Of a stretch of DNA of 64,000 nt, positions 1-64,000 are shown piece after piece. A program made the translations under genes and the position numbers. Source of the stretch: Pyrinomonadaceae bacterium (GTDB lineage: Bacteria; Acidobacteriota; Blastocatellia; Pyrinomonadales; Pyrinomonadaceae); the NCBI GenBank assembly GCA_036277115.1, contig DASUNM010000023.1, positions 1,364,001 through 1,428,000 of the forward strand, in the 5' to 3' direction. Position 1 is the first letter of the stretch, and each line of letters opens with the position of its first letter. The notes below the pieces were generated by a model that did no database searches, was not told where the DNA came from, and saw only the letters and a program-made list of their open reading frames with translations.

Positions 1-1
1 C

Positions 2-574
2 ACCCGTTACGGGGGTGGGTCGTGGGCCGCGCGTACGTTTTCCGTCCCCGATTTCGCCTACGTCCTGGCGGGAGAGGATGGGGTCGCCGCCGGGTTCGTC
101 ATTAATAACGTGGCGTTCAGGCGCGAGGTGATTTTGGCGCACCCGTTTGAGGCGCGCATTCGCCGTGACGGTGGATGCTACCTGCTCTTTCATCAACTCC
201 GCGCCCGGGGATTGCGTGTGCTGATCGAACCGCGCGCGATTGTCGAGCATGCCCCGGACGTGGGCGGTCTCGGCTTCGCGCGTAAACATTTCAAGCGCGG
301 GTATGACGGCGTCGCTGTCTACCGCCTGGACGCCCAGGGCGTTCTGCGCGGCACGCGCCTCCTGCTCCGCCTTGGCCCCGCGGCGCTGGTGCCGATCACG
401 GGCCGCCGTATCGTCGACGACTGGCTGCGCCTCGTCCGCCACCGCCGCCAGATCGGTATTCCGCGCCTGGCGGTGCCGTATTTTGGTGCAGTCGCCGTCG
501 TCACGCGATCCGTCGAGTTGGCGGGGGGATTGGCGGCTTTTCTCTCACCCGAATTGGGGAACCCTAAGTCCTGA
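2..574 (+). CDS. Glycosyltransferase family 2, C-terminal part (5' end outside window)
   Basis: The reading frame is open from the first bases and ends at the TGA at 572-574, so only the last 190 or so residues are seen. The visible part has the feel of the acceptor-side half of a GT-A family 2 enzyme: a segment reading GFVINNVAFRREV, which resembles the usual 'gan.afrre' block, then a region rich in Arg/Asp/Gly and a hydrophobic C-terminal helix. Such enzymes transfer sugars from nucleotide donors during polysaccharide or glycolipid assembly. Its stop overlaps the start of the next glycosyltransferase by one base, so the two are translationally coupled. The nucleotide-binding N-terminal half (DxD motif) is off the window, and the family call rests on the C-terminal half and on context. 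Confidence 0.6.
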   Translation, partial: TRYGGGSWAARTFSVPDFAYVLAGEDGVAAGFVINNVAFRREVILAHPFEARIRRDGGCYLLFHQLRARGLRVLIEPRAIVEHAPDVGGLGFARKHFKRGYDGVAVYRLDAQGVLRGTRLLLRLGPAALVPITGRRIVDDWLRLVRHRRQIGIPRLAVPYFGAVAVVTRSVELAGGLAAFLSPELGNPKS

Positions 575-1758
575 TGCTCCGAGACGCCTCTATCGTCTGT
601 CTCTCATCGATAGACTGGACATTCAACCGGCAGATCCCGCAAGAGGTCGCCCTCGCCCTGGCCGCAGGGGGCAGCCGCGTGCTCTTCGTGGAGAACACCG
701 GCGTGCGTCGTGCGGTCTTGCGCGATGCGGCTCGCCTCTGGGCGCGTCTTCGACATTGGCTGCAAGCCCGCGGCGGCGCGTGGCACACGGCCGAAGGCGT
801 AGATGTACTTTCGCCTCTGCTGCTGCCGTTCCCGTACTCGCCAAGCGCGACCTCCACGAATGTGCGTCTGCTCGTCCGCGCCATCCGCGCGTGGTTGGGC
901 GACGGCGGCGGCCCGCTAATCGTAATCACCTTTTTGCCGACGCCGCTCACCCGCGCGGTGATCGCTGCACTCCGCCCGGCGCTCGTCGTCTATTACTGCC
1001 TCGACCGGCTCGAAGAGAGTTCGCCGGGTGCGCGCCGCGTGGCGCAGTCGGAGCGCCTGCTGTTCGCCGAGGCAGACCTGGTGCTGGTGACGTCGGGCCT
1101 CCTTTACAAATCAGCTGCCGGAGCGTCATCGCGCGTGGAGTTGCTGGCGAGTGGCGTCCACATAAAACAGTTCGAGAAGGCGCTGGATGCGCGCGCGGCG
1201 CCGCTTGCAGCGCTGGCTGGTATACCGCGCCCAGTTATCGGTTACGTTGGCAGCATTCGCAGCGCGACAGATCTGTCTTTGGTCGCACGCGCCGCAGAGT
1301 TGGCGCCCGATCTTCAGTTTGTGCTGGCGGGTCCGCGGTTCGTTGATGTTGCACAGCTCGCGGCGCGTCCGAACGTGCGGATACTCGACCGCATCCCTCA
1401 CGAACATATCGCGCGCTACATGGTGCGCTTCGACGTGGGCATCCTGCCCTATTCGATTGACGAGTTCACAGCCGGCATCATGCCGGTGAAGCTCAAGGAG
1501 TATTTAGCTGCCGGCCTCCCCGTGGTGGCGACAGCGCTGCCTGAGGTAGTGCGCTTTGCGGACGAGCACCCCGGGCTCGTGAGATTCGCCGGCGACCCGG
1601 CCGGCTTCGTCGCCGCCTTGCGAGAGGCGCTCTCCGACAAGGCACCCGAGGCGCTCGCGCATCGCACGATGGTCGCGCGGCAGTTCGACTGGGGAGATCA
1701 AATGGCCCGGATGAAGCAGCTGATCGAGCAGGCGCTCGCAAGGACATGTTCGGGATAA
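574..1758 (+). CDS. Glycosyltransferase, GT-B fold (group 1 / family 4 like)
   Basis: A 394-residue cytoplasmic or membrane-associated glycosyltransferase. The C-terminal half has a typical GT-B donor site: a YVGSIRSATDLSLV strand-loop, then FVLAGP, an IPHEHIARYMVRFDVGILPY stretch, and the KLKEYLAAGLPVVAT segment. In that segment the Glu and the small residues contact the nucleotide sugar. The N-terminal half (acceptor side) is weakly conserved, as usual. It starts ATG at 574, overlapping the stop of the upstream glycosyltransferase, and is followed by an O-acyltransferase. The cluster therefore looks like the tail of an exopolysaccharide or O-antigen locus. The sugar specificity cannot be told. 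Confidence 0.8.
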   Translation: MLRDASIVCLSSIDWTFNRQIPQEVALALAAGGSRVLFVENTGVRRAVLRDAARLWARLRHWLQARGGAWHTAEGVDVLSPLLLPFPYSPSATSTNVRLLVRAIRAWLGDGGGPLIVITFLPTPLTRAVIAALRPALVVYYCLDRLEESSPGARRVAQSERLLFAEADLVLVTSGLLYKSAAGASSRVELLASGVHIKQFEKALDARAAPLAALAGIPRPVIGYVGSIRSATDLSLVARAAELAPDLQFVLAGPRFVDVAQLAARPNVRILDRIPHEHIARYMVRFDVGILPYSIDEFTAGIMPVKLKEYLAAGLPVVATALPEVVRFADEHPGLVRFAGDPAGFVAALREALSDKAPEALAHRTMVARQFDWGDQMARMKQLIEQALARTCSG

Positions 1759-1889
1759 AGCGACGGGTCCGGCACATCTTGCGGCGCCTGGGTTACGACA
1801 TCCCCCATCCGCCACTTACTCTATGCCCCTCGTCAATAAATTCAGCTACCGTCCCGAGGTCGACGGCCTCCGTGCGATCGCCGTCGTAG
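1746..1889 (+). pseudogene. Possible remnant N-terminus of a lost methyltransferase-type gene
   Basis: An ATG at 1746, overlapping the end of the glycosyltransferase, opens a 47-codon frame starting MFGIKRRVRHILRRLGYDI. This basic, amphipathic opening ending in RRLGYDI resembles the start of FkbM-type methyltransferases and related sugar-cluster enzymes. After about 23 residues the similarity stops and the frame runs out inside the acyltransferase gene. My reading is that a gene once began here and lost everything after its first 70 or so bases when the acyltransferase gene became its neighbour. The alternative is a chance frame; the evidence is a single short motif. Confidence 0.3.
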
Positions 1890-3790
1890 CTGTCGTTCTC
1901 TATCACGCCGGGGGATTCTACTGTCACGGCGGCTATGTCGGTGTGGACGTTTTTTTTGTGATTTCGGGTTTCCTGATCACCTCTTTGATCTGGAGGGATC
2001 TCGAAACTGGTCGCTTCACGTTTGCCTACTTCTGGGAACGGCGGGCGCGGCGGATCGTTCCCGCGCTGGTCGTGGTTACGGCCGCGACTTTAGTGGCCGG
2101 GTGGTTCCTGCTGCTGCCGGGCGATTATAAGAACCTGGGTCAGGAAGCCGCAGCGCTGGCAGTGTTTGGCGCGAACGTTTACTACTGGCGTAACACCGGC
2201 TACTTCGAAGGCGGCGCGGACGAAAAGCCTCTGCTGCACACCTGGTCTCTGGGGGTGGAGGAACAGTTCTACCTGTTAGTTCCGTTCCTGCTCTGGGGAA
2301 TATTTCGCGTTAAGGCTCTGCGTACTCGGGCGGGCGTCTTTTCAATCCTTTTGGCCGGGTTCACCGTCAGTTTCGCCTTAAGCATCTATGGCGTTATTAA
2401 GTCGCCAAGCGCCACATTCTACCTTCTTCCAACCCGCGCCTGGGAGCTGCTGCTGGGGGCACTTGTCGCCTTCGTTCCTCCCGCTTTCGCGCTGCCGAGT
2501 CGCCCGCGCCTCCGCGAGCTTTTAGCGCTTGCGGGCCTGGCTCTGATCCTCGTTCCGGTCTTCGCCTACACTCCGGAAACGCCTTTCCCCGGAGCCGCCG
2601 CGCTCTCTCCCTGTCTCGGTACGGCGCTAATAATCTGGGCGAACGAACGAACAGAGGGACGAATTCCGACGGCCGTCGGCGTGGCGCTATCAAGTCGCCC
2701 AATCGTTTTCCTCGGCTTAATCTCGTACTCGCTTTACCTGTGGCACTGGCCGTTGCTGGCCTTCAGTAAATATTGGACGCTGGCACCTCTTAGCGCTGAC
2801 CTCGGCTTCGCGACGCGCGTCGGCATGCTGAGTTTAGGATTCTTGTTAGCCGTCCTCTCGTGGAAATATGTGGAGACACCTTTGCGCACGCGGAGATTGG
2901 GGACATCCAGGAAATCGGCATTCCTCTTCGCCGGAACAGGACTCATAGTTATTTTAAGCGGCGGGCTGATATGCCTAACGATGCAGGGATTTCCCAAACG
3001 CTTCTCTGAACTGGCGAACGAATTTGCTAACGCAAAATCCGACAGGGCCTTCCTCATTAATGTTACGCCCGACGACGCCCGTGCCGGCAACCTTGTCCCG
3101 ATTGGTGTGGTGAATCCGGCGCTGCGCCCTTCGGTCTTAGCCTGGGGCGATAGCCATGCCATGTCTGCGATACCGGCACTGGACGCTTGCCTTAAGGATA
3201 AGGGGCTGGCCGGACGCGCCGCCACTCACTCCGTCACGGCACCGGTTCTTAACTGGTTTATGGTTTCGAAGTTCGGCCTGAGTAAGGATTCCATCGCTTT
3301 TAATGATGCCGTTCTCTCTTATGTTCGGAGCCAACAGGTCCCCCATGTGATTCTGATCGCCAACTGGACTGATTACGCTGGTGCGAGCGACGGCGGCTTT
3401 AACAGTGCGTTGTTGTTAACGATCCGGCAGCTCGTCGCCGCAGGTTCGCAGCCGTGGATCATGCTGTCTGTTCCCGAACACACATTCGACGTCCCGAAGG
3501 TGCTCTCGCGCTCAGTCATCTTCCGCACAGATCTCGCACCCTTCTCAACCAAACGGGCGGCGAGTGATGCGTTTGATAAGATCGACCGGACTACGATCAG
3601 CGACATAGAATCTGCAGGCGGTCGCATTCTTGATCCAAAGCCCAGGTTCCTCGATCCGGGTGGTCAGCGATACGTTTATCTGGCCGACGGAGTCGTTCTC
3701 TACCGTGATCATCATCACCTGACGACGAGAGGGGCGAAACTCATGCTGCTGCCACTTTTCTGCGATTCGTTGACATCGAAGCAGCGTTAA
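1823..3790 (+). CDS. Membrane O-acyltransferase (OafA type) with C-terminal SGNH domain
   Basis: A 655-residue integral membrane acyltransferase expected to acetylate a cell-surface polysaccharide. Residues 1-370 form an acyltransferase-3 domain: YRPEVDGLRAIAV with a following YH (presumed catalytic His), FFVISGFLIT, RRARRIVPAL, and about ten hydrophobic segments. After one more membrane helix, residues 420-655 form an SGNH-hydrolase-like domain. It shows WGDSHAMSAIP (block I Ser/Asp context) near residue 440 and YRDHHHLTTRGA near the end, which supplies the Asp and His. This order and length match OafA/YrhL proteins. No clear Shine-Dalgarno precedes the ATG. It lies between a glycosyltransferase and a methyltransferase, which fits polymer decoration. 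Confidence 0.9.
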   Translation: MPLVNKFSYRPEVDGLRAIAVVAVVLYHAGGFYCHGGYVGVDVFFVISGFLITSLIWRDLETGRFTFAYFWERRARRIVPALVVVTAATLVAGWFLLLPGDYKNLGQEAAALAVFGANVYYWRNTGYFEGGADEKPLLHTWSLGVEEQFYLLVPFLLWGIFRVKALRTRAGVFSILLAGFTVSFALSIYGVIKSPSATFYLLPTRAWELLLGALVAFVPPAFALPSRPRLRELLALAGLALILVPVFAYTPETPFPGAAALSPCLGTALIIWANERTEGRIPTAVGVALSSRPIVFLGLISYSLYLWHWPLLAFSKYWTLAPLSADLGFATRVGMLSLGFLLAVLSWKYVETPLRTRRLGTSRKSAFLFAGTGLIVILSGGLICLTMQGFPKRFSELANEFANAKSDRAFLINVTPDDARAGNLVPIGVVNPALRPSVLAWGDSHAMSAIPALDACLKDKGLAGRAATHSVTAPVLNWFMVSKFGLSKDSIAFNDAVLSYVRSQQVPHVILIANWTDYAGASDGGFNSALLLTIRQLVAAGSQPWIMLSVPEHTFDVPKVLSRSVIFRTDLAPFSTKRAASDAFDKIDRTTISDIESAGGRILDPKPRFLDPGGQRYVYLADGVVLYRDHHHLTTRGAKLMLLPLFCDSLTSKQR

Positions 3791-3815
3791 GCGTGAGTGA
3801 GGAAAGCTCAGACAG

Positions 3816-4622
3816 ATGGCGCACAGGAAAAGTTATGTGAGCCGATTTTTCCAGCAGGTCCAGATCCACGGGCCAATCGCGGCGACGAAGCTATTCGCCC
3901 GGGTCGCGGTGTCGAGGGCAAAGGTGGTGCTGGCCAATAAGCTGCTGCCCGCGCGTGTGGCTTGCCCCTGCTGCGGTTGGCGGGGGCGAAGGTTTAACGA
4001 TTACATCCAAGTCGGCCACCGGGTGAATAACGCGACGTGTCCGCAATGTGCCAGCCACTCGCGCCACCGTTCTTTATTCCTGTGGGCCTCACGGCAATTC
4101 AATCTAGCGGAGAAGAGTGGCCGAGCGCTCGTCTTCGCTCCCGAGAAGGCGACCGCGACGCTGTGGTCTGAGGCACCGTGCCTCAGTGTCTGGCGTGTTG
4201 ATCTGGAAGCCGGTCGCGGCGTGGACTTGCTCGTCGAGATCCGGGCCCTACCCTTCGCCTCAGATTCGATCGATCTCATCTGGTGCCACCACGTGCTCGA
4301 GCATGTCGAGAATGATCTAGCGGCGATCCGCGAGCTCGGTCGCGTGCTACGCCCCGGGACGGGCGAGTTGATCGTCTCGGTGCCGATGGGGGCCGGGGCG
4401 GCGACGGAAGAATACGGGTTCCCTGACCCATCCCTGTCCGGCCACTGGCGGCTTTACGGTTTTGATTTCGTGGATCGCCTGGCCGAAGGGGGGCTGTCGG
4501 TAAGTCCCATTGACTCTAAAGTGTCGGCTGAGGAGCGCAGGCTTTATGCCATCGAACCAAAACCCTGCTACGTGTGCAGAAAAGCAGAAACCTCAGCCGC
4601 GGCTGCCAACGGCTGGGAATGA
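3816..4622 (+). CDS. SAM-dependent methyltransferase with N-terminal Cys4 motif
   Basis: A 268-residue protein with a class I methyltransferase core. The segment IWCHHVLEHVENDLAAI followed by RELGRVLRPGTGELIVSVP is the typical motif II-III region of type-11 methyltransferases. The N-terminal third has CPCCGWRGRRF and, 20 or so residues on, CPQC, a likely structural zinc site. The SAM-binding glycine loop is poorly formed (ALVFAPEKATA), so cofactor binding is inferred from the later motifs. It begins 25 bases after the acyltransferase, same strand, with GAGGAAAG about 12 bases before the ATG. It probably modifies a sugar or lipid of the same cluster. The substrate is unknown. Confidence 0.75.
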   Translation: MAHRKSYVSRFFQQVQIHGPIAATKLFARVAVSRAKVVLANKLLPARVACPCCGWRGRRFNDYIQVGHRVNNATCPQCASHSRHRSLFLWASRQFNLAEKSGRALVFAPEKATATLWSEAPCLSVWRVDLEAGRGVDLLVEIRALPFASDSIDLIWCHHVLEHVENDLAAIRELGRVLRPGTGELIVSVPMGAGAATEEYGFPDPSLSGHWRLYGFDFVDRLAEGGLSVSPIDSKVSAEERRLYAIEPKPCYVCRKAETSAAAANGWE

Positions 4623-4756
4623 TGTTTGACGAAGGGGCTGGTTTCGACGAGTCAGAGAGGAATGAAGCCAACGTCATCTAAACAAACTTGCCGGCTTCAC
4701 CTTCGTCTTCCCTGGGCGGGTCGAGTCTTTGTAGGAACTTTGGCCACTGAACAGAA

Positions 4757-4792
4757 AAAGCGGTTGCCCTTCAAATGAAAAGCAACCGCTTT
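4757..4792 (-). terminator. Rho-independent terminator of the tRNA pair
   Basis: A perfect 11-bp stem (AAAGCGGTTGC with GCAACCGCTTT) and a 14-base loop. Read on the minus strand it lies just after the tRNA-Asp CCA end and is followed by TTTTTCTG. The stem is symmetric, so it may also stop transcription coming from the polysaccharide cluster on the plus strand. Confidence 0.75.
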
Positions 4793-4797
4793 GAGAA

Positions 4798-4877
<80 letters not shown>

Positions 4878-4889
4878 GGGAAAGCAGAT

Positions 4890-4960
4890 GTCAGAGGTCA
4901 GATATCGGAAGTCAGCTTTGTTTCTTTTCTGACCTCTGACTTCTGACCACTGACTTCTGC
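4890..4960. repeat. Degenerate 7-bp-period array with two inverted arms
   Basis: Left arm 4890-4917 splits into GTCAGAG, GTCAGAT, ATCGGAA, GTCAGCT. Right arm 4930-4957 splits into TGACCTC, TGACTTC, TGACCAC, TGACTTC. The right arm is roughly the reverse complement of the left, so the whole can fold into a hairpin between the two tRNAs. Confidence 0.75.
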
Positions 4961-4964
4961 CTTT

Positions 4965-5039
4965 TGGTGGGCGCGGAGGGACTCGAACCCCCAACCTCTT
5001 CCTTGTAAGGGAAGCCGTCTACCATTGACATACGTGCCC
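4965..5039 (-). tRNA. tRNA-Val (TAC), one acceptor-stem mismatch
   Basis: A 75-base cloverleaf with encoded CCA. The anticodon stem CTTCC/GGAAG encloses CTTACAA, giving anticodon TAC (valine). The T arm GGGGGTTCGAGTCCCTC is regular. The acceptor stem GGGCACG against CGCGCCC has an A-C mismatch at pair 5-68, which is unusual for a functional tRNA but tolerable. Confidence 0.93.
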
Positions 5040-5217
5040 GATTTCAAAAATCGACTCGAAATGACTGCGTCACGACGAAGTGCCATCGTAAGGAAAAGCA
5101 ACGAAGAGGTCAAGACGTGTTCAGCCTGAACGATCGCGGTTACAGCGCTTTTCCCGCCACGTTTTTGCGGCTATAGTTGTTTCACCCCAGCACTACCTTT
5201 TTTTACCGGCTCAGGAA

Positions 5218-6444
5218 ATGCGATTCGTCATCCCCAGCTTTATCGTCGGTTTGTCGCTGTCCCTCGTGTTTGCGGCGACCGCCGCTAACCAGGAGCCACA
5301 GCCAAACAAGCAGCAGCGACCGCGCACCGTCGGCCAGGGCAACTCCCAGAGTAACTCAAAAGGCGATTCCAACAGTTCGCAACCTCCCACGAACACCACC
5401 GCTGAGGAAGTTGACGAAGGCGATATCGTCCGCGTTGAGACCCAACTCGTTTCGGTGCCCGCTGTCGTGACGGATAGAAACGGACGCCCGCTCGCCGGAT
5501 TGAAACTCGAAAACTTCGCGGTCCTGGAAGACGGCAAGGCGCAGGCGCTGACAAACTTCGCGACGACAGAAACGCCTTTCGAGATCGCCTTGCTGCTCGA
5601 TACTTCGGGTTCGACGCGTGAAGACCTGGGATTGATTCGCGACGCCGCGAACGCTTTCATTGCCGCGCTGCGCCCCGGTGATCGCGTCGCGATCGTCGCC
5701 TTTAAGAATCGCCAGGACGATGGCATACCGATGGCAACGGTCGATTTGCGGTCGAGCCTGACGGACAATCGCGGGGATTTACGAGTCGCGATTGAAAGTC
5801 TGGGCACGAGTAACGGCACGCCGTTCTACGATTCGCTGGCAGAGATCAGCAAGCAGATTTTTCGGGAACAGCGTCAGGACGAAATTCGCGGCCGCCGCGC
5901 CGTCGTCGCGCTCACCGACGGGGTGGACTCAAGCAGCAACATCAACTTTGACGATGCACGGGCGACTCTGGCGCGGACTGGTGTTGCCGCGTATTTCATT
6001 CAGCTCAGCACTGAGGACTATGTCGAAGATCGTCTCCTGAAGGATTGTGAGGACGACGGCCGCCTGACGCTCTCGTCAAAGCAACTTGAACGCTTTCGCC
6101 GTCTTTTCGTGCCCACCGCGCAGAAAGAAGACTATCAGGATTTCTGCCGGCTGGGTCAGTTCGAGCGGATGGACATCAGCCGCCGGCTCTACAATCTCGC
6201 GCGTACAGAAATGAACGAGCTTGCGCGCGGGACGGGCGGCAGAAATTTTTCGGCGGCAACATTGCGGGACGCGCGCGCGGCGTTTGCGGAAGTGGCGAAA
6301 GAGATCGGCACCCAATACAGCCTCGGCTACTATCCTTCTAACAAGACTCGGGATGGTCAGTTTCGAAAAATTAGCGTTGAGATTCGCGGCGTGAAAGATG
6401 CGCAGGTGCGCGCGCGTGAAGGATATTACGCGCCGAAGCAGTGA
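5218..6444 (+). CDS. Secreted VWFA-domain protein, acidobacterial type
   Basis: A 408-residue exported protein. An N-terminal signal (FVIPSFIVGLSLSLVFAATAA) is followed by a low-complexity Gln/Asn/Ser stretch. Then comes the short beta domain typical of this family (VETQLVSVPAVVTDRNGRPL...FAVLEDGKAQ) and a von Willebrand A domain from about residue 120. The MIDAS motif DTSGS is intact (ALLLDTSGSTRE) and ALTDGVDSSS supplies the later metal-site residues. The C-terminus has the family ending QYSLGYYPSN and REGYY. These proteins are greatly expanded in Acidobacteriota; their ligands are unknown. The stop codon lies inside the first unit of a heptamer array. Two relatives lie at 18.9 and 22.1 kb. 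Confidence 0.88.
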   Translation: MRFVIPSFIVGLSLSLVFAATAANQEPQPNKQQRPRTVGQGNSQSNSKGDSNSSQPPTNTTAEEVDEGDIVRVETQLVSVPAVVTDRNGRPLAGLKLENFAVLEDGKAQALTNFATTETPFEIALLLDTSGSTREDLGLIRDAANAFIAALRPGDRVAIVAFKNRQDDGIPMATVDLRSSLTDNRGDLRVAIESLGTSNGTPFYDSLAEISKQIFREQRQDEIRGRRAVVALTDGVDSSSNINFDDARATLARTGVAAYFIQLSTEDYVEDRLLKDCEDDGRLTLSSKQLERFRRLFVPTAQKEDYQDFCRLGQFERMDISRRLYNLARTEMNELARGTGGRNFSAATLRDARAAFAEVAKEIGTQYSLGYYPSNKTRDGQFRKISVEIRGVKDAQVRAREGYYAPKQ

Positions 6445-6514
6445 GCAGTGTGCAGTGAGCAGTGAGCAGTGGGCAGTGAGCAGTGAGCAGTGAGCAGTGA
6501 GCAGTGAGCAGTGA
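6438..6514. repeat. Tandem heptamer array, 11 units of GCAGTGA
   Basis: Eleven contiguous 7-bp units, nine exact GCAGTGA plus GCAGTGT and GCAGTGG. The first unit contains the TGA stop of the VWA gene. The array fills most of the gap to the convergent hicA gene. Confidence 0.95.
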
Positions 6515-6527
6515 AAACTACGGACTC

Positions 6528-6758
6528 TCAAAGTAGTTTCAAGAATTCTTCGTTAGTAAACCCAGCCTGTTTGATGATCGACTGAAGCGTTCCTCGCTTC
6601 ATGTCCCGATTATGAAATGGAACAACAACTTGAAGTGTGGGCTTTTCTGGATGCTTTAGAACATAGTGGCTTCCACTAGTACGCCGGACGAAAAAGCCCG
6701 TACGCTCAAGGGCTCTGATCAATTGTCTTGGCTTTATTGCTGGAAGACTTCGCTTCAT
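6528..6758 (-). CDS. hicA: HicA-family mRNA interferase toxin
   Basis: A 76-residue protein with the compact dsRBD-like HicA fold: KPRQLIRALERTGFFVRRTSGSHYVLKHPEKP, with the catalytic His in SGSHYVL, then VVVPFHNRDMKRGTLQSIIKQAG. HicA cleaves mRNA during stress and is held inactive by HicB. Here the antitoxin gene lies upstream on the same strand with a 66-base gap, i.e. the hicB-hicA order rather than the commoner toxin-first order. Expected to be expressed from a promoter before hicB. Confidence 0.92.
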   Translation of the reverse strand: MKRSLPAIKPRQLIRALERTGFFVRRTSGSHYVLKHPEKPTLQVVVPFHNRDMKRGTLQSIIKQAGFTNEEFLKLL

Positions 6759-6824
6759 GAGGGGAACCTAACACAACCGTGTTCGGTGATTGCGGGAGGA
6801 GTGGCCGCGAAGGGAGTGGCTGCA

Positions 6825-7067
6825 TCACGACGCGAGCGCTATTTCCACAGGCTCCGCAATGGGTGTCTTGTCAGAAGGGATCGGCAAGCCGTCCTCCCGC
6901 AGGGTTTCCAGATACAAACGCAACGCATCCTCCGCCATCCGTCGCGCTTCTTCCAACGTGTCGCCTTCCGTAACTAAACCTGGCAGGGCTGGGCATGTCA
7001 CCACGTAACCACCTTCTTCGGCGGGCTCGAACAGCATGGTGAAGGTATAGGTTCCGTTTGCTTCCAC
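6825..7067 (-). CDS. hicB: HicB-family antitoxin
   Basis: An 80-residue protein with the partial RNase-H-like HicB fold: EPAEEGGYVVTCPALPGLVTEGDTLEEARRMAEDALRLYLETL. It lacks the C-terminal DNA-binding (HTH or RHH) domain of longer HicB proteins, so it may neutralise the toxin without acting as its own repressor. It precedes hicA on the minus strand. Its first codons lie 36 bases from the divergent start of phosphopentomutase, so any shared promoter region is very short. Confidence 0.9.
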   Translation of the reverse strand: MEANGTYTFTMLFEPAEEGGYVVTCPALPGLVTEGDTLEEARRMAEDALRLYLETLREDGLPIPSDKTPIAEPVEIALAS

Positions 7068-7102
7068 GGGTCGGATTATATAACTTATCGTCCCTAATCT
7101 CG

Positions 7103-8275
7103 ATGACCACTTTCAATCGAATAACACTTATCGTCCTCGACGGCGCCGGCATTGGCGCCATGCCGGACGCGCCGGAATGGGGCGACGCCGGCTCAGACAC
7201 GTTCGGGCACATTTGCGAATCACGCCAGTTGAAACTGCCGAACCTGCAAGGTCTTGGGCTCGGCAACATTCGCCCGCTCAACGGCGTACCCGCAATCGAA
7301 AATCCGCGCGGTGGTTACGGGAAATGCGCACTGAAATCGAATGGCAAGGACACCACGACCGGGCATTGGGAAATGGCGGGAATCATTCTTGAGCGCGCCT
7401 TTCCCACTTATCCAAACGGTTTTCCGCAAACGTTGATTGATGAGTTCGTCGCGAAAACGAATGTGCCAGGAGTCCTCGGTAACTTTCCGGCGAGCGGCAC
7501 TGAGATCATCAAAGAGCTCGGCGAAGATCATGTGCACACCGGTAAACCGATTGTTTACACCTCAGGCGATTCCGTTTTTCAGATCGCCGCGCATGAAGAA
7601 ATCATTCCGCTCGATCGTCTTTACGAAATCTGTGAGACCGCGCGTGACATGCTGCGCGGCGAGCACGAAGTTGGACGGGTAATCGCGCGACCTTTTCTCG
7701 GCAAGCCCGGCGAGTTCTTTCGCACGGAGAACCGGCACGATTATGCTGTGCCGCCGCCGCGCGAGAATCTTCTGCCGCTGCTGAGCGAACACGGTCTGGA
7801 CGTAGTCAGCATAGGCAAGATCGCCTCGATCTACGATTCAACGGGAGTAACACAGGATCTGACTGCCAAGAACAACGGCCAGTCGATGGATCAGACTATC
7901 GCCGCGTTGCGCGCCAACACGCGCGGCCTGATCTTTTCAAATTTCGTTGATTTCGACATGCTCTACGGCCATCGCCGCGACACCGAGGGCTATGCGCGGG
8001 CGCTCGAGACGTTCGATGAGCGCTGGCCGGAACTCGAAGCGGCCATGCGTGAAGACGATCTCGTAATTCTGACTTCTGATCACGGCAACGATCCCACCTA
8101 TCCCGGGACCGATCATACTCGGGAATACGCGCCATTAGTCGTTTATGGAAATAAAGCGAAGCCGGGTATCGATCTGGGTACGCGCGATTCGCTGTCCGAC
8201 ATCGGCAGCACGATTGCTGAGAACTTCGGCCTGAGTCTCAAAGCCGGCAAGAGTTTTCTCTCTCAGATTTCGTAA
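7103..8275 (+). CDS. deoB: Phosphopentomutase
   Basis: A 390-residue enzyme converting (deoxy)ribose 1-phosphate to the 5-phosphate in nucleoside breakdown. It belongs to the alkaline-phosphatase superfamily. The first metal ligand is in LIVLDGAGIGAMPDA, a GKDTTTGHWEMAG block carries the phosphorylated Thr region, and the C-terminal metal ligands are in TSDHGNDPTYPGTDHTREYAPL. I start it at the ATG at 7103 because MTTFNRITLIVLDG matches the family start; an upstream in-frame codon at 7058 would overlap hicB. No good Shine-Dalgarno is visible. It feeds the same pathway as DeoC (17.9 kb) and RpiB (13.2 kb). Confidence 0.96.
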   Translation: MTTFNRITLIVLDGAGIGAMPDAPEWGDAGSDTFGHICESRQLKLPNLQGLGLGNIRPLNGVPAIENPRGGYGKCALKSNGKDTTTGHWEMAGIILERAFPTYPNGFPQTLIDEFVAKTNVPGVLGNFPASGTEIIKELGEDHVHTGKPIVYTSGDSVFQIAAHEEIIPLDRLYEICETARDMLRGEHEVGRVIARPFLGKPGEFFRTENRHDYAVPPPRENLLPLLSEHGLDVVSIGKIASIYDSTGVTQDLTAKNNGQSMDQTIAALRANTRGLIFSNFVDFDMLYGHRRDTEGYARALETFDERWPELEAAMREDDLVILTSDHGNDPTYPGTDHTREYAPLVVYGNKAKPGIDLGTRDSLSDIGSTIAENFGLSLKAGKSFLSQIS

Positions 8276-8331
8276 CTGAGAGTGGAAGTCTACCGCTCGC
8301 GTAAGCGAGTGGAACAAGGAGACAACAATCA

Positions 8332-9045
8332 ATGAACCGCAAACCCCTCCTGCCGCTGCTCGTCCTGATCCTTGGTCTTTCAGGTCAACAAGCTCTGGCG
8401 CAGTCAACCATGATGAATGCTCCATCGTCCGACGTGGTGGCTGCGAAGAAGGTTTATCTCGAGATGGATTTCATTACGAACTATGCCTGGGCTCAAGGTG
8501 ACGACCGGTTCGCGAACTACCTGCCGCGCGCGGTTGTTGGCGTCGGAGGAAACGTTGAAGTGGGCGTGAACTTTTCCTACACGCACACGCCGGTCGGCGG
8601 CGAACCGATCGAGCTCCAACCAAACGCGAAGTGGCAGTTCTATAACAACGAAGGAAAGGGCGTCGCGGCGGCGGCCGGCTGCATGTTCTTCATTCCGATC
8701 ACCAACCGGGCGGGCTCGGACACGTTCGCCCAGTGTTACTCAGTCGCCAGCAAGCAGTTCTCAGGAAATTACGGACCGAAGTTTACCGGCGGCGGTTACC
8801 ATTTGATTGGTGCTGGGCCCAACGAGGAAACGAAAACGGGAGTGATTGCCGGATACGAACAACCGCTGACGCAGAGATTAAGCTTTATCGTCGACTGGCA
8901 GAGTGGCAACAACCGGCTGGGTTACATCAGCCCGTCGCTGAATTTCAGTACCCCGCGCAACGGCAATCTTTCAGGTGGCTATGCGATTGCCAACCAGGGG
9001 CGCGGTCGAAACTGGCTGTTCTTCTTTTACGGGCAGCAGTTTTAG
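8332..9045 (+). CDS. Secreted protein of unknown function, probable outer-membrane beta barrel
   Basis: A 237-residue protein with a clear signal peptide (LLPLLVLILGLSGQQALAQS). The mature part is rich in alternating polar/aromatic strands (VGVGGNVEVGVNFSYTHT, LSFIVDWQSGNNRLGYISP) and ends NWLFFFYGQQF. A final aromatic residue is typical of outer-membrane barrel proteins. A good Shine-Dalgarno (AAGGAG) lies 11 bases before the ATG. I do not recognise a named family. It follows deoB by 56 bases, with a small hairpin (CGCTCGC/GCGAGTG) in between, so co-transcription is uncertain. Confidence 0.7.
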   Translation: MNRKPLLPLLVLILGLSGQQALAQSTMMNAPSSDVVAAKKVYLEMDFITNYAWAQGDDRFANYLPRAVVGVGGNVEVGVNFSYTHTPVGGEPIELQPNAKWQFYNNEGKGVAAAAGCMFFIPITNRAGSDTFAQCYSVASKQFSGNYGPKFTGGGYHLIGAGPNEETKTGVIAGYEQPLTQRLSFIVDWQSGNNRLGYISPSLNFSTPRNGNLSGGYAIANQGRGRNWLFFFYGQQF

Positions 9046-9060
9046 GCAAGGCATGTTTGA

Positions 9061-9159
9061 GGAGCGGGCATCGCTGCCCGCAAGCCTGCGAGCACGCTCA
9101 GAAATCCAGGAAGATAATTCGTGCTTTGCGCTCAGGCGGCCAAGGATGGCCGCGCTCCC
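9061..9159. repeat. Two-armed palindromic repeat (family C)
   Basis: Left hairpin GCGGGCA-TCGC-TGCCCGC at 9064-9081 and right hairpin GCGGCCA-AGGA-TGGCCGC at 9136-9153 lie in opposite orientation. Their outer ends match (GGAGC, GCTCC), and the stems differ by a compensated base pair. The element sits between two convergent genes. A fragment of the same family (ATGGCCGCGCTTTC) recurs near 10177. Confidence 0.65.
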
Positions 9160-9167
9160 AGGGCCGT

Positions 9168-10058
9168 TTATTTCTTGCTGTAACTGCGATGGATCGTTGA
9201 GATCCATCGATCAGTGGTGACGAACTGCCAGGACCAGGACTTCCACTCTTCCGGCAATCCTTCCGCCTTAATCTGATCCAGAGTTTTGCCGGCCTTCATC
9301 TTGTCACGCACGATTCCAGTGGTCTTCATCATCATGTCGTGAACCTTCTTCAGGTCTTCGGCTGTCGCGAGCGGCCCGTGGCCCGGGATGATCTTCGCGC
9401 CTGCCGGAAGTTTTCCCAGTACCTCGGCGATGTTCTTCATATAGCCCTCGACGTCACCGCCGCTGTCGATGTCCACGAACGGAAACATACCGTTGAAAAA
9501 CAGGTCGCCCATGTGCACGACGTTAGAGTTGGTGAAGAAAATGACCGCGTCACCGTCGGTGTGGCCGCGCGGAAGATGCAGAGCGCGAATCTCTTCGCCG
9601 TTGAAATGGACCGAGACGCTGTGGTCGAACGTGATTATGGGCAATGCTTCTTTCGATGCGGGCTGGACCGTCCGTCCAGTAATAGTCATTCCTTCGGCCA
9701 GCCGTTTACGCACGTTTGTGTGCGCGATAATTGAACCTTCAGAGCTGAAGGCCGCGTTGCCGCCCGTGTGGTCACCGTGCCAGTGCGTGTTGAGGATGAA
9801 CTTCAGTTTGCCTTCGCCGAGCGTCTTGAGCGCGGCTTTGATTTTGTCAGCGAGCGGCGCGTACTGATCGTCAACGATCAGAATCCCATCAGCGCCAACC
9901 GACACGCCAATGTTGCCGCCGGAGCCTTGCAACATATAGACGTTGCCATTGACCTTCGTCGATTTGATTTCGACTTTCGACCAGTCCGTTTGGGCGAAGG
10001 AAATTCGCGCCGATAGAGCAACGAACAAGCACGCAAGTAAGACTAGTGATCTTTTCAC
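9168..10058 (-). CDS. Secreted metallo-beta-lactamase-fold hydrolase
   Basis: A 296-residue exported enzyme with the zinc-binding motif HTHWHGDHTGGN near residue 95, plus the later ligands LPRGHTDGDAV and IIPGHGPLA. Architecture and length match the secreted B3-like/cyclase group, whose substrates vary (lactones, beta-lactams, quinones). An upstream ATG at 10076 exists. I prefer the GTG at 10058, because a Shine-Dalgarno AAGGAG lies just before it at 6-base spacing and it gives a compact signal peptide (KRSLVLLACLFVALSARISFAQ). A repeat element separates it from hpt, whose 3' end lies upstream. The substrate cannot be predicted. Confidence 0.82.
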   Translation of the reverse strand: MKRSLVLLACLFVALSARISFAQTDWSKVEIKSTKVNGNVYMLQGSGGNIGVSVGADGILIVDDQYAPLADKIKAALKTLGEGKLKFILNTHWHGDHTGGNAAFSSEGSIIAHTNVRKRLAEGMTITGRTVQPASKEALPIITFDHSVSVHFNGEEIRALHLPRGHTDGDAVIFFTNSNVVHMGDLFFNGMFPFVDIDSGGDVEGYMKNIAEVLGKLPAGAKIIPGHGPLATAEDLKKVHDMMMKTTGIVRDKMKAGKTLDQIKAEGLPEEWKSWSWQFVTTDRWISTIHRSYSKK

Positions 10059-10101
10059 GAGAAGCTCCTTCAACATGGCAGGCAGTATTCTGATTGCACG
10101 C

Positions 10102-10168
10102 GCGTTAGAGTACCAACTTCAGTTGGGCTTTTTCAGTCACAACCCGACTAAAGTCGGTACTCTAACGC
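10102..10168. repeat. Two-armed palindromic repeat (family D)
   Basis: Outer arms GCGTTAGAGTACC and GGTACTCTAACGC are exact inverted copies. Each is followed inward by a hairpin, CCAACTTCAGTTGG on the left and CCGACTAAAGTCGG on the right. The A-T pair of one stem is a G-C pair in the other, so the fold is conserved. Its ACTT(C/T)AGT core is shared with the element at 59934. Confidence 0.8.
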
Positions 10169-10188
10169 AGTCAAAGATGGCCGCGCTT

Positions 10189-10755
10189 TCAACCGTTTGG
10201 ATTTTTCACCACCGCAATGTACGGCAGATTTCGATATCGTTCGGCGTAATCAAGACCGTAGCCGACCACAAACTCATCGGGAATTTGAAAACCAAGGTAA
10301 TCAATCGGCACTTCTTTCTCGCGCCGTTCAAACTTATCCAGCAGGGCCGCCAGTTTCACCGACGCCGCGCCGCGGGATTTTAGGTTCGCCAGCAGGTAAT
10401 TCAAGGTCAAACCGGTATCTACGATGTCTTCGACCACCAGAATGTGACGGCCCTCGATTGCGACGTCCAGATCTTTCAGAATGCGCACTTCGCCTGACGT
10501 GCGCATCGCCGAGCCGTAGCTGGAGATGGCCATGAACTCGACGCCCAGGGGAATGTCAGCCGCCCGCATCAGATCGCTCAAAAAAGTGCAGGCGCCTTTC
10601 AGCACACCAATCATCAGCGGATTCTTGCCCGCGTAATCGCGCGCGATGTCGGCGCCGATCGCGCGGATGCGGTCCTGAATCTGCTCGGTTGTGATGAGAA
10701 CTTCGAGGTTAGGATTTGTGAATTCCGACATTAGTCGTGCCTGTGATGTCGCCAA
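10189..10755 (-). CDS. hpt: Hypoxanthine phosphoribosyltransferase
   Basis: A purine-salvage enzyme making IMP/GMP from PRPP. Motifs: PLMIGVLKGACTFLSDLMR (PPi loop), VEFMAISSYGS (flexible loop) and ILVVEDIVDTGLTLNYLL (PRPP-binding site). The C-terminus DEFVVGYGLDYAERYRNLPYI is diagnostic of bacterial Hpt. Start choice: a TTG at 10755 has a perfect AGGAGG 7 bases upstream, whereas the first ATG (10731, MSEFTNPNLEVL) has none nearby. Protein alignment alone would favour 10731. Upstream lies a nested repeat, so the promoter is probably within or just before it. It fits the nucleoside-salvage theme of this region. Confidence 0.93.
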   Translation of the reverse strand: MATSQARLMSEFTNPNLEVLITTEQIQDRIRAIGADIARDYAGKNPLMIGVLKGACTFLSDLMRAADIPLGVEFMAISSYGSAMRTSGEVRILKDLDVAIEGRHILVVEDIVDTGLTLNYLLANLKSRGAASVKLAALLDKFERREKEVPIDYLGFQIPDEFVVGYGLDYAERYRNLPYIAVVKNPNG

Positions 10756-10830
10756 GTTTCTGCCTCCTGCAAAGTAAAGATAGTTGATGTTGCGCCGCGA
10801 TCCAACGCGCGCTGGCAGCTGGTGTTCCCA

Positions 10831-10980
10831 CTCTGCGTGTCTTTGCGCCTTGGCCCTGTCAGAACCACCTGCGGTAGCGGGTGGTTGAACTTCCGACAAG
10901 CATCCGCAGAAGGTAAGGTCACCCGCGCTACCGCAGGCGGTTCCGACCCAGACGCAAAGTCGCAAAGGATCGCAAAGAAA
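10831..10980. repeat. Nested repeats: 90-bp two-armed family A element inside a CTTTGCG-type element
   Basis: Inner element 10858-10947: arms GTCAGAACCACC... and ...GCGGTTCCGAC carry the hairpin core TGCGGTAGCG in opposite orientation (family A; other copies at 37980, 44645 and 56509). It is flanked on the left by CTGCGTGTCTTTGCGCC and on the right by GACGCAAAGTCGCAAAGG. These are the two arms of the element also seen uninterrupted at 61321, so family A appears to have inserted into it. Confidence 0.75.
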
Positions 10981-11116
10981 ACCCGGATCCTAATGCCCGT
11001 CCGCCGATTTGCCCGCGCAGGATCGAGCGAGATACTATTGCGCCGCGCTTTGCACGGTCAATTTTAGGCGGCGGATGAACCTGTTATATTTGCGTCGCCA
11101 GTCTGCATCGTAGCCA

Positions 11117-11986
11117 ATGAACAAAAGCTTCTTCGAAATCAGACGCTGGTTCTTCCTTTGCTTTCTGATTGCCGCTGGCTTCATCTGCGCATCCGCCCAG
11201 GCGCCGGCACCCGCGCCAAAAGCCTCTCCACCACCAAAACCGAAAACCGACGTCAACCTCCGGGCTGAGAGTGTGCCCGTAGATTCATCTATTGCGGATG
11301 ACCCGTCGGTCAATCAGATGCTCGTCGCGTACAGCCCGAAGGTCCGGGAACTCGATACCGTCATCGGCTCGTTAAAAGGCGAACTGCGCAAGGGTGGCAT
11401 GGGTGCAGGTTCGATCGGCAACTTCGTTTCAGACGGCATGCGCTGGCAAACCGGAGTCAAACTCGGAACGCCGATTGACCTGGCCGTGATTAATGGCGGC
11501 GGCTTGCGGCGTAACGCTATCAGCGAAGGCGTCTTGCGCGCGCGCGACATCTTTGAATTGTTGCCTTTTGAAAATGCCCTGGTGACGGTCGACCTTACCG
11601 GCGAGCAGCTGGTGCGCCTGTTGAAATTGCTCGTCGCAAACCGTGAAGCCCAGTCCGGAGCGAAGATTGTGTATTACACGAAGCCGGACAAGACCAGTGA
11701 GATCGACACCATCAAAATGCGGGCGCCGGGTGGCGAGAAAGAGGTCGATCCGCAAGCGACTTATCGCGTTGTTACTATCGACTACATCGTGAATCGCGGC
11801 GGTGACATCTCGGCGCTGCTGCAGGCAGGAAAGAATCGCCAGCCGCTGGGCATCACCTTGCGCGACGCGATCATGGCTTATGTGAAGTCAGAGACGGCCG
11901 CCGGCCGCACAATTAGACCGAATCTCGATGGCCGCTTCTGGCTCGATCGTACCAAGTCGGCCGTAACCGAAGAGACAAGACCTTAG
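11117..11986 (+). CDS. 5'-nucleotidase C-terminal (substrate-binding) domain protein
   Basis: A 289-residue exported protein made only of the UshA-type C-terminal domain. A signal peptide (FLCFLIAAGFICASAQ) leads into a Pro/Ala/Lys linker and the domain from about residue 60. Diagnostic motifs: IGNFVSDGMRW, VINGGGLRRN, DIFELLPFENALVTVDLTGEQL and the late VTIDYIVNRGGD. In UshA this domain binds the nucleotide base while the N-terminal metallophosphatase domain cleaves phosphate. Here that catalytic half is the next gene, 45 bases downstream. The two products must meet in the periplasm to make a complete enzyme. The gene order is reversed relative to the fused protein. Confidence 0.9.
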   Translation: MNKSFFEIRRWFFLCFLIAAGFICASAQAPAPAPKASPPPKPKTDVNLRAESVPVDSSIADDPSVNQMLVAYSPKVRELDTVIGSLKGELRKGGMGAGSIGNFVSDGMRWQTGVKLGTPIDLAVINGGGLRRNAISEGVLRARDIFELLPFENALVTVDLTGEQLVRLLKLLVANREAQSGAKIVYYTKPDKTSEIDTIKMRAPGGEKEVDPQATYRVVTIDYIVNRGGDISALLQAGKNRQPLGITLRDAIMAYVKSETAAGRTIRPNLDGRFWLDRTKSAVTEETRP

Positions 11987-11989
11987 CTT

Positions 11990-12016
11990 TCAGACCACCT
12001 GCGTGCGCGTGGTTGG
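11990..12016. repeat. Degenerate single arm of family A repeat
   Basis: CAGACCACCTGCGTGCGCGTGG keeps the stem ends of the family A hairpin with a shortened core. It lies between the two 5'-nucleotidase genes and is probably a decayed copy. Confidence 0.5.
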
Positions 12017-12031
12017 ACGTCGAATTACAAA

Positions 12032-13012
12032 ATGCCAACGAGAAGAGACTTCATTAAAACGGCGGCTGTCGCGGGCATCTCACTGCCGCTCGTGCGCTCG
12101 TCTTCAGCTGCGCACACAACCAACTCCCGCGCAGCTCTTTGGGCGCCGCTGCTTGAGCCGGCGCAGGGCGAGACGCTGATCACCGTGCTGCACACGAATG
12201 ACACGCACTCGCAAATCGATCCGATTCACGACAACGACCGGACGTATCCGGGCAGGGGTGGCGTGGCGCGCCGGGCGACGCTCGTCAAACGCATTCGCAA
12301 GGAGAATCCGAACACGCTTTTGCTCGACGGCGGCGATGTCATGCAGGGCACGCCCTACTTCAACTATTACAAAGGCGAAGTGGAATACAAGGCCATGACC
12401 TTGATCGGCTACGACGCCGGCACGCTCGGCAATCACGAGTTCGACAATGGCGTCGAGCCGCTGGCGAAAGCTTTAGAGCACGCGAACTTTGACATCATCT
12501 CGACGAATTACGATGTGCGCGGCAGCGCTCTTGAGAAGAAGGTTAAGACGCACTCGGTGAAGGTACTCAGCGGCGTGCGCGTCGGCCTGTTTGGTATGGG
12601 GATTAGTCCGAAAGGTTTGATTACGGACGCCAACTTCAAACCGGTTCAGTATCTTGATCCAGTTCGCATGGCGCGCGGCGTGGTGAAGCTTCTGCGCGAG
12701 CAGGAAAAGTGCACGCTGGTTCTGGGCATGTCGCATCTTGGTTACTATCGGAACCCGACGGATCCTGACGACATTGGCGATACCCAAGTCGCCGCGCAAG
12801 TCGACGGCATCGATTTCATTGCCAGCGGCCACACGCACACGTTTATGGAAAAGCCGGTCGTGCAAAAGAGTCCGAACGGCGGCAACACAGTGATCTTTCA
12901 GGTCGGCCGCTCCGGCATCAACGTCGGGCGCGTCGACTTTACGGTGAAGGATGGAAAAGTGACCGCGCACGCCGGCCGGGTGTTGGATTTGCGAGACGAG
13001 TCCCTGGCGTGA
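12032..13012 (+). CDS. 5'-nucleotidase N-terminal metallophosphatase, Tat-exported
   Basis: A 326-residue dinuclear metallophosphoesterase. It begins with a twin-arginine signal (MPTRRDFIKTAAVAGISL), so it is folded with metals before export. Motifs in order: VLHTNDTHSQI (metal ligands), LLDGGDVMQGTPYFNYYKGE, GTLGNHEFDNG (catalytic His/Asp region), GMSHLGYY and ASGHTHTF. This is the full catalytic domain of UshA-type 5'-nucleotidases without the C-terminal domain, which the preceding gene encodes. It probably releases nucleosides from extracellular nucleotides for the salvage enzymes nearby. Confidence 0.93.
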   Translation: MPTRRDFIKTAAVAGISLPLVRSSSAAHTTNSRAALWAPLLEPAQGETLITVLHTNDTHSQIDPIHDNDRTYPGRGGVARRATLVKRIRKENPNTLLLDGGDVMQGTPYFNYYKGEVEYKAMTLIGYDAGTLGNHEFDNGVEPLAKALEHANFDIISTNYDVRGSALEKKVKTHSVKVLSGVRVGLFGMGISPKGLITDANFKPVQYLDPVRMARGVVKLLREQEKCTLVLGMSHLGYYRNPTDPDDIGDTQVAAQVDGIDFIASGHTHTFMEKPVVQKSPNGGNTVIFQVGRSGINVGRVDFTVKDGKVTAHAGRVLDLRDESLA

Positions 13013-13023
13013 TTGATCTTCCT

Positions 13024-13187
13024 CCCTCTCCCTTTGGGAGAGGGCTGGGGTGAGGGAGCGAAGCTTAGCGCTGAACACAAACGGTTAACTCTTTTGTACG
13101 CGAGGCTGCGCCTCGCGAACAAACGGAAAAAGGGTTGAGAAGGCAGGTTATAAACCCTCACCCTAACCCTCTCCCAAAGGGAGAGGG
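13024..13187. repeat. Two-armed palindromic repeat (CCCTCTCCC family) with inner hairpin
   Basis: Arms of 33 bases at 13024-13056 and 13155-13187 are inverted copies. Each has the hairpin CCCTCTCCC-TTT-GGGAGAGGG followed by GGGGTGAGGG or its complement. Between them is a perfect stem CGCGAGGC-TGC-GCCTCGCG at 13099-13117. The element fills the gap before rpiB. Confidence 0.85.
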
Positions 13188-13207
13188 ACGAAGTTCTCTT
13201 TCCAAAA

Positions 13208-13975
13208 ATGGCTGACGACGCAACCAGAGATCGAGTAAGGGCGCTGGTGCGCGACGTCCTGAACAAAGCAATGCCGGAAGCACCAACCGCCGGCAGACCG
13301 GCGAGCATTAACCCGCCCTCAAACAACCCGTCACAAAGTCCCGCTGTCACTCGCGACGAATCAGCCAAACTTGTCATTACGGAAGACGATGTACGTGGCC
13401 TTGAACGTGGCGCGGTTCTGCGCGTCTCGGAAAACGCGCGTCTGACGCCGCTCGCGGCCGACATCGTCAACGAACGCGGAATCGAACTGACGCGTCGCGT
13501 TTCACGGAGCGGTCTAAAACAGGTAAAAACCGTGGCAGTCGGGGCGGACCATGGCGGCTATCCGATGAAAGAAGAGCTGAAGAAGTTTCTCACCGAGATC
13601 GGTCACCGCGTGCACGACTTCGGCACCAATTCGGACAGCGCGGTTGACTATCCTGATTTCGCACACGCTGTCGCCCGCGCAGTGGCGGACGGCTCGGCGG
13701 AGGTCGGCATAGTGATCGACGGCGCCGGGGTTGGTTCAGCAATGACTGCCAACAAAGTTCCCGGCGTGCGCGCCGCCGCCTGTTATTCAGAGGAAGTCGC
13801 GCGCAACTCGCGCGAGCACAACGGCGCGAACGTGCTGACGCTCGGCAGCAAGACAATCACGAACGATCAGATGCGTGAGATCGTCCGCGCCTGGCTCTCC
13901 ACAGATCTCACCGAAGACCGCCATCGCAAACGCGTCAACAAGATTGAAGCGATTGAGCGGCAGTATCAGCGGTAA
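13208..13975 (+). CDS. rpiB: RpiB-family sugar-phosphate isomerase with microcompartment-type N-terminal extension
   Basis: 255 residues, about 105 more than ordinary RpiB. The extension begins with an amphipathic helix (DRVRALVRDVLNKAM, residues 7-21), then a Pro/Ser/Asn linker (22-50). A short domain follows (LVITEDDVRGLERGAVLRV...TPLAADIVNERGIEL) that resembles N-terminal segments of several microcompartment enzymes. The RpiB core starts near residue 110 (VAVGADHGGYPMKEEL) and is complete through the C-terminal ERQYQR. The usual catalytic Cys (in L-I-C-G-T-G-I-G) is Asp171 here (VIDGAGVGSA), so the chemistry may differ. The normal reaction is ribose 5-phosphate to ribulose 5-phosphate. Helix plus linker is the classic form of an encapsulation peptide; no shell gene is in the window. 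Confidence 0.85.
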   Translation: MADDATRDRVRALVRDVLNKAMPEAPTAGRPASINPPSNNPSQSPAVTRDESAKLVITEDDVRGLERGAVLRVSENARLTPLAADIVNERGIELTRRVSRSGLKQVKTVAVGADHGGYPMKEELKKFLTEIGHRVHDFGTNSDSAVDYPDFAHAVARAVADGSAEVGIVIDGAGVGSAMTANKVPGVRAAACYSEEVARNSREHNGANVLTLGSKTITNDQMREIVRAWLSTDLTEDRHRKRVNKIEAIERQYQR

Positions 13976-14105
13976 CCTCAGCATACTTGACAGACTGGAC
14001 ATGTGGCGGCAATCTCTCCTCCCATGCCGCCGTCAATCCCATTGGTGATAGACCAATCCACGCAGCGGTAACATCTGAGTTGTTTCGCTTCAAGTAGGAG
14101 CACCC

Positions 14106-17100
14106 ATGGCACAAAGTCGGATTGGGGACGCCGTTTCCTTACCACCGCTCGTATTCATCAGCTGCGCGGCCGGCGACGAAGAATGGCGCTTGCGCCTGGA
14201 GAAGTTCTTAGAGCCGGCAGTCCAGGCTGGCCTGATCAGAATTTGGCACAGCGGCGAAGCGTCACGCGTTTTGTCCCGCGAAGCTGAGGAAGCGATAAAT
14301 TCCGCCAAGGTAGCCGTGGTCCTCCTGTCCGACAATTACCTTGCGTCCCCGATCATGGACGCTGAAAGGCCGCTTCTTTATAACTTGGCGACCACCGGAA
14401 AACTTACAACAGTTCCAATCCTAGTGCGAGACTGCGAGTGGAAGAGGTTTGATTGGGCGAATCGATTTAAAATCCACTCAGCCGATGTACCGCTCGAAAA
14501 GCGCTCTTGGAAAGAACATGAGGAAATCCTAAACGATGTCGCCAGACAGATTTTCGACTTGGCGGAGGTAAGTAAAGGTTACGTCAAAACCAGTCTCGCT
14601 GGCGCCACCGTCGATCCGAGCGCCAGCGCGCGCCGCAAAGCAGGTGCGCCTGGCGCAACTGTGGGCCCCCGCACCGGTCCGCCTGCCGAATCCGTTGACC
14701 CGGGCGCTAGCGCGCGAAATATCGGAGGTGCGCCGTTCGGACCTATGGGCCCCCCCTCAAGCGTGGCCAACACCTCAGGTCCCCCACCTCGCGGACCCGG
14801 TGGCCCGGAAGTTGGGCCACCCGGAAACGAACCTCATTCAACGCGTCTCAGTGTGGCGGCGCTTTCCAAGTTCGGTCTTTCCGGCGCCGCGATCAAGCTT
14901 TTGGAAGCAGCGCAAGTCCTTGCGACATTCGGCAAAGAGGAGCCTCAAGTCACGACGTCGTGTCTCTTGTTTGCAATCACGGAGCTCGGCCGCGTCGACT
15001 GGAGTGCTTCTGGAGTCGGACACTTCTTGTGGCGACGATTACAGAGCGCAGATGAAGCAGGCTACTACCGAATATTTCGCGACAGGTTTCCGCGCGCTGT
15101 ATACCAAGGTTCCTCCAACAGTATCAATTTCGATTCCGACGCACCCGCGCAATCGATCACGCCGAATGTCTTAAAAGTATTGGAGCAGGCGCAAGCGTTT
15201 ACAATTCCATCAAGCCCGCCTTCGCCGGTGGACACCGTCCACATTCTCGGTGCTCTCCTCATCAACGAAGAAACCAATGCCTTCGGACGCTTGTCGCAAA
15301 TCGTGGACGTGGCTCAACTTCGAACCGAGTTTCTGAAGTTCGTTGCAAGAACGTTTCCAGAAGAAGATTTAGAGGCGTGGCAAAACTCTCTCGGTCTTGA
15401 AGCACCAACCCCCGCGGCTGAAGCGGCTGAAGCCGACGAGCCGGTTGACGACTTCAGCGCCCCACTCGCCGGCTTTGCTGCTGATTTCTGGAGAGGCGAG
15501 GACTTGTTGGATATCACGCGAGACGTCAACGCGCTCGCCTCACTTGCTGCGGCCACCAGCATCGATCCACCGCTCTCGATCGGGCTGTTTGGCGACTGGG
15601 GATCCGGCAAGAGTCACTTCATGCGGCAGATGAGATCTCGCGTCGAAAAACTTTCGCAGAAAGCGCGCGAATCAGGAAAGCCACAATCGGAACTCGGCTA
15701 TCACAAGCGAATCGTTCAGATCGAATTCAACGCCTGGCATTACATCGAAGGCAATCTCTGGGCAAGCCTGGTCGAGCACATCTTCAACAACCTCAAGTTC
15801 ACGGAAGAGCAAAACGGCGAATCGCACGTCAAAGATGCCCGGCTCGCGATCATGCAGAAGTTAGAGCTGAACCAGGAACTGAAAAAGAAGATCGAAGAAC
15901 AACAACAAGTACTGCAAGGCAAAGCGGACGCGGCAAAGAAAGAGTTTGAAAAAGCCAATATCAAACGGGATGACAAGTGGCAGGATCTGACGAAACTGCG
16001 CCAAGGCACGGAAGCCGCCGTGAACGAGTTGCCGTCCGTGACGCTCTCGACTCAACAGGCTGAGCTGCTGAAACAGATCGGATTACCTGACGGCGCCCTG
16101 CATGTGCCGGCCGAGATCCAGAAGAAATACCACGAGGCCAGGACTTTTTGGGGCGGTATGCAGGCGCAGTGGACTGTCTTTCGATCAGACCCGAAACGAC
16201 TTAACAAGCTGATCCGAATACTGCTCGTGATCGCCATCACGGTGATGGTCGGATGGTTTTTCCGAAATGTGCTGAAGACGGCGTGGGGCTTTGCCGCCTC
16301 GGCCGTGACGTTTCTGACCGCAGCCTATGCAGCCGCCAAGCCTTACGTGGATAAATTCAACAAGAGCATGGCGGCGCTCAAGGAAAAGTACGAGCACGTG
16401 GAACAGGACCGCCAGAAAAAAATCATCGCTCTCGAAAGCGACGTCACTTCGCTAACCAACAAGATGGCCGCCGCCGAGAGCGAAGCGAAAGCCATCAATG
16501 CTGAGGTTGCCAAGCTCGAAATTGAACTCACCACTACCGATGCAGCCAAACTGTTGGCCAACTTTATCGAAGACCGCGCCGCGTGCAGCGACTATCGCCG
16601 CCATCTGGGGGTGCTGGCGCTAATCCGGCGCGACTTCGAAAAGCTTTCGGAACTGCTGAGCGAGCAGACCACCAGCAATGAATCTTCTGGGGCCCACGAG
16701 AACATTGTCAGCCGGATAATTCTTTACATTGACGATCTCGACAGATGCCCGCCCAAAAATGTCGTGCAGGTATTGCAGGCCATTCACCTCTTGCTGGCCT
16801 TCCCTCTGTTCGTGGTGATTGTGGGTGTCGATGCGCGCTGGGTCACTCGATCTCTTCAGGAAAGTTATGAATGGCTGGCCGCAGACGAAAATGGAGAAGC
16901 GCCTGAGCAAAAGAAGCAAGACGAGGGCGCCGATAACGTAGTAGTTACGCCGCACGACTATCTGGAGAAAATTTTTCAGATTCCGTTTTGGCTAAAGCCG
17001 ATGGGCGATACTGAATGCAGAAATCTCTTAATCGGGCTTACCAAGAGCAGTCGCCCAGCGATCGCCGAAAACGGCGGAGGTGGTCAACCTGCCAGCGAGT

Positions 17101-17870
17101 CTCCGGCGACGAGCCCAAACGACAGCTCTTCCGTTACCAATCAGCCGGGCGTTCAGCAGGCTCCTGCTTCGCTGATACCCGGGCCGCCGCCGACGGCAGA
17201 GGCGCAAAGTCAGGTGATATCCACCGGCTCGGAAGTTCAATCGGTACCCGCCATCGACCCCGAACCCGCAAACCTCAATCAAAGCGTAGCTGCCGATCAA
17301 TCAGCGGGCGAATCGAAGGCCGCGGAAAAGATTGATCTGGCTCCAAAGAGCCTGGAGCTGACTGACGTCGAAATAGAATACATGACGAAACTTTCGCCGC
17401 TGATCAAGCGATCTCCCCGGGCGGTCAAGCGATTCTTGAATTGTTACAGATTGATAAAGGTCAACCTGAAGCCAAATCGTCTCGAGGCGTTCATCGGTTC
17501 GAAGGAAGAGCCCGGACAATTTACCGCGGTGATGGTCCTGTTGGGTATGATTACCGGAGCGCCTACAATCTCGTTGCCGTTGATTGAAGAACTCGAAAAG
17601 TATTCATCCGGCATCAAGTCAATTGACCTCCATACGTTTCTGCAGCAGCTCGAAGAGAATCCGGAAATGGTCAAACACCCGGACTGGGCATTAGTCAGAA
17701 ATTTTCTCGAGGAACATATCTTGCCGAATACCGAACCGACATTCGAAAGTTTGATCGATATAACGCCACAGGTTTCCCGCTATTCGTTCAGAGTCGCTAA
17801 ATCACGGTCTACCCGGCAAAGACCGCTAATTACAAAGCGAACCAAAACTTCCGCGCAGGCTGCCGTCTAA
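14106..17870 (+). CDS. TIR / Clp-N-like / KAP P-loop NTPase multidomain protein (candidate defence gene)
   Basis: 1254 residues. (1) TIR domain 14-150: [59 protein letters not shown] with Glu87 at the usual NADase position, and [10 protein letters not shown]. (2) Pro/Gly-rich linker about 165-245. (3) Two Clp-N-like repeats, about 250-420 ([24 protein letters not shown]). (4) KAP NTPase from about 455: Walker A GDWGSGKS (496-503), a coiled coil about 560-650, two membrane helices 702-720 and 726-745, a second coiled coil, Walker [10 protein letters not shown] (872-880), EKIFQIPFW, a Ser/Pro linker and the KAP motif [16 protein letters not shown] domains can consume NAD; KAP NTPases include PifA, the phage-exclusion protein. 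I infer an abortive-infection sensor/effector. It stands alone between rpiB and deoC. Confidence 0.85.
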
Positions 17871-17950
17871 GCCAGCGGCCCAGCGACCCCTTCGCAACCC
17901 GCGAGTGTCAGCGCGGCTGGCTCATGTTAAAATCCCTGCGGATCGATCAC

Positions 17951-18850
17951 ATGTCCTTTTCATCCAACGGCGATTTCGAGCAGCTAGTCGAGCAGATCAC
18001 CGACGTCATCTACTCGCGTCTGAACGGTGATCACGCCGATCAGGCGAAGATGTGCGGCTGCACGTCTGAATGCTTTCATCGCTGTCCCGAGCGCATGCAT
18101 CGCGTGGTCGATGCGGGCGCCGCGCGTATTGGCCTGGTGCTCGGCCAGACAGGTTCCGCGCGCGACTGGGCCAGCTTAATCGACCATACGCTTTTGAAAC
18201 CTGATGCGACCGAAAGCGAAATTCGCCGTTTGTGCGAAGAAGCCGCGCAATACCGATTCGCATCGGTATGCGTGAATCCGACCTGGGTGCGCGCGTGCGC
18301 TTGTCATTTGCAAGGCTCTGGTGTGCCGGTATGCACGGTGATTGGATTTCCGCTGGGCGCAACGCTGGCGGACGTGAAGGGTTATGAAGCGAGGCGCGCG
18401 ATCATGGATGGCGCGCGCGAAGTTGATATGGTCATCAACGTGGGCGCCTTAAAGAGTGGCGACGATTGTCTGGTCGAGCACGATATTCGATCCGTCGTTC
18501 AGGTCGCGCACGAACACGACGTCACCTGCAAAGTGATCATCGAAACGGCGCTGCTGACCGACGACGAGAAAGTGCGCGCGTGTCAGGCCGCCAAGAGCGC
18601 GGGGGCGGATTTCGTGAAAACATCCACCGGCTTTGCGAAAGGCGGCGCGACCGTGGCGGACATCGAATTGATGCGCCGAGTGGTGGGCTCTGAACTTGGC
18701 GTGAAGGCTTCAGGCGGCGTCAAGAGCATGGCCGACGCACGCGCGATGGTCGAAGCCGGCGCGACCCGCATCGGCGCCAGCGTCGGCGTGAAGATCGCGC
18801 AGGAAGCCGCCGGCGTGAAGACAAACGGACAGCCAGCGCCCGCGTATTAG
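17951..18850 (+). CDS. deoC: Deoxyribose-phosphate aldolase with N-terminal targeting-type extension
   Basis: Class I aldolase splitting 2-deoxyribose 5-phosphate into acetaldehyde and glyceraldehyde 3-phosphate. The core (residues about 70-290) is complete: [46 protein letters not shown], the Schiff-base Lys in [12 protein letters not shown], and VKASGGVKS. In front are about 70 extra residues: an amphipathic helix ([17 protein letters not shown]), a Cys cluster ([11 protein letters not shown]) and [11 protein letters not shown]. The helix resembles microcompartment encapsulation peptides. This matters because DeoC releases volatile, toxic acetaldehyde, a normal reason for encapsulation. I start at the ATG at 17951, which places the helix at the N-terminus; an ATG at 17924 is also in frame. 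Confidence 0.92.
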
Positions 18851-18898
18851 CTCAACGCGAACTTACCTCAAGCAAGCCTCCCCGGAATTGCAAACAAA

Positions 18899-20038
18899 TT
18901 GAAAAGGGCAAGTATCAAAATTAGGTCTTTGGTCTTGGGCCTTTGGTCTTTGGTTTTAGGCAGAGACTTGAAGCCCTGGTTAGAAGGCCGAAGACCAAAG
19001 ACCAAAGACCAAAGACCTCAATTCGCAATTTTCATTTTTCACTTTTCAATTTTCACTGCTTTTCTTGTCTTTACCTTTGCTCTCTTCGCGCAACAGCAGC
19101 CAACCCAGGATCAGGATGATGTTCTCCGGGTCGAGACGGATCTCACCAATCTTCTCTTCACCGCCACCGACAAGAACAATCGGTACATCACCAACCTTCA
19201 GGAAACCGACGTCCGCGTTTTGGAGGACGGCGTGCCGCAGAAAGTCTTCACGTTTCAGCGCGAAACCGATCGGCCGCTGTCGATCGCGTTTCTGATAGAC
19301 GTCAGCATCTCGCAAGAGCGCACGCTGCCGGACGAAAAGGCAGCCGCCCGCACGTTCATTGAAAACGTGATTCGATCTGAAAAGGACCGGGCGGCAATTA
19401 TCCCTTTCGAAGGCTACGCTCATGTGGAACAGCCGCTGACGCGCGATGTGCTGTCGCTTTATCGCGTGCTGGAAAGCGTGGAAGTCGCCTTCCCTTCTTA
19501 CATGGGTTCGGCGCCGCCGCTGAGTGGCATTACTTCAGGGCCGGGCACCATTGGGCCACCGTCCGAAGGCTCGACAGCGATCTGGGACTCAGTGCTTCTC
19601 ACCTCGCGGCGCGTTCTGGCCGCGGATCAGGAACAGCGCCGCCGCGCAATCATTCTGTTGACCGACGGGCGCGACACGACCAGCCGCGTAACCCGGTCAA
19701 GCGCCGCCGATCACGCGATTGCCACCGAGACGGTCATCTACGCCATCGGCATCGGCGACAAGAAATACGACGGCGTTAACAAAACCGTATTGCGCGAAGT
19801 CGCCGAACGCACCGGCGGCCGCGCGTTCTTTCCGAAGAAGGAAGACGACCTGCGCGCCGCCTTCGCGGAAATCGGGGCCGAGCTTCGATCTCAATATCTC
19901 CTCGCGTACTCACCGACAAACAAGAATCGCGACGGCGCATTTCGCACGATGACAATCGAGATCGCGAATCCTGGTCTGGTGAAACAGGGTTTGAAACTGC
20001 GTTACCGGCCGGGATACTTTGCGAAGCGGGTTGGGTAA
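18899..20038 (+). CDS. Secreted VWFA-domain protein, acidobacterial type (second copy)
   Basis: An exported VWA protein of up to 379 residues. The hydrophobic signal IFIFHFSIFTAFLVFTFALFAQ is followed by the family beta domain (LRVETDLTNLLFTATDKNNRYITNLQETDVRVLEDG). The VWA domain has MIDAS in AFLIDVSISQE (D-V-S-I-S, so DxSxS is kept) and LLTDGRDTTS. The ending SQYLLAYSPTNKNRDGAFR and YRPGYF matches the family. The start is uncertain: the only upstream in-frame starts are TTG codons (18899, 18968), and the DNA there is heptamer repeat. The shorter start at 18968 removes only part of it. It follows deoC by about 50 bases. Confidence 0.8.
   Translation: MKRASIKIRSLVLGLWSLVLGRDLKPWLEGRRPKTKDQRPQFAIFIFHFSIFTAFLVFTFALFAQQQPTQDQDDVLRVETDLTNLLFTATDKNNRYITNLQETDVRVLEDGVPQKVFTFQRETDRPLSIAFLIDVSISQERTLPDEKAAARTFIENVIRSEKDRAAIIPFEGYAHVEQPLTRDVLSLYRVLESVEVAFPSYMGSAPPLSGITSGPGTIGPPSEGSTAIWDSVLLTSRRVLAADQEQRRRAIILLTDGRDTTSRVTRSSAADHAIATETVIYAIGIGDKKYDGVNKTVLREVAERTGGRAFFPKKEDDLRAAFAEIGAELRSQYLLAYSPTNKNRDGAFRTMTIEIANPGLVKQGLKLRYRPGYFAKRVG
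18925..19053. repeat. Three degenerate 7-bp-period arrays around the start of a VWA gene
   Basis: 18925-18959 reads GTCTTTG, GTCTTGG, GCCTTTG, GTCTTTG, GTTTTAG. 18989-19016 reads CGAAGAC then CAAAGAC three times, an inverted partner. 19026-19053 reads CAATTTT, CATTTTT, CACTTTT, CAATTTT. The third array encodes the hydrophobic core of the signal peptide of the VWA protein. Confidence 0.85.
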
Positions 20039-20060
20039 TTCGTGCAGCCCTGCGAATCGT

Positions 20061-20537
20061 TCACAGTCCAATAGCTAAGCCGACAAAGAAAGTAAGCATG
20101 CAGATGCATTGGCCGACGAAAGAGCGTTTCGTCTTGTGCCAGAATCGGGCCACCGCAAACAGCATGGCGAGGGGAATGAAAAAAGAAGCCACACCCCAGC
20201 CTAAGCTCTGCTCGAAAATTCGTATGATCAACCAAATATGCGCAAGCACATATAGTCCCAGTGCCGGAAGCGCCAACCAAACTGCAATTTCCTTTGCCAT
20301 CTCAGGCGAGAGCGGCTGAAAGGCTTGCTGCGCCAGAAAAATGACGGTAGTGACTGCGAGCATGGCGGTAAGCAACTTTATGCCGGTGGAAAACAGCGGC
20401 TCTACGTGCACCTCTTTGTCAATCGAGTACCTCGAGCGCGCAGCGTGATTGTCACCGATGAGAGCGCCGCACCTTCGGCATTCACTGCTCGTTGACCAGT
20501 TCACGAGGTGGCACTCAGAACACTTAATGCTATTCAT
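20061..20537 (-). CDS. Small zinc-ribbon membrane protein, function unknown
   Basis: 158 residues. The N-terminus has two CxxC pairs (IKCSECHLVNWSTSSECRRCG), a one-zinc ribbon. The rest has four hydrophobic segments (IKLLTAMLAVTTVIFLA, EIAVWLALPALGLYVLAHIWLII, WGVASFFIPLAMLFAVARFW, CICMLTFFVGLAIGL). It would be a cytoplasmic-membrane protein with a metal-binding head. I do not recognise a named family. It is convergent with the upstream VWA gene and divergent from glgC, with 176 bases between the two starts. That gap must hold both promoters. Confidence 0.75.
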   Translation of the reverse strand: MNSIKCSECHLVNWSTSSECRRCGALIGDNHAARSRYSIDKEVHVEPLFSTGIKLLTAMLAVTTVIFLAQQAFQPLSPEMAKEIAVWLALPALGLYVLAHIWLIIRIFEQSLGWGVASFFIPLAMLFAVARFWHKTKRSFVGQCICMLTFFVGLAIGL

Positions 20538-20713
20538 GATTTGTTTCTCCAGGGCGGTGGGTAATCGAGGAACCGAAAGCGGGCGGCCGGAACGCGTGGC
20601 CTGCTACGACTATAAACGGACGCTGAACGACGAATCAACAACTTTCTCATTTAATACGGGGATGTTCCGAGTCTTGAACACGGGGGGCTTTCCCTATATC
20701 CTCGCCTCACTTT

Positions 20714-22009
20714 ATGCCTTCAAAACGGAATCTTTTGGCGGTCATTCTGGGGGGTGGCGCCGGTAGTCGTCTGTTTCCGCTGACGCGAGACCGTTCGAAA
20801 CCGGCGGTGCCGCTCGGTGGAAAATACCGGCTGGTCGATGTGCCGATTTCGAATTGCATCAACTCTGATGTGATTCGGATGTTCGTGCTGACCCAGTACA
20901 ACTCCGCTTCGCTCAATCGCCACATTGCGACGACGTATCGGTTCTCGGCCTTCGCCGACGGCTTCGTTGAGATACTCGCGGCTGAACAGACGCCGGAACG
21001 GCCGGACTGGTTTCAGGGGACGGCCGACGCGGTGCGACAGGTGCTGCCGCACATCCGCGACTGGCAAATCGACACGCTGCTGATTCTTTCCGGGGATCAC
21101 CTGTACCGGATGGACTATCGCAAGTTTCTCGCCCGGCATTTCGAAACGAACGCCGACATCACGATCTCAGTAATTCCCATTGTGCCCGACTCAGCCAGCG
21201 AATTTGGTTTACTAAAAACTGACCCGGAAGGCCGCATCATCGAATTCAGCGAGAAGCCGAAAGGTGAAGCTTTGGAAGCGATGCGCGTCGATACAACTTC
21301 GCTGGGCCTGTCGGCAGACGAAGCACGCGCCCGGCCTTATCTCGCGTCGATGGGCATCTACGTTTTCAAATACGACGTGATTGAGCAGGTGCTGGCCGAA
21401 GACTCTTCGCGTCTGGATTTCGGCAAAGAAATCATTCCTGCGAGCATTCAGCGGCACAACGTGCAGGGCTACCTGTTCAATGGCTACTGGGAAGACATCG
21501 GGACGATTGGCGCGTTCTACAAGGCGAATCTCGATATGACTTCGGCCATTCCACCTTTCAACCTGTTCGATGCCGAAGCGCCTTTGCTGACTCGCTCGCG
21601 GTATCTACCCCCCTCGAAGATCGACAACTGTGAGATCCGCGATTCGATCATCAGCGATGGCTGCATCGTCAACGGCGCGAAGATTAATCGCTCGATAATC
21701 GGTCTGCGCGCGCGGATCGGCGAAGGCGCGCATCTCGACGCGGCCTACGTGATGGGCGCCGACTACTATCAGACGATCGAAGACATGCTGGGGGATCGCG
21801 AGGCGCGCCGGCCGCGAATCGGCGTGGGAGAGAACACGATCATCCGTCGCGCAATCATCGACAAGAACGCCCGCATCGGCTCAAATGTGAAGCTGCTGAA
21901 TGAGGCTGGAGTGGAAAACTTCGACGCGCCGGACGGCAGTTACTATATCCGCGATCGGATCATCATCGTGCCCAAGAATGCCTCGATTGAGGATGGCACA
22001 GTGGCATAA
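20714..22009 (+). CDS. glgC: Glucose-1-phosphate adenylyltransferase
   Basis: 431 residues; makes ADP-glucose for glycogen synthesis. N-terminal nucleotidyltransferase motif [30 protein letters not shown], then [14 protein letters not shown], the [10 protein letters not shown] block, [12 protein letters not shown] (catalytic Asp) and [14 protein letters not shown] left-handed beta-helix follows ([25 protein letters not shown]). The sequence resembles the plant/cyanobacterial-like branch more than E. coli GlgC. It is probably allosterically controlled, but the effector cannot be read from sequence. No other glycogen genes are adjacent. Confidence 0.97.
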
Positions 22010-22055
22010 GACGGCCGTTGAGGACTTGCCCCCGCCACCCAACGGCTCCCCACAA

Positions 22056-23387
22056 TTACTTCCGCAACACGGGCGGTCGAGCCTGCGGTTGATTCGTTTG
22101 CGCTGAATTTGCGTTCGGCTGGAACACGTAACTGTCACGCGTTCTCACCACCAACTCAGGCCGCGTCACGCGCACCCGAATGCCACGGCGCTCACCGGCC
22201 ACCGGCTTATTCTTCGGATAATAGCCAAGGCTGTATTGCCGCCGCAGTTCTTCGGCGACTGAACGAAATGCGAAATCCAAATTCTGCATTTCGGCGTCGT
22301 ACATCCGCGCGCCACTGACCCGCGCCAGATCGCGCAGGTACTGATCGCCGCGTTCGTATTCCGCACGCGAAGTCCCGGTACCGCCACCACCACCGCCGCC
22401 GCCGCCGCTGTTAATCGTTATGCCGCCGCTGACGATGATACTGATGAGGTCATCAAGAATTCCGCCCTTGCCCTTTTGGCTCCCACCACCACCGGGCCAG
22501 CCACCACCGCCGCCCGCCATGTCGGCGTACGTGTCGAACTTGACGGGATAGATCAGCGCGTCCAGTTCCTCTGAATCACGCACGGTGCTTTCGTAACTTG
22601 CGCGCTTGCTGGTCGTGTCCACGCCATCCGTGAACAGCACGATTGCTTTGCGACCTTCAATGCGATTGAAGTGCTCGTTGATGATCAGGTCCACCGCATC
22701 ATACAGCCGCGTGCCTGAACCAGGTTGAGTCATATGAATCGCGTCGCGCAGCGCCACGCGATCATTCGTCGGTTGCGAAAGCACACGAATCCGGTCGCTG
22801 AAAGAGACGACCATGACGCGGTCATCCGGCCGGAGCTGATTAACAAAGGTCGTGGCCGCATCCTGAATTTCCATTATGCGACTCTTGGTTGATCCGCTGG
22901 TGTCGATGACCAGCGCGACGGTGAAAGGCTTATCAACCGAAGCGAAGTATGCAACCCGTTGCTCTACACCGTTCTCCCAAATATGAAAATCTTCCTGACG
23001 AAGGTTCGGAATGAACTTGCCGTTTCGATCCATCACGCTGACGGGAATGCTAACCAGAGTTGTATCGACCCGGAGGATGTCGCCTTCTCCGAACTCTTCC
23101 GGCTCGTTGCTCTTCGCGGGAGTCGCCGTTGGTTGTGCTTCGTTTGGATCTCGATTAGCCCCACGCAACACTGGCGGCGCCGGCGGGCGACCGACCTGAT
23201 TGACCCGGTCACTTGGGTTACTCCCCGGACGCGGCCCAGTCGGTTGCGGCGCGGATGGCGTGGTGCGCGCGGGTGGTTGGGTAGAGGGGGCAGAACCGAC
23301 CCGGCGCGGACGACCTTGTCCGAACACCGGCGGCATCAGTACGGCCAGGGTCAAGCACAACACTGCAAGAACGCGGATTTTATTCAT
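22056..23387 (-). CDS. Secreted VWFA-domain protein with poly-glycine loop (third copy)
   Basis: 443 residues. Signal peptide IRVLAVLCLTLAVLMPPVFGQ with AGGAG 8 bases before the ATG. Residues 25-100 are Pro/Thr-rich, then the family beta domain (LRVDTTLVSIPVSVMDRNGKFIPNLRQEDFHIWENG). The VWA domain has an intact MIDAS motif (ALVIDTSGSTKS, LFTDGVDTTS). Between about residues 275 and 330 are two glycine tracts, one of nine Gly in a row, encoded by a run of GGN codons. The ending RRQYSLGYYPKNKPV is typical. It is convergent with glgC and co-oriented with the M14 peptidase upstream. Confidence 0.88.
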   Translation of the reverse strand: MNKIRVLAVLCLTLAVLMPPVFGQGRPRRVGSAPSTQPPARTTPSAPQPTGPRPGSNPSDRVNQVGRPPAPPVLRGANRDPNEAQPTATPAKSNEPEEFGEGDILRVDTTLVSIPVSVMDRNGKFIPNLRQEDFHIWENGVEQRVAYFASVDKPFTVALVIDTSGSTKSRIMEIQDAATTFVNQLRPDDRVMVVSFSDRIRVLSQPTNDRVALRDAIHMTQPGSGTRLYDAVDLIINEHFNRIEGRKAIVLFTDGVDTTSKRASYESTVRDSEELDALIYPVKFDTYADMAGGGGGWPGGGGSQKGKGGILDDLISIIVSGGITINSGGGGGGGGGTGTSRAEYERGDQYLRDLARVSGARMYDAEMQNLDFAFRSVAEELRRQYSLGYYPKNKPVAGERRGIRVRVTRPELVVRTRDSYVFQPNANSAQTNQPQARPPVLRK

Positions 23388-23615
23388 AACAACAACTCCT
23401 GCCCGAGAGACGTTAAGTCGGAGGTTTTTGTTGCGGTTGGGCTTAGAGAGACCCGCTTCAGTACTTCCGGCTGCTTTGATGCGAACTACGGGCGCGCACG
23501 TTGGTCAGCGCTCCGCGTAATATGTCAGTTTCAGGAAGAGAAAAAGAGGAGAGATTCAGGCCTGACCCGGTCACAATAGCACCGTGATGGGCGGGCGGCA
23601 AGGCTCAGTCAAACA

Positions 23616-26267
23616 TTAGTTTCCGCTGGAGTTGAGGGCGTTCCAGATGAACGGAAACGTGCCCCACGTTTGGCCCCGGTGCTGTGGCCTAAACGCGAAG
23701 AGGACGACGCGACCTTTACCCGTCCGGACTTCGGCGAGGGCAATCTTGTCTTTGATCTTGTCTTCACCCAGGAGCCAGCCTGAACGCAGAATATTCTCTT
23801 TCGCGTAGCGCGCGACGACTTCTACGCGGTCGCGGTCTGTCGCTTCAAACGCCGAACTGTTGACGAAGTACGCGTCGGTGTCTTCCAACATTGTGCGGGC
23901 AATCGAATACCTGATGTCCACGTTCAGGCGAAGAATCGAACCTGGACAGTAGAATTCTGATGACCTCAAGCCTTCAAGCACGTTTTTCAATGGAAGATTC
24001 CAACGGCGAATTAACTGTCCGCACGATCCGTCAAAGCAAATCAACGTGCCGCCGTCTTCGACGAAGCGCGCAAGATTCCTGTAGCCGGCGTCGCTGATGC
24101 CTCGCGCAGAGACGGCCTCGGCATCCATATCAGCGGTTGGACGCGGCTCTGAGGGCAGAACGATCGCGTCGAATTTGGCTCGTGGATTCTCAGTGTTGAA
24201 AGCGGTTTCGCTCAACGACTGAAACGGCACATTGAACGTGTCGAAGACGTAACGGGTCCAACCTTCGTCCATGTTTCCGGCGCGTGAGTTTTTATAGATG
24301 CCGATTCGAATTCCCGATTTGACGGGATTGGTAATCGGAGATTTTTCGCTGGTCCAAAGCGGCAACGCAAGGTCACGACGGACGTCGTTTTCAGATTTGA
24401 TCAGGGTCAAGCGGAGTTCGCTGGGCGGTTCGCGGATTGCCAGCACCGCGCTCGCTCGCAAGCCCATCATCATCGGCAACGTCCAACCGGCAACGTCATA
24501 TGGCCGCTCGGCTTCACCGGTTGGTGTGATTCGATCCGGATACACCTGCGGCTCAAACAATGCGAGCACGTTGCGCCGGTAGGGCTGATCGAGAAAGACC
24601 AAATAACTGCCGGCCGGCATTTCGTGAATCGTTTGATCTGAGACAACTGTTACGCCTAAGGGCGTCACCGTCGTCCGGCCGATCGTAACCGGCTCGAGTC
24701 GCTTGATCGCGTGCTCGCCGTGAAGTCCGTACAGCTCCTTCTCAAGCCGAAAAACTTCCACCCCCTGCTCGACCAGCGCGCCCACGAGCTTGGCTGTGTT
24801 TTCGTCTCGTCCCTGGCCGGGCCAAATGATGTACGCGAGAGGTTCGCCGGATGCTGGGCGCGCCAGATTCTCTTTTCCTAACTCATAAAAATTTCGGAGG
24901 TATCCGGCGCGATAGTTCGACGCCAGTGACAGAACCGAACGCGACGCGATCATCTCGATCTGCATGATGTCGCGTGGCCGCCACGTGCCGCCGGGCCAGG
25001 GATTCGGAAAATTGGTTGAGACTTCGAGGGCGCTGCGCATCCCGCGCGAGCTTGAGCGAGCCAGTTGTTCGCGGGTCACGTTTGACGGTGACATTAAGCG
25101 CGCGCTAGCCGCTTCAGTCAGAATGCCAATTGAGTTGTGATAGTAAGGTGCCGTACGAAATCCGCCGTGCCACCACGTGTCATAAAGCGCGTTCGTCAGA
25201 ATTCCTTTGAAGCCCGCCCCGGTAACATCAGCCGCCATCTTGTGTCCGATCAGCCCGACCTGCCTGAGCAGCAGCGGCGAAATGTGTGGATTTGGCGGGT
25301 CGTAAAACGGCGGCACAAAGAAACGTGAGCCGTTCGAGCCCTGCTGATGCACGTCGTAGACAATCTGCGGAAACCATTCTTTCCACAGCAGTCGCGTCAC
25401 GGCCTTCGTCTCTTTCAGATTGATCATGAACCAGTCGCGATTGTCGTCGTGTCCGGCGTAGTGGTGATAAAGCTCCGGCGGCACGGTTCCCTCCTGAGGC
25501 GTGCCGAGCGTTTTTCGATACCAGTTCGCAACGATGTCGATGCCGTCCGGATTTGGCGACGGGATCAGGATCAAGATCGTGTTTCGCAGAATCGAAAGAG
25601 TGTCCGCGTCGCCGGCGCTGGCCAGCTCGTAAGCAAGCTGCATCGACATCTGCGAGGCGACAATTTCAGTCGAATGAATCGAACCGGAAATAACGACGAT
25701 CGTCTTGCCTTCGATAACCAGCTGGTCGCGTTCTGCCGGACCGGCGACCTTGCGCGGATCGGCAAGTTTAGCCTGAATTGTTTTGTACTTTTCCAGATTG
25801 CGGATATTCTCAGGCGCGCTGATGAAGGCGACGAACATTGTGCGACCCAGGGTCGATTTTCCGATGGTCTGTAGCTGAACGCGGTCGCTGGCGCGGTCGA
25901 GCCGCGCGAAGTAGTCGCTGATCTGTTTCCAGTCGGCGATGGTGCGGTCGTCGCCGGGATTGAAACCGAGAATGGAACGAGGCGAAGGTACTGCACTCGC
26001 CGGGCTCTTGCGCTGGGCCTGAATGTCGTTGGTTAGGATCGATGCGAGCGCAATCAGAACGGCCAGCGCCGCAGGCGCGAGATGTTTATAGAACCGTACG
26101 CCAACAATCTTCGTGCGATTGAGTCGAGACGCGCCGCGCCTCGACTCAATCGCGGAACTCAAAGAGGTCAGCGGTACTTCTAGAAACATTTCGCCGCTCG
26201 CGCGGCTTTCCGTCTCGTTGAATGCATTCATTGACTTGGGTTGATAGCCTTTATGGTAACGACGCAT
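23616..26267 (-). CDS. Secreted M14-family zinc carboxypeptidase with repeat-derived N-terminus
   Basis: 883 residues. The M14 domain (about 110-420) shows the zinc ligands HSTE in VVISGSIHSTEIVAS and the later His in VYDVHQQGSNGSRFF, plus the catalytic Glu in GILTEAASARL. The C-terminal 250 residues look like a class I glutamine-amidotransferase-like (non-catalytic) fold ending VVLFAFRPQHRGQTWGTFPF. The hydrophobic signal core (APAALAVLIALASIL) only begins about 66 residues in. The DNA before it, 26066-26206, is a complete two-armed repeat element. Start options: ATG at 26267 (GAGGAA about 8 bases upstream), 26231, or 26189 inside the repeat. It is divergent from plsC. Confidence 0.85.
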   Translation of the reverse strand: MRRYHKGYQPKSMNAFNETESRASGEMFLEVPLTSLSSAIESRRGASRLNRTKIVGVRFYKHLAPAALAVLIALASILTNDIQAQRKSPASAVPSPRSILGFNPGDDRTIADWKQISDYFARLDRASDRVQLQTIGKSTLGRTMFVAFISAPENIRNLEKYKTIQAKLADPRKVAGPAERDQLVIEGKTIVVISGSIHSTEIVASQMSMQLAYELASAGDADTLSILRNTILILIPSPNPDGIDIVANWYRKTLGTPQEGTVPPELYHHYAGHDDNRDWFMINLKETKAVTRLLWKEWFPQIVYDVHQQGSNGSRFFVPPFYDPPNPHISPLLLRQVGLIGHKMAADVTGAGFKGILTNALYDTWWHGGFRTAPYYHNSIGILTEAASARLMSPSNVTREQLARSSSRGMRSALEVSTNFPNPWPGGTWRPRDIMQIEMIASRSVLSLASNYRAGYLRNFYELGKENLARPASGEPLAYIIWPGQGRDENTAKLVGALVEQGVEVFRLEKELYGLHGEHAIKRLEPVTIGRTTVTPLGVTVVSDQTIHEMPAGSYLVFLDQPYRRNVLALFEPQVYPDRITPTGEAERPYDVAGWTLPMMMGLRASAVLAIREPPSELRLTLIKSENDVRRDLALPLWTSEKSPITNPVKSGIRIGIYKNSRAGNMDEGWTRYVFDTFNVPFQSLSETAFNTENPRAKFDAIVLPSEPRPTADMDAEAVSARGISDAGYRNLARFVEDGGTLICFDGSCGQLIRRWNLPLKNVLEGLRSSEFYCPGSILRLNVDIRYSIARTMLEDTDAYFVNSSAFEATDRDRVEVVARYAKENILRSGWLLGEDKIKDKIALAEVRTGKGRVVLFAFRPQHRGQTWGTFPFIWNALNSSGN
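26066..26206. repeat. Two-armed palindromic repeat (family F) inside the M14 peptidase 5' coding region
   Basis: Left arm: hairpin GCGCC-GCA-GGCGC then GAGATGTTTATAGAACC. Right arm: TCTAGAAACATTTCGCC then GCTCGCGCGGC. Centre: a perfect 14-bp stem GCGATTGAGTCGAG / CTCGACTCAATCGC (26115-26153). The same arms and layout, with a different core, recur at 31499-31646. Confidence 0.8.
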
Positions 26268-26339
26268 TCGCGTGTTTCCTCGGAAGAATCCATCTCGCAG
26301 AACGCGGCGAAGTCTAGCACAACCCGCGGTCCACGAATC

Positions 26340-27074
26340 ATGGGCAGACTGCGATTCGCGTGGTCGTGGTTTGTCGCCGGCGCGCTACTACTCTTCGTCG
26401 CCCCGCCGGTGTTGATAATCAGTATTCCGCTAAAGCGACAGGATTGGATTTACTGGTGGGCCAACTGGGGCGCGCGCACGTGGCTGCGCTTGAGCAGCGT
26501 TAAGGTGCAAGTCGCCGGCCGCGACAACCTCGATCCGAATCAGACCTACGTCTTTGTCGCCAACCACCAGTCCTATCTCGACGCGGCGCCGCTGTTCGCC
26601 TGGACCGGACGGCGCATGGGAATGGTCGCGAAAAAGGAATTGCTCAACGCGCCGATCCTTGGTTACGGGATGGGCTTTGTTAACGTGGTGGCGATTGATC
26701 GATCGAACCGCGAGCGCGCAGTCGAGAGCCTGAAGGTAGCAACTGAACGTCTGCGCTCCGGAATTTCATTCGGTGTTTGTCCCGAGGGCACGCGCGCTAA
26801 ACCCGGCGAGATGCTGCCGTTCAAGAAAGGCGCTTTTCACATGGCCGCGCAGGCCGGCGTACCTATCGCGCCAATCGCGCTAAAGAATGCGGACAACTTG
26901 ATGGGCAAAGGAACGGGTGAAGCCTGGCCCGGCACCATCGAAATGGTTTTCCTGCCGCCGGTCGAAACGTCAGGGGTCAAAAGCGACAAAGATCTCGACA
27001 CGCTCGTGCACCAGGTTCAGGACATGATCATGAAAGAGATGGGGATTGACAAGCTGTCGCAGCGAAGAGCTTAG
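26340..27074 (+). CDS. plsC: 1-acyl-sn-glycerol-3-phosphate acyltransferase
   Basis: A 244-residue inner-membrane enzyme acylating lysophosphatidate in phospholipid synthesis. Acyltransferase motif I is VANHQSYLDAAPLF (NHx4D), motif II lies around GFVNVVAIDRSNR, motif III is CPEGTRAKPGEML, and motif IV is VPIAPIALKN. An N-terminal membrane segment (WSWFVAGALLLFVAPPVLII) anchors it. I use the ATG at 26340 (MGRLRFAWSW). In-frame ATGs at 26241 and 26253 would overlap the divergent peptidase gene and add a polar 30-residue tail. No clear Shine-Dalgarno is seen for any of them. Confidence 0.93.
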   Translation: MGRLRFAWSWFVAGALLLFVAPPVLIISIPLKRQDWIYWWANWGARTWLRLSSVKVQVAGRDNLDPNQTYVFVANHQSYLDAAPLFAWTGRRMGMVAKKELLNAPILGYGMGFVNVVAIDRSNRERAVESLKVATERLRSGISFGVCPEGTRAKPGEMLPFKKGAFHMAAQAGVPIAPIALKNADNLMGKGTGEAWPGTIEMVFLPPVETSGVKSDKDLDTLVHQVQDMIMKEMGIDKLSQRRA

Positions 27075-27145
27075 TGTCAGAAGCGGACCGTCAGGGAGGT
27101 CCCGACGCGTCGCGATTGCTCACGCGCGGGCTTCTGAAACGGACC

Positions 27146-28288
27146 TCACTCTTCAACAAAATTGTAAGTCAGGATTCCGGTGATCTTCACTGCCGAACCG
27201 CCTATTAAAGTCGGATTGAAACGAGCCTGCCGCGCGGCTTCAATCGCCGCCAGCCAAAGTTGCTTTGGTCCGGACACGATGTCGGCCGACAGTACTTTGC
27301 CTGTCTCAGCCACAATCACCCGCACCTTGACCTGACCTGTAACTTTGGCCTTGCGCGCTTCGCCGGGATAAATCGGCTTTGGTAAATCGACCGCTTTGTC
27401 GTTGAGCTCGCCGGATTCGACGGGGCCGACGGGTCGCGCTCGATTGTCGGTTTTTTGGTTCTCCGGAGTCTCCGGCTTTACCTCTTCCAGTTCGGTAATC
27501 GTTACCTGACCGCGGCCAACCTTGTAGTCCGTATATTTAACCTGCATGCGAATGCGCATGCTTTGGCCGTCGTCGAAAATCAGATCGTCGTCGGCGTAGG
27601 CGTAGGTGGGAAACCAATATCTTCCGTCAATCTGTTCGCGAAAAGTCTCGACGACGGGAAACTTGTTAATCTTTGTCTCGGGAATCGCCTTCCCTTTTGA
27701 TTTCACGATCTGCAGATCCTGATCGTCCACCCAAATACGACCGATGAAGAATCTCTCCTTCGTTTTCTTTGGATCAGGCGTCACCTTCGGCGCGACGTCA
27801 AACACGTAGAGATCGAGTTCGTCAATGCGCTCCTTACCAACATACTTAAGGTTGTACAAACCAATTCTCGCGCCCTCGAGCGCAAACGGGTTAACGCCGC
27901 CCAGGTCTTCTAAATCCTCATTCGTAACGCCGGGGAAGGTGGGCATCGGGAAAAAGTTAATCTTCTCGTAGCGGTTGCCCTGATCATCGAACGTGAAATC
28001 TGACACACGCCGGTACTCGCCAGACACCTGCCCGCCCATCCCGATCACCTGGACCAGCGCATCGCGCTTGAAAGCGTAACTGTTCAGGGCGCGCCGGAAC
28101 TCACTTTCCTTCGCCGTGAACTTGGCGATGATGTTATCGATCTGGGCTTGCGTGAGCGAAGGCGAAATCGCGGCCGTTTCGGTCTTTGGCGCAGCCGAGG
28201 ACTGCTGGGCACTCGCGAGTGGGGACGCCAAGAAAATCAGAAACGCGCCTAATGAAATTAACTTCCAGACGTTAAGGGTTCGGCTCAT
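27146..28288 (-). CDS. Secreted TonB C-terminal-domain protein
   Basis: 380 residues with a signal peptide (LISLGAFLIFLASPLASAQ). Residues 40-270 form a beta-rich domain (YEKINFFPMPTFPG, RFFIGRIWVDDQDLQIVKSKG, GRYWFPTYAYADDDLIF) reminiscent of outer-membrane lipoprotein-carrier folds. The last 90 residues are a TonB_C-type domain (YPGEARKAKVTGQVKVRVIVAETGKVLSADIVSG...AARQARFNPT). Unlike true TonB it has no N-terminal membrane anchor beyond the signal peptide, so it is probably not an energy transducer. Such fusions are frequent in Acidobacteriota. Convergent with plsC. Confidence 0.8.
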   Translation of the reverse strand: MSRTLNVWKLISLGAFLIFLASPLASAQQSSAAPKTETAAISPSLTQAQIDNIIAKFTAKESEFRRALNSYAFKRDALVQVIGMGGQVSGEYRRVSDFTFDDQGNRYEKINFFPMPTFPGVTNEDLEDLGGVNPFALEGARIGLYNLKYVGKERIDELDLYVFDVAPKVTPDPKKTKERFFIGRIWVDDQDLQIVKSKGKAIPETKINKFPVVETFREQIDGRYWFPTYAYADDDLIFDDGQSMRIRMQVKYTDYKVGRGQVTITELEEVKPETPENQKTDNRARPVGPVESGELNDKAVDLPKPIYPGEARKAKVTGQVKVRVIVAETGKVLSADIVSGPKQLWLAAIEAARQARFNPTLIGGSAVKITGILTYNFVEE

Positions 28289-28506
28289 ATCGAATTATTC
28301 CAGTTGATGAATGGGTCACAAAACGGCCAGATTATACCGCCGCAGTGTCTTACTTCCGCAATTCTCTCAGATGTCTAAGCATCTGGAGTTGTTGCCCACG
28401 GCCGCGTGTTTTGCGATTCGCGCTCGCCCACAATTCGGGCTAAGATGGGTGGTTTGCGGATGCGCTCAGATTCCCGACCGTGAGCCCCGCGTATGTTTTT
28501 CGAACC

Positions 28507-31434
28507 ATGACCCACGAAGCCATTGAAGTTCGCGGCGCCCGCGTAAACAACCTTAAAAACATCTCGTTTTCGATCCCGATTAACCAGCTGACGGTAGTCA
28601 CGGGCGTCAGCGGGTCAGGCAAATCCTCCCTGGCGTTCGACACGATTTACGCCGAGGGGCAACGCCGTTATGTGGAGTCGCTCTCGGCTTATGCGCGCCA
28701 GTTTCTCGAGCGGATGGACAAGCCGGACGTGGATGAAGTCCGCGGCATTGCGCCGGCCATCGCTATTCGGCAAAAGAACTCAACGCGGAATCCACGTTCG
28801 ACGGTAGGGACGCAGACTGAGATTTACGACTACCTGCGACTTTTGTTCGCGCGTGTTGGGACGACAATTTGCCGCGTGTGCGGACGCGAAGTCCATCGCG
28901 ACTCGCCCGAATCAGCAGCCGGCGAAACACTCGCGCAACTGACGGAAGGCTCACGGTTCCACGTTTTGTTTCCGGCGGACGCGGGATTGTCCGTTGAGCT
29001 GAACGGCAATGGCGCGAAACCTCCCACGGTAAAACGAGGAACGAACGGTTCGAAGCCAAAACTCACTCGTCAGATGGTCACAGCGCACGTGATGAGTCTG
29101 ATGCAGCGCGGCTTCACGCGCCTGATGCATGAAGGTAAGCAGATCGACTTAGCGTCACCGGATGATTACAAACTCGATCACTTCGAGAATGTTTACGTGC
29201 TGGTGGATCGACTGGCGGCGCGCGAGGACGTTCGCCAGCGGCTGGTTGATTCGCTGGAGACTTGCTTTCGCGAGGGTCATGGCCAGGCAATGATTGAGTT
29301 GGCAGAAGGTACGCAGGCAGGTACGCACGCCTCCGGCGTGCTCTCTGATAAGCGTGCCGGAGGCACACGTACCGCTACCCGGCTTCGCTTCTCGGAAGGT
29401 TTCGAATGCAAATACGATCGTATCGCCTACCCGACTCCTGAGCCGCGGTTGTTCAGCTTTAACAATCCGTTTGGCGCGTGCCCTACGTGCCAGGGCTTTG
29501 GCAATACGATCGGCCTCGATCTCGATCTCGTGATTCCCAATCCCGGCCTCACGCTCGCCGAAGGCGCGATTGAGCCGTGGACGAAGCCTCAATACGAATG
29601 GTTTACGAAAGAGCTGCGTCACTTCTGTAAGTCGGAACGCATTCCGACGAACGTCGCGTTTAATCAACTAACTCGCCCACAACGGAACGCCATCATCAAC
29701 GGCAAAGGCGACTGGGAAGGCGTGCGCGGATTTTTTGATTGGCTGGAAACGAAGAAATATAAGCTGCACGTGCGCGTCTTTCTTTCGAAGTATCGTGGTT
29801 ATACGGTTTGCCCGGATTGTGAAGGCGGACGGCTGCGGCAGGAAGCGCGTGACGTGCGTGTCGGAGCACGGACTTTGCCCGAGGTTTGCACGCTTTCGAT
29901 CAAAGATGCGTCGGCATTCTTTGAAGCACTCGAACTTCCAGATGAACAGTCGGCCGTATCCGATCGTGTTTTGTTTGAGATTCGCCGGCGGCTCAAGTTT
30001 CTGGTCGATGTCGGTTTGGATTACCTGACGCTGAATCGACTCGCTTCAACATTGTCGGGCGGCGAAGCGCAGCGAATCCAATTGGCGACGAATTTGGGCT
30101 CGTCTCTCGTCGGCGCGTTGTATGTACTCGACGAGCCGTCGATCGGTCTGCATCCGCGCGACAACGATCGTCTGATTCGGCTGCTTCACAATCTGCGCGA
30201 TATCGGCAACACCGTGCTGGTGGTGGAGCACGACGAAGAGATGATGCGCTCAGCCGATCACCTGCTCGATATTGGTCCGGCGGCGGGAGAACTGGGCGGG
30301 CACTTGATCTACGAAGGGGATTTCGCCGGTCTGATGGAAAGTCCGCAGTCGCTGACGGCGCGTTATCTTCGCGGCGATGCGGAAATCAAAGAACCCAAAC
30401 ACCGGCGGCCGCTTAAAGTAAAGCAACTGAATGTTCGCGGCGCAAGCGAACACAATCTGAAGAACATCAAGGTCGACATTCCCCTCGACATGCTGGTGTG
30501 CATCACCGGCGTCAGCGGGTCGGGCAAATCGACCCTCGTGCACGATTGCATCTATGCCGGGCTGAAAAAGCAGCGCGGCGATTGGCAGGGCCACGTCGGC
30601 GCATTTCACAAGCTTGAGGGCGGGCAATACATCGAGGAAGTGATTCTCGTAGATCAATCTCCGATTGGCCGCACGCCGCGTTCGAATCCGGTCACTTACA
30701 TTAAGGTCTATGACGCGATCCGCGAGACATTCGCGAACACCCGCGAGGCGCAAGCGCGCGGGCTTGAGCCGTCGCACTTCTCGTTCAACGTTCCCGGCGG
30801 CCGTTGCGAAGTTTGTCAGGGCGACGGCACTGTCACCGTCGAGATGCAGTTCCTCGCCGACGTTGAACTCGTCTGCGAAGAATGCAAAGGCACGCGCTTC
30901 AAGCAGCAGGTTCTCGATGTGCGCTATCGCGGCAAGAACATTCACGAAGTGCTGAATCTGACTGTCCGCGAAGCGATTGCTTTTTTCCGCGACGTCACGA
31001 AGATTACGAACCGCCTGCGTGTGCTTGATGAGGTAGGCCTGGGTTATTTGCGACTCGGTCAATCAGCGACCACTTTGTCCGGCGGTGAGGCTCAGCGCGT
31101 GAAACTCGCGGCGCATCTTTCGAAACGCGCCGGCGCGCGGGCGCTTTATATCTTTGATGAACCGACCACCGGTCTTCACTTCGACGACATCAACAAACTG
31201 TTGACAGCGTTTCGAGCGCTAATCGAAGCCGGCGGCTCGCTGCTCGTCATCGAACACAATCTCGACGTGATCAAGACGGCTGACTACATCATTGATTTGG
31301 GACCGGAAGGTGGCGAAGCGGGTGGTCACGTCGTGGCCACGGGAACGCCGGAACAGATCATGAAGGCGAAGGGTTCGCATACCGGTAGATATTTGAAGGC
31401 TCATCTCACGAAATCGAATGGTCATGGGAAGTAA
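28507..31434 (+). CDS. uvrA: Excinuclease ABC subunit A, with an in-frame repeat insertion
   Basis: A 975-residue damage-recognition ATPase of nucleotide excision repair. Two ABC modules: Walker [15 protein letters not shown] and [14 protein letters not shown], signature [12 protein letters not shown] and [12 protein letters not shown], Walker [16 protein letters not shown] and [15 protein letters not shown]. The second zinc finger is complete (CEVCQGDG...CEECKGTRF). In the first finger one Cys is replaced (FECKYD before ACPTCQGFG). Residues about 272-289 are encoded exactly by a 54-bp two-armed repeat (29320-29373). A second spacer (about 160-190) is rich in Gly/Asn/Lys. I start at the ATG at 28507 ([17 protein letters not shown]), which matches the family. 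Confidence 0.97.
29320..29373. repeat. Two-armed palindromic repeat (family B) in frame inside uvrA
   Basis: Arms GGTACGCACGCCTCCGGC and GCCGGAGGCACACGTACC lie in opposite orientation around CTCTCTGATAAG. Length is exactly 54 bases and it starts on a codon boundary, adding 18 residues. Family members lie at 50609 and 57288, both intergenic. Confidence 0.88.
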
Positions 31435-31708
31435 GCAATGGTCACCGGCTCTGATGCGCTTCAGTGCGACGCGATTTAGTAATCAGCACTCAGGTCATCG
31501 CTCCGTCAGGAGCGAGATGTTTATAGAACCCCATTTCCCAAACAACGATTAAGCTCCGTCAGGAGCGACATAACATGTCGCTCCTGACGGAGCTTGGAAT
31601 TCTCTAAGGACCTCCTGGCTATAAACATTTCGCCCCTGACGGGGCGATTAGTTCCGCGCCAGGAATCCGATTGGCCGTCCCCAGCGAGAGATGGACGCAG
31701 CCAGCCAA
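31435..31708. repeat. Intergenic region holding a family F two-armed repeat (31499-31646)
   Basis: Left arm: CGCTCC-GTCA-GGAGCG then AGATGTTTATAGAACC. Centre: a perfect 21-bp palindrome at 31551-31595 with loop AAC. Right arm: CTATAAACATTT then CGCCCC-TGAC-GGGGCG. The two outer stems differ by a T-A to C-G compensated pair. No gene is seen. The long central stem could end uvrA transcription, although no T-run follows. Confidence 0.85.
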
Positions 31709-32257
31709 CTACTCAAAGCTGGCGAGGGCCTCTTGCTCGCTCTTGAACGTTATCGACGAAATAAGAACTCCTCCAACCGTTGATGTTGATTCGGATCTCC
31801 AGGCCTGCTCCAATTGCGCTTGCACTTTGCTTGAGGGGCTACACAGTTTCAACTGGCTTCCGTCTTTATGAACTGACCCCAACGTGGAAACCATCTGTTC
31901 GGCCTCGCTCGCGTCAATCGAACTGACTTTCGCAAGATTCAAAAGAATCTTCTTGTCACCGTTCCTGACCTTTCGACTAATAGCGTTGCGCAACACAGCG
32001 CCGCCCTCTCGCGAACTAATCGTGCCAGCCAAATCGAGAATTACTATGTCTCGCACTCGCCGCTCCGAGATTCTCAAATCGGGAGGGCGTTGCGGGGGCG
32101 GGTTCCTCGGCGGTGGGTTTCGGATCGGCGGCGGGAGTTTTCGCATCGGCGGCAATTTGCCCGTGCCGCCCTGACCGAGAGCGAGCAGGCAGAAGGCGGT
32201 AGGCAGTAAGCAGCCCGCCAGGAGAATTCGCATTTGAAGCTTGCCGATTCGCATCAC
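31709..32257 (-). CDS. Secreted STAS-domain protein
   Basis: 182 residues. A signal-like N-terminus (RILLAGCLLPTAFCLLALGQ) is followed by a Pro/Arg/Asn-rich segment (about 35-60). A STAS domain follows: DLRISERRVRDIVILDLAGTISSREGGAVLRNAI, KILLNLAKVSSIDASEAEQMV, and GSQLKLCSPSSKVQAQLEQA. STAS proteins of the anti-anti-sigma type are normally cytoplasmic. Export would be odd, unless the N-terminus is only an anchor or the start lies further in. The phosphorylatable Ser position reads DAS. The signal core is encoded by a heptamer array. It directly follows the kinase gene upstream with 3 bases between, so the two are an operon. Confidence 0.78.
   Translation of the reverse strand: MMRIGKLQMRILLAGCLLPTAFCLLALGQGGTGKLPPMRKLPPPIRNPPPRNPPPQRPPDLRISERRVRDIVILDLAGTISSREGGAVLRNAISRKVRNGDKKILLNLAKVSSIDASEAEQMVSTLGSVHKDGSQLKLCSPSSKVQAQLEQAWRSESTSTVGGVLISSITFKSEQEALASFE
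32185..32212. repeat. Degenerate 7-bp-period array inside the STAS gene
   Basis: GCAGGCA, GAAGGCG, GTAGGCA, GTAAGCA on the plus strand. On the minus strand this encodes CLLPTAFCLL, the core of the predicted signal peptide. Confidence 0.75.
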
Positions 32258-32260
32258 GAA

Positions 32261-34225
32261 CTAATCCTCGTTAGTACTAGTCAAATCTTTCGCCAATCGA
32301 AATCCTGTCTGATCGTAGGTCGGCGCTTTCCGTGCCGGCCAACCCGCGCGATACGTAGTTGTCGCGTAATCCTTCGTCGATATGTAGCAGCCGCCGCGAA
32401 TCACCTTTAGATCGCTGGCCGGGGCGACGCCCGGCAGTCCGCGACCCGGATAAGCTTTAAAGTCGGTGGCGGTCCACTCCCAGGCGTTGCCCACCATGTC
32501 ATTAGTACCGAACTGTGATGCGCCTTTGTACGAACCAACCTCGACGACCGTTTGCTGCGCGCCGTGAGCGTTCGCCGCGCCGTCCTTCCAGTCGTTCCCC
32601 CAGGGGTACAGGAAGCCTTTGGTGCCGCGCGCCGCGAATTCCCATTCTTCTTCGGTCGGTAAACGCTTACCGGCCCATCGCGCATATTCGCTCGCGTCGG
32701 CCCATGACACGCCCATAACCGGTTTACGCGCATCACCCGCAGCGAATGAGCCGTTCTTCCAAATCGACGGAGCTTTATGGCCGGTCGCCTTCACAAATTT
32801 CAAGTACTCTTCGTTCGTCACTTCATTCACATCGATGTAGAACGGGTTAACGGTGACGGGGTGCGGAGGCCGTTCCGCGTCGTCGCCTGCATCGCGGCCC
32901 ATCGTGAACGCACCGCTGGGAACATAGACCATTCCTTCGGGAGCCGGCATGCCCGTACGTCCCGAAATACTGTTTGTCGATTGGTTACCGGCGACTTGAC
33001 TCGCAGTAATTGAATCTGATGTTTGCACTCCTCTGTTCTTCGTCAGCCAGAAGACCAGGCCGATAACGATAAGAACGGCCGCACTGGCCGCGACGATCCC
33101 GAACAGGCGTTTGCGGGTGCGCGTGTGCAGTGGACTTGTATCTCCGCCATCTCTTCCCGTGGTCATTTCATCGAGCGAACGGTCACGCACCGTCGTGGCG
33201 GCGGGCTTGCGTGCGCCGGCGTCGGGCGGAGCTAACGTGGCCGGAAGGTCGTCGCCCGCACTTATCGCGCCGCTTGCGACACGCGCTGCGGAGCTACTAT
33301 GGAGCAACGCTGCAACCAATTGTTCTGAAGACTCGGCCGCGTCGGACGCTGACGGGGGCGCGTCCCGAGCCGTTTCAACTGACTCAGGTTGCGCGAAATC
33401 AGTGGCGCTCAAGAGCGCCCACATCGCTTCAGCACTCGCGGGTCGATGCTTACGATTAAGCGCCAACCCGTTTTGGACCACCGACGCGATGTGGACAGAA
33501 ACCGCCGGATTGAGATCGCGAACCGGCTTCAGCGGATCTGCCTGTCCTTCTTCGAGCGCGTGGTAACGCGCCGGAGCATCAACCGGGGCCGTGCCTGTAA
33601 GCAGGTGATATAGAGTTGCCGCCGCCGAATAGATATCGCTGCGAGCATCGGTGCCGACGCCGTGAATCTGCTCGAGCGAAGCGTAAATCGGCGTATAGCC
33701 CCGCACGCTTTGACTGTTTCCCGCCGTGGCCATCTGGCCCACCGAGCCTTTCGCCAATCCAAAGTCGAGCAAAAAAATCTCGCCCTTTCTGGTGAGTTTC
33801 AGGTTCGCCGGTTTGATGTCGCGGTGCAGTATCGGCGGGCGTTGGTCATGGAGGTACGCCAACACGCTCAGCAACTCTTCCGCCCAGCGCAGAACCTGTG
33901 TCTCGGGGAATCCGCTCCCGCGCAACTCCAGTAACTCGGCGAGATCATGACCGGGAATGAACTCCATCACAAGAAAGTGGCTATCATCTTCCGTGAAGTA
34001 GTCCATCACCTTGGGCAGTGCGGGATGTCGCAGGTTCGCCAGCAACGCAGCCTCCCGCTCGAAGGCGGAACCAGCGTGGGTGTCCCGCGTCGTGTCCGTC
34101 TGTTTCAGCGCCACCAGACAGTTCACACGCTGATCAATCACCTCATAGACAGTGCCCATGCCGCCGTGCCCAAGTTCACGCACGATCCGGTAGCGGTTCT
34201 GAAGGATTGTGTTAGGAGTTAGCAC
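32261..34225 (-). CDS. Ser/Thr protein kinase with C-terminal FGE-like (SUMF1) domain
   Basis: A 654-residue membrane receptor-type kinase. Kinase domain 10-275: GHGGMGTVYEV (Gly loop), VALKQ (Lys), ILHRDIKPANLKLT (catalytic loop), LLDFGLAKG, and an activation segment ending in SLEQIHGVGTDARSDIYS. A disordered stretch follows, then one membrane helix (FGIVAASAAVLIVIGLVFWL, about 390-410). Residues 440-654 form an extracytoplasmic formylglycine-generating-enzyme-like domain: MVYVPSGAFTMGRDAGDDAERPPHPV, RLPTEEEWEFAARG, MVGNAWEWTATDF, VIRGGCYIST, GFRLA. The FGE domain here is probably a sensor. It is paired with a close relative 380 bases upstream and runs into the STAS gene. Confidence 0.92.
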   Translation of the reverse strand: MLTPNTILQNRYRIVRELGHGGMGTVYEVIDQRVNCLVALKQTDTTRDTHAGSAFEREAALLANLRHPALPKVMDYFTEDDSHFLVMEFIPGHDLAELLELRGSGFPETQVLRWAEELLSVLAYLHDQRPPILHRDIKPANLKLTRKGEIFLLDFGLAKGSVGQMATAGNSQSVRGYTPIYASLEQIHGVGTDARSDIYSAAATLYHLLTGTAPVDAPARYHALEEGQADPLKPVRDLNPAVSVHIASVVQNGLALNRKHRPASAEAMWALLSATDFAQPESVETARDAPPSASDAAESSEQLVAALLHSSSAARVASGAISAGDDLPATLAPPDAGARKPAATTVRDRSLDEMTTGRDGGDTSPLHTRTRKRLFGIVAASAAVLIVIGLVFWLTKNRGVQTSDSITASQVAGNQSTNSISGRTGMPAPEGMVYVPSGAFTMGRDAGDDAERPPHPVTVNPFYIDVNEVTNEEYLKFVKATGHKAPSIWKNGSFAAGDARKPVMGVSWADASEYARWAGKRLPTEEEWEFAARGTKGFLYPWGNDWKDGAANAHGAQQTVVEVGSYKGASQFGTNDMVGNAWEWTATDFKAYPGRGLPGVAPASDLKVIRGGCYISTKDYATTTYRAGWPARKAPTYDQTGFRLAKDLTSTNED

Positions 34226-34604
34226 GCCTAACTAAGCCTGACTGCCGTGTTGTCGACCCGCGAGGCACGGGCCGAATAGTTTGGGCGAAACTTTAGCTTA
34301 CTCTGACAAAACGCACCAGAGTTTAACGTCACGACTAATCGCCTGCGAGGATGCCAGGTCTTCATGTAAAGACGGCCATTGCCGACGCCCTAATCATGCG
34401 CAGGGAGGTCTTTCTTCACGCCGCACTCAACGCTTGGTCGCCGTATTCGGGTCGAAAGAAAAGACACTCACCGTCCAGTAGTGTTGTTCAGGACTTCCCG
34501 TAAGCGCCGGGTTATTTATTCGGCCCAGGACTGCGAAGCTGCTGGCCCGTATGATCAAAGCTGAAGCCAATTAAGCGTTCATTCGAACGATTGGAGAACT
34601 TCAA
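34226..34604. other. Intergenic region between two kinase genes, no gene seen
   Basis: 379 bases with no convincing reading frame, RNA fold or repeat copy. A 66-codon plus-strand frame at 34281 has no recognisable features. The promoter of the downstream kinase-STAS pair on the minus strand should lie here. Confidence 0.5.
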
Positions 34605-36506
34605 TCAACGACCCGCCTGTACGGCCACCGCCACAAGGCGCACACCGGTCTCCAGGTTGTAGTTCTGCGAACCCCAACTACGAGAGGCGCAGCGGATGTG
34701 TATCGGAGCAGAGTGATATGAACCGCCGCGCAAAACCCGGCGCAGCCCTTTTTCATCACCGGCCATCCAGGCGCTTCCATCCGTGGGAGCGCCGGAATAG
34801 TTGGGGAGATGCCAGTCCTCGCACCACTCCTGAGTATTGCCGGCCATATCGTAGAGTCCGAAAGCATTTGGCTGTTTGCCGCCCACGCGTTGATAGCTGG
34901 ATCCGGAGTTTTTGGTGTACCACGCGATGTCGTCCACATTACTTGCGTAATATTCGCTCGTCGTTCCGGCGCGGCAAGCGTACTCCCACTCGGCTTCCGT
35001 CGGCATCCGATAAAGGTAGCCATCGTTCAGAGAATTAAGCCTGCTTATGACCTCCTGCGCCTCATGCCATGTTAGCCAAAAGATCGGCTTGTCTTCGTTG
35101 CCTTTGTAATTATCTGGCGAGCCCGGACTGTTGCCCGTAACAGCCAGCCACTGGGCCCAGGTCAGCTCATATTTGCTCATATAGAATCCCTGCCCGATAG
35201 AGACACGGTGCACAGGACGCTCATCCGGGCGACCGTTGTTCGACCCCATCATGAAACTTCCCGGTGGAATCCAAACCAGTTCAATGCCGAATTGATTTCT
35301 CACCGTGCTCACGGCAGATGGAGTTTGGACTGTCGGCTGGTCAGGCGAGGGTGACGTTACTACTACCGGTGCAGTGTTCGCGTTGGTCGTTTTAGTCGCG
35401 CTCTCTGTTTGGCCGTCGTCGTACACATTCCTGTCGCTCCATGGCACCCACCCCGTTTTGAGGACGACCGCAGCCATCGATGCGCCTACCAGCAGAAGGA
35501 TCACTCCGAACGTTATCAAGAGAACCTTGGCGATTGATGGACCGGGCGGATTGGGAATAACCACGGGGTCTACGGGCTTGGGGTCAATTGGGGTCGGAAC
35601 GACCGGGTTGGGGCGGCCGTCCTGATCATCGGTGAAAATCCGCGAATTCCAATAGTGAGGTTTGGGGTGAGGCGCAGGGATCGTCGAAATGGGCGGAACC
35701 GGCGGTCGCGCGGCGCCTGCTTTTCGTAATGCTTCACGCATTTCGCGCGCACTCGTGGGCCGCTTGTCCGGTTCAATGGCCATCGCCCGGTGAATGACGC
35801 TCGCCACTTGAGGTGAAACCACCGTGTTTATCTTTGGGATTGGTGGAAGAGGGTCAGTTTGCTTTATCAGAGCCGACCGAGTATGTGCATCGATCGGCAC
35901 AACGCCCGTGATGAGATGATAGAGGGTCGCTCCCAGCGAATAGAGATCGCTGCGGGCATCAGTACCCTGCTTAAGAATCTGTTCGAGCGAAGCGAATTGG
36001 AGCGTATAGCCGTGAACACTTTTGTCTGACGTGAGGGTCGGCATTTGTCCGACCGCGCCTTTCGCCAATCCAAAATCCAGCAGGAATAATCCCCCCTCCT
36101 CCGTCAGTTTCAGATTTGAAGGTTTGATATCGCGATGAAAAAGCTGTTTACCGTGCAGGTATTGCAGCACGTCCAGCAGCTTGTCCGCCCACTGCAAGAC
36201 TTCCGATTCCGAAAATGGTCTACCACGGATTTCAAGCAGCTTGGCAAGATCATCTCCGGGGATGTACTCCATCACGAGAAAGTAGCCATCGTTGTCGCTG
36301 AAGTAGTCGGTTACTTTCGGTAAGGCCGGATGGAGCAGGTTGGCGAGCAGTTCAGCCTCACGCGCGCTGGCGGCGCGTGTTGTCTTCAGCGCCACCAGAC
36401 AGTTCACACGCTCGTCGATGGCTTCATAAACCGTGCCCATGCCGCCGTGGCCGAGTTCGCGGATTATGCGGTAGCGATTTTGGAGAATTGTGTTGGGGGA
36501 AAGCAT
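34605..36506 (-). CDS. Ser/Thr protein kinase with C-terminal FGE-like (SUMF1) domain (paralogue)
   Basis: 633 residues, same build as its neighbour. The kinase domain starts almost identically (MLSPNTILQNRYRIIRELGHGGMGTVYEAIDERVNCLVALK), with LFHRDIKPSNLKLTEEGG, LLDFGLAKGA and SLEQILKQGTDARSDLYS. A Pro-rich linker, one membrane helix (IAKVLLITFGVILLLVGASMAAVVL, near residue 330) and an FGE-like domain follow: IELVWIPPGSFMMGSNNGRPDERPVHRV, YRMPTEAEWEYACRAG, MAGNTQEWCEDW, RRVLRGGSYHSAPIHIRCASR, GVRLVAV. This FGE domain keeps more of the SUMF1-type core than the neighbour does, yet whether it modifies anything is unknown. Tandem duplication followed by divergence of the outer domain is the simplest origin. 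Confidence 0.92.
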   Translation of the reverse strand: MLSPNTILQNRYRIIRELGHGGMGTVYEAIDERVNCLVALKTTRAASAREAELLANLLHPALPKVTDYFSDNDGYFLVMEYIPGDDLAKLLEIRGRPFSESEVLQWADKLLDVLQYLHGKQLFHRDIKPSNLKLTEEGGLFLLDFGLAKGAVGQMPTLTSDKSVHGYTLQFASLEQILKQGTDARSDLYSLGATLYHLITGVVPIDAHTRSALIKQTDPLPPIPKINTVVSPQVASVIHRAMAIEPDKRPTSAREMREALRKAGAARPPVPPISTIPAPHPKPHYWNSRIFTDDQDGRPNPVVPTPIDPKPVDPVVIPNPPGPSIAKVLLITFGVILLLVGASMAAVVLKTGWVPWSDRNVYDDGQTESATKTTNANTAPVVVTSPSPDQPTVQTPSAVSTVRNQFGIELVWIPPGSFMMGSNNGRPDERPVHRVSIGQGFYMSKYELTWAQWLAVTGNSPGSPDNYKGNEDKPIFWLTWHEAQEVISRLNSLNDGYLYRMPTEAEWEYACRAGTTSEYYASNVDDIAWYTKNSGSSYQRVGGKQPNAFGLYDMAGNTQEWCEDWHLPNYSGAPTDGSAWMAGDEKGLRRVLRGGSYHSAPIHIRCASRSWGSQNYNLETGVRLVAVAVQAGR

Positions 36507-36526
36507 GGCTCTCTCAAACCCGATAA

Positions 36527-37000
36527 CTAATCGCCGTCTAGGATGTATACGGTTTTGATATAAGGACAGCCGTTGCGAACGCCGTAGGTGATCTTTGTCA
36601 GGTAAAGCGACCGGTGATTGATGCCACCCTCAGTATTATAGGAGCAGACCCCGCGGGCACACTTTTCCACCGGACGTGTATAGCGACCGGGCAGGCCGTC
36701 TATTTCCCTGCTCTTGAACCACTGTTCGGCGCGGGCGAAGGACGAGAACCTTCTTACTTCAAATCGCTGCGGGTCGTCATCGTCAGCCAATGAGTGCTCG
36801 ATGCGAATGGTGAATCCGCCGACGTAGGGGCGTTCGGCATCGAGAGTGCCCATCGTCTTGTTCGAAAATGATTCCGCGAACGCTTCTACCAGGGGTTTGA
36901 TCGGCTGCTTCCTGCACCTCGATTGGGCTGCAACAGAAACGGTTGAGGCAAATAAAGCGATGGTGAAAATGACGGCGGAAATTTTTGCGATTGGTTTCAT
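36527..37000 (-). CDS. Secreted protein of unknown function
   Basis: 157 residues with a signal peptide (ISAVIFTIALFASTVSVAAQ) and GAGGGG about 6 bases before the ATG. The mature protein has four cysteines (SRCRKQ, EKCARGVC, NGCPYIK), so one or two disulfides are likely. It also has a mixed alpha/beta pattern ending TVYILDGD. No family recognised. It lies just upstream of the second kinase gene on the same strand with a 20-base gap, so it may be co-expressed with the kinase as a periplasmic partner; that is inference only. Confidence 0.7.
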   Translation of the reverse strand: MKPIAKISAVIFTIALFASTVSVAAQSRCRKQPIKPLVEAFAESFSNKTMGTLDAERPYVGGFTIRIEHSLADDDDPQRFEVRRFSSFARAEQWFKSREIDGLPGRYTRPVEKCARGVCSYNTEGGINHRSLYLTKITYGVRNGCPYIKTVYILDGD

Positions 37001-37098
37001 TTGGATCCCCTCGCAACAGCGATAGTGTCAGAAGCCCTGACATGAGCGCGCATCTTAGCGAAATCACCGGAGATGCGCTAGAGTTTTCGCCACAAACT

Positions 37099-37551
37099 AT
37101 GAGCCTGAAACAGCAGATCATTTCCGACATGACCGCCGCGATGAAGGCGCAGGATGCGGCACGCACTTCGACTTTGCGCATGGTCAAAGCCGCCATCATG
37201 AACCGCGAAAAAGAGGGCGGTGGTGAACTGACCGACGAAGACGTCCTGAAGCTCTTGCGGTCGCAGGTCAAGCAACGCCGTGACTCAGTCGAGCAGTACG
37301 AGAAGGCCAACCGGCCGGATTTGGCTGACAAAGAGCAGGCTGAGATCGCCATGATCGAAGGTTATCTGCCCCAGTCTGCTTCGCAGGAAGAAATCGACCA
37401 GGCGGTCGTGGCCGCGATCGCCGAAACCGGCGCATCGTCAATGAAAGACATGGGCGGGGTGATGAAGGCTACGATGGCGAAATTAGCCGGCAAGAATGCT
37501 GACGGGAAAATGGTCAGTGAGACGGTGAAGGCGAAGCTCGCGACTCTGTAA
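37099..37551 (+). CDS. GatB/YqeY-domain protein
   Basis: 150 residues, the YqeY length. MSLKQQIISDMTAAMKAQDAARTSTLRMVKAAIMNREKE is the typical opening, followed by DEDVLKLLRSQVKQRRDSVEQYEKANRPDLADKEQAEIAMIEGYLPQ and the C-terminal helical KDMGGVMKATMAKLAGKNADGKMVSE. It resembles the C-terminal tRNA-binding domain of GatB, the amidotransferase subunit, and may bind tRNA. The ATG at 37099 is preferred over an upstream in-frame codon at 36985 that would add unconserved residues. Divergent from the secreted-protein gene. Confidence 0.93.
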   Translation: MSLKQQIISDMTAAMKAQDAARTSTLRMVKAAIMNREKEGGGELTDEDVLKLLRSQVKQRRDSVEQYEKANRPDLADKEQAEIAMIEGYLPQSASQEEIDQAVVAAIAETGASSMKDMGGVMKATMAKLAGKNADGKMVSETVKAKLATL

Positions 37552-37574
37552 GCATCAAGCGAAAATCGCCCTCA

Positions 37575-37847
37575 ATGGCAGAAAACATTTTCGCATTCCT
37601 CATTCTCTCTGGCCTTACCACCTACTGCTGGCTAATGGTCTTTAAACCACGACTTCGCCGGCGATTGGGCTTCCGACCGCCCACGCCCTTGGGTTGGTTT
37701 TGGGGTCGGGTATGGCCGCTCAAGAAACAGGATCGCGCGGACATAGACGCGATGTCGTTAGCGTCCAGCTTGGTGGGAGCTCTGCTGTTTTCGATGATAA
37801 CGGTCGTTTTTCTGGTTGTGGCGCTGTGCCGCTATTTCGCTAACTGA
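37575..37847 (+). CDS. Small membrane protein, function unknown
   Basis: 90 residues with an N-terminal helix (ENIFAFLILSGLTTYCWLMVF), a basic/Pro-rich loop (RLRRRLGFRPPTPLGWFWGRVWPL) and a C-terminal helix (LASSLVGALLFSMITVVFLVVALC). Both helices are strongly hydrophobic, so a two-span membrane protein is likely. It lies 23 bases after yqeY on the same strand. No family recognised. Confidence 0.55.
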   Translation: MAENIFAFLILSGLTTYCWLMVFKPRLRRRLGFRPPTPLGWFWGRVWPLKKQDRADIDAMSLASSLVGALLFSMITVVFLVVALCRYFAN

Positions 37848-37941
37848 TCAGCCATCCCCGACGGAGTGCTGCGGGTTTGCCTCGCCTCCTTCCTTTCCGT
37901 ATAATCCCTCTTTCTTATCGGGTCTGCGTCGTCGTTGTCCG

Positions 37942-37975
37942 GTGGGTTTTCGCCCACTTTTTCTTTTGGGCGAAA
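37942..37975 (+). promoter_or_regulatory. Candidate attenuator in the rimP-nusA-infB leader
   Basis: Hairpin 1: GTGGG-TTTTCG-CCCAC at 37942-37957 followed by TTTTTCTTTT, a terminator form. Hairpin 2: TTTCGCCCA (37948-37956) pairs with TGGGCGAAA (37967-37975). Both use the CCCA strand, so they exclude each other. Such a switch would let the operon be tuned before rimP, 100 bases downstream. Confidence 0.55.
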
Positions 37976-37979
37976 TTCA

Positions 37980-38072
37980 GTCAGAACCACCTGCGGTAGC
38001 GCGTGGTTGATCGTGACAACGAAATCACTCGGTAACTGAGATCAACCACCCGCTACCGCAGGTGGTTCTGAC
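37980..38072. repeat. Full-length 93-bp two-armed repeat (family A) upstream of rimP
   Basis: 33-base arms at 37980-38012 and 38040-38072, almost perfect inverted copies with a 27-base spacer. Each arm folds as AACCACC-TGCGGTAGCG-(C/G)GTGGTT. It ends 6 bases before the rimP ATG, where a Shine-Dalgarno would be expected. Confidence 0.93.
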
Positions 38073-38078
38073 AAGATA

Positions 38079-38609
38079 ATGGATCAGGGGTCGGTTGCAG
38101 AGCGCGTTATCGAACTTGCTGAGCAGACCGCCATCGACCACGGCGTCGAACTGGTTCACGCGGAAGTCGCCGGCCCGGAAGGCCACCCGATAGTCCGAGT
38201 GTTCATTGATAAGCCGGGAGGTGTCACGCACGACGATTGCTCGGATGTGAGTCATCACCTGGGCACCGTGCTGGACGTTGAGGATTTCATCCACTCGGCC
38301 TACACCCTGGAAGTTTCCAGTCCCGGGATCGAGCGCGGGCTGTACAAGCCGGCGGATTACGAGCGGTTTGCGGGACATCTCGCGAAAATCAAAAGTCGCT
38401 CGCCGATTAAGAACCAGCGAAACTTTCGCGGAAGAATCGTCGGACTCGCCGACAGCGAAGTCATTTTTGAAGACAACACCAGCGGCCGGGTACGCATTCC
38501 GACCGGCAACATCGCGAAAGCGAACCTGGAAATCGACGTCGAAGAGGAATTTCGGAAAGCCCGCGAGCGTGAAGAAACTGACCGGCATTTGATCAAACAG
38601 AATAGTTAA
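38079..38609 (+). CDS. rimP: Ribosome maturation factor RimP
   Basis: 176 residues; needed for 30S subunit assembly. N-terminal domain: VAERVIELAEQTAIDHGVELVHAEVAGPEGHPIVRVFIDKPGGVTHDDCSDVSHHLGTVLD, then LEVSSPGIERGLYKPADYERFAGHLAKI and a C-terminal SH3-like barrel (FRGRIVGLADSEVIFED). It heads the conserved rimP-nusA-infB-rbfA group. There is no Shine-Dalgarno: the bases before the ATG are the end of a repeat element. A candidate attenuator lies 100 bases upstream. Confidence 0.96.
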   Translation: MDQGSVAERVIELAEQTAIDHGVELVHAEVAGPEGHPIVRVFIDKPGGVTHDDCSDVSHHLGTVLDVEDFIHSAYTLEVSSPGIERGLYKPADYERFAGHLAKIKSRSPIKNQRNFRGRIVGLADSEVIFEDNTSGRVRIPTGNIAKANLEIDVEEEFRKAREREETDRHLIKQNS

Positions 38610-38613
38610 TTTA

Positions 38614-40365
38614 ATGAGCACCACCATCGCGCAAAACATTGAAGCCCTTTGCCAGGAGCAAGGCATCGACCGCGAGTTAGTTATCGAAGCGGTGAAGGAA
38701 GCCGTGCGCGCCGCGGCCAAGAAACAATTCCGCGCCGGCGAAGAAATCCAGGTTGATTGGACGCCGGAGACGGGTCTTGAATTGTCGGCGTCGAAAGTCG
38801 TCGTCGAGAACGTCGAGAATCCAGCCGCGGAACTATCGATCGAAGAAGCGCGCGAGCTCGGTGGTGACGATGTCGAAGTCGGCGATGCTCTCTTGCTGCC
38901 GATGCCGATGGAAGACCTCGGCCGCATTGCGGCGCAAACCGCCAAACAAATCCTCTTTCAAAAGGTCCGCGACGCGGTCCGCACGAATGTTTACGACCAG
39001 TACATCGATCGCGTGGGCGAATTGGTGAACGGCTTCGTGAAGCGTTTCGAGCGCGGCAACATGATTGTCGATCTGGGAAACCTGGAAGCCATCCTGCCGC
39101 GTTCCCAGCAGTCGCGCGGCGAACAGTGGAACCAGGGCGAACGCATTCGCGTCGTCATCACCAATGTTTCGAAGGAATCCAAAGGCCCGCAGATCGAAGT
39201 TTCGCGTACTTCACCTGAACTGCTCGAGCGCCTGTTTGAAATGGAAGTGCCGGAGATTTACGACGGCACCGTCGTGATCAAGTCCTGCGTCCGCGAACCC
39301 GGCGAACGCGCCAAGATTGCCGTAGTTTCTAACGAACGTGACGTCGATCCGGTCGGCGCCTGCGTGGGCATGAAAGGCTCGCGCGTGCAGGCCATCATTC
39401 GCGAACTGCGCGGCGAGAAAATCGACATCATCGAATGGTCGGAAGAACCTTCCGTCTTCGCCGCCAACGCTCTGTCACCTGCCAAAGTTAATCAGGTCCG
39501 CATCACCGATATCGAAAATCGACAGATGGAAGTGATCGTGAACGAGGATCAGCTCAGCCTGGCCATCGGCAAGCGCGGTCAGAACGTGCGCCTGGCGACG
39601 AAACTGGTCGGCTGGAATATCGACATCCGCAGCGAGGAAGAGCTGAAGAAAGAAGTGCACGAAGCGATGGGGGCCATGATTGCCTCCGGCGCCCCAGTCC
39701 CGCTTTCGGCGATTGAAGGCGTGACGGCGCAGCAGGCCGACGCTCTGGCCGAACACGGCATTACGGATATTGACGGACTGGCGAATACTACGGTTGACGA
39801 CCTGGTGGAATTTCTCGACGTCAGTCTCGACGAAGCTGAGAAGATGCTCGAAGCTGCGCGCGCTGTAGTTGCGCTACGCGAGCAGAAATTGGCTGAACAG
39901 GGCGAAGAAGGCGGCGAAGAGCAACATGCCGTTTCTGCGGAACTTGATGAAAGTGCGCCGGACGCGGAAGTCGAACCCAACGAAGAAATGATCGCTGCGG
40001 GTTACGACGAAGCAGTCGAAAAAGGCGTTCCCTATCAGGCCGAAGAAAACATTCGCGCCGAGCATTCTGCCGATCCGGTGGCGCTGACGGAAGCGGATCC
40101 GATGTCAGCAGATGAGTTGCTCTTGCAGGAAGCCGGACGCGATCTCAGGCCTGACGTCATTACCCCGTCTCCCGATATCACTTCGACGGCAGTCGCGGAT
40201 TTGGAAGCGAACATCCGCGAAGAGCAGGCTGAACTGGCCCGAGAAGAAGCCGAAGACGCCGCAACCGCCGAGTTGCAGGTCAAAGCGGAAACTGATTCCC
40301 CTCTCGCGTCGTCATCAGACGAAAATGCCGCGAGCGAGAGTGACAAAAAGCAAGATCTCGAATGA
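38614..40365 (+). CDS. nusA: Transcription termination/antitermination factor NusA, long acidic tail
   Basis: 583 residues. N-terminal RNA-polymerase-binding domain (IAQNIEALCQEQGIDRELVIEAVKEAVRAAAKK), S1 domain (GNMIVDLGNLEAILPRSQQ), KH1 (GERAKIAVVSNERDVDPVGACVGMKGSRVQAI) and KH2 (LSLAIGKRGQNVRLATKLVGW). One helix-hairpin-helix repeat follows (AIEGVTAQQADALAEHGITDIDGLA). From about residue 430 a tail of some 150 Glu/Asp/Ala-rich residues follows, longer than in most bacteria; its role is unknown, perhaps in interactions or solubility. It starts 4 bases after rimP, so translation is probably coupled. Confidence 0.97.
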   Translation: MSTTIAQNIEALCQEQGIDRELVIEAVKEAVRAAAKKQFRAGEEIQVDWTPETGLELSASKVVVENVENPAAELSIEEARELGGDDVEVGDALLLPMPMEDLGRIAAQTAKQILFQKVRDAVRTNVYDQYIDRVGELVNGFVKRFERGNMIVDLGNLEAILPRSQQSRGEQWNQGERIRVVITNVSKESKGPQIEVSRTSPELLERLFEMEVPEIYDGTVVIKSCVREPGERAKIAVVSNERDVDPVGACVGMKGSRVQAIIRELRGEKIDIIEWSEEPSVFAANALSPAKVNQVRITDIENRQMEVIVNEDQLSLAIGKRGQNVRLATKLVGWNIDIRSEEELKKEVHEAMGAMIASGAPVPLSAIEGVTAQQADALAEHGITDIDGLANTTVDDLVEFLDVSLDEAEKMLEAARAVVALREQKLAEQGEEGGEEQHAVSAELDESAPDAEVEPNEEMIAAGYDEAVEKGVPYQAEENIRAEHSADPVALTEADPMSADELLLQEAGRDLRPDVITPSPDITSTAVADLEANIREEQAELAREEAEDAATAELQVKAETDSPLASSSDENAASESDKKQDLE

Positions 40366-40452
40366 GGTCTCAGATGTTTAATCTGAAAGCCATGTCAAAT
40401 CATGCGGCCAATTAATCGCAGTTTGCGCAAGGGCGCAAGGCTGCTCGCCTCC

Positions 40453-40513
40453 GACGCTTGCTGGTAGCAAGCGTCTTCTGAAGTGCGCTTCAGAAGGTGG
40501 CGAACGGCCACTT
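40453..40513. promoter_or_regulatory. Three consecutive hairpins in the nusA-infB gap
   Basis: GACGCTTGC-TGGTA-GCAAGCGTC (40453-40475), CTTCTGAAG-TGCG-CTTCAGAAG (40475-40496) and GTGGC-GAACG-GCCAC just after. No T-run follows, so these look like RNA-processing or stability structures, or another dispersed repeat, rather than terminators. Confidence 0.55.
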
Positions 40514-40528
40514 TCAAAGAAGGAGCGC

Positions 40529-43165
40529 ATGTCAGTAAGCACTTCAAAAACTCGACTTTACGATCTCGCCAAAGAGCTGAAGATCGATACCAAACGCCTG
40601 ATCGAAGAGGTGCGGCGCGAAGGTGTCGATGTCAGTGTTCCCTCAAACTCTATTTCGAAAGAACTCGCCGAGAAGATCCGCGAGAAATACTTTCCGAAAC
40701 AAGCGGCCACCGCCAAGCGCGCGATCAAAATTGTAAAGAAGGCCGCGCGTACCGTTGAGGAGACACCGCCGGTTGAAGAACCGCCGGCCGAGGCCCCGGT
40801 CGAGATCGAAGAGCCACCACCCGCAGAGGCTCCGCCCGAAGAGATCGAGGAACCGGTAAAGCCGCAAGTCGCGCGCGTGTTGCGCAAACTGGCTCCCGCC
40901 GTGCGCGCGGAAAAACCTGAAGCGATCGCGCCGCCGCCTGAGGCCGCGCCCGAAGTTCAACCGGAAGCCACCGCCCAAGCGGCCGAAGTTGCGCCACCTG
41001 AACCGCAACCGGCGCCGCCTGCGGGACGACAAGTACGCGTCCTGCGACCGACTGCGGCCGCGCTAAGCCAGGGCATTCGACATGGTGAACGAGCTCCCGC
41101 GCCGGCCCCGACCGCCGCACCGACTCCCCGCGAGCGGGTAGTTCGTCGCGTCGAGTACACCGGCACGCCGGGTGAGACAGCGACGCCACAGACTACTTAC
41201 ATTCCTCCACCGGATGCCGGTCGACGCCGTTCGCGCCGCGGTTCAGTGCGCGGTGGCAAGCGCATGGACGGCAAAGGAAGAACGGACCGCGATTTTATTG
41301 CGCCGGAAGTGCGCACGCTTGAAGAGCGAATCGCCGGCCGTCTGCAAATGCCTTCGGGGCCGGGCGAGCTAAAGCCCGTGCGTCTGGTCGAAGGATCGAC
41401 CGTGAAAGAGTTCGCCGAAAAACTCGGCATTAAGCCGAAAGAAGTCGTGGGTTTGTTACTGCAGCGCGGTGTGTTCGCCACGATCAATCAGGCTTTAAAT
41501 GACAACGTGGCGGAGGAGTTAGGCAAGCGCTTTGGTTACGAAGTCTCGTTTGTGCCGTTTGAAGAAATGGTCGCGGAGGAAGAGTTCGAAGAACTGATCG
41601 CGACCGACGCCGACGACGTGGAAGTTCCGCGCGCGCCGGTGGTCACGGTCATGGGCCACGTCGATCACGGAAAGACTTCCCTGCTCGACGCGATTCGCGC
41701 CGCGAACGTTGTCGCCGGTGAGGCGGGCGGTATTACCCAGCACATCGGCGCGTACAGCGTCGAAGTCCAGAGTCCTGACAACGCGGATGAGACGCGCCGC
41801 GTCGTGTTCCTCGATACGCCGGGCCACGAAGCATTCACCTTGATGCGCGCTCGCGGAGCGAAAGCGACCGACGTTGTGGTCCTCGTCGTCGCGGCTGACG
41901 ACGGCGTGATGCCGCAGACGATCGAAGCAATCGAGCACTCGCGCGCCGCGGGCGTGCCGATCGTGGTCGCTATCAACAAGGTCGATAGGCCTGACGCCAA
42001 TCCGGATCGCGTTCGCCAGGAATTGTCTCAACAAAGCCTGAACGCTGTTTCATGGGGCGGCGAGACCGAAATGGTCGAAGTTTCGGCGAAGAAACGCGAA
42101 AACCTGGAGACGCTGCTCGAAACGATTCTCTTGACCGCGGACATTCTGAACCTGCGTGCCAGCACGACGCGTTTGGCCTCCGGTGTGGTGCTTGAAGCTA
42201 AGCTCGATCGCGGACGTGGTTCGGTCGCCACCGTGCTAGTCCAGCAAGGCACACTGAAGTTGGGCGATCCCTTCATCATCGGACAAATCTTCGGCAAGGT
42301 GCGCGCGATGTTCAATGATCGTGGCGAAGCCATTGCGGAAGCAGGCCCGGCGACGCCGGTCGAAGTGCTCGGTCTGCAAGGCGTGCCCGAAGCCGGCGAG
42401 AGTTTCCAGGTTGTCGCGGATGTTTCGCGCGCGCAGCAAATTTCGCATCACCGCCAGTACGCCGAACGTCAGCGCACACTGATCAAATCGACGAAGCGCG
42501 GTATCGAAGCGCTGGGCGAAACTGAAGTTAAGGAACTGCTCGTCATCATCAAGGCTGACGTGCAGGGCTCGGTCGAAGTTTTGAAATCAACCCTCGAAAA
42601 GATGTCCACGGAGAGCGTGAAGGTAAAGGTGATTCGCTCGGGCGTGGGCGCGATTACCGAGTCCGACGTACTGCTGGCTTCAGCCACGCAGGCGGGCTCG
42701 TCTTCAAGCGCGGTTGTGATCATCGGCTTTAACGTGCGGCCGGAATCGCGCGCGAACGATCTGGCGAAACAGGAGAGCGTCGATATTCGCCTGCACTCGA
42801 TCATCTACAAGGTTGAGGAAGAAATTAAGGCCGCGATGATCGGCATGCTCGATAAGATCGAAACTGAAAAGATTCTCGGCAAGGCCGCCGTGCGCGAAGT
42901 CTTCCGCGTGCCGAAAATCGGCGCGGTCGCCGGCTGCATGGTCATCGACGGCATCATCAGCCGCAAGGCTCGTGCGCGTTTGATTCGCGACAGCGTGGTG
43001 GCGTGGGAAGGCAACATCGGTTCACTGCGCCGCTTCAAGGAAGACGTGTCCGAAGTCCGCGAAGGCTTCGAATGCGGTATCGGTCTGGAGAACTTCAACG
43101 ACATTAAAGTCAGCGACCAGATCGAAGCGTACGTGATCGAGAAGGTGGCAGCCACGGAATTGTAG
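40529..43165 (+). CDS. infB: Translation initiation factor IF-2
   Basis: 878 residues; brings initiator tRNA to the ribosome. An N-terminal domain ([28 protein letters not shown]) is followed by a Pro/Glu/Ala-rich linker of some 200 residues (about 70-250). IF2-N ([25 protein letters not shown]) comes next. The G domain has [19 protein letters not shown] (G1), [10 protein letters not shown] (G2), [11 protein letters not shown] (G3), [12 protein letters not shown] (G4) and EVSAKK (G5), and the beta-barrel and C-terminal domains end at ATEL. A strong AAGGAG lies 4 bases before the ATG at 40529. Part of the rimP-nusA-infB-rbfA group. Confidence 0.98.
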
Positions 43166-43170
43166 GAAAG

Positions 43171-43233
43171 TTTCGGGTTTCGAGTTCCGGGTTTCGAGTT
43201 AATGAACTCGGAACTTGAAACTCGGAACTCGAA
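43171..43233. repeat. Degenerate 7-bp-period array, nine units, palindromic
   Basis: TTTCGGG, TTTCGAG, TTCCGGG, TTTCGAG, TTAATGA, ACTCGGA, ACTTGAA, ACTCGGA, ACTCGAA. The left half is the inverted complement of the right half around TTAATGA, so it forms a long hairpin between infB and rbfA. Confidence 0.88.
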
Positions 43234-43244
43234 ACTGCGAAGCC

Positions 43245-43601
43245 ATGCATCGGCCAGAGCGCATTGCAGACACGCTGCGTGAAGAGATTGCGCAGATTGT
43301 GGGTTACGAACTCGAGGATCCGCGTTTGACGATGGTGACTGTGACTGACGTGCGCGTGGCGGACAACCTTCGCGATGCCAGCGTTTACGTCACCATCCAC
43401 GGCGATGAGGAAGAGCACAAACAGGCGCTCAAAGCTTTGGAGCACGCTGCGCCTTACGTGCGTAAGCAACTAGGTTTTTCCCTGAACTTGCGGCATACTC
43501 CCGTGCTTCATTTCGTACGCGACACTGTGGAAGAGAAAGCGGAGCGCGTGGACGCGCTGTTGGTAGAAATTGGAAGGAAAGACTTGAAGGATGAAGGATG
43601 A
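43245..43601 (+). CDS. rbfA: Ribosome-binding factor A
   Basis: 118 residues; a KH-like 30S maturation factor. Opening HRPERIADTLREEIAQIVGYELEDPRLTMVTVTDVRVADNLRDASVYVTIHG, then LEHAAPYVRKQLGFSLNLRHTPVLHFVRD, the diagnostic RbfA pattern. The ATG at 43245 is chosen from that alignment; an upstream in-frame codon lies in the heptamer array. The last codons (KDLKDEG, stop) lie within another heptamer array. Adjacent to infB, as in most bacteria. Confidence 0.96.
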   Translation: MHRPERIADTLREEIAQIVGYELEDPRLTMVTVTDVRVADNLRDASVYVTIHGDEEEHKQALKALEHAAPYVRKQLGFSLNLRHTPVLHFVRDTVEEKAERVDALLVEIGRKDLKDEG

Positions 43602-43647
43602 AAGGTTGACGTGGTTCAGACGCTTCATCCTTAACCCTTCAAACTTC
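43571..43647. repeat. Degenerate 7-bp-period arrays spanning the rbfA stop codon
   Basis: Left arm: TGGAAGG, AAAGACT, TGAAGGA, TGAAGGA, TGAAAGG (43571-43605). Right arm: CTTCATC, CTTAACC, CTTCAAA, CTTC (43623-43647), roughly inverted. The left arm encodes the last residues and TGA stop of rbfA. Confidence 0.75.
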
Positions 43648-43660
43648 GCCCCTGCTGTTA

Positions 43661-44635
43661 ATGTTAAGTCAGGTAGTTGAGTTAATCGAACATAAGCACC
43701 GGTTCGCAATTACGTCCCACGTTCGACCCGACGGTGACAGTCTCGGATCTTCCCTTGGACTTTATTGGCTGCTGCGCGCACTCGACAAAGACGTCGAGGT
43801 CATCATGCGCGATCCGGCGCCGCATGCTTACCAGAACCTTCCCGGCGCCGATTTGATTCGCGTCACGCCCGCCGTCGATCGCGAATACGACGGCGTGTTC
43901 GTCATTGAATGCTCAGACATCGACCGGCCCGGTCTGATCGATCTCGAAAAGCAGTTTGTCGTCAACATCGACCATCACACCAGCACGGTCCTGTTCGGCA
44001 CGATCAATTGGATCGATTCAACCGCGTCGGCCGTCGGCGAGATGATTTACAACCTGTGCAAAGCTACCGGGGTGCGCCCGACGGTTGAAATCGCAGAAGG
44101 CGTCTACACGGCCCTGCTCACCGACACCGGATCGTTTCACTACTCGAACACGACTGAACGCACTTTCAAGATTGCCTCGGAACTCGTGCGCGCAGGCGTG
44201 CGACCGGCCAAAACTGCTGAGGCGATTTTCGGTAACTATCAATGGCCAAAGATCGAGCTGCTCAGCCAGGTCCTTTCCACGGCCCAGCGCGACGATACGG
44301 GTCGCGTCGCCTGGATGCGGCATACAGCGGAAATGCAGCAGCAAACGAAAGCTTCCGAAGAAGACGCTGACGGTTTCGTCAACTATCCGCTCTCCGTCGG
44401 GGACGTTCACGCCGTCGCTCTGTTCAAGGAATGCTCGCCCGGCGTCTATCGCACCAGCCTCCGCTCCAAGGGCGACGTCAACGTCGCGAAAGTGGCGGAA
44501 TTCTTTGGTGGCGGCGGTCACCGCAACGCGGCCGGCTGCACTCTCAAAGGCAACTGGGAAGAGATCGAAAGACAGGTCGTGCAACTATTGCAGGATGCTG
44601 TGAGACGAGCGAACGGATCAAAAGCTCCTGACTAA
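43661..44635 (+). CDS. nrnA: DHH-family oligoribonuclease / pAp phosphatase
   Basis: 324 residues; degrades 2-5 nt RNAs and dephosphorylates pAp. DHH domain: FAITSHVRPDGDSLGSSLGLYWLL (first metal ligands), VFVIECSDIDRPG, the DHH motif in VNIDHHTSTVLFGTINW, and YTALLTDTGSFHYSNTT. DHHA1 domain: VNVAKVAEFFGGGGHRNAAGCTL, with the GGGH motif. A complete family member. It follows rbfA, a common arrangement for bacteria that use NrnA. Confidence 0.94.
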   Translation: MLSQVVELIEHKHRFAITSHVRPDGDSLGSSLGLYWLLRALDKDVEVIMRDPAPHAYQNLPGADLIRVTPAVDREYDGVFVIECSDIDRPGLIDLEKQFVVNIDHHTSTVLFGTINWIDSTASAVGEMIYNLCKATGVRPTVEIAEGVYTALLTDTGSFHYSNTTERTFKIASELVRAGVRPAKTAEAIFGNYQWPKIELLSQVLSTAQRDDTGRVAWMRHTAEMQQQTKASEEDADGFVNYPLSVGDVHAVALFKECSPGVYRTSLRSKGDVNVAKVAEFFGGGGHRNAAGCTLKGNWEEIERQVVQLLQDAVRRANGSKAPD

Positions 44636-44644
44636 CGACATCAA

Positions 44645-44716
44645 GTCAGAACCACCTGCGGTAGCGGGTGGGTCACCAGGGCAGTAGCCCGACCGTGAGG
44701 GAGGGCGCGCAACCAA
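44645..44716. repeat. Single family A arm joined to a second repeat motif
   Basis: GTCAGAACCACCTGCGG with its GTAGCGGGTGG partner is one family A arm. It is followed by GGGCAGTAGCCCGACCG, also found in similar form after folC (47866 region). It looks like a hybrid or truncated element between nrnA and cobO. Confidence 0.7.
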
Positions 44717-44720
44717 CCAG

Positions 44721-45299
44721 ATGCCCACCAAAGAAAAAAAATACAAATGGCGTCGCGCTGACTATCAGGAGCAGACGCGCGGGCTGCTGATGGTTAACAC
44801 CGGGCACGGCAAAGGGAAGACAACGTGCGCGCTGGGCTTGATGATGCGCGCCGCTGGGCAAGGCCTGAACTGCTGCATGATTCAGTTCATGAAGTCGCGC
44901 AGCGATCGTTACGGCGAGCACGTTTCGGCAGAAAAACTCGGCATTGAAATCCACACGATGGGCGACGGCTTTACCTGGGACACGAAGAACCCCGAACAGG
45001 ATCGCCAGACCGCGCGCGAGACCTGGAACCTCTGCGTTGAGAAGTTGAAGAGTGGCGACTACGATCTGCTTGTCTTTGATGAGCTGGTCTACGTTCTGAG
45101 CTACGACATGCTACCGGTCGCTGAGGTGCTGGAAGAAATTCGCGCCGCCCGCAAAACTCAACCGGCTCTGCACGTCGTCGTTACCGGCCGCGACGCGCCG
45201 CAGGAACTGATCGAAGCCGCTGACCTCGTCACCGAAATGACTGAGGTTAAGCACCCATTTCAAGCCGGCATTCGCGCGCAAAGGGGAATTGAGTTCTAA
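44721..45299 (+). CDS. cobO: Cob(I)yrinic acid a,c-diamide adenosyltransferase
   Basis: A 192-residue P-loop corrinoid adenosyltransferase (CobA/CobO type). Basic N-terminus (KEKKYKWRRADYQEQTRGLLMV), Walker A NTGHGKGKTTCALGLMMRAAGQG, MIQFMKS, DGFTWDTKNPEQD, Walker B-like LLVFDELVYVLSYDM, VVTGRDAPQELIEAADLVTEMTEVKHPFQAGI. It attaches the adenosyl group to reduced corrinoid, giving coenzyme B12 precursors. No other cobalamin gene or B12 riboswitch is in the window, so it may serve salvage. It sits between nrnA and accD. Confidence 0.94.
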   Translation: MPTKEKKYKWRRADYQEQTRGLLMVNTGHGKGKTTCALGLMMRAAGQGLNCCMIQFMKSRSDRYGEHVSAEKLGIEIHTMGDGFTWDTKNPEQDRQTARETWNLCVEKLKSGDYDLLVFDELVYVLSYDMLPVAEVLEEIRAARKTQPALHVVVTGRDAPQELIEAADLVTEMTEVKHPFQAGIRAQRGIEF

Positions 45300-45356
45300 C
45301 CTTGCTTTCTTTGTGCTAACCTTGCCAATCAAATCTCGACAATTGAGAAGAGCGTG

Positions 45357-45384
45357 CTGATTTCTGACTTCTGATCTCTGACTT
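45357..45384. repeat. Degenerate 7-bp-period array in the accD leader
   Basis: CTGATTT, CTGACTT, CTGATCT, CTGACTT, ending 3 bases before the accD ATG and replacing any Shine-Dalgarno. Confidence 0.85.
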
Positions 45385-45387
45385 TTT

Positions 45388-46299
45388 ATGCCGTGGTTTC
45401 GTAAGAAAAAAGGCAAGATCGAGCCGGTTAGCGACTCTGAACGCGTCGTTCGTACTGAGAATGTCTTCGTGCGCTGCGACGAGTGCGGCGAACACCTCTA
45501 CAAGAAGGATTTGGATGAGAACCTGCAGGTCTGTCATCACTGCAATTATCACTTTCGCATCGGCGCCTACGAGCGTTTGGAAAGCATTTTCGATGACGCC
45601 CATTGCGAAGAGCTCGACGCGGAGGTGATTTCCACCGACCCGCTCGGGTTTGTCGACAGCAAGCCTTACACCAAACGCCTCGAACAGGCGCGTCATGGAA
45701 CGGGCCTTTCGGAAGCAGTCATCAACGCGCGTGGAAAAGTGGGCGGGCATCGTGTGTTCGCCGCCGCGATGGACATGAATTTCATTGGCGGCTCGATGGG
45801 TTCGGCCGTCGGTGAAAAAATCACGCGGTTGATTGAGCGCGCCATCGGGGAACGGGGCGCCGTAATTATTTTCGCGGCGTCGGGCGGCGCGCGCATGCAG
45901 GAAGGTGCGCTGTCGCTGATGCAGATGGCGAAGATTTCCGCAGCGCTCGCGGCGCTCGAAGAGCGTCACCTGCCGTTCATTTCCGTGCTCACCGATCCCA
46001 CCACCGGGGGCGTAACGGCGAGCTTTGCGATGCTCGGCGACATCATCGTCGCTGAACCGAAAGCCCTAATTGGTTTCGCGGGCCCGCGCGTGATCGAGCA
46101 GACAATCCGGCAGAAGCTGCCGAAAGATTTTCAGCGATCGGAATTCCTTCTCGATCATGGAATGCTTGACGCCATTGTCGATCGACGCGAGATGCGCCCC
46201 TTCATTATCAAGTCGCTCGACTTCATGATGAATCCGGATCTGACGGACAAGACTCAAGTCGCAGGTCATAAGTTTCACGTTTCGGCGAATGCGCCCTGA
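45388..46299 (+). CDS. accD: Acetyl-CoA carboxylase carboxyltransferase beta subunit
   Basis: 303 residues. N-terminal zinc ribbon CDECGEHLYKKDLDENLQVCHHCNYHF, then the crotonase-like core: ARGKVGGHRVFAAAMDMNFIGGSMGSAVGEK, FAASGGARMQEGALSLMQMAK, VLTDPTTGGVTASFAMLGDII, AEPKALIGFAGPRVIEQTI. It transfers carboxyl from biotin to acetyl-CoA with AccA, which is not in the window. accD-folC adjacency (folC follows) is a known bacterial arrangement. The ATG lacks a Shine-Dalgarno because a heptamer array occupies the leader. Confidence 0.97.
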   Translation: MPWFRKKKGKIEPVSDSERVVRTENVFVRCDECGEHLYKKDLDENLQVCHHCNYHFRIGAYERLESIFDDAHCEELDAEVISTDPLGFVDSKPYTKRLEQARHGTGLSEAVINARGKVGGHRVFAAAMDMNFIGGSMGSAVGEKITRLIERAIGERGAVIIFAASGGARMQEGALSLMQMAKISAALAALEERHLPFISVLTDPTTGGVTASFAMLGDIIVAEPKALIGFAGPRVIEQTIRQKLPKDFQRSEFLLDHGMLDAIVDRREMRPFIIKSLDFMMNPDLTDKTQVAGHKFHVSANAP

Positions 46300-46410
46300 A
46301 AGGCACGATCGTAGGGGCAATCCCGATGTATCGAGAGCCGCCCTGGATCACACGCGATAACAGACGCGCTCGAAAGGGGCGCAAGAAATTAAGGTTCGAA
46401 TTCGCGGTTG

Positions 46411-46513
46411 TTTCTCGCACCCCTTCAGGGTGCTTTAACTTTTATGGCTACTGTTCCGGGGGTGACGCGCTCCGCGCTTACCCCCGGCTATTGTCTCTCA
46501 TCCCTTCGGGATG
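46411..46513. repeat. Palindromic repeat with outer hairpins and a large core stem, before folC
   Basis: Outer hairpins GCACCCCTTCAGGGTGC (46417-46433) and CATCCCTTCGGGATG (46499-46513) flank a core stem CCGGGGGT...ACCCCCGG (46456-46487) with an inner GCGC/GCGC stem. It ends 14 bases before the folC ATG. Confidence 0.75.
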
Positions 46514-46527
46514 ACTTGTCCACTCAC

Positions 46528-47841
46528 ATGCTTTTTGATGAAGCCCAGGACTATCTCCTTTCTCTCGGTCACGAGACGCTCACAATAAAACTTGGTCTCG
46601 CAAATATTGAGCGGCTGCTGGCGGCGCTTGGTAACCCGCACAGGAGTTTTCCTTCAGTTCAAATCGCCGGCACGAACGGCAAAGGCTCAACGGCGGTGAT
46701 GCTGGAATCGATCTGCCGCGAAGCAAGAATCAGCGTCGGTCTTTTCACTTCGCCGCACCTGATTTCAATGACTGAGCGGATTCGCGTGAACGGCGCCGAC
46801 ATTACGAAAGACGAATTTGCGCGGCTCACCGCGCAGGTTAAGCAAACCGCGGAAGAACTTGTGCAAGGCCGTGAGCTGGAGACCCTGCCGACCTTCTTTG
46901 AACACGTCACCGCCATCGCGCTCCTGGCTTTTCGTGAAGCCGAAGTTGAGTTGGCGATTCTCGAAACCGGCTTGGGAGGACGGCTGGATTCGACCACGGC
47001 CGCGGGCGCCCAAGTCGTCGCCATCACGCCGATCGCCATGGATCATGAGGAACACCTCGGTAGCACCCTGGCTGAAATTGCCGCCGAGAAAGCCGCGATT
47101 ATTCGGCCGGGTGTGACTACCATCGTCGCGCCACAGCACGACGAAGCGCTGGAAGTAATAAAGGCACGATGTGCCGAAGCAGGGGTAACGGCCCGTTTTG
47201 CTTCAGCGCCGACCAACGTCACAGTCGCTGAAGGCTTAGTGCCGGGCCGCATGTGCGCGACGTTTGAAACACGAAACGATAGATACGAGAACGCCTGTCT
47301 CGGGCTGCCTGGTCGCCATCAAACGATTAATGCGGCGACGACCGTGGTAATCGCGGAAGGTTTAGGTGAGCGGGGCTTCGATCTTTCACGGCACTTGATC
47401 CTCAGCGGGCTGAGGAACGCCAAACATCCGGGGCGGCTTGAATTACTTGAGGGCAACCCGCCGGTTCTCTTCGATGGCGCGCACAATCCGGCTGCGGCGC
47501 GCGCCCTCCACGACTATCTCGACGAGTTCATGGCTCAGCCAATCACACTGATCTTTGGCGCGATGCGCGACAAGCCGCTGAGCGAGATCGCGGCGATTCT
47601 CTTCCCGGCGGCCCGTCAGGTGATTCTGACTGAGCTCGATAATCCGCGGGCGGCTACGCTCGAGAATCTGAAGGCCGCCGCGCCAGCCGGCCTCGATCAA
47701 ACAAGTCTTCACGAGGCGAAATCGGTCGCTGAAGCGTTGCAGATTGCGCGACGGGTTACCGGCGCGGACGGTCTCATTCTCATCACCGGCTCGTTGTACC
47801 TGGTTGGTGCCGCGCAGGAATTCATTCGCAGTGATGATTAG
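46528..47841 (+). CDS. folC: Folylpolyglutamate synthase / dihydrofolate synthase
   Basis: A 437-residue Mur-ligase-family enzyme adding glutamate to folates. Opening YLLSLGHETLTIKLGLANIERLLAALGNPHRSFPSVQIAGTNGKGSTAVMLESI (P-loop GTNGKGST), FTSPHLISMTERIRVNG, AILETGLGGRLDSTTAAGAQVVAITPIAMDHEEHLGSTLAEIAAEKAAI, LPGRHQTINAATTV, and VLFDGAHNPAAARAL. The ATG at 46528 is chosen; an in-frame extension to 46408 would translate the repeat. Downstream of accD. Confidence 0.96.
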   Translation: MLFDEAQDYLLSLGHETLTIKLGLANIERLLAALGNPHRSFPSVQIAGTNGKGSTAVMLESICREARISVGLFTSPHLISMTERIRVNGADITKDEFARLTAQVKQTAEELVQGRELETLPTFFEHVTAIALLAFREAEVELAILETGLGGRLDSTTAAGAQVVAITPIAMDHEEHLGSTLAEIAAEKAAIIRPGVTTIVAPQHDEALEVIKARCAEAGVTARFASAPTNVTVAEGLVPGRMCATFETRNDRYENACLGLPGRHQTINAATTVVIAEGLGERGFDLSRHLILSGLRNAKHPGRLELLEGNPPVLFDGAHNPAAARALHDYLDEFMAQPITLIFGAMRDKPLSEIAAILFPAARQVILTELDNPRAATLENLKAAAPAGLDQTSLHEAKSVAEALQIARRVTGADGLILITGSLYLVGAAQEFIRSDD

Positions 47842-47842
47842 A

Positions 47843-47879
47843 GGCGGGCTACCGCCCGCCCGTCGGGCAGTAGCCGACT
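47843..47879. repeat. Short palindromic repeat after folC
   Basis: Hairpin GGCGGGC-TACC-GCCCGCC followed by CGTCGGGCAGTAGCCGAC. The second part resembles the tail of the element at 44645. It begins 2 bases after the folC stop. Confidence 0.65.
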
Positions 47880-47895
47880 CTAAACCTTTAAAGTT

Positions 47896-48459
47896 ATGTC
47901 CGACACACCTGAATTCATCGATTCGAAAAAAGTTTTCGAGGGCCGCATCTTTGACGTGACCGTTGATACGGTTCGCGAAGGCGACCAGACGTATAAGCGC
48001 GAAGTTGTTCACCACGGCGGGAGCGCAGTGATTCTGCCCGTGTTCGAAGACGGCACAATCGCGCTCGTGAAGCAGTATCGTCATCCGGCGGTGAAGTACC
48101 TGCTCGAGTTGCCGGCCGGCACTTTGAACGATCGAGAACTACCCGAAGTGGGCGCGGCCCGTGAATTGGAAGAGGAACTGGGACTGGTCCCGGGCCGCAT
48201 GGAAAAGCTCTGCGAGTTCTTTGTCTCGCCGGGATTTCTCAGCGAGAAGATGTGGCTGTATCTCGCGACGGATTTGCAGGAGACCGAGCAGCGCCTGGAA
48301 GACGATGAAGCGATTGAGGTCGTGCGGATGCCGATCGATCGGGCGCTGCAGATGATTACCGACAATGAAATCGAAGATGCGAAGACGATCATCGGGCTGC
48401 TGCTCGCGGCGCCACGGATCGGTCTTACTCCCTTTGCGCCGGACTATCCCGCGGTCTGA
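47896..48459 (+). CDS. NUDIX hydrolase, ADP-ribose pyrophosphatase type
   Basis: 187 residues. N-terminal strand region (KKVFEGRIFDVTVDTVREGDQTYKREVVHHGGSAVILPVFEDGTIALVKQYRHP) typical of the ADPRase subfamily. The Nudix box GTLNDRELPEVGAARELEEELGLV fits Gx5Ex7REUxEExGU exactly. Then FFVSPGFLSEKMWLYLATDL. It hydrolyses ADP-ribose or related nucleotide sugars. A 54-base gap with a repeat separates it from folC; same strand. Confidence 0.92.
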   Translation: MSDTPEFIDSKKVFEGRIFDVTVDTVREGDQTYKREVVHHGGSAVILPVFEDGTIALVKQYRHPAVKYLLELPAGTLNDRELPEVGAARELEEELGLVPGRMEKLCEFFVSPGFLSEKMWLYLATDLQETEQRLEDDEAIEVVRMPIDRALQMITDNEIEDAKTIIGLLLAAPRIGLTPFAPDYPAV

Positions 48460-48995
48460 GACTTAGTTAGACCCGGTCGTTACCGGGCTGACAATATTCA
48501 ACGAAGCTGCGAAGCTGCGGATGTATTTAAGCCCAAGGCGAGGCTTTGCGAGCCTTGGGTAGACGGTTAACAAAATTTGTAGGAGCCGCGGAGCAGCGAC
48601 CTTTGAGTTAGGTTATCGCAAGGAGCGCAGCAGGATTTCTCTTCAGAATGGACCACGCAACCAGGCACTCCGCATTGGTTCTGACTCGAAACGCTAAACT
48701 CGGGACTGAGATGTCGCCCGCTTCGCGGGCTCCGCTGATCTATAACGGATATGGTTTCCCAAGGCTCGCAGAGCCTCGCCTTGGGCTTGGCTAAGACCGC
48801 TGCTACGCAGCTCGACGAGTTTCTTCGTTCACCCCCATCTTTTTGGGAAAAGACGCTCCCGGTACTGACTCTTTGAGCAGGTCGCTATCACTCCCCGTAC
48901 TGACCTCATACTCCGGCACGTACTTTCAGATTGAATCCGACTTGTGAAACCCAGAATCGTTAAGGTATTTTGAGCCCGCATATTCTCGATTGATC
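48460..48995. other. Repeat-rich intergenic region (inverted arms at 48532-48559 and 48758-48785)
   Basis: Arms read CCCAAGGCGAGGCT-TTGCGAGCCTTGGG and its inverse. Both are hairpins and are inverted copies differing at one base, 198 bases apart. A further stem GCCCGC-TTC-GCGGGC lies at 48716-48730. No gene is seen. The promoter of the M20 gene should lie near the right end. Confidence 0.75.
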
Positions 48996-50333
48996 ATGAA
49001 GAAAATCCTCCTGCTGTTGCTCGTTGGTGGTTTGGGCGCATTGTCGATCAATGCCCAGCAGTCCCTCGATGCGCTCGTCGATCGCGAACTGCCGCAACTG
49101 GTGAGCACCTATAAAGCTCTGCACGCCGCGCCCGAGCTTTCCCATTACGAGACAAAGACTTCGGCGTTTATCGCGCAACAACTGCGCGCGCTGGGTTACG
49201 AAGTCACCGAGAACGTGGGCAAGTATGATCGGCCGGAATGGAAACCTTACGGCGTAGTGGCCGTGATGAAGAACGGCGCGGGGCCGACGGTGCTGGTGCG
49301 CAGCGATATGGACGCGCTTCCGGTCGAAGAAAAGACCGGCTTAGCTTACGCCAGCACAGTGAAGACCAAAAACGATGCAGGACAGGAAGTAAGCGTCATG
49401 CACGCCTGTGGTCACGACGTGCACATGACGACGCTGCTGGGTACCGCCAAGATGTTGGCCCAGTTGAAAGACCAATGGCGCGGTACGCTCGTGATGATTG
49501 GGCAGCCCGCGGAAGAAACTGTGGGTGGCGCGAAGGGGATGCTGGCGGACGGTTTGTATTCGCGGATCCCGCGACCTGACTTCACCCTCGCGTTTCACAG
49601 CAGCGCTGATTTGGAAGCAGGTAAGATCGGCTACGCGCCTGGCTACGCGATGGCGAATTCGACGTCCGTGGAAATTACGATTCGCGGGCTCGGCGGCCAT
49701 GGCTCCAGACCGGAATCAACAAAAGACCCGATCGTCGTCGCCGCGCAAACAGTGCTCGCGTTGCAAACTATCATCAGTCGCGAGGTCTCACCGCTCGATC
49801 CGGCAGTGGTGACGGTTGGATCGATTCACGGCGGCGCCAAAGCGAACATCATTCCCGACGAAGTTAAGTTGTTACTGACGGTCCGTTCGTACAAGGAGGA
49901 AGTCCGGAAGCGAATTCTTTCGTCAATCGAACGCATCACCAAGAGCACTGCGACGGCCGCCGGAATCCCGGAAGATCGTGCGCCGATCGTGAAAATCAGC
50001 GAGACTGAGTACACACCGGCGACTTACAACGATCCGCAACTGGCCGAGCGTCTGGCGCGAGTCTTCGAGAAAGCTTTGGGCGCGGACAAGGTAACGAAGG
50101 TCGAGCCGGTGATGGCCGCCGAAGACTTTGGGCGGTTCAGTCTCGATCAGCAGATTCCCAGTTCGCTGTTCTGGCTTGGCACCGTTGATCCGGCTAAAGT
50201 CGAAGAGAGTCGCAGGACCGGAAAGCCACTGCCCTCGTTACACTCCAGCCTGTTCGCACCGGTTCCTGAGCCGACTTTGCGAGGCGGAGTGAAAGCAATG
50301 ACGTCCGCTGTTTTAGAGTTGATGAAGAAGTAA
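48996..50333 (+). CDS. Secreted M20-family amidohydrolase
   Basis: 445 residues with a signal peptide (KKILLLLLVGGLGALSINAQ). M20 dipeptidase/aminoacylase motifs: TVLVRSDMDALPVEEKTG (first metal Asp), HACGHDVHMTTLLGTAKML, GQPAEETVGGAKGML (catalytic Glu), TLAFHSSADLEAGKIGYAPG, a dimerisation domain starting VEITIRGLGGHGSRPESTKDP, and PVMAAEDFGRFS with a late metal ligand. It hydrolyses N-acyl amino acids or peptides in the periplasm. Start at the ATG at 48996; a TTG two codons earlier is also possible. Confidence 0.93.
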   Translation: MKKILLLLLVGGLGALSINAQQSLDALVDRELPQLVSTYKALHAAPELSHYETKTSAFIAQQLRALGYEVTENVGKYDRPEWKPYGVVAVMKNGAGPTVLVRSDMDALPVEEKTGLAYASTVKTKNDAGQEVSVMHACGHDVHMTTLLGTAKMLAQLKDQWRGTLVMIGQPAEETVGGAKGMLADGLYSRIPRPDFTLAFHSSADLEAGKIGYAPGYAMANSTSVEITIRGLGGHGSRPESTKDPIVVAAQTVLALQTIISREVSPLDPAVVTVGSIHGGAKANIIPDEVKLLLTVRSYKEEVRKRILSSIERITKSTATAAGIPEDRAPIVKISETEYTPATYNDPQLAERLARVFEKALGADKVTKVEPVMAAEDFGRFSLDQQIPSSLFWLGTVDPAKVEESRRTGKPLPSLHSSLFAPVPEPTLRGGVKAMTSAVLELMKK

Positions 50334-50426
50334 ACCGAAGGCCCGACCTGCCGGAGCCCTCAAGCGGGCAACCCGCTTGGAGTAGTCGATGGGTTGGGTG
50401 CGATAACCATCATAGGAGCACTGTTA

Positions 50427-50609
50427 ATGGGAAAAGGTGATCAGCGATCAAAACGTGGAAAAATCCATCGTGGAACTTTCGGCAAACGGCGCCCGAAGCC
50501 AAAGACACGTAAACCCGGCGTAGCCGCAGATGGGGCGTCTCAAGGCCAGGCGGCGTCGTCAGCAAAAACAAAAGAACCGAAACTCGTGAAGAAACAGCCG
50601 AAAGAGTAG
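50427..50609 (+). CDS. 30S ribosomal protein THX family, extended tail
   Basis: 60 residues, very basic. MGKGDQRSKRGKIHRGTFGKRRPKPK matches the THX/PSRP4 family, whose Thermus member is 26 residues and binds the head of the 30S subunit. Here a 35-residue Ala/Ser/Lys/Pro tail follows. It stands alone downstream of the M20 gene; a stem CAAGCGGG-CAA-CCCGCTTG (50361-50379) lies between them. The stop codon TAG shares its last base with the start of a two-armed repeat. Confidence 0.88.
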   Translation: MGKGDQRSKRGKIHRGTFGKRRPKPKTRKPGVAADGASQGQAASSAKTKEPKLVKKQPKE

Positions 50610-50691
50610 GGTACGCACGCCTCTGGCGTGCTTAAGCGCGCCGGAGGCGCGTACCCATTTACGTGCTTGCGCGCCCGAGGCGCGCGTACCC
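50609..50691. repeat. Family B repeat, three arms, after the THX gene
   Basis: GGGTACGCACGCCTCTGGCG (50609 on) and CGCCGGAGGCGCGTACCC (ending 50656) form the usual pair. A third arm GCGCCCGAGGCGCGCGTACC ends at 50691. Same family as the copy inside uvrA (29320) and at 57288. Confidence 0.88.
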
Positions 50692-50703
50692 ATCCCACTC
50701 CCC

Positions 50704-51189
50704 ATGCGCTTCAATCTCTGGAAAGCCGAACCCGCTGCTTCGCAAACGCCGTCACCGGCTCATTTTGAACTCGGCCGGCGCGGTGAAGCGCTCGCCATTG
50801 AGCATCTTGAGCAAGCGGGCTATCGCATAGTCGCGGCAAACTTTTCTCTTCCCATTGGCCGAAACTTGCGCGACGTCGTGGTGAACGCGGAGATCGATGT
50901 GGTCGCATACGATGGGCCGACGCTCTGTTTCGTTGAAGTCAAAACGCGCGCATCCGACGATTTCGCACCGCCTCAGGTAAACGTCGATCAGCGCAAGCGG
51001 CGGCAAATCGCACGCGCGGCGCTGGCGTACCGGCGCATGTTGGGCCTGGTTAATGAACCCTACCGGTACGACGTCGTGACGTTGGTCGCAAGACCTGACG
51101 AGGCCCAGCCGCGTATCCAACTGCTCAAAGGCTTCTGGTCAGACGCGCAGTTGAAGAAACGAAAGTGGCAGGAGCAGTACTGGGATTGA
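50704..51189 (+). CDS. YraN / UPF0102 nuclease-fold protein
   Basis: 161 residues. Motifs FELGRRGEALAIEHLEQAGYRIVAANF, NAEIDVVAYDGPTLCFVEVKTRASDDFAPPQVNVDQRKRRQIARAALAYRR are those of the UPF0102 family, a restriction-endonuclease-like fold with the ExD...ExK active-site pattern (EID, EVK). Compared with typical members there is a small insertion before EID (PIGRNLRDVVVN). Function unsettled; a DNA-processing role is inferred. Two terminators follow. Confidence 0.92.
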   Translation: MRFNLWKAEPAASQTPSPAHFELGRRGEALAIEHLEQAGYRIVAANFSLPIGRNLRDVVVNAEIDVVAYDGPTLCFVEVKTRASDDFAPPQVNVDQRKRRQIARAALAYRRMLGLVNEPYRYDVVTLVARPDEAQPRIQLLKGFWSDAQLKKRKWQEQYWD

Positions 51190-51263
51190 CCATTGGCGTG
51201 TAGGCCCCCGCGTTTTCCGTAGCCCAGGCGTTTACGCCTGGGGAACGCGGGAAACAAAACTGA

Positions 51264-51290
51264 TAAGCCCATCATGGGCTTACCTTTTTT
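51264..51290 (+). terminator. Rho-independent terminator after the YraN gene
   Basis: Stem TAAGCCC-ATCAT-GGGCTTA followed by CCTTTTTT. Confidence 0.75.
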
Positions 51291-51301
51291 GACGTTTTGA
51301 A

Positions 51302-51331
51302 AGCCTCCTAAAAGGAGGCTATTGTTCTTTT
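51302..51331 (+). terminator. Second terminator-like hairpin
   Basis: Stem AGCCTCCT-AAA-AGGAGGCT followed by ATTGTTCTTTT. Confidence 0.65.
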
Positions 51332-51382
51332 CGTTTACAACTTACCCAGGCGTAAACGCCTGGGCTAAATAAAAGTCATCGC

Positions 51383-53296
51383 ATGAACGATCTTCAGCGC
51401 TACGTCGGACAACTTCTCGACGACAAGTATCGCCTCGAGCGTCTGCTCGGTCAGGGCGGCATGGGCGCAGTGTTTTTGGCGACGCATCTGGGGACGGATC
51501 GCTATGTCGCGCTGAAACTGATCGCGCCGCAGTTCATGCGCAACCAGGAGTTTGTTGAGCGCTTCAAACGCGAAGCGCGCGCGGCCGGCCGCCTCAGACA
51601 TCCGAACGTAGTCGATGTCACCGACTTTGGCTTCTCAGGCGACGGAGAGGATCGAGTCGCTTACCTGGTGATGGAATATCTCGACGGCTGCACCCTGAGC
51701 GACGTGCTGGCCGAAGAGAATCGCTTGCCGCTCTATTGGGTGGTGGACATTCTGGAGCAGGTTTGCGGCGCCGTTCAGGAAGCGCATCAGCAAGGCATCC
51801 TGCACCGCGATCTGAAGCCGGACAACATCTGGCTCGAGCCGAATCGCCTGGGCGGCTATCGAGTGAAGGTGCTCGATTTCGGAATCGCGAAGCTCGCCGA
51901 AAGTGGCAACCCATTACCTGCGCCTGCTGCACCGCCTGCTCAACTTCAACCGACGGAAGCAGCCGCACTCGAAGCAGCGACGATTATTTATCCTTCGGAC
52001 GCCGCGGTAGACGATGGAGCAGCAACCCAGATCCTGCCGGATGCCGAGCAACAGACGCGCGTACTTGATTCGGCGCGTAACACGGCGGCTCGGCCCCAGA
52101 AGACAGTCGCGGCTATGGGCACCGCCGCATCGGGATTAACGCGAATTGGAGCAATCCTCGGCACACCACTCTACATGTCGCCCGAGCAATGTCGGGGCGA
52201 GCGTCTGGACGCGCGCTCAGACATCTACAGCATCGGAGTGATCGCATATCAAATGTTGACGGGCGCGCCGCCCTTCACCGGTGACACCTCCAGCGTCATT
52301 CGCGCGCACAATGATCTTCAGCCCACACCGGTTCGCGACCTGAATAAGAAGCTGCCGAAGCGCGTCTCGCGCATGGTGATGTCGGCGCTGGAAAAGGATC
52401 GCGAGCAGCGGCCGCCGACGGCAATTGCTTTTGCGAACGCGATGCGCGCGAATGCCGACGGATTGGGGGCGCTTTACCGGCGCGCGTTCTCGCTTTACAG
52501 CGAATACTTTCCGCAGTTCCTGAAGCTGTCGCTGCTGGCACACATCCCAACTATCATCATTATGGCCATGATGATCGCATTCCGGCTCGCCGAGCCGCAG
52601 CTCAGCAAGTGGGCGGCAGTTGGGATCGCAATTCCATTGGCGTTACTAACGGTGGCTGCGCAGTTTGTAACCGCCTCGATCATCTCGGGCGTAACCGCGA
52701 TCATCGTGACTCAACTGGCGGTGGCGCCGATGAAGCCCGTGCGCTTGCGCACTGCTTTCCAGATCCTTCGGCGCCGCCTGAAACCGTTCGCTAACACCGG
52801 GATTCGGCTGGCGATTCGCATTATGATCGGCTGGATCCTGTTTGTGATCCCCGGCTTGGTAATGACCGCGCGTTACCTGCTCTGGGCGCCGGTGGTTTTA
52901 ATGGAAGGACTGGAAAAGAAGGCCGCGCGACAACGCGCACGCGCGCTGGCTTCACGATCGTGGCGCACGATTATCCTCGCGATGTTGGTTCAGATTCTGG
53001 TGCCGGCAATTATCGGCGCGATTGTCGGTGCGATTACAGGGGCCTCGACCAAACGCGGCAGCGGCAAGGGGATCAAGATCCTGACCGACGCCGCAAACCT
53101 GATTAACATCTTCTTTCTACCGCTGCTCTCGATCGTGCCGGCGCTGTTGTACTTGAAGATGAGGCAGTTCGGGGGCGAGACTCTGAGCGACGTCATGGCC
53201 CAGCTTGAAGAGATGGAAGGCACGAAGAGCGGCTGGCAGCAACGGATGCGTTCGCGTCTGACGGTCACACCGCAAAGTCGCACGCCGCCGCCCTGA
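51383..53296 (+). CDS. Ser/Thr protein kinase with long activation-loop insert and multi-span membrane tail
   Basis: 637 residues. Kinase: LLGQGGMGAVFLATH (Gly loop), VALKLIAP (Lys), ILHRDLKPDNIWLEP (catalytic loop), KVLDFGIAKLAES (DFG), and LGTPLYMSPEQCRGERLDARSDIYS. Between DFG and the GTPLYMSPE segment lie roughly 85 extra residues, rich in Ala/Pro/Gln with ATQILPD and QTRVLD; these resemble threonine sites read by FHA domains. After the kinase, residues 370-600 contain about five hydrophobic helices (LLAHIPTIIIMAMMIAF, AAVGIAIPLALLTVAAQFV, ISGVTAIIVTQLAV, IMIGWILFVIPGLVMTARYLL, TIILAMLVQILVPAIIGAIVGAITG). The membrane part looks like a DUF-type integral domain and may be the input or output module. 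Confidence 0.9.
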   Translation: MNDLQRYVGQLLDDKYRLERLLGQGGMGAVFLATHLGTDRYVALKLIAPQFMRNQEFVERFKREARAAGRLRHPNVVDVTDFGFSGDGEDRVAYLVMEYLDGCTLSDVLAEENRLPLYWVVDILEQVCGAVQEAHQQGILHRDLKPDNIWLEPNRLGGYRVKVLDFGIAKLAESGNPLPAPAAPPAQLQPTEAAALEAATIIYPSDAAVDDGAATQILPDAEQQTRVLDSARNTAARPQKTVAAMGTAASGLTRIGAILGTPLYMSPEQCRGERLDARSDIYSIGVIAYQMLTGAPPFTGDTSSVIRAHNDLQPTPVRDLNKKLPKRVSRMVMSALEKDREQRPPTAIAFANAMRANADGLGALYRRAFSLYSEYFPQFLKLSLLAHIPTIIIMAMMIAFRLAEPQLSKWAAVGIAIPLALLTVAAQFVTASIISGVTAIIVTQLAVAPMKPVRLRTAFQILRRRLKPFANTGIRLAIRIMIGWILFVIPGLVMTARYLLWAPVVLMEGLEKKAARQRARALASRSWRTIILAMLVQILVPAIIGAIVGAITGASTKRGSGKGIKILTDAANLINIFFLPLLSIVPALLYLKMRQFGGETLSDVMAQLEEMEGTKSGWQQRMRSRLTVTPQSRTPPP

Positions 53297-53313
53297 GTTT
53301 CGGTTCCGTACGC

Positions 53314-53955
53314 TTACGGCCCCTTCGTTTCAGCTGGAATGTATCGGTTGGGATTATTCGGGTCCAGTCTAACCATACGCCCGTTCCTCCAGTAAAGGCC
53401 ATCGGCGAAACCGACAAATCCGATCGACAAGCGAACCTCGGCCGTAACTAGTTCGCCGCCGTATTGTGCGAGTCCTATGATCGCGCGATCCCACGAATCG
53501 CCGTCAACCTCAGCTTCGATTTCCTGACCAGGCGCTAACGCAGTGTGCTCAAGCCGAGTTGTCCCTGGCCCTTTTAGATCCACACCGAACATGCGTTGGG
53601 CCGCGGGAGGCTTTAGATAAATGTAAGCTTGAAAGCCGGTGAGCTGTTTTCCAGAGATGTTTCGTACGCGAAGACGTATGTCCTTTGGCCAATCTTCGGC
53701 GCCAGCGAAAGTAGCTTCATCATAGCCGTCATCTCCGCGCCGCCACTTCGACTTGATCCTCGACTTCACGGATTGATCGGCGATTTTAAGATCGATCAAC
53801 TCCAAAGGCTCGTTGCCGTGTCTCTCAATCAGCAATGACTGCTCTGAGCGTTGCGGTGCCGCCTCTCCATGAGGAAAAGCGCTGAAACCCAGTGCGATAG
53901 TTAGCAAAGCGGGTAGCACTCTACCAAGTCCGAAAACAGAGCGTCGGATTCTCAT
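53314..53955 (-). CDS. Secreted protein of unknown function
   Basis: 213 residues with a signal peptide (GRVLPALLTIALGFSAFPHGEA). The mature part looks like one immunoglobulin-like or carbohydrate-binding beta domain (DIRLRVRNISGKQLTGFQAYIYLKPPAAQRMFGVDL, GQEIEAEVDGDSWDRAIIGLAQYGGELVTAEVRLSIGFVGFADGLYWRNGRMVR). No catalytic motif is seen. It is 17 bases from the end of the convergent kinase gene and lies just after the S9 peptidase on the same strand, with a likely shared transcript. Confidence 0.7.
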   Translation of the reverse strand: MRIRRSVFGLGRVLPALLTIALGFSAFPHGEAAPQRSEQSLLIERHGNEPLELIDLKIADQSVKSRIKSKWRRGDDGYDEATFAGAEDWPKDIRLRVRNISGKQLTGFQAYIYLKPPAAQRMFGVDLKGPGTTRLEHTALAPGQEIEAEVDGDSWDRAIIGLAQYGGELVTAEVRLSIGFVGFADGLYWRNGRMVRLDPNNPNRYIPAETKGP

Positions 53956-53972
53956 TTGCGATACCGAGACGA

Positions 53973-56429
53973 TCAGTTTGCGATCTGCTCTTTCCCTCGC
54001 GGCGGCGCATTCTTCACATACTTATCGAACCAATTGATTCGCTCGGCCAGCACGTGCAGCAGCGTCTCGCGGCCTGCGTAGCCGTGCGCTTCGAATGGCA
54101 GCGTCACGTAACGCACGGTTGCGCCCTGCCCTTTCAAAGCCAGGTAGAAACGTTCCGACTGGATTGGAAACGTGCCTGAGTTGTCGTCGGCTTCACCGTG
54201 CATCAAGAGAATCGGGTCCTTGATTTTGTGCGCGTGCCAGAACGGCGACATGCGCGCGTAAAGCTGCGGCACTTCCCAGAACGTGCGCCGCTCGCTCTGA
54301 AATCCAAACGGGGTCAACGAACGATTGTAAGCGCCGCTTTCCGCAAAGCCCGCCCGGAACAGACGCGAATGCGCAAGCAGATTCGCCGTCATGAACGCGC
54401 CATAGCTGTGACCGCCGACGCCGAAGCGTTCGCGATCGCCGACGCCCATATCGACGACTTTGTCGATCGCTGCTTCGGCGCTTGAGATAAGTTGCTCGAC
54501 ATACTTGTCGTTGGCGGTCTCGCCCGCGCCGATGACCGGCATTGTCGGATTGTCCAAAACCGCGTAACCCGACAACAGCAAGAACAGATGCGAGTAGCCG
54601 CTAACCAGCGTGAACCGATTTGCTGAACCGGTGATTTGGCTGGCGGCGTCAGCGTCGCCGAACTCGCGCGGATAGGCCCACAAGATTACCGGCAGACGTG
54701 TCCCCGGTTTGTAACCAGGCGGCAAAAACAAATTACCCGAAAGTTTTACGCCGTCTTTTCGTTGATAAGTGATGAACTGCCGCGTCACGCCGCGTAGCTG
54801 TGGCTGCGGATCTTTAAAGTCCGTGACCGGGAGCGTCGTGTTGCCCACGACGTGGTGAACAAAGTAGTTCGGCGGATCCTTCTGCGATTCATATCGCGTC
54901 AGGAAAGCTTTCGCGTCGTCATCCAACGGCGCCACGACCGTCTCGTAAGAGTTGCTATCGCTGCGGAACAGGCGCTCTTTCTCCAGCGTCTTCAGATTCA
55001 GCCGATCGAGGAACGGCCGGTCACCTTCGGGTGACGCTCCCTGACCAATCAAGTAGATTGAATCGCCCCTTTGAATAATCGGTCCGCCGGCGCCGCCGCC
55101 ACCTCCTCCGCCGCCGCCTGCGGTTGATCCGGTGGTACGGGTGACGGGTGTTCCGGGATTCTCGTAAGCAGCATCCTGCCGGCGATCCCAAAGCTTGCGC
55201 GGCTGGGCCCCGTCTTCAAGAATCCAGGTTCGGATCCGACGTGTGGCTCGGTCAGATTCGCTCAGAAGCGTTATGCCCTTCTCGGTAAATGAGAGACCGG
55301 CCAAGCGCCACTCGGTCTTCGCCAGTTCGCTGTGCGGCGCACTAAACGGAGCTGAAAGCGACATCACTTTGTCGCGGATCGCCGCCTTGTTTCGCAGGTC
55401 GCCACCGTCCTGCGCTTCAACCCAAACGAGAGTTGCCGGCTTGTCCCCCCGCCACTGATGTCCGCGTGGTCCTGTTTGCACGCCGTTGATGGGAATGCCC
55501 TCGCGGTTCGGAATGTCCGCGAGCTTGCGCACGAATTCGCCGCGACGCGTCCACACCTCGACGTCTTCGGCAAAGCCACTCATCGGCAGCAGATGTGAAA
55601 ATGGTCTCTTCAGTTTTGAGACGAGCAGGTACTCGCCACTGGGCGAAGGCGTGACGCTATCAAAGAGCGCCGGTCGTCCGATCAGCGTTTTGCGTGCGCT
55701 CTCGATGTTGTAGGCAGCGAGCTGACTGGTGAAATAGTATTCAAACAAATTGTCGTCGTGCGCCGTCTTCAGCAGATCTTCAAAGGTTGGCGCGGGCGCC
55801 GGCTTGCCCTGGTTCTCCTGGATGTTCGGGCCGCTGGGAACTGCCGGTTCCGCTGGCGCCACGCCTCGACCTCCCGCCACGATCTCGCAAATCATGTTGG
55901 TGCTATCGTGCAGCCAATCACACGGATCGCCGCTGGCAGCGTTCAGCCGATCGAGACCGCTGACACGTCGCGCTTTGCCGCTCGCGTTGGCAACCCACAG
56001 TTCGACGCTATTCGGCGTCGTGTTCAGAAACGACAGGTACTGGCCGTTCGGCGAGAAGCGCACGTTTGAAATGTTTGCCGACGCGGGCACCGTGACCTTT
56101 GTTTCAGCGCCGTCGGCAATCCGCTTCAGAGTGATCGCGTAAATCAAACCCGTGCGGTGCGGTCCATTCGTTTTCGGATTGATGCGCGCGCCGGCCAACC
56201 GCAGCATCGGCCGCGACAGTTCGGCAATGGTTGGATACGGCCGGCGATAAAGCAGCGCGAGCGTCTTTTTTGAAGGACTGAGAATCGCCTGCGGCAGAGG
56301 CGCGGCGTCGAATGCATCAATAACGTGCCGGGGCGGTAGTTGGTAACGCGGCGCGTTTGTTTGCGCAATTGCGAGGATCGCAGTCGCGACGATCAGCAGG
56401 GCGGCGAACACACAGTTTTGTTTTCGCAC
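53973..56429 (-). CDS. Secreted S9-family (prolyl oligopeptidase-like) peptidase
   Basis: 818 residues; signal peptide VFAALLIVATAILAIAQ. The N-terminal part is a beta-propeller with WD-like repeats (NISNVRFSPNGQYLSFLN, SVTPSPSGEYLLVSKL). The C-terminal alpha/beta-hydrolase has the nucleophile in RFGVGGHSYGAFMTANLLAHS, Asp in LLMHGEADDNSGT and His in LPFEAHGYAGRE, so the triad is complete. A run of nine Gly lies in a propeller loop near residue 445. It starts at GTG 56429 with AGGAG 7 bases upstream. It cleaves peptides outside the cell. Confidence 0.93.
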   Translation of the reverse strand: MRKQNCVFAALLIVATAILAIAQTNAPRYQLPPRHVIDAFDAAPLPQAILSPSKKTLALLYRRPYPTIAELSRPMLRLAGARINPKTNGPHRTGLIYAITLKRIADGAETKVTVPASANISNVRFSPNGQYLSFLNTTPNSVELWVANASGKARRVSGLDRLNAASGDPCDWLHDSTNMICEIVAGGRGVAPAEPAVPSGPNIQENQGKPAPAPTFEDLLKTAHDDNLFEYYFTSQLAAYNIESARKTLIGRPALFDSVTPSPSGEYLLVSKLKRPFSHLLPMSGFAEDVEVWTRRGEFVRKLADIPNREGIPINGVQTGPRGHQWRGDKPATLVWVEAQDGGDLRNKAAIRDKVMSLSAPFSAPHSELAKTEWRLAGLSFTEKGITLLSESDRATRRIRTWILEDGAQPRKLWDRRQDAAYENPGTPVTRTTGSTAGGGGGGGGGAGGPIIQRGDSIYLIGQGASPEGDRPFLDRLNLKTLEKERLFRSDSNSYETVVAPLDDDAKAFLTRYESQKDPPNYFVHHVVGNTTLPVTDFKDPQPQLRGVTRQFITYQRKDGVKLSGNLFLPPGYKPGTRLPVILWAYPREFGDADAASQITGSANRFTLVSGYSHLFLLLSGYAVLDNPTMPVIGAGETANDKYVEQLISSAEAAIDKVVDMGVGDRERFGVGGHSYGAFMTANLLAHSRLFRAGFAESGAYNRSLTPFGFQSERRTFWEVPQLYARMSPFWHAHKIKDPILLMHGEADDNSGTFPIQSERFYLALKGQGATVRYVTLPFEAHGYAGRETLLHVLAERINWFDKYVKNAPPRGKEQIAN

Positions 56430-56508
56430 GATGGGCTCCTCCGAATTGTGTTTGAGACTCCGCGTGAGGCGCGGATTCTATCAGAATCCCAACCTGTCGG
56501 GATAGCAA

Positions 56509-56601
56509 GTCAGAACCACCTGCGGTAGCGGGTGGTTGAACGGTACTCGGATAGTCTTAACTGATTGAGATCAACGGCGCGCTACCGCAGGCCGTTCTGA
56601 C
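56509..56601. repeat. Full-length 93-bp two-armed repeat (family A)
   Basis: 33-base arms (56509-56541, 56569-56601) and a 27-base spacer. The left arm has stem AACCACC/GGTGGTT. The right arm, read inverted, has AACGGCC/CGCCGTT around the same TGCGGTAGCG core. Two stem pairs have changed in a compensated way. Family also at 10858, 37980 and 44645. Confidence 0.93.
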
Positions 56602-56602
56602 C

Positions 56603-57271
56603 TCACCCCCGCACGAAGCGATACGTGATATGCAAAGCCAGTTCGTTGGACGTGATCTCAGGCCGCACGCCAATGGCTTCCAAACGCAAGGCGCCGCCGG
56701 CGGGCTTGATGTTCGTGTTGGTTGAGAGTTGCTCCAGCGTGAACAGTTCCACCGGATTGTAGCGACGGTCGATCGTGCTCTGCACCATGTTTCGCAGCGG
56801 ATCGTTCAGCAATCCCGGGGTGTTGGCCAGATGAATGTCGCGCACTTGAAACCGTGCCAACACCGCGCGCCGATCGCGACTGAACTCCATGGTGGCTTCT
56901 GCATCGGCCCAGCCGGTGAATTGGACACAACCAAGAAGGCCCGAGTAATACGCTCCCGCAAACGCGAGCGGCCCCACGATGCGGCCATTCTCGAAACGCA
57001 CGGCAGTGCGCACCCCATTAACTTCACGCTTCAAACGGATCTCGCTGGCACAGTTCGCCGATTGCGCGCCGCCGCTGGTAAGCGGCATCGACGGTTCTTG
57101 CAGGTTGTCGAACATCCCCACGAGGAACGAATTGAGAAACTGTTCGTTGACTGTGATCGTCGCCCTCGGCGCCCGGTCATTCGCTCGTGCACCGAGGCTG
57201 CCCTCTTGAGCACTCGCGGCGGTGAACGCCGTGAGAATAGACAGCAAAGCAATAAACAATCTGATTTTCAT
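56603..57271 (-). CDS. Secreted protein of unknown function
   Basis: 222 residues; the start at 57271 gives a clean signal peptide (KIRLFIALLSILTAFTAASAQ). The mature part has SEIRLKREVNGVRTAVRFENGRIVGPLAFAGAYYSGLLGCVQFTGWADAEATMEFSRDRRAVLARFQVRDIHLANTP. This alternating pattern suggests a lipid-binding or bactericidal-permeability-like beta fold, but I do not recognise the family. It ends with ITSNELALHITYRFVRG. A two-armed repeat precedes it and another lies just after its stop. Confidence 0.7.
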   Translation of the reverse strand: MKIRLFIALLSILTAFTAASAQEGSLGARANDRAPRATITVNEQFLNSFLVGMFDNLQEPSMPLTSGGAQSANCASEIRLKREVNGVRTAVRFENGRIVGPLAFAGAYYSGLLGCVQFTGWADAEATMEFSRDRRAVLARFQVRDIHLANTPGLLNDPLRNMVQSTIDRRYNPVELFTLEQLSTNTNIKPAGGALRLEAIGVRPEITSNELALHITYRFVRG

Positions 57272-57287
57272 AATGAAACCCTTATTT

Positions 57288-57352
57288 GGGTACGCACGTC
57301 TCCGGCGTGCTGCGTTAATACATTGGACGGCACGCCGGAGGCGTGCGTACCC
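57288..57352. repeat. Two-armed palindromic repeat (family B)
   Basis: Arms GGGTACGCACGTCTCCGGCG (57288 on) and CGCCGGAGGCGTGCGTACCC (to 57352) with a 19-base spacer. Same family as in uvrA and after the THX gene. Confidence 0.93.
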
Positions 57353-57363
57353 AATCTCCAAAA

Positions 57364-58347
57364 TCACAACCCGCTGCGCACGATGTCATGCAGACGAATC
57401 AGCCCAACGCATTTCTTTTCGTCATCAACTACCGGCAGGACGCTGATTTGCGAAGACCGTTCTTCCATCAACCGCAAAGCGTCGTAGGCCAGCATTGCCG
57501 GAGTTGCCACGACCGGGTCGCGGGTCATCAATTCGTCGCAGGTAATATTTGCGAAGGCGAGGTCTTTGGCCGCGATTCTTTGCAGCGAACGGCGCAGATC
57601 TCCGTCGGTGATCACGCCCGCCAGCCTTCCGTCGCCATTAACCACGTTCACGGCGCCGAGTCCGAAATGCGAAATCGTAGACACAATGTCCATCCAGGCT
57701 GCGTCAGGCGCGATCATCGGATTCTCAGTTCCGCCGTGCATCAAATCCGCTACCCGCAAAGTCAGGCGTTTGCCCAACTGGCCGCCGGGATGGTTCGAAG
57801 CGAAATCATTTTCCGTCAAACCCTTTGCCCGCATCAGCGTCATCGCGAGCGCGTCTCCGATTGCCAGCGCGACCGTAGTGCTAGCGGTCGGCGCGAGATT
57901 TAACGGACACGCCTCCTGATCGACCGAAGCATCGATCACCACATCTGCGCGGTGCGCGATTGAGGAGTTCACATTGCCAAGAATCGCAATCAGCGGCACG
58001 TCGCGCTGCTTCAAATACGGCAGCAGTTCGAGCAGCTCAGAGGTCTCGCCACTGTTGCTCAACATTACGACTGCATCGTCGGCGGTAACGATCCCGAGCC
58101 CTCCGTGCCGGGCATCGGATGGATGCAGAAACAGCGCGGCGGTGCCGCTGCTGGTCATGGTGGCCGCGATCTTCTGCCCAATGATGCCGGACTTGCCGAC
58201 GCCGAGCACGATCACTTTGCCGCGGCATTTCGCCAGCAAATCGATCGCCGGATCAATGTCGCCCGGTTGCAGGCGCGCTGCGGCCTTGGCAATCGCATCA
58301 GATTCCGCGCGCAGCAGTTCAATGACTTGTGAATGCGTCTCAGACAT
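57364..58347 (-). CDS. kdsD: Arabinose-5-phosphate isomerase (KpsF/GutQ family)
   Basis: 327 residues. SIS domain: GKVIVLGVGKSGIIGQKIAATMTSSGTAALFLHPSDARHGGLGIV (GKSG and SDARHGG motifs), VVMLSNSGETSELLELLPYLKQR, and NLAPTASTTVALAIGDALAMTLM. Two CBS domains follow (VADLMHGGTENPMIAPDAAW; DELMTRDPVVATPAMLAYDALRLME). It makes arabinose 5-phosphate, the first committed precursor of Kdo in lipopolysaccharide. The ATG at 58347 (MSETHSQVIELL) matches the family; upstream in-frame codons add unconserved sequence. No other kds gene is nearby. Confidence 0.95.
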   Translation of the reverse strand: MSETHSQVIELLRAESDAIAKAAARLQPGDIDPAIDLLAKCRGKVIVLGVGKSGIIGQKIAATMTSSGTAALFLHPSDARHGGLGIVTADDAVVMLSNSGETSELLELLPYLKQRDVPLIAILGNVNSSIAHRADVVIDASVDQEACPLNLAPTASTTVALAIGDALAMTLMRAKGLTENDFASNHPGGQLGKRLTLRVADLMHGGTENPMIAPDAAWMDIVSTISHFGLGAVNVVNGDGRLAGVITDGDLRRSLQRIAAKDLAFANITCDELMTRDPVVATPAMLAYDALRLMEERSSQISVLPVVDDEKKCVGLIRLHDIVRSGL

Positions 58348-58705
58348 GCCGGATGTTGATATACGAGGTATGAAGCATTTTGCAAGGAAGGCGGGTATGG
58401 CGAGTTGGCTGGAGGGTGTTGTGACTGAAAATGTCTTGGGAAACCAAGATCTGTCGTCGCCTTCTCGCACGTAGCCGTTTTCAACGGCTTAAACCAGAAA
58501 GCGTTAAAACGCTTCGCGGAATAGTTGCTGCTCAACTCTGACGCCTCGCTGAAGCGAAGCGTGAATGAGATTGTAAGGTCTCGAGCCGCTAACCACGACC
58601 GTTTAGGAATCCGGGTCTATCACCTACACGCTACACGCTAAACCCTTTAGTCTAACTAACGCTGGAATTACGTCTCTTCGCTATGCTAAGTTTCTTATGC
58701 CCCGT

Positions 58706-58782
<77 letters not shown>

Positions 58783-58811
58783 AACTCTTGCCCATCCTCC
58801 CGGCTGTTGTC

Positions 58812-59213
58812 ATGCAAGCTCAAACTGCCATTAACCGTACCCGTCCGCAGCAGACTATTCTGCTGGTCGAAGACTTTGACGATACGCGTCTGATGATGAA
58901 GCTCTGGCTGCAGAAGAAAGGTTACCGCGTAATCGAAGCCGAGAATGGCGAGCAAGCGGTCGAATTAGCGCAAAGCGAACAGCCTGATTTGATCATCATG
59001 GACATGATGATGCCGGGATTAGGCGGCCTTGACGCGACCCGGCAAATCCGCGAGTATCAGTCTCTCCGCCAGACGCCAATTGTCGCCGTGTCGGCTTACG
59101 GCGCTGATGAATATCGAGCCCGGGCTCTGGACGCCGGTTGCACCGATTACGTCCCGACGCCGTTCGATCCCACAGCGTTGAGCCAACTGATCGAGAGATT
59201 GCTCGCCACATGA
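58812..59213 (+). CDS. Single-domain response regulator lacking the conserved lysine
   Basis: 133 residues, a stand-alone CheY-like receiver. Acidic pocket VEDFDD, phospho-acceptor Asp in LIIMDMMMPGLGG, and Ser in VAVSAYGADEY. The usual Lys of the K-P-F motif is Thr here (TDYVPTPFDP), which normally abolishes the phosphorylation-linked switch. It begins at 58812 (an earlier in-frame ATG is at 58788), right after tRNA-Arg. Its stop overlaps the ATG of the next gene (ATGA), so both are translationally coupled. Confidence 0.88.
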   Translation: MQAQTAINRTRPQQTILLVEDFDDTRLMMKLWLQKKGYRVIEAENGEQAVELAQSEQPDLIIMDMMMPGLGGLDATRQIREYQSLRQTPIVAVSAYGADEYRARALDAGCTDYVPTPFDPTALSQLIERLLAT

Positions 59214-59923
59214 TCCACCGTTCGCGATTCGCTCTTCACCTCTTCGGTTCAATTCTTCTCTGTCTCGTCAGCGGTCTGAGTATCTCAGCTCAACCATGCT
59301 CCGTGCGAAGTGATCAGCTTGCGGATGCGCCCGAGCTCCGGGGATTTCGGCTCGGAATGACGTTCGATCAAGTCAAAGCGCGCGTGCCACAAGTGCAATT
59401 CGGCCGGCCCGATGAGATTGGTCTCACTAAGACCAGCATCAATCCGCTTTACGATCCGCAGTTCGACAAAGTGGCCTTCGCAGACATTCGCACCATCTCG
59501 TTCGATTTTCTGGACGGCAAGCTCACCACGCTTTGGATCGGGTACGAAAGCTCGTTCAAATGGCAGTCAGTCGATGAGTTCGTTAAGGGAATCAGCAAGT
59601 CACTGAACGTGCCGGGCAGGTGGTCGCCAAAACGTGGCGGGCAGCAACTGGGTTGCGACGGCCTCACACTTTACGTCTCATTAATTGCCGGCAGCCCCAG
59701 CATTCGACTGGCCGACGACGCTGCCGACGTGACGATTGCTGAGCGGCGCGAGGAAGTGGCTGCCGCCGCCGAGGCGCAAGTGGTTGCGGACAAAATCACC
59801 AAACTGTACTACCCTGCGGGCTGCGAAGCGGGCGAGAAAGTCTCGCCACCGGATCGCGTCGTCTTAAGGAACAAGGAAGAAGCCGAAAAGGCCGGCTACT
59901 CACTCGCGAAAAATTGTCAGTAG
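59210..59923 (+). CDS. Secreted protein of unknown function, coupled to a response regulator
   Basis: 237 residues with a signal peptide (FALHLFGSILLCLVSGLSISAQ). The mature part begins LADAPELRGFRLGMTFDQVKARVP, a small repeat-like domain seen in various exported proteins (GMTxxQVxxxxP). It later has FDFLDGKLTTLWIGYESSFKWQSVDEFVKGISKSLNVP and a helical end. The start overlaps the response-regulator stop by four bases. No catalytic residues are visible. Confidence 0.7.
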   Translation: MIHRSRFALHLFGSILLCLVSGLSISAQPCSVRSDQLADAPELRGFRLGMTFDQVKARVPQVQFGRPDEIGLTKTSINPLYDPQFDKVAFADIRTISFDFLDGKLTTLWIGYESSFKWQSVDEFVKGISKSLNVPGRWSPKRGGQQLGCDGLTLYVSLIAGSPSIRLADDAADVTIAERREEVAAAAEAQVVADKITKLYYPAGCEAGEKVSPPDRVVLRNKEEAEKAGYSLAKNCQ

Positions 59924-59933
59924 CTACGCTTGC

Positions 59934-60007
59934 GGCACAGACTTCAGTCTGTGATTTCACCACTGCAATTCTTGCGATTCGGATATCCACAGACTAAAGT
60001 CTGTGCC
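59934..60007. repeat. Two-armed palindromic repeat (family E, related to D)
   Basis: Arms GGCACAGACTTCAGTCTGTG (59934-59953) and CACAGACTAAAGTCTGTGCC (59988-60007) are inverted copies with a 34-base spacer. The ACTT(C/T)AGT core is the same as in the element at 10102. It ends 4 bases before the mscL Shine-Dalgarno. Confidence 0.9.
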
Positions 60008-60022
60008 ACAAAGGAGGCCCCA

Positions 60023-60454
60023 ATGCTGAAAGAGTTCAAAGAATTCATCGCGCGAGGCAATGTGATCGATCTCGCGGTTGCCGTTATCATCGGCGTCGCG
60101 TTCGGCAGGATCGTCACGTCCCTGGTCGAGGGCATCATCATGCCGCCAATTGGTCTGCTGCTAGGCAAGATCGATTTCGCAAGCTTGTTCGTCGTGCTCG
60201 ACAGCTCGAAAGGCGTTCCCGTTTCGCTGGCTGACGCAAAGACGAAGGGCGTTCCGGTGGTCGCTTACGGCCAGTTCATTAACGACATCATCAACTTTGT
60301 GATCATCGCGTTCGTGATTTTCCTTGTGGTGAAGTTCGTCAACAAGGTGCGCCGCAAGGACATTTCGACGAAGGATTGTCCGGCGTGCCTGACCTCGATC
60401 CCGCTGGCGGCCTCGCGCTGCGCTGCGTGCTGTTCGGATTTAAAAGCGGCCTAA
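60023..60454 (+). CDS. mscL: Large-conductance mechanosensitive channel
   Basis: 143 residues; a pentameric pore released by membrane tension during osmotic downshock. MLKEFKEFIARGNVIDLAVAVIIGVAFGRIVTSLVEGIIMPPIGLLLG is the S1/TM1 region with the pore-gating glycines, then the periplasmic loop and TM2 (FINDIINFVIIAFVIFLVVKFVNKV). The C-terminus has CPACLTSIPLAASRCAACC, two CxxC pairs likely to bind zinc, a variant seen in many MscL proteins. AAGGAGG lies 6 bases before the ATG at 60023. Confidence 0.97.
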   Translation: MLKEFKEFIARGNVIDLAVAVIIGVAFGRIVTSLVEGIIMPPIGLLLGKIDFASLFVVLDSSKGVPVSLADAKTKGVPVVAYGQFINDIINFVIIAFVIFLVVKFVNKVRRKDISTKDCPACLTSIPLAASRCAACCSDLKAA

Positions 60455-60524
60455 CGTCCGTCAACCTGCGGATTAAGTAAGCAGGCCCAGGGAGCCGCAC
60501 TTCTCCGGGCCCATCGACCGCAGC

Positions 60525-61250
60525 CTACCAGAGCACTTCGATCTCGTACATTCTGGCTCCGCCGCTCGGGTCCTTGATCTCGACGACCGCTGTGAAGTCG
60601 TTTTCGCGCGACGGTTGTTGCAGGATCCGGACGGTACCGCGCCCATTGAGCTTGTTCACTCTGACCGTGGTGCGACGACGCGGCAGCTGCGACGTGAAGT
60701 TGTAGTTCGCGTCGTTGTACTCTGTGCCGCCGATCGTCCGAACGTCGACAAAGCCCCCGCGAATAACCAACTGCACGTTGTCATCGACGGTGCCGCGCCA
60801 GTGCAGACGCCCCGACGTACTCTCGCCTTCACCCTCATGAAATTCGCCGCCACTACCTCTGCCGTCCAACGTTCGCTGAATATCGTCGACCGTGCGCCGC
60901 ACATCATTCCACCGGTTACGGCGCGCGAAGTCGCTGTCGGCGCGCGTCAGTAGACTTGCCAGGATTGCGGCCCCGTCTTTCAGTTCCGTCTCGCGGCGGC
61001 GGTCCGTCACCATGCGCCGAAAAATGCGCGCCGATCCGCTGAACTGCTCGGCCAGATAGAGAGCCTCAACATCGCTCCGGTTGCTGAAACTACGAGTGCG
61101 ATAGTCGCCGTAGGTTCTCTCAGCCAAATCAATCGACTGCTCATCAAGCAGTTGGGCGAGGCTGGCGAGCCGGGAAGACTGCGCGGGCGTCGCCGCGAAG
61201 GACAACATCAGCAAACATGCCACGGCAAAGAGCCGCAGGAAATTTCTCAT
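60525..61250 (-). CDS. Secreted protein of unknown function
   Basis: 241 residues; signal peptide FLRLFAVACLLMLSFAATPAQ with AGGAGGAG just before the ATG at 61250. The first part is helical (RLASLAQLLDEQSIDLAERTYGDYR; RRNRWNDVRRTVDDIQRTLDG). The second is beta-rich (GRLHWRGTVDDNVQLVIRGGFVDVRTIGGTEYNDANYNFTSQLPRRRTTVRVNK...AVVEIKDPSGGARMYEIEVLW), like a small sandwich domain. I do not recognise it. Confidence 0.75.
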   Translation of the reverse strand: MRNFLRLFAVACLLMLSFAATPAQSSRLASLAQLLDEQSIDLAERTYGDYRTRSFSNRSDVEALYLAEQFSGSARIFRRMVTDRRRETELKDGAAILASLLTRADSDFARRNRWNDVRRTVDDIQRTLDGRGSGGEFHEGEGESTSGRLHWRGTVDDNVQLVIRGGFVDVRTIGGTEYNDANYNFTSQLPRRRTTVRVNKLNGRGTVRILQQPSRENDFTAVVEIKDPSGGARMYEIEVLW

Positions 61251-61320
61251 AACTCCTCCTTCAGGGCTGGGTTTCAGAAGAATCAGCATTTTACGATGCC
61301 TGGGGAGTTCAACAAACCAT

Positions 61321-61411
61321 CTTTGCGCTGCTTTGCGTCTTTGCGTGAAACCGTTTCTTCAAAAGGGTTGTTGCACGCGAAGGCGCAAAGTCGCAAAGAA
61401 AAACCGCAAAG
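61321..61411. repeat. CTTTGCG-type inverted repeat element
   Basis: Left part CTTTGCGCTGCTTTGCGTC then TTTGCGTG; right part GCGCAAAGTCGCAAAG then CCGCAAAG, inverted, around TTGTTGC. The uninterrupted form of the element that flanks the family A copy at 10858. Confidence 0.75.
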
Positions 61412-61518
61412 TCGGACACTCTCCTTCCTCGTTCCTTGACCCGCCATCGTGCGCTTTTTAGAATGAACTTTCCCTCTAACACCCGCGTACATGGATTATT
61501 AGCAGAAGGAGAACTTGT

Positions 61519-61962
61519 ATGAGTACGTCTTATCAAGGACCATCAGATGGGTCAGAGCAAAGGAATGAATTAATCATGCACGAACCAGAACCAGAACCAA
61601 TTGACGAGAAATCGAATGCCGGCAACTCGATGCGTGACATGGCCGCGCGAATTCCCGAGCAACTTTCGGCAATTGGCCGTGACATTAGCCGCACAATTGA
61701 GAAAGCCATTTCCGCCAAGGACGATTACATGTTGGCGGTGAAGGTCTCCGCGGATGCTTCCCACAAGTTGGGTCAGCTGGTGCAGGCAGGCGTTTTTGGT
61801 ACACGCGCCGAGGCCGCTTCGTTTTTGATTGACCAGGGCATCAAGACGCAAACAGAATTGTTCGACCGCGTGGAAACGAAACTCGCGGAAATTGAACGTC
61901 TGCGTGCTGAGCTGCGCGGAATGGTCGCCGAAAAGAAAACGGACGAAGCGCCCGCCGCGTAA
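61519..61962 (+). CDS. Helical protein of unknown function
   Basis: 147 residues with AGAAGGAG about 8 bases before the ATG. The first 40 residues are acidic and disordered (EPEPEPIDEKSN). The middle reads AARIPEQLSAIGRDISRTIEKAISAKDDYMLAVKVSADASHKLGQLVQAGVFGTRAEAASFLIDQGIKTQTELF. Its LAVKVSADASHKLGQLVQAGVFGTRAEAASFLIDQGI part has a ribbon-helix-helix-like layout, and a coiled coil follows (DRVETKLAEIERLRAELRGM). A DNA-binding role is possible but unproven. Confidence 0.65.
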   Translation: MSTSYQGPSDGSEQRNELIMHEPEPEPIDEKSNAGNSMRDMAARIPEQLSAIGRDISRTIEKAISAKDDYMLAVKVSADASHKLGQLVQAGVFGTRAEAASFLIDQGIKTQTELFDRVETKLAEIERLRAELRGMVAEKKTDEAPAA

Positions 61963-62133
61963 CGTCCACAGTCTTACGTCTGAACCCCCGAGCGATAGCG
62001 AGGAGTCATGTTAGGTTTACGCATGACGCTTAGGCATCTCTCGGGGTTCTGACGTGCAGTCTTTGTTAATCCCCCACGCGACGCGGTACACTTCCCCCGT
62101 CATTCCACTTTCATTTTTGTTGAGCGGCTTCAA

Positions 62134-63558
62134 GTGCAGACTTCTTTTCTCGTTCCACATACATCCATCGAACAATTCACCCTGGACAACGGTCTGCGGG
62201 TCGTCCTCAACCAGGACAAATCCGTTCCGGTAGTTTCTGTCAGCGTTTATTACGACGTTGGCTCGCGCAATGAGCCCGAAGGGCGCACCGGGTTTGCTCA
62301 CTTGTTTGAGCACATGATGTTTCAGGGTTCTGAGAATGTGCCGAAGGCTGCGCACTTTCAATTCATCTCAAACGCCGGTGGCACGATGAACGGCACGACC
62401 TCCAGCGAACGCACGAATTATTTCGAGACTTTGCCGGCCAGTGAGTTGCCCCTCGCGCTTTGGCTGGAAAGCGATCGCATGCGCTCCCTCAACGTGACGC
62501 AGGAGAATCTTGATAACCAGCGCGAAGCCGTAAAAGAAGAAAAGCGTCTGCGCTACGACAATCAGCCTTACGTGAACGGTTTTCTGCGTCTGTTTGAGAT
62601 GAGTTTCAAGAACCCCGCGAACGCGCACTCGACGATTGGTTCGATGGAAGACCTCGATGCCGCGACCGTGGATGATGTGCGCGAGTTCTTTCGCGTTTAC
62701 TACGCGCCAAATAATGCCGTGCTTTCAATCGCCGGCGACTTTGATATTGCCGAAGCGACGGAGCTGGTTCACAAATACTTCGCTACGATTCCGAGCCAGC
62801 CGGCGCCGCCGCCCGTTGATGTGAGCGAGCCGGTCGAAGTGGCTGAACGCCTCGACACATTCGTTGATAAGCTCGCTCCGGTGCCCGCGTTTGCGCTTGG
62901 CTGGAAGATTCCGCCGCGCCGCACCCCTGCTTTTTACGCGCTCTCGCTGGGCAGTCATCTACTGTTCGAAGGAGAAAGCGCGCGGCTTTATCAGAAACTG
63001 GTGAAGGGCGAAGAGTCAGTCGTTCAAATCCAGGGCGGCATCGACGAACGTCGTGGGCCGTCTGGTCTGTTCATCGTGGTGATTCCCAAACCGGATAGTG
63101 AAGGCGCCCAAATCCGCGACAGTATCTTCAATGAGATCAAAGACCTGGCGACGCGTGGACCGAGCGAAGAAGAGATGGAGAAGCTGCGCAATAATCTTTT
63201 CAACGGAGATGTGCGCAGTCGGCAATCTTCACAGTTCCGTTCACAACAAATCGCCGAATACACCCTCTACGACGGTGACCCGAACCTCTTCAATTCTGAG
63301 TTGCAAAGGTATCTCGACGTGACCGCGGACCAAATCCGAGACGCCGTCGCGAGTAACATCGATACCGATAATCGGGTGTTGCTCGAGATCGTGCCCGCGC
63401 CGATCGAGGCTGCGCCTGGCGAACCCCAACCTTCCGGCGAGCCGAAACAGCCCGCGGCGCCGCCGCCGCAAGTCCCACCTGCGCCGGCGAAAGAACCCGC
63501 GCCCACGGGTCCGATTGCCGCTTCCGACGAACAGTCAGTTCTCGTCGGGAAAAGTTAA
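62134..63558 (+). CDS. M16-family zinc peptidase (single-half, pitrilysin-like)
   Basis: 474 residues. Zinc motif HLFEH in GRTGFAHLFEHMMFQGSENVP, with the later Glu in NLDNQREAVKEEKRLRYD. The substrate-side YYDVGSRNEPEGRTG and FFRVYYAPNNAVLSIAGDFD fit the catalytic (beta) type of a two-subunit M16B enzyme. The C-terminal 45 residues are Pro/Ala-rich (EAAPGEPQPSGEPKQPAAPPP). No inactive partner gene follows within the window. It starts at GTG 62134; no signal peptide is seen, so either the start is internal to a longer gene or the enzyme is cytoplasmic. Confidence 0.9.
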   Translation: MQTSFLVPHTSIEQFTLDNGLRVVLNQDKSVPVVSVSVYYDVGSRNEPEGRTGFAHLFEHMMFQGSENVPKAAHFQFISNAGGTMNGTTSSERTNYFETLPASELPLALWLESDRMRSLNVTQENLDNQREAVKEEKRLRYDNQPYVNGFLRLFEMSFKNPANAHSTIGSMEDLDAATVDDVREFFRVYYAPNNAVLSIAGDFDIAEATELVHKYFATIPSQPAPPPVDVSEPVEVAERLDTFVDKLAPVPAFALGWKIPPRRTPAFYALSLGSHLLFEGESARLYQKLVKGEESVVQIQGGIDERRGPSGLFIVVIPKPDSEGAQIRDSIFNEIKDLATRGPSEEEMEKLRNNLFNGDVRSRQSSQFRSQQIAEYTLYDGDPNLFNSELQRYLDVTADQIRDAVASNIDTDNRVLLEIVPAPIEAAPGEPQPSGEPKQPAAPPPQVPPAPAKEPAPTGPIAASDEQSVLVGKS

Positions 63559-63568
63559 TCCTTCCCGG

Positions 63569-64000
63569 CTACCGGCGAATTAAGTCGTACAACAACCGCA
63601 CCGGCAACCCCATCACGTTGAAGTAGTCGCCTCTAATCCCTTCGATGAAGCGCGCGCCTTTGCCTTGAATCGCGTACGCGCCGGCTTTGTCCATCGGCTC
63701 GCCGGTTTCAACATACCAGGCGATTTCGGTATTGCTCATCGGCGCAAATCGTACTTCAGTCATTTCGACGTCAACCTCGATCCCCGATTCTGAGATCAAC
63801 GCGACACCAGTGAGCACTTGATGCCAGCGTCCTTGTAACAGGCGCAACATTCGCCGGGCGTCCTCTGAATCCACGGGCTTGGCGAGAATGTGTTCGTCAA
63901 CCACGACCGTGGTGTCAGCTGCGACAATAGGTCGATGCGCATGAACGCCACCCGACGCTTCAGCCTTTGCAGCCGCAAGCCGCGCCACATACTCACGCGG
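63569..64000 (-). CDS. maf: Maf-family nucleoside triphosphate pyrophosphatase (N-terminus outside window)
   Basis: About 143 residues of the C-terminal three-quarters. Motifs RPIVAADTTVVVDEHILAKPVDSEDARRMLRLLQGRWHQVLTGVAL and EIAWYVETGEPMDKAGAYAIQGKGARFIEGIRGDYFNVMGLPVRLLYDLI are those of Maf/YhdE, house-cleaning enzymes hydrolysing dTTP/UTP and modified NTPs. The frame continues upstream (REYVARLAAAK), so the N-terminal part with the P-loop-like LASxSPRR segment lies beyond the window edge. Convergent with the M16 gene. Confidence 0.93.
   Translation of the reverse strand, partial: PREYVARLAAAKAEASGGVHAHRPIVAADTTVVVDEHILAKPVDSEDARRMLRLLQGRWHQVLTGVALISESGIEVDVEMTEVRFAPMSNTEIAWYVETGEPMDKAGAYAIQGKGARFIEGIRGDYFNVMGLPVRLLYDLIRR

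Follow-up and report, generated by a model that had tools for sequence, protein, structure and literature searches.

The 5' end of an M14-family zinc carboxypeptidase-like gene from a Pyrinomonadaceae bacterium contains a complete copy of a palindromic repeat, termed family F in the following. Very probably, this non-autonomous, REP/BIME-like repeat was inserted in frame between the n-region and the hydrophobic core of the encoded signal peptide, with the original start codon being kept. Palindromic elements residing in frame within protein genes are best known from Rickettsia; the acidobacterial genus investigated here shows the process with an intact comparative record, in which one site occurs with its element inherited, half lost or absent, or with a different one in its place. 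Because the element appears to be read through in frame and unrelated hairpins have settled at the same place in sister species, palindromic repeats seem to be converted into protein at tolerant spots. In consequence, two old questions become testable: how selfish repeats can be converted harmlessly to protein, and whether the pairing of palindromes is kept via selection or via replication errors that re-match their arms. All coordinates refer to the window, i.e. the whole analysed stretch of 64,000 nucleotides; the compared genomes are designated G000 (the present one) to G006.

Anatomy of the element in the M14 gene

The genome is of Pyrinomonadaceae type, with soil subdivision-4 MAGs as its nearest named relatives and Pyrinomonadaceae next to these. 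The product of the gene matched Pfam PF00246 (E 2.9e-17), and the gene was matched in all 80 family genomes searched. The features of its 5' region and the sister copy of the element are as follows:

23616..26267, minus strand: M14-family zinc carboxypeptidase-like gene, 883 codons counted from the conserved start
26311..26321, minus strand: promoter-like motif TGTGCTAGACT, extended -10-like, 43 nt upstream of the start ATG
26265..26267, minus strand: conserved ATG, putative original start (N-termini MRRY / MHRR / MHLL / MYRS / MHVS)
26066..26206, minus strand: complete F element within the coding sequence, codons 21-68 (covariance model: 98.5 bits, E 8.8e-24)
26193..26206, minus strand: outer hairpin on the start-codon side, GCCGCGCGAGCGGC, read from the sequence
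26180..26189, minus strand: box B, ATGTTTCTAG on the gene strand, containing the non-conserved ATG 26187-26189
26115..26153, minus strand: central palindrome, 19-nt arms with 1-nt loop, covarying between orthologs
26082..26091, minus strand: box A, CTATAAACAT on the gene strand, codes for YKH
26066..26078, minus strand: outer hairpin on the core side, GCGCCTGCGGCGC, codes for the start of the hydrophobic core (APAA); the half-element kept in G005
26034..26081, minus strand: predicted signal-peptide hydrophobic core LAPAALAVLIALASIL, from the translation
near 26016, minus strand: AQ cleavage-like site after the core, presumed cleavage
31497..31648, unstranded: sister F element (134.9 bits), intergenic between uvrA and the convergent next gene (31709-32257, minus strand)

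The original prediction had placed a complete element with a central 14-bp palindrome on codons about 20-67 of the gene, and it agrees with the present analysis in these points: Both arms are exact (GATGTTTATAGAACC at 26081-26095, CTAGAAACATTTCGC at 26180-26194), the element including both outer hairpins covers codons 21-68, and the 19-nt arms of the centre (26115-26133 / 26135-26153; 95% complementary) enclose 14 perfect base pairs. With up to three mismatches allowed, the first arm motif occurred four times in the window (two of the four being exact) versus 0.66 expected occurrences. The sister copy, formerly delimited at 31499-31646, was found at 31497-31648 with, as predicted, a different centre: a REP-REP palindrome, which is not the palindrome present in the M14 element. 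The latter adds roughly 50 residues to the coding sequence and provides the first residues of the core; its gene-strand RNA is calculated to fold with −76.1 kcal/mol (z = −6.4 versus shuffles).

The start codon of the M14 gene

The ATG at 26267 was conserved across the family orthologs, whether the element was present or absent; in the outgroup orthologs, the same ATG is followed by a short n-region, a hydrophobic core and AQ. The promoter-like motif TGTGCTAGACT, or a variant thereof with no more than two mismatches, was located 43-69 nt 5' of this ATG in 15 of the 17 orthologs scanned, again with or without the element, while the stretches scanned in G005 and G002 (2/17) yielded no motif of this type. 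Comparison of these sequences supports ATG 26267 as the original start, which would still be in use despite the element.

The original prediction had left open whether the gene gained a new start from the element or the element split the signal peptide from its original start. The in-element ATG 26189 is indeed present (codon 27), although about 35 residues separate it from the core, which it had been stated to precede immediately. Moreover, it reads ATA in G004 and G006, the two other readable carrier species, and in G006 the first ATG, GTG or TTG to follow the conserved start is a TTG that already belongs to the core. Because of these differences and the conservation of the upstream ATG regardless of the element, a new start supplied by the latter was rejected; the second option is supported, with the addition that the split would be in frame and the original start would still be serving.

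The same observations bear on the alternative that the element is located in a 5' untranslated leader, with translation starting at or after it (at ATG 26189 or at a TTG/GTG) and with an accidental open frame upstream. Such an arrangement has a precedent, as Di Nocera et al. (PMC3733652) cautioned that numerous REPs listed as "intragenic" at N-termini lie in misannotated leaders, and candidate codons do exist: in G000, codons 13 and 27 are ATG and codon 36 is TTG, and in-frame ATG/GTG/TTG codons other than the conserved start occur in or near the element in both G000 and G004. Nevertheless, a leader position is unlikely in view of the ATA codons in G004 and G006, the scarcity of starts in G006, the start conserved in element-free orthologs, and a reading frame and synonymous excess that hold across the element (see below). 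A GTCAGTACC..GCGGTAGCG repeat was observed between the promoter region and the M14 coding start in G003 and G005 (L019, L020).

Reading frame and substitution pattern across the element

In G000, G004 and G006, the F element is situated in frame between start and core; the distance from the ATG to the element varies among the three species with the frame being kept. As only 25 of 300 frames among F elements were stop-free, an open frame in three diverged species goes beyond chance. The pairwise differences within the element at codon positions 1/2/3 amounted to 12/9/19, 14/10/19 and 8/6/15, and pS (.45/.47/.35) exceeded pN (.23/.24/.14) in the real frame, whereas pS was not above pN in the two other frames. 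These counts comprise about 47 codons of three sequences (G003, half masked by N at the site, was left out), the hairpin structure also constraining change; owing to this small sample and the hairpin's own constraint, translation is therefore supported rather than proven. Judged from the third-position excess, a pS of about twice pN and the frame-preserving indels, the element is probably translated as protein. The original prediction had regarded an N-terminal protein sequence kept among relatives over synonymous change as evidence against its proposal: The congeners do keep it, but the reason is a shared, inherited element and not the absence of an element.

The preferred explanation reads as follows: The F element would be a non-autonomous palindromic repeat of REP/BIME-like type, the insertion of which in an ancestor within the genus would have separated the hydrophobic core from the n-region, a short and positively charged segment. 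Since it would have landed in frame and without stops, the promoter, the ribosome site and the start codon of the gene would have stayed as they were; in the pre-protein, the core would be preceded by about 50 additional residues, and the core-side hairpin would have turned into the first core residues. The extension, if translated, is likely to be cleaved off. As the n-region leaves with the signal peptide, the site would be permissive, and at least three other palindromic families would for this reason use the same interval in other lineages.

Occupation of the same site in other lineages

The F element at the M14 site is common to four congeners (G000, G003, G004 and G006), the present genome among them. 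In G005, solely the core-side hairpin is present, as codons in NYNYLAPTALV, the rest of F having been lost or never having been there. The same interval is occupied in frame by a CTCTGCG palindrome in G001, where one match to the CTCTGCG pattern (C8:138257) directly precedes the M14 match, and in G002 by a palindrome of the type AGAACC..GCGGTAGCG, which has 29-nt arms and a pattern counted 250+239 times in that genome. Two more distant relatives (L077/L259 and L230) contain an in-frame GTGGTCAGTGGTCAG palindrome in the M14 signal peptide that is read SVVSGQWSVVS. The repeats at the site in other lineages are unrelated families, and at least two of them, apart from the GTGGTCAG repeat, are multicopy in their own genomes. 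Most family orthologs possess a plain short signal peptide. The flanks of F were too diverged for a target duplication to be read, and no clean empty site was recognised.

It might be argued from the presence of F at the same site in four congeners that the palindromes are an ancient structured part of the gene and not insertions. This is, however, hardly credible given the plain signal peptides of most family orthologs, the unrelated repeats in different lineages with at least two multicopy families among them, and the distant outgroups, which lack this palindrome at the M14 site.

Distribution and structure of family F

Family F is a new repeat family in Acidobacteriota and seems to be part of a recurrent colonisation of permissive protein sites. 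A covariance model built from 13 copies showed F to be far above chance expectation, with 111 two-strand matches (best E 1e-33) in the 4.85-Mb genome, corresponding to about 57 places, and with 51-146 matches per congener; the distribution is patchy, comprising 27 of 46 family genomes and 19 of 29 genera. The consensus consists of an outer hairpin (about GCTCCGTAGGAGC), the box RATGTTTATAG, a spacer and an inner palindrome, followed by the mirror image; the inner palindrome is often formed by two further copies of the outer hairpin unit in head-to-head arrangement. Inner palindromes with arms of at least 10 were found in 27 of 50 F copies versus 1 of 500 shuffles.

The genomic context was analysed for 57 stretches with a simple codon-usage gene caller, by which small genes may be missed: 55 of the 57 places were intergenic or overlapped a gene end by no more than 24 bp, with flanking genes in tandem (41), convergent (7) or divergent (6) orientation. 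The only two places wholly inside genes were those in the M14 and a molybdopterin oxidoreductase gene. For the loci tried, a search of Rfam with E values of up to 1 gave no match to the element (the window yielded tRNAs only), and the literature search for the F box sequence retrieved no paper.

Conservation of base pairing

Among the three M14 orthologs, six of the 19 central pairs of the element were changed on both sides with pairing kept (columns 54/92, 57/89, 59/87, 63/83, 69/77 and 72/74; in each of 59/87, 69/77 and 72/74 one species is unpaired). In the family alignment, 92% of the cells were paired compared with 36-48% when the partner was slid, and 182 cells were changed on both sides versus a shuffled mean of 51, a count that is biased by the alignment having been fitted to the model.

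These six double changes at an orthologous site and the strong calculated fold would be in line with an element that is kept as RNA regulator in the translated region, tuning translation or mRNA stability, a role that is compatible with the in-frame insertion. We nonetheless consider it rather doubtful: Pairing also covaries over dozens of mostly intergenic copies, and in an unrelated gene, the orthologous element has remained palindromic at its centre with a sequence that is wholly different (see below), both of which fit a copying or mutational process; furthermore, the genes are intact in species without the element. The hairpin may be kept either by template switching during replication, which would re-match the arms, or by RNA selection, and since the mostly intergenic copies stay paired too, we think that the replication process is at least as likely.

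Relation to known palindromic elements

The closest known kinds of elements are the Rickettsia palindromic elements (RPE) and the intragenic REPs. The former are palindromic repeats of ~150 bp in frame within unrelated protein genes, with the product apparently being tolerated (PMC10969869). F resembles them by its in-frame position within coding sequences (M14, molybdopterin oxidoreductase), but differs in its mainly intergenic location (55 of about 57 places), in its host, a soil acidobacterium instead of an intracellular pathogen, and in its ends: RPE repeats end in CGTC, which was present in 12 of 100 F element ends and formed no conserved column.

REPs are inverted hairpin units found mostly between co-directional genes, some of them being intragenic (PMC3733652). 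As in BIMEs, the hairpin units of F form an inverted array, are mostly extragenic and show covarying pairing; unlike REP/BIME, F is nested, its outer hairpins and conserved ATGTTTATAG boxes enclosing an inner palindrome, and the GTAG or CGTC tag of REPs has no conserved counterpart at its outer end (GTAG in 5 of 100 F element ends). With in-frame insertion present but a conserved GTAG/CGTC tag and, in the loci examined, a Y1 linkage lacking, F acts in the manner of an RPE but is not classified among them. Its shortness, non-autonomous nature, terminal inverted repeats and patchy distribution are shared with MITEs; a parent transposon with F ends was not seen in this genome, the near-exact box matches being situated in compact elements.

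The genome contains nine Y1_Tnp matches. Near Y1/RAYT-like genes, F boxes and F-type hairpins were absent in the loci examined (one match at a contig end being covered without flanks) apart from one isolated one-mismatch box match. Mobilisation by an adjacent RAYT-type transposase was rejected, as essentially no F sequence occurred in the flanks examined of the nine Y1 matches. Presumably, F would be moved by a transposase acting in trans.

In-frame palindromes in uvrA and a molybdopterin oxidoreductase gene

Two other genes show the same phenomenon as M14. In the window, uvrA contains the following feature:

29320..29373, plus strand: palindromic repeat GGTACGCACGCCTCCGGCGTGC, in frame within uvrA, unlike F

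At this site, after REGHGQA, the GGTACGCACGCCTCCGGCGTGC-type repeat is present in G000, G005 and G006 and an unrelated CCCTCTCCC/GGGAGAGGG-type palindrome in G002, G003 and G004, neither type being found in G001. In the molybdopterin oxidoreductase gene, a second F element (L144:2501-2629; C23:664307-664435 of the present genome) is in frame in G000 and G004, while G001, G005 and G006 are without F; its inner palindrome in G004 (L172) is wholly unlike in sequence to that of G000 at the same site. For REPs, insertions have been described in uvrA of Opitutus terrae, and two Xanthomonas carry, at nearly one and the same position of recB, REPs that differ from each other (PMC3733652). Tentatively, and with slightly more doubt than confidence, the n-region, the UvrA loop and the molybdopterin oxidoreductase loop may, in this lineage, be regarded as recurrent in-frame landing sites for unrelated palindromic families, which would then be doubly constrained by frame and pairing.

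Repeats of the CAGAGGTCAG type adjoin the F element in the same loop of the molybdopterin oxidoreductase. Copies of a further repeat, GTCAGAACCACCTGCGGTAGCGG, are located in the window at 10858, 37980, 38040, 44645 and 56509, with ~175 pattern matches genome-wide.
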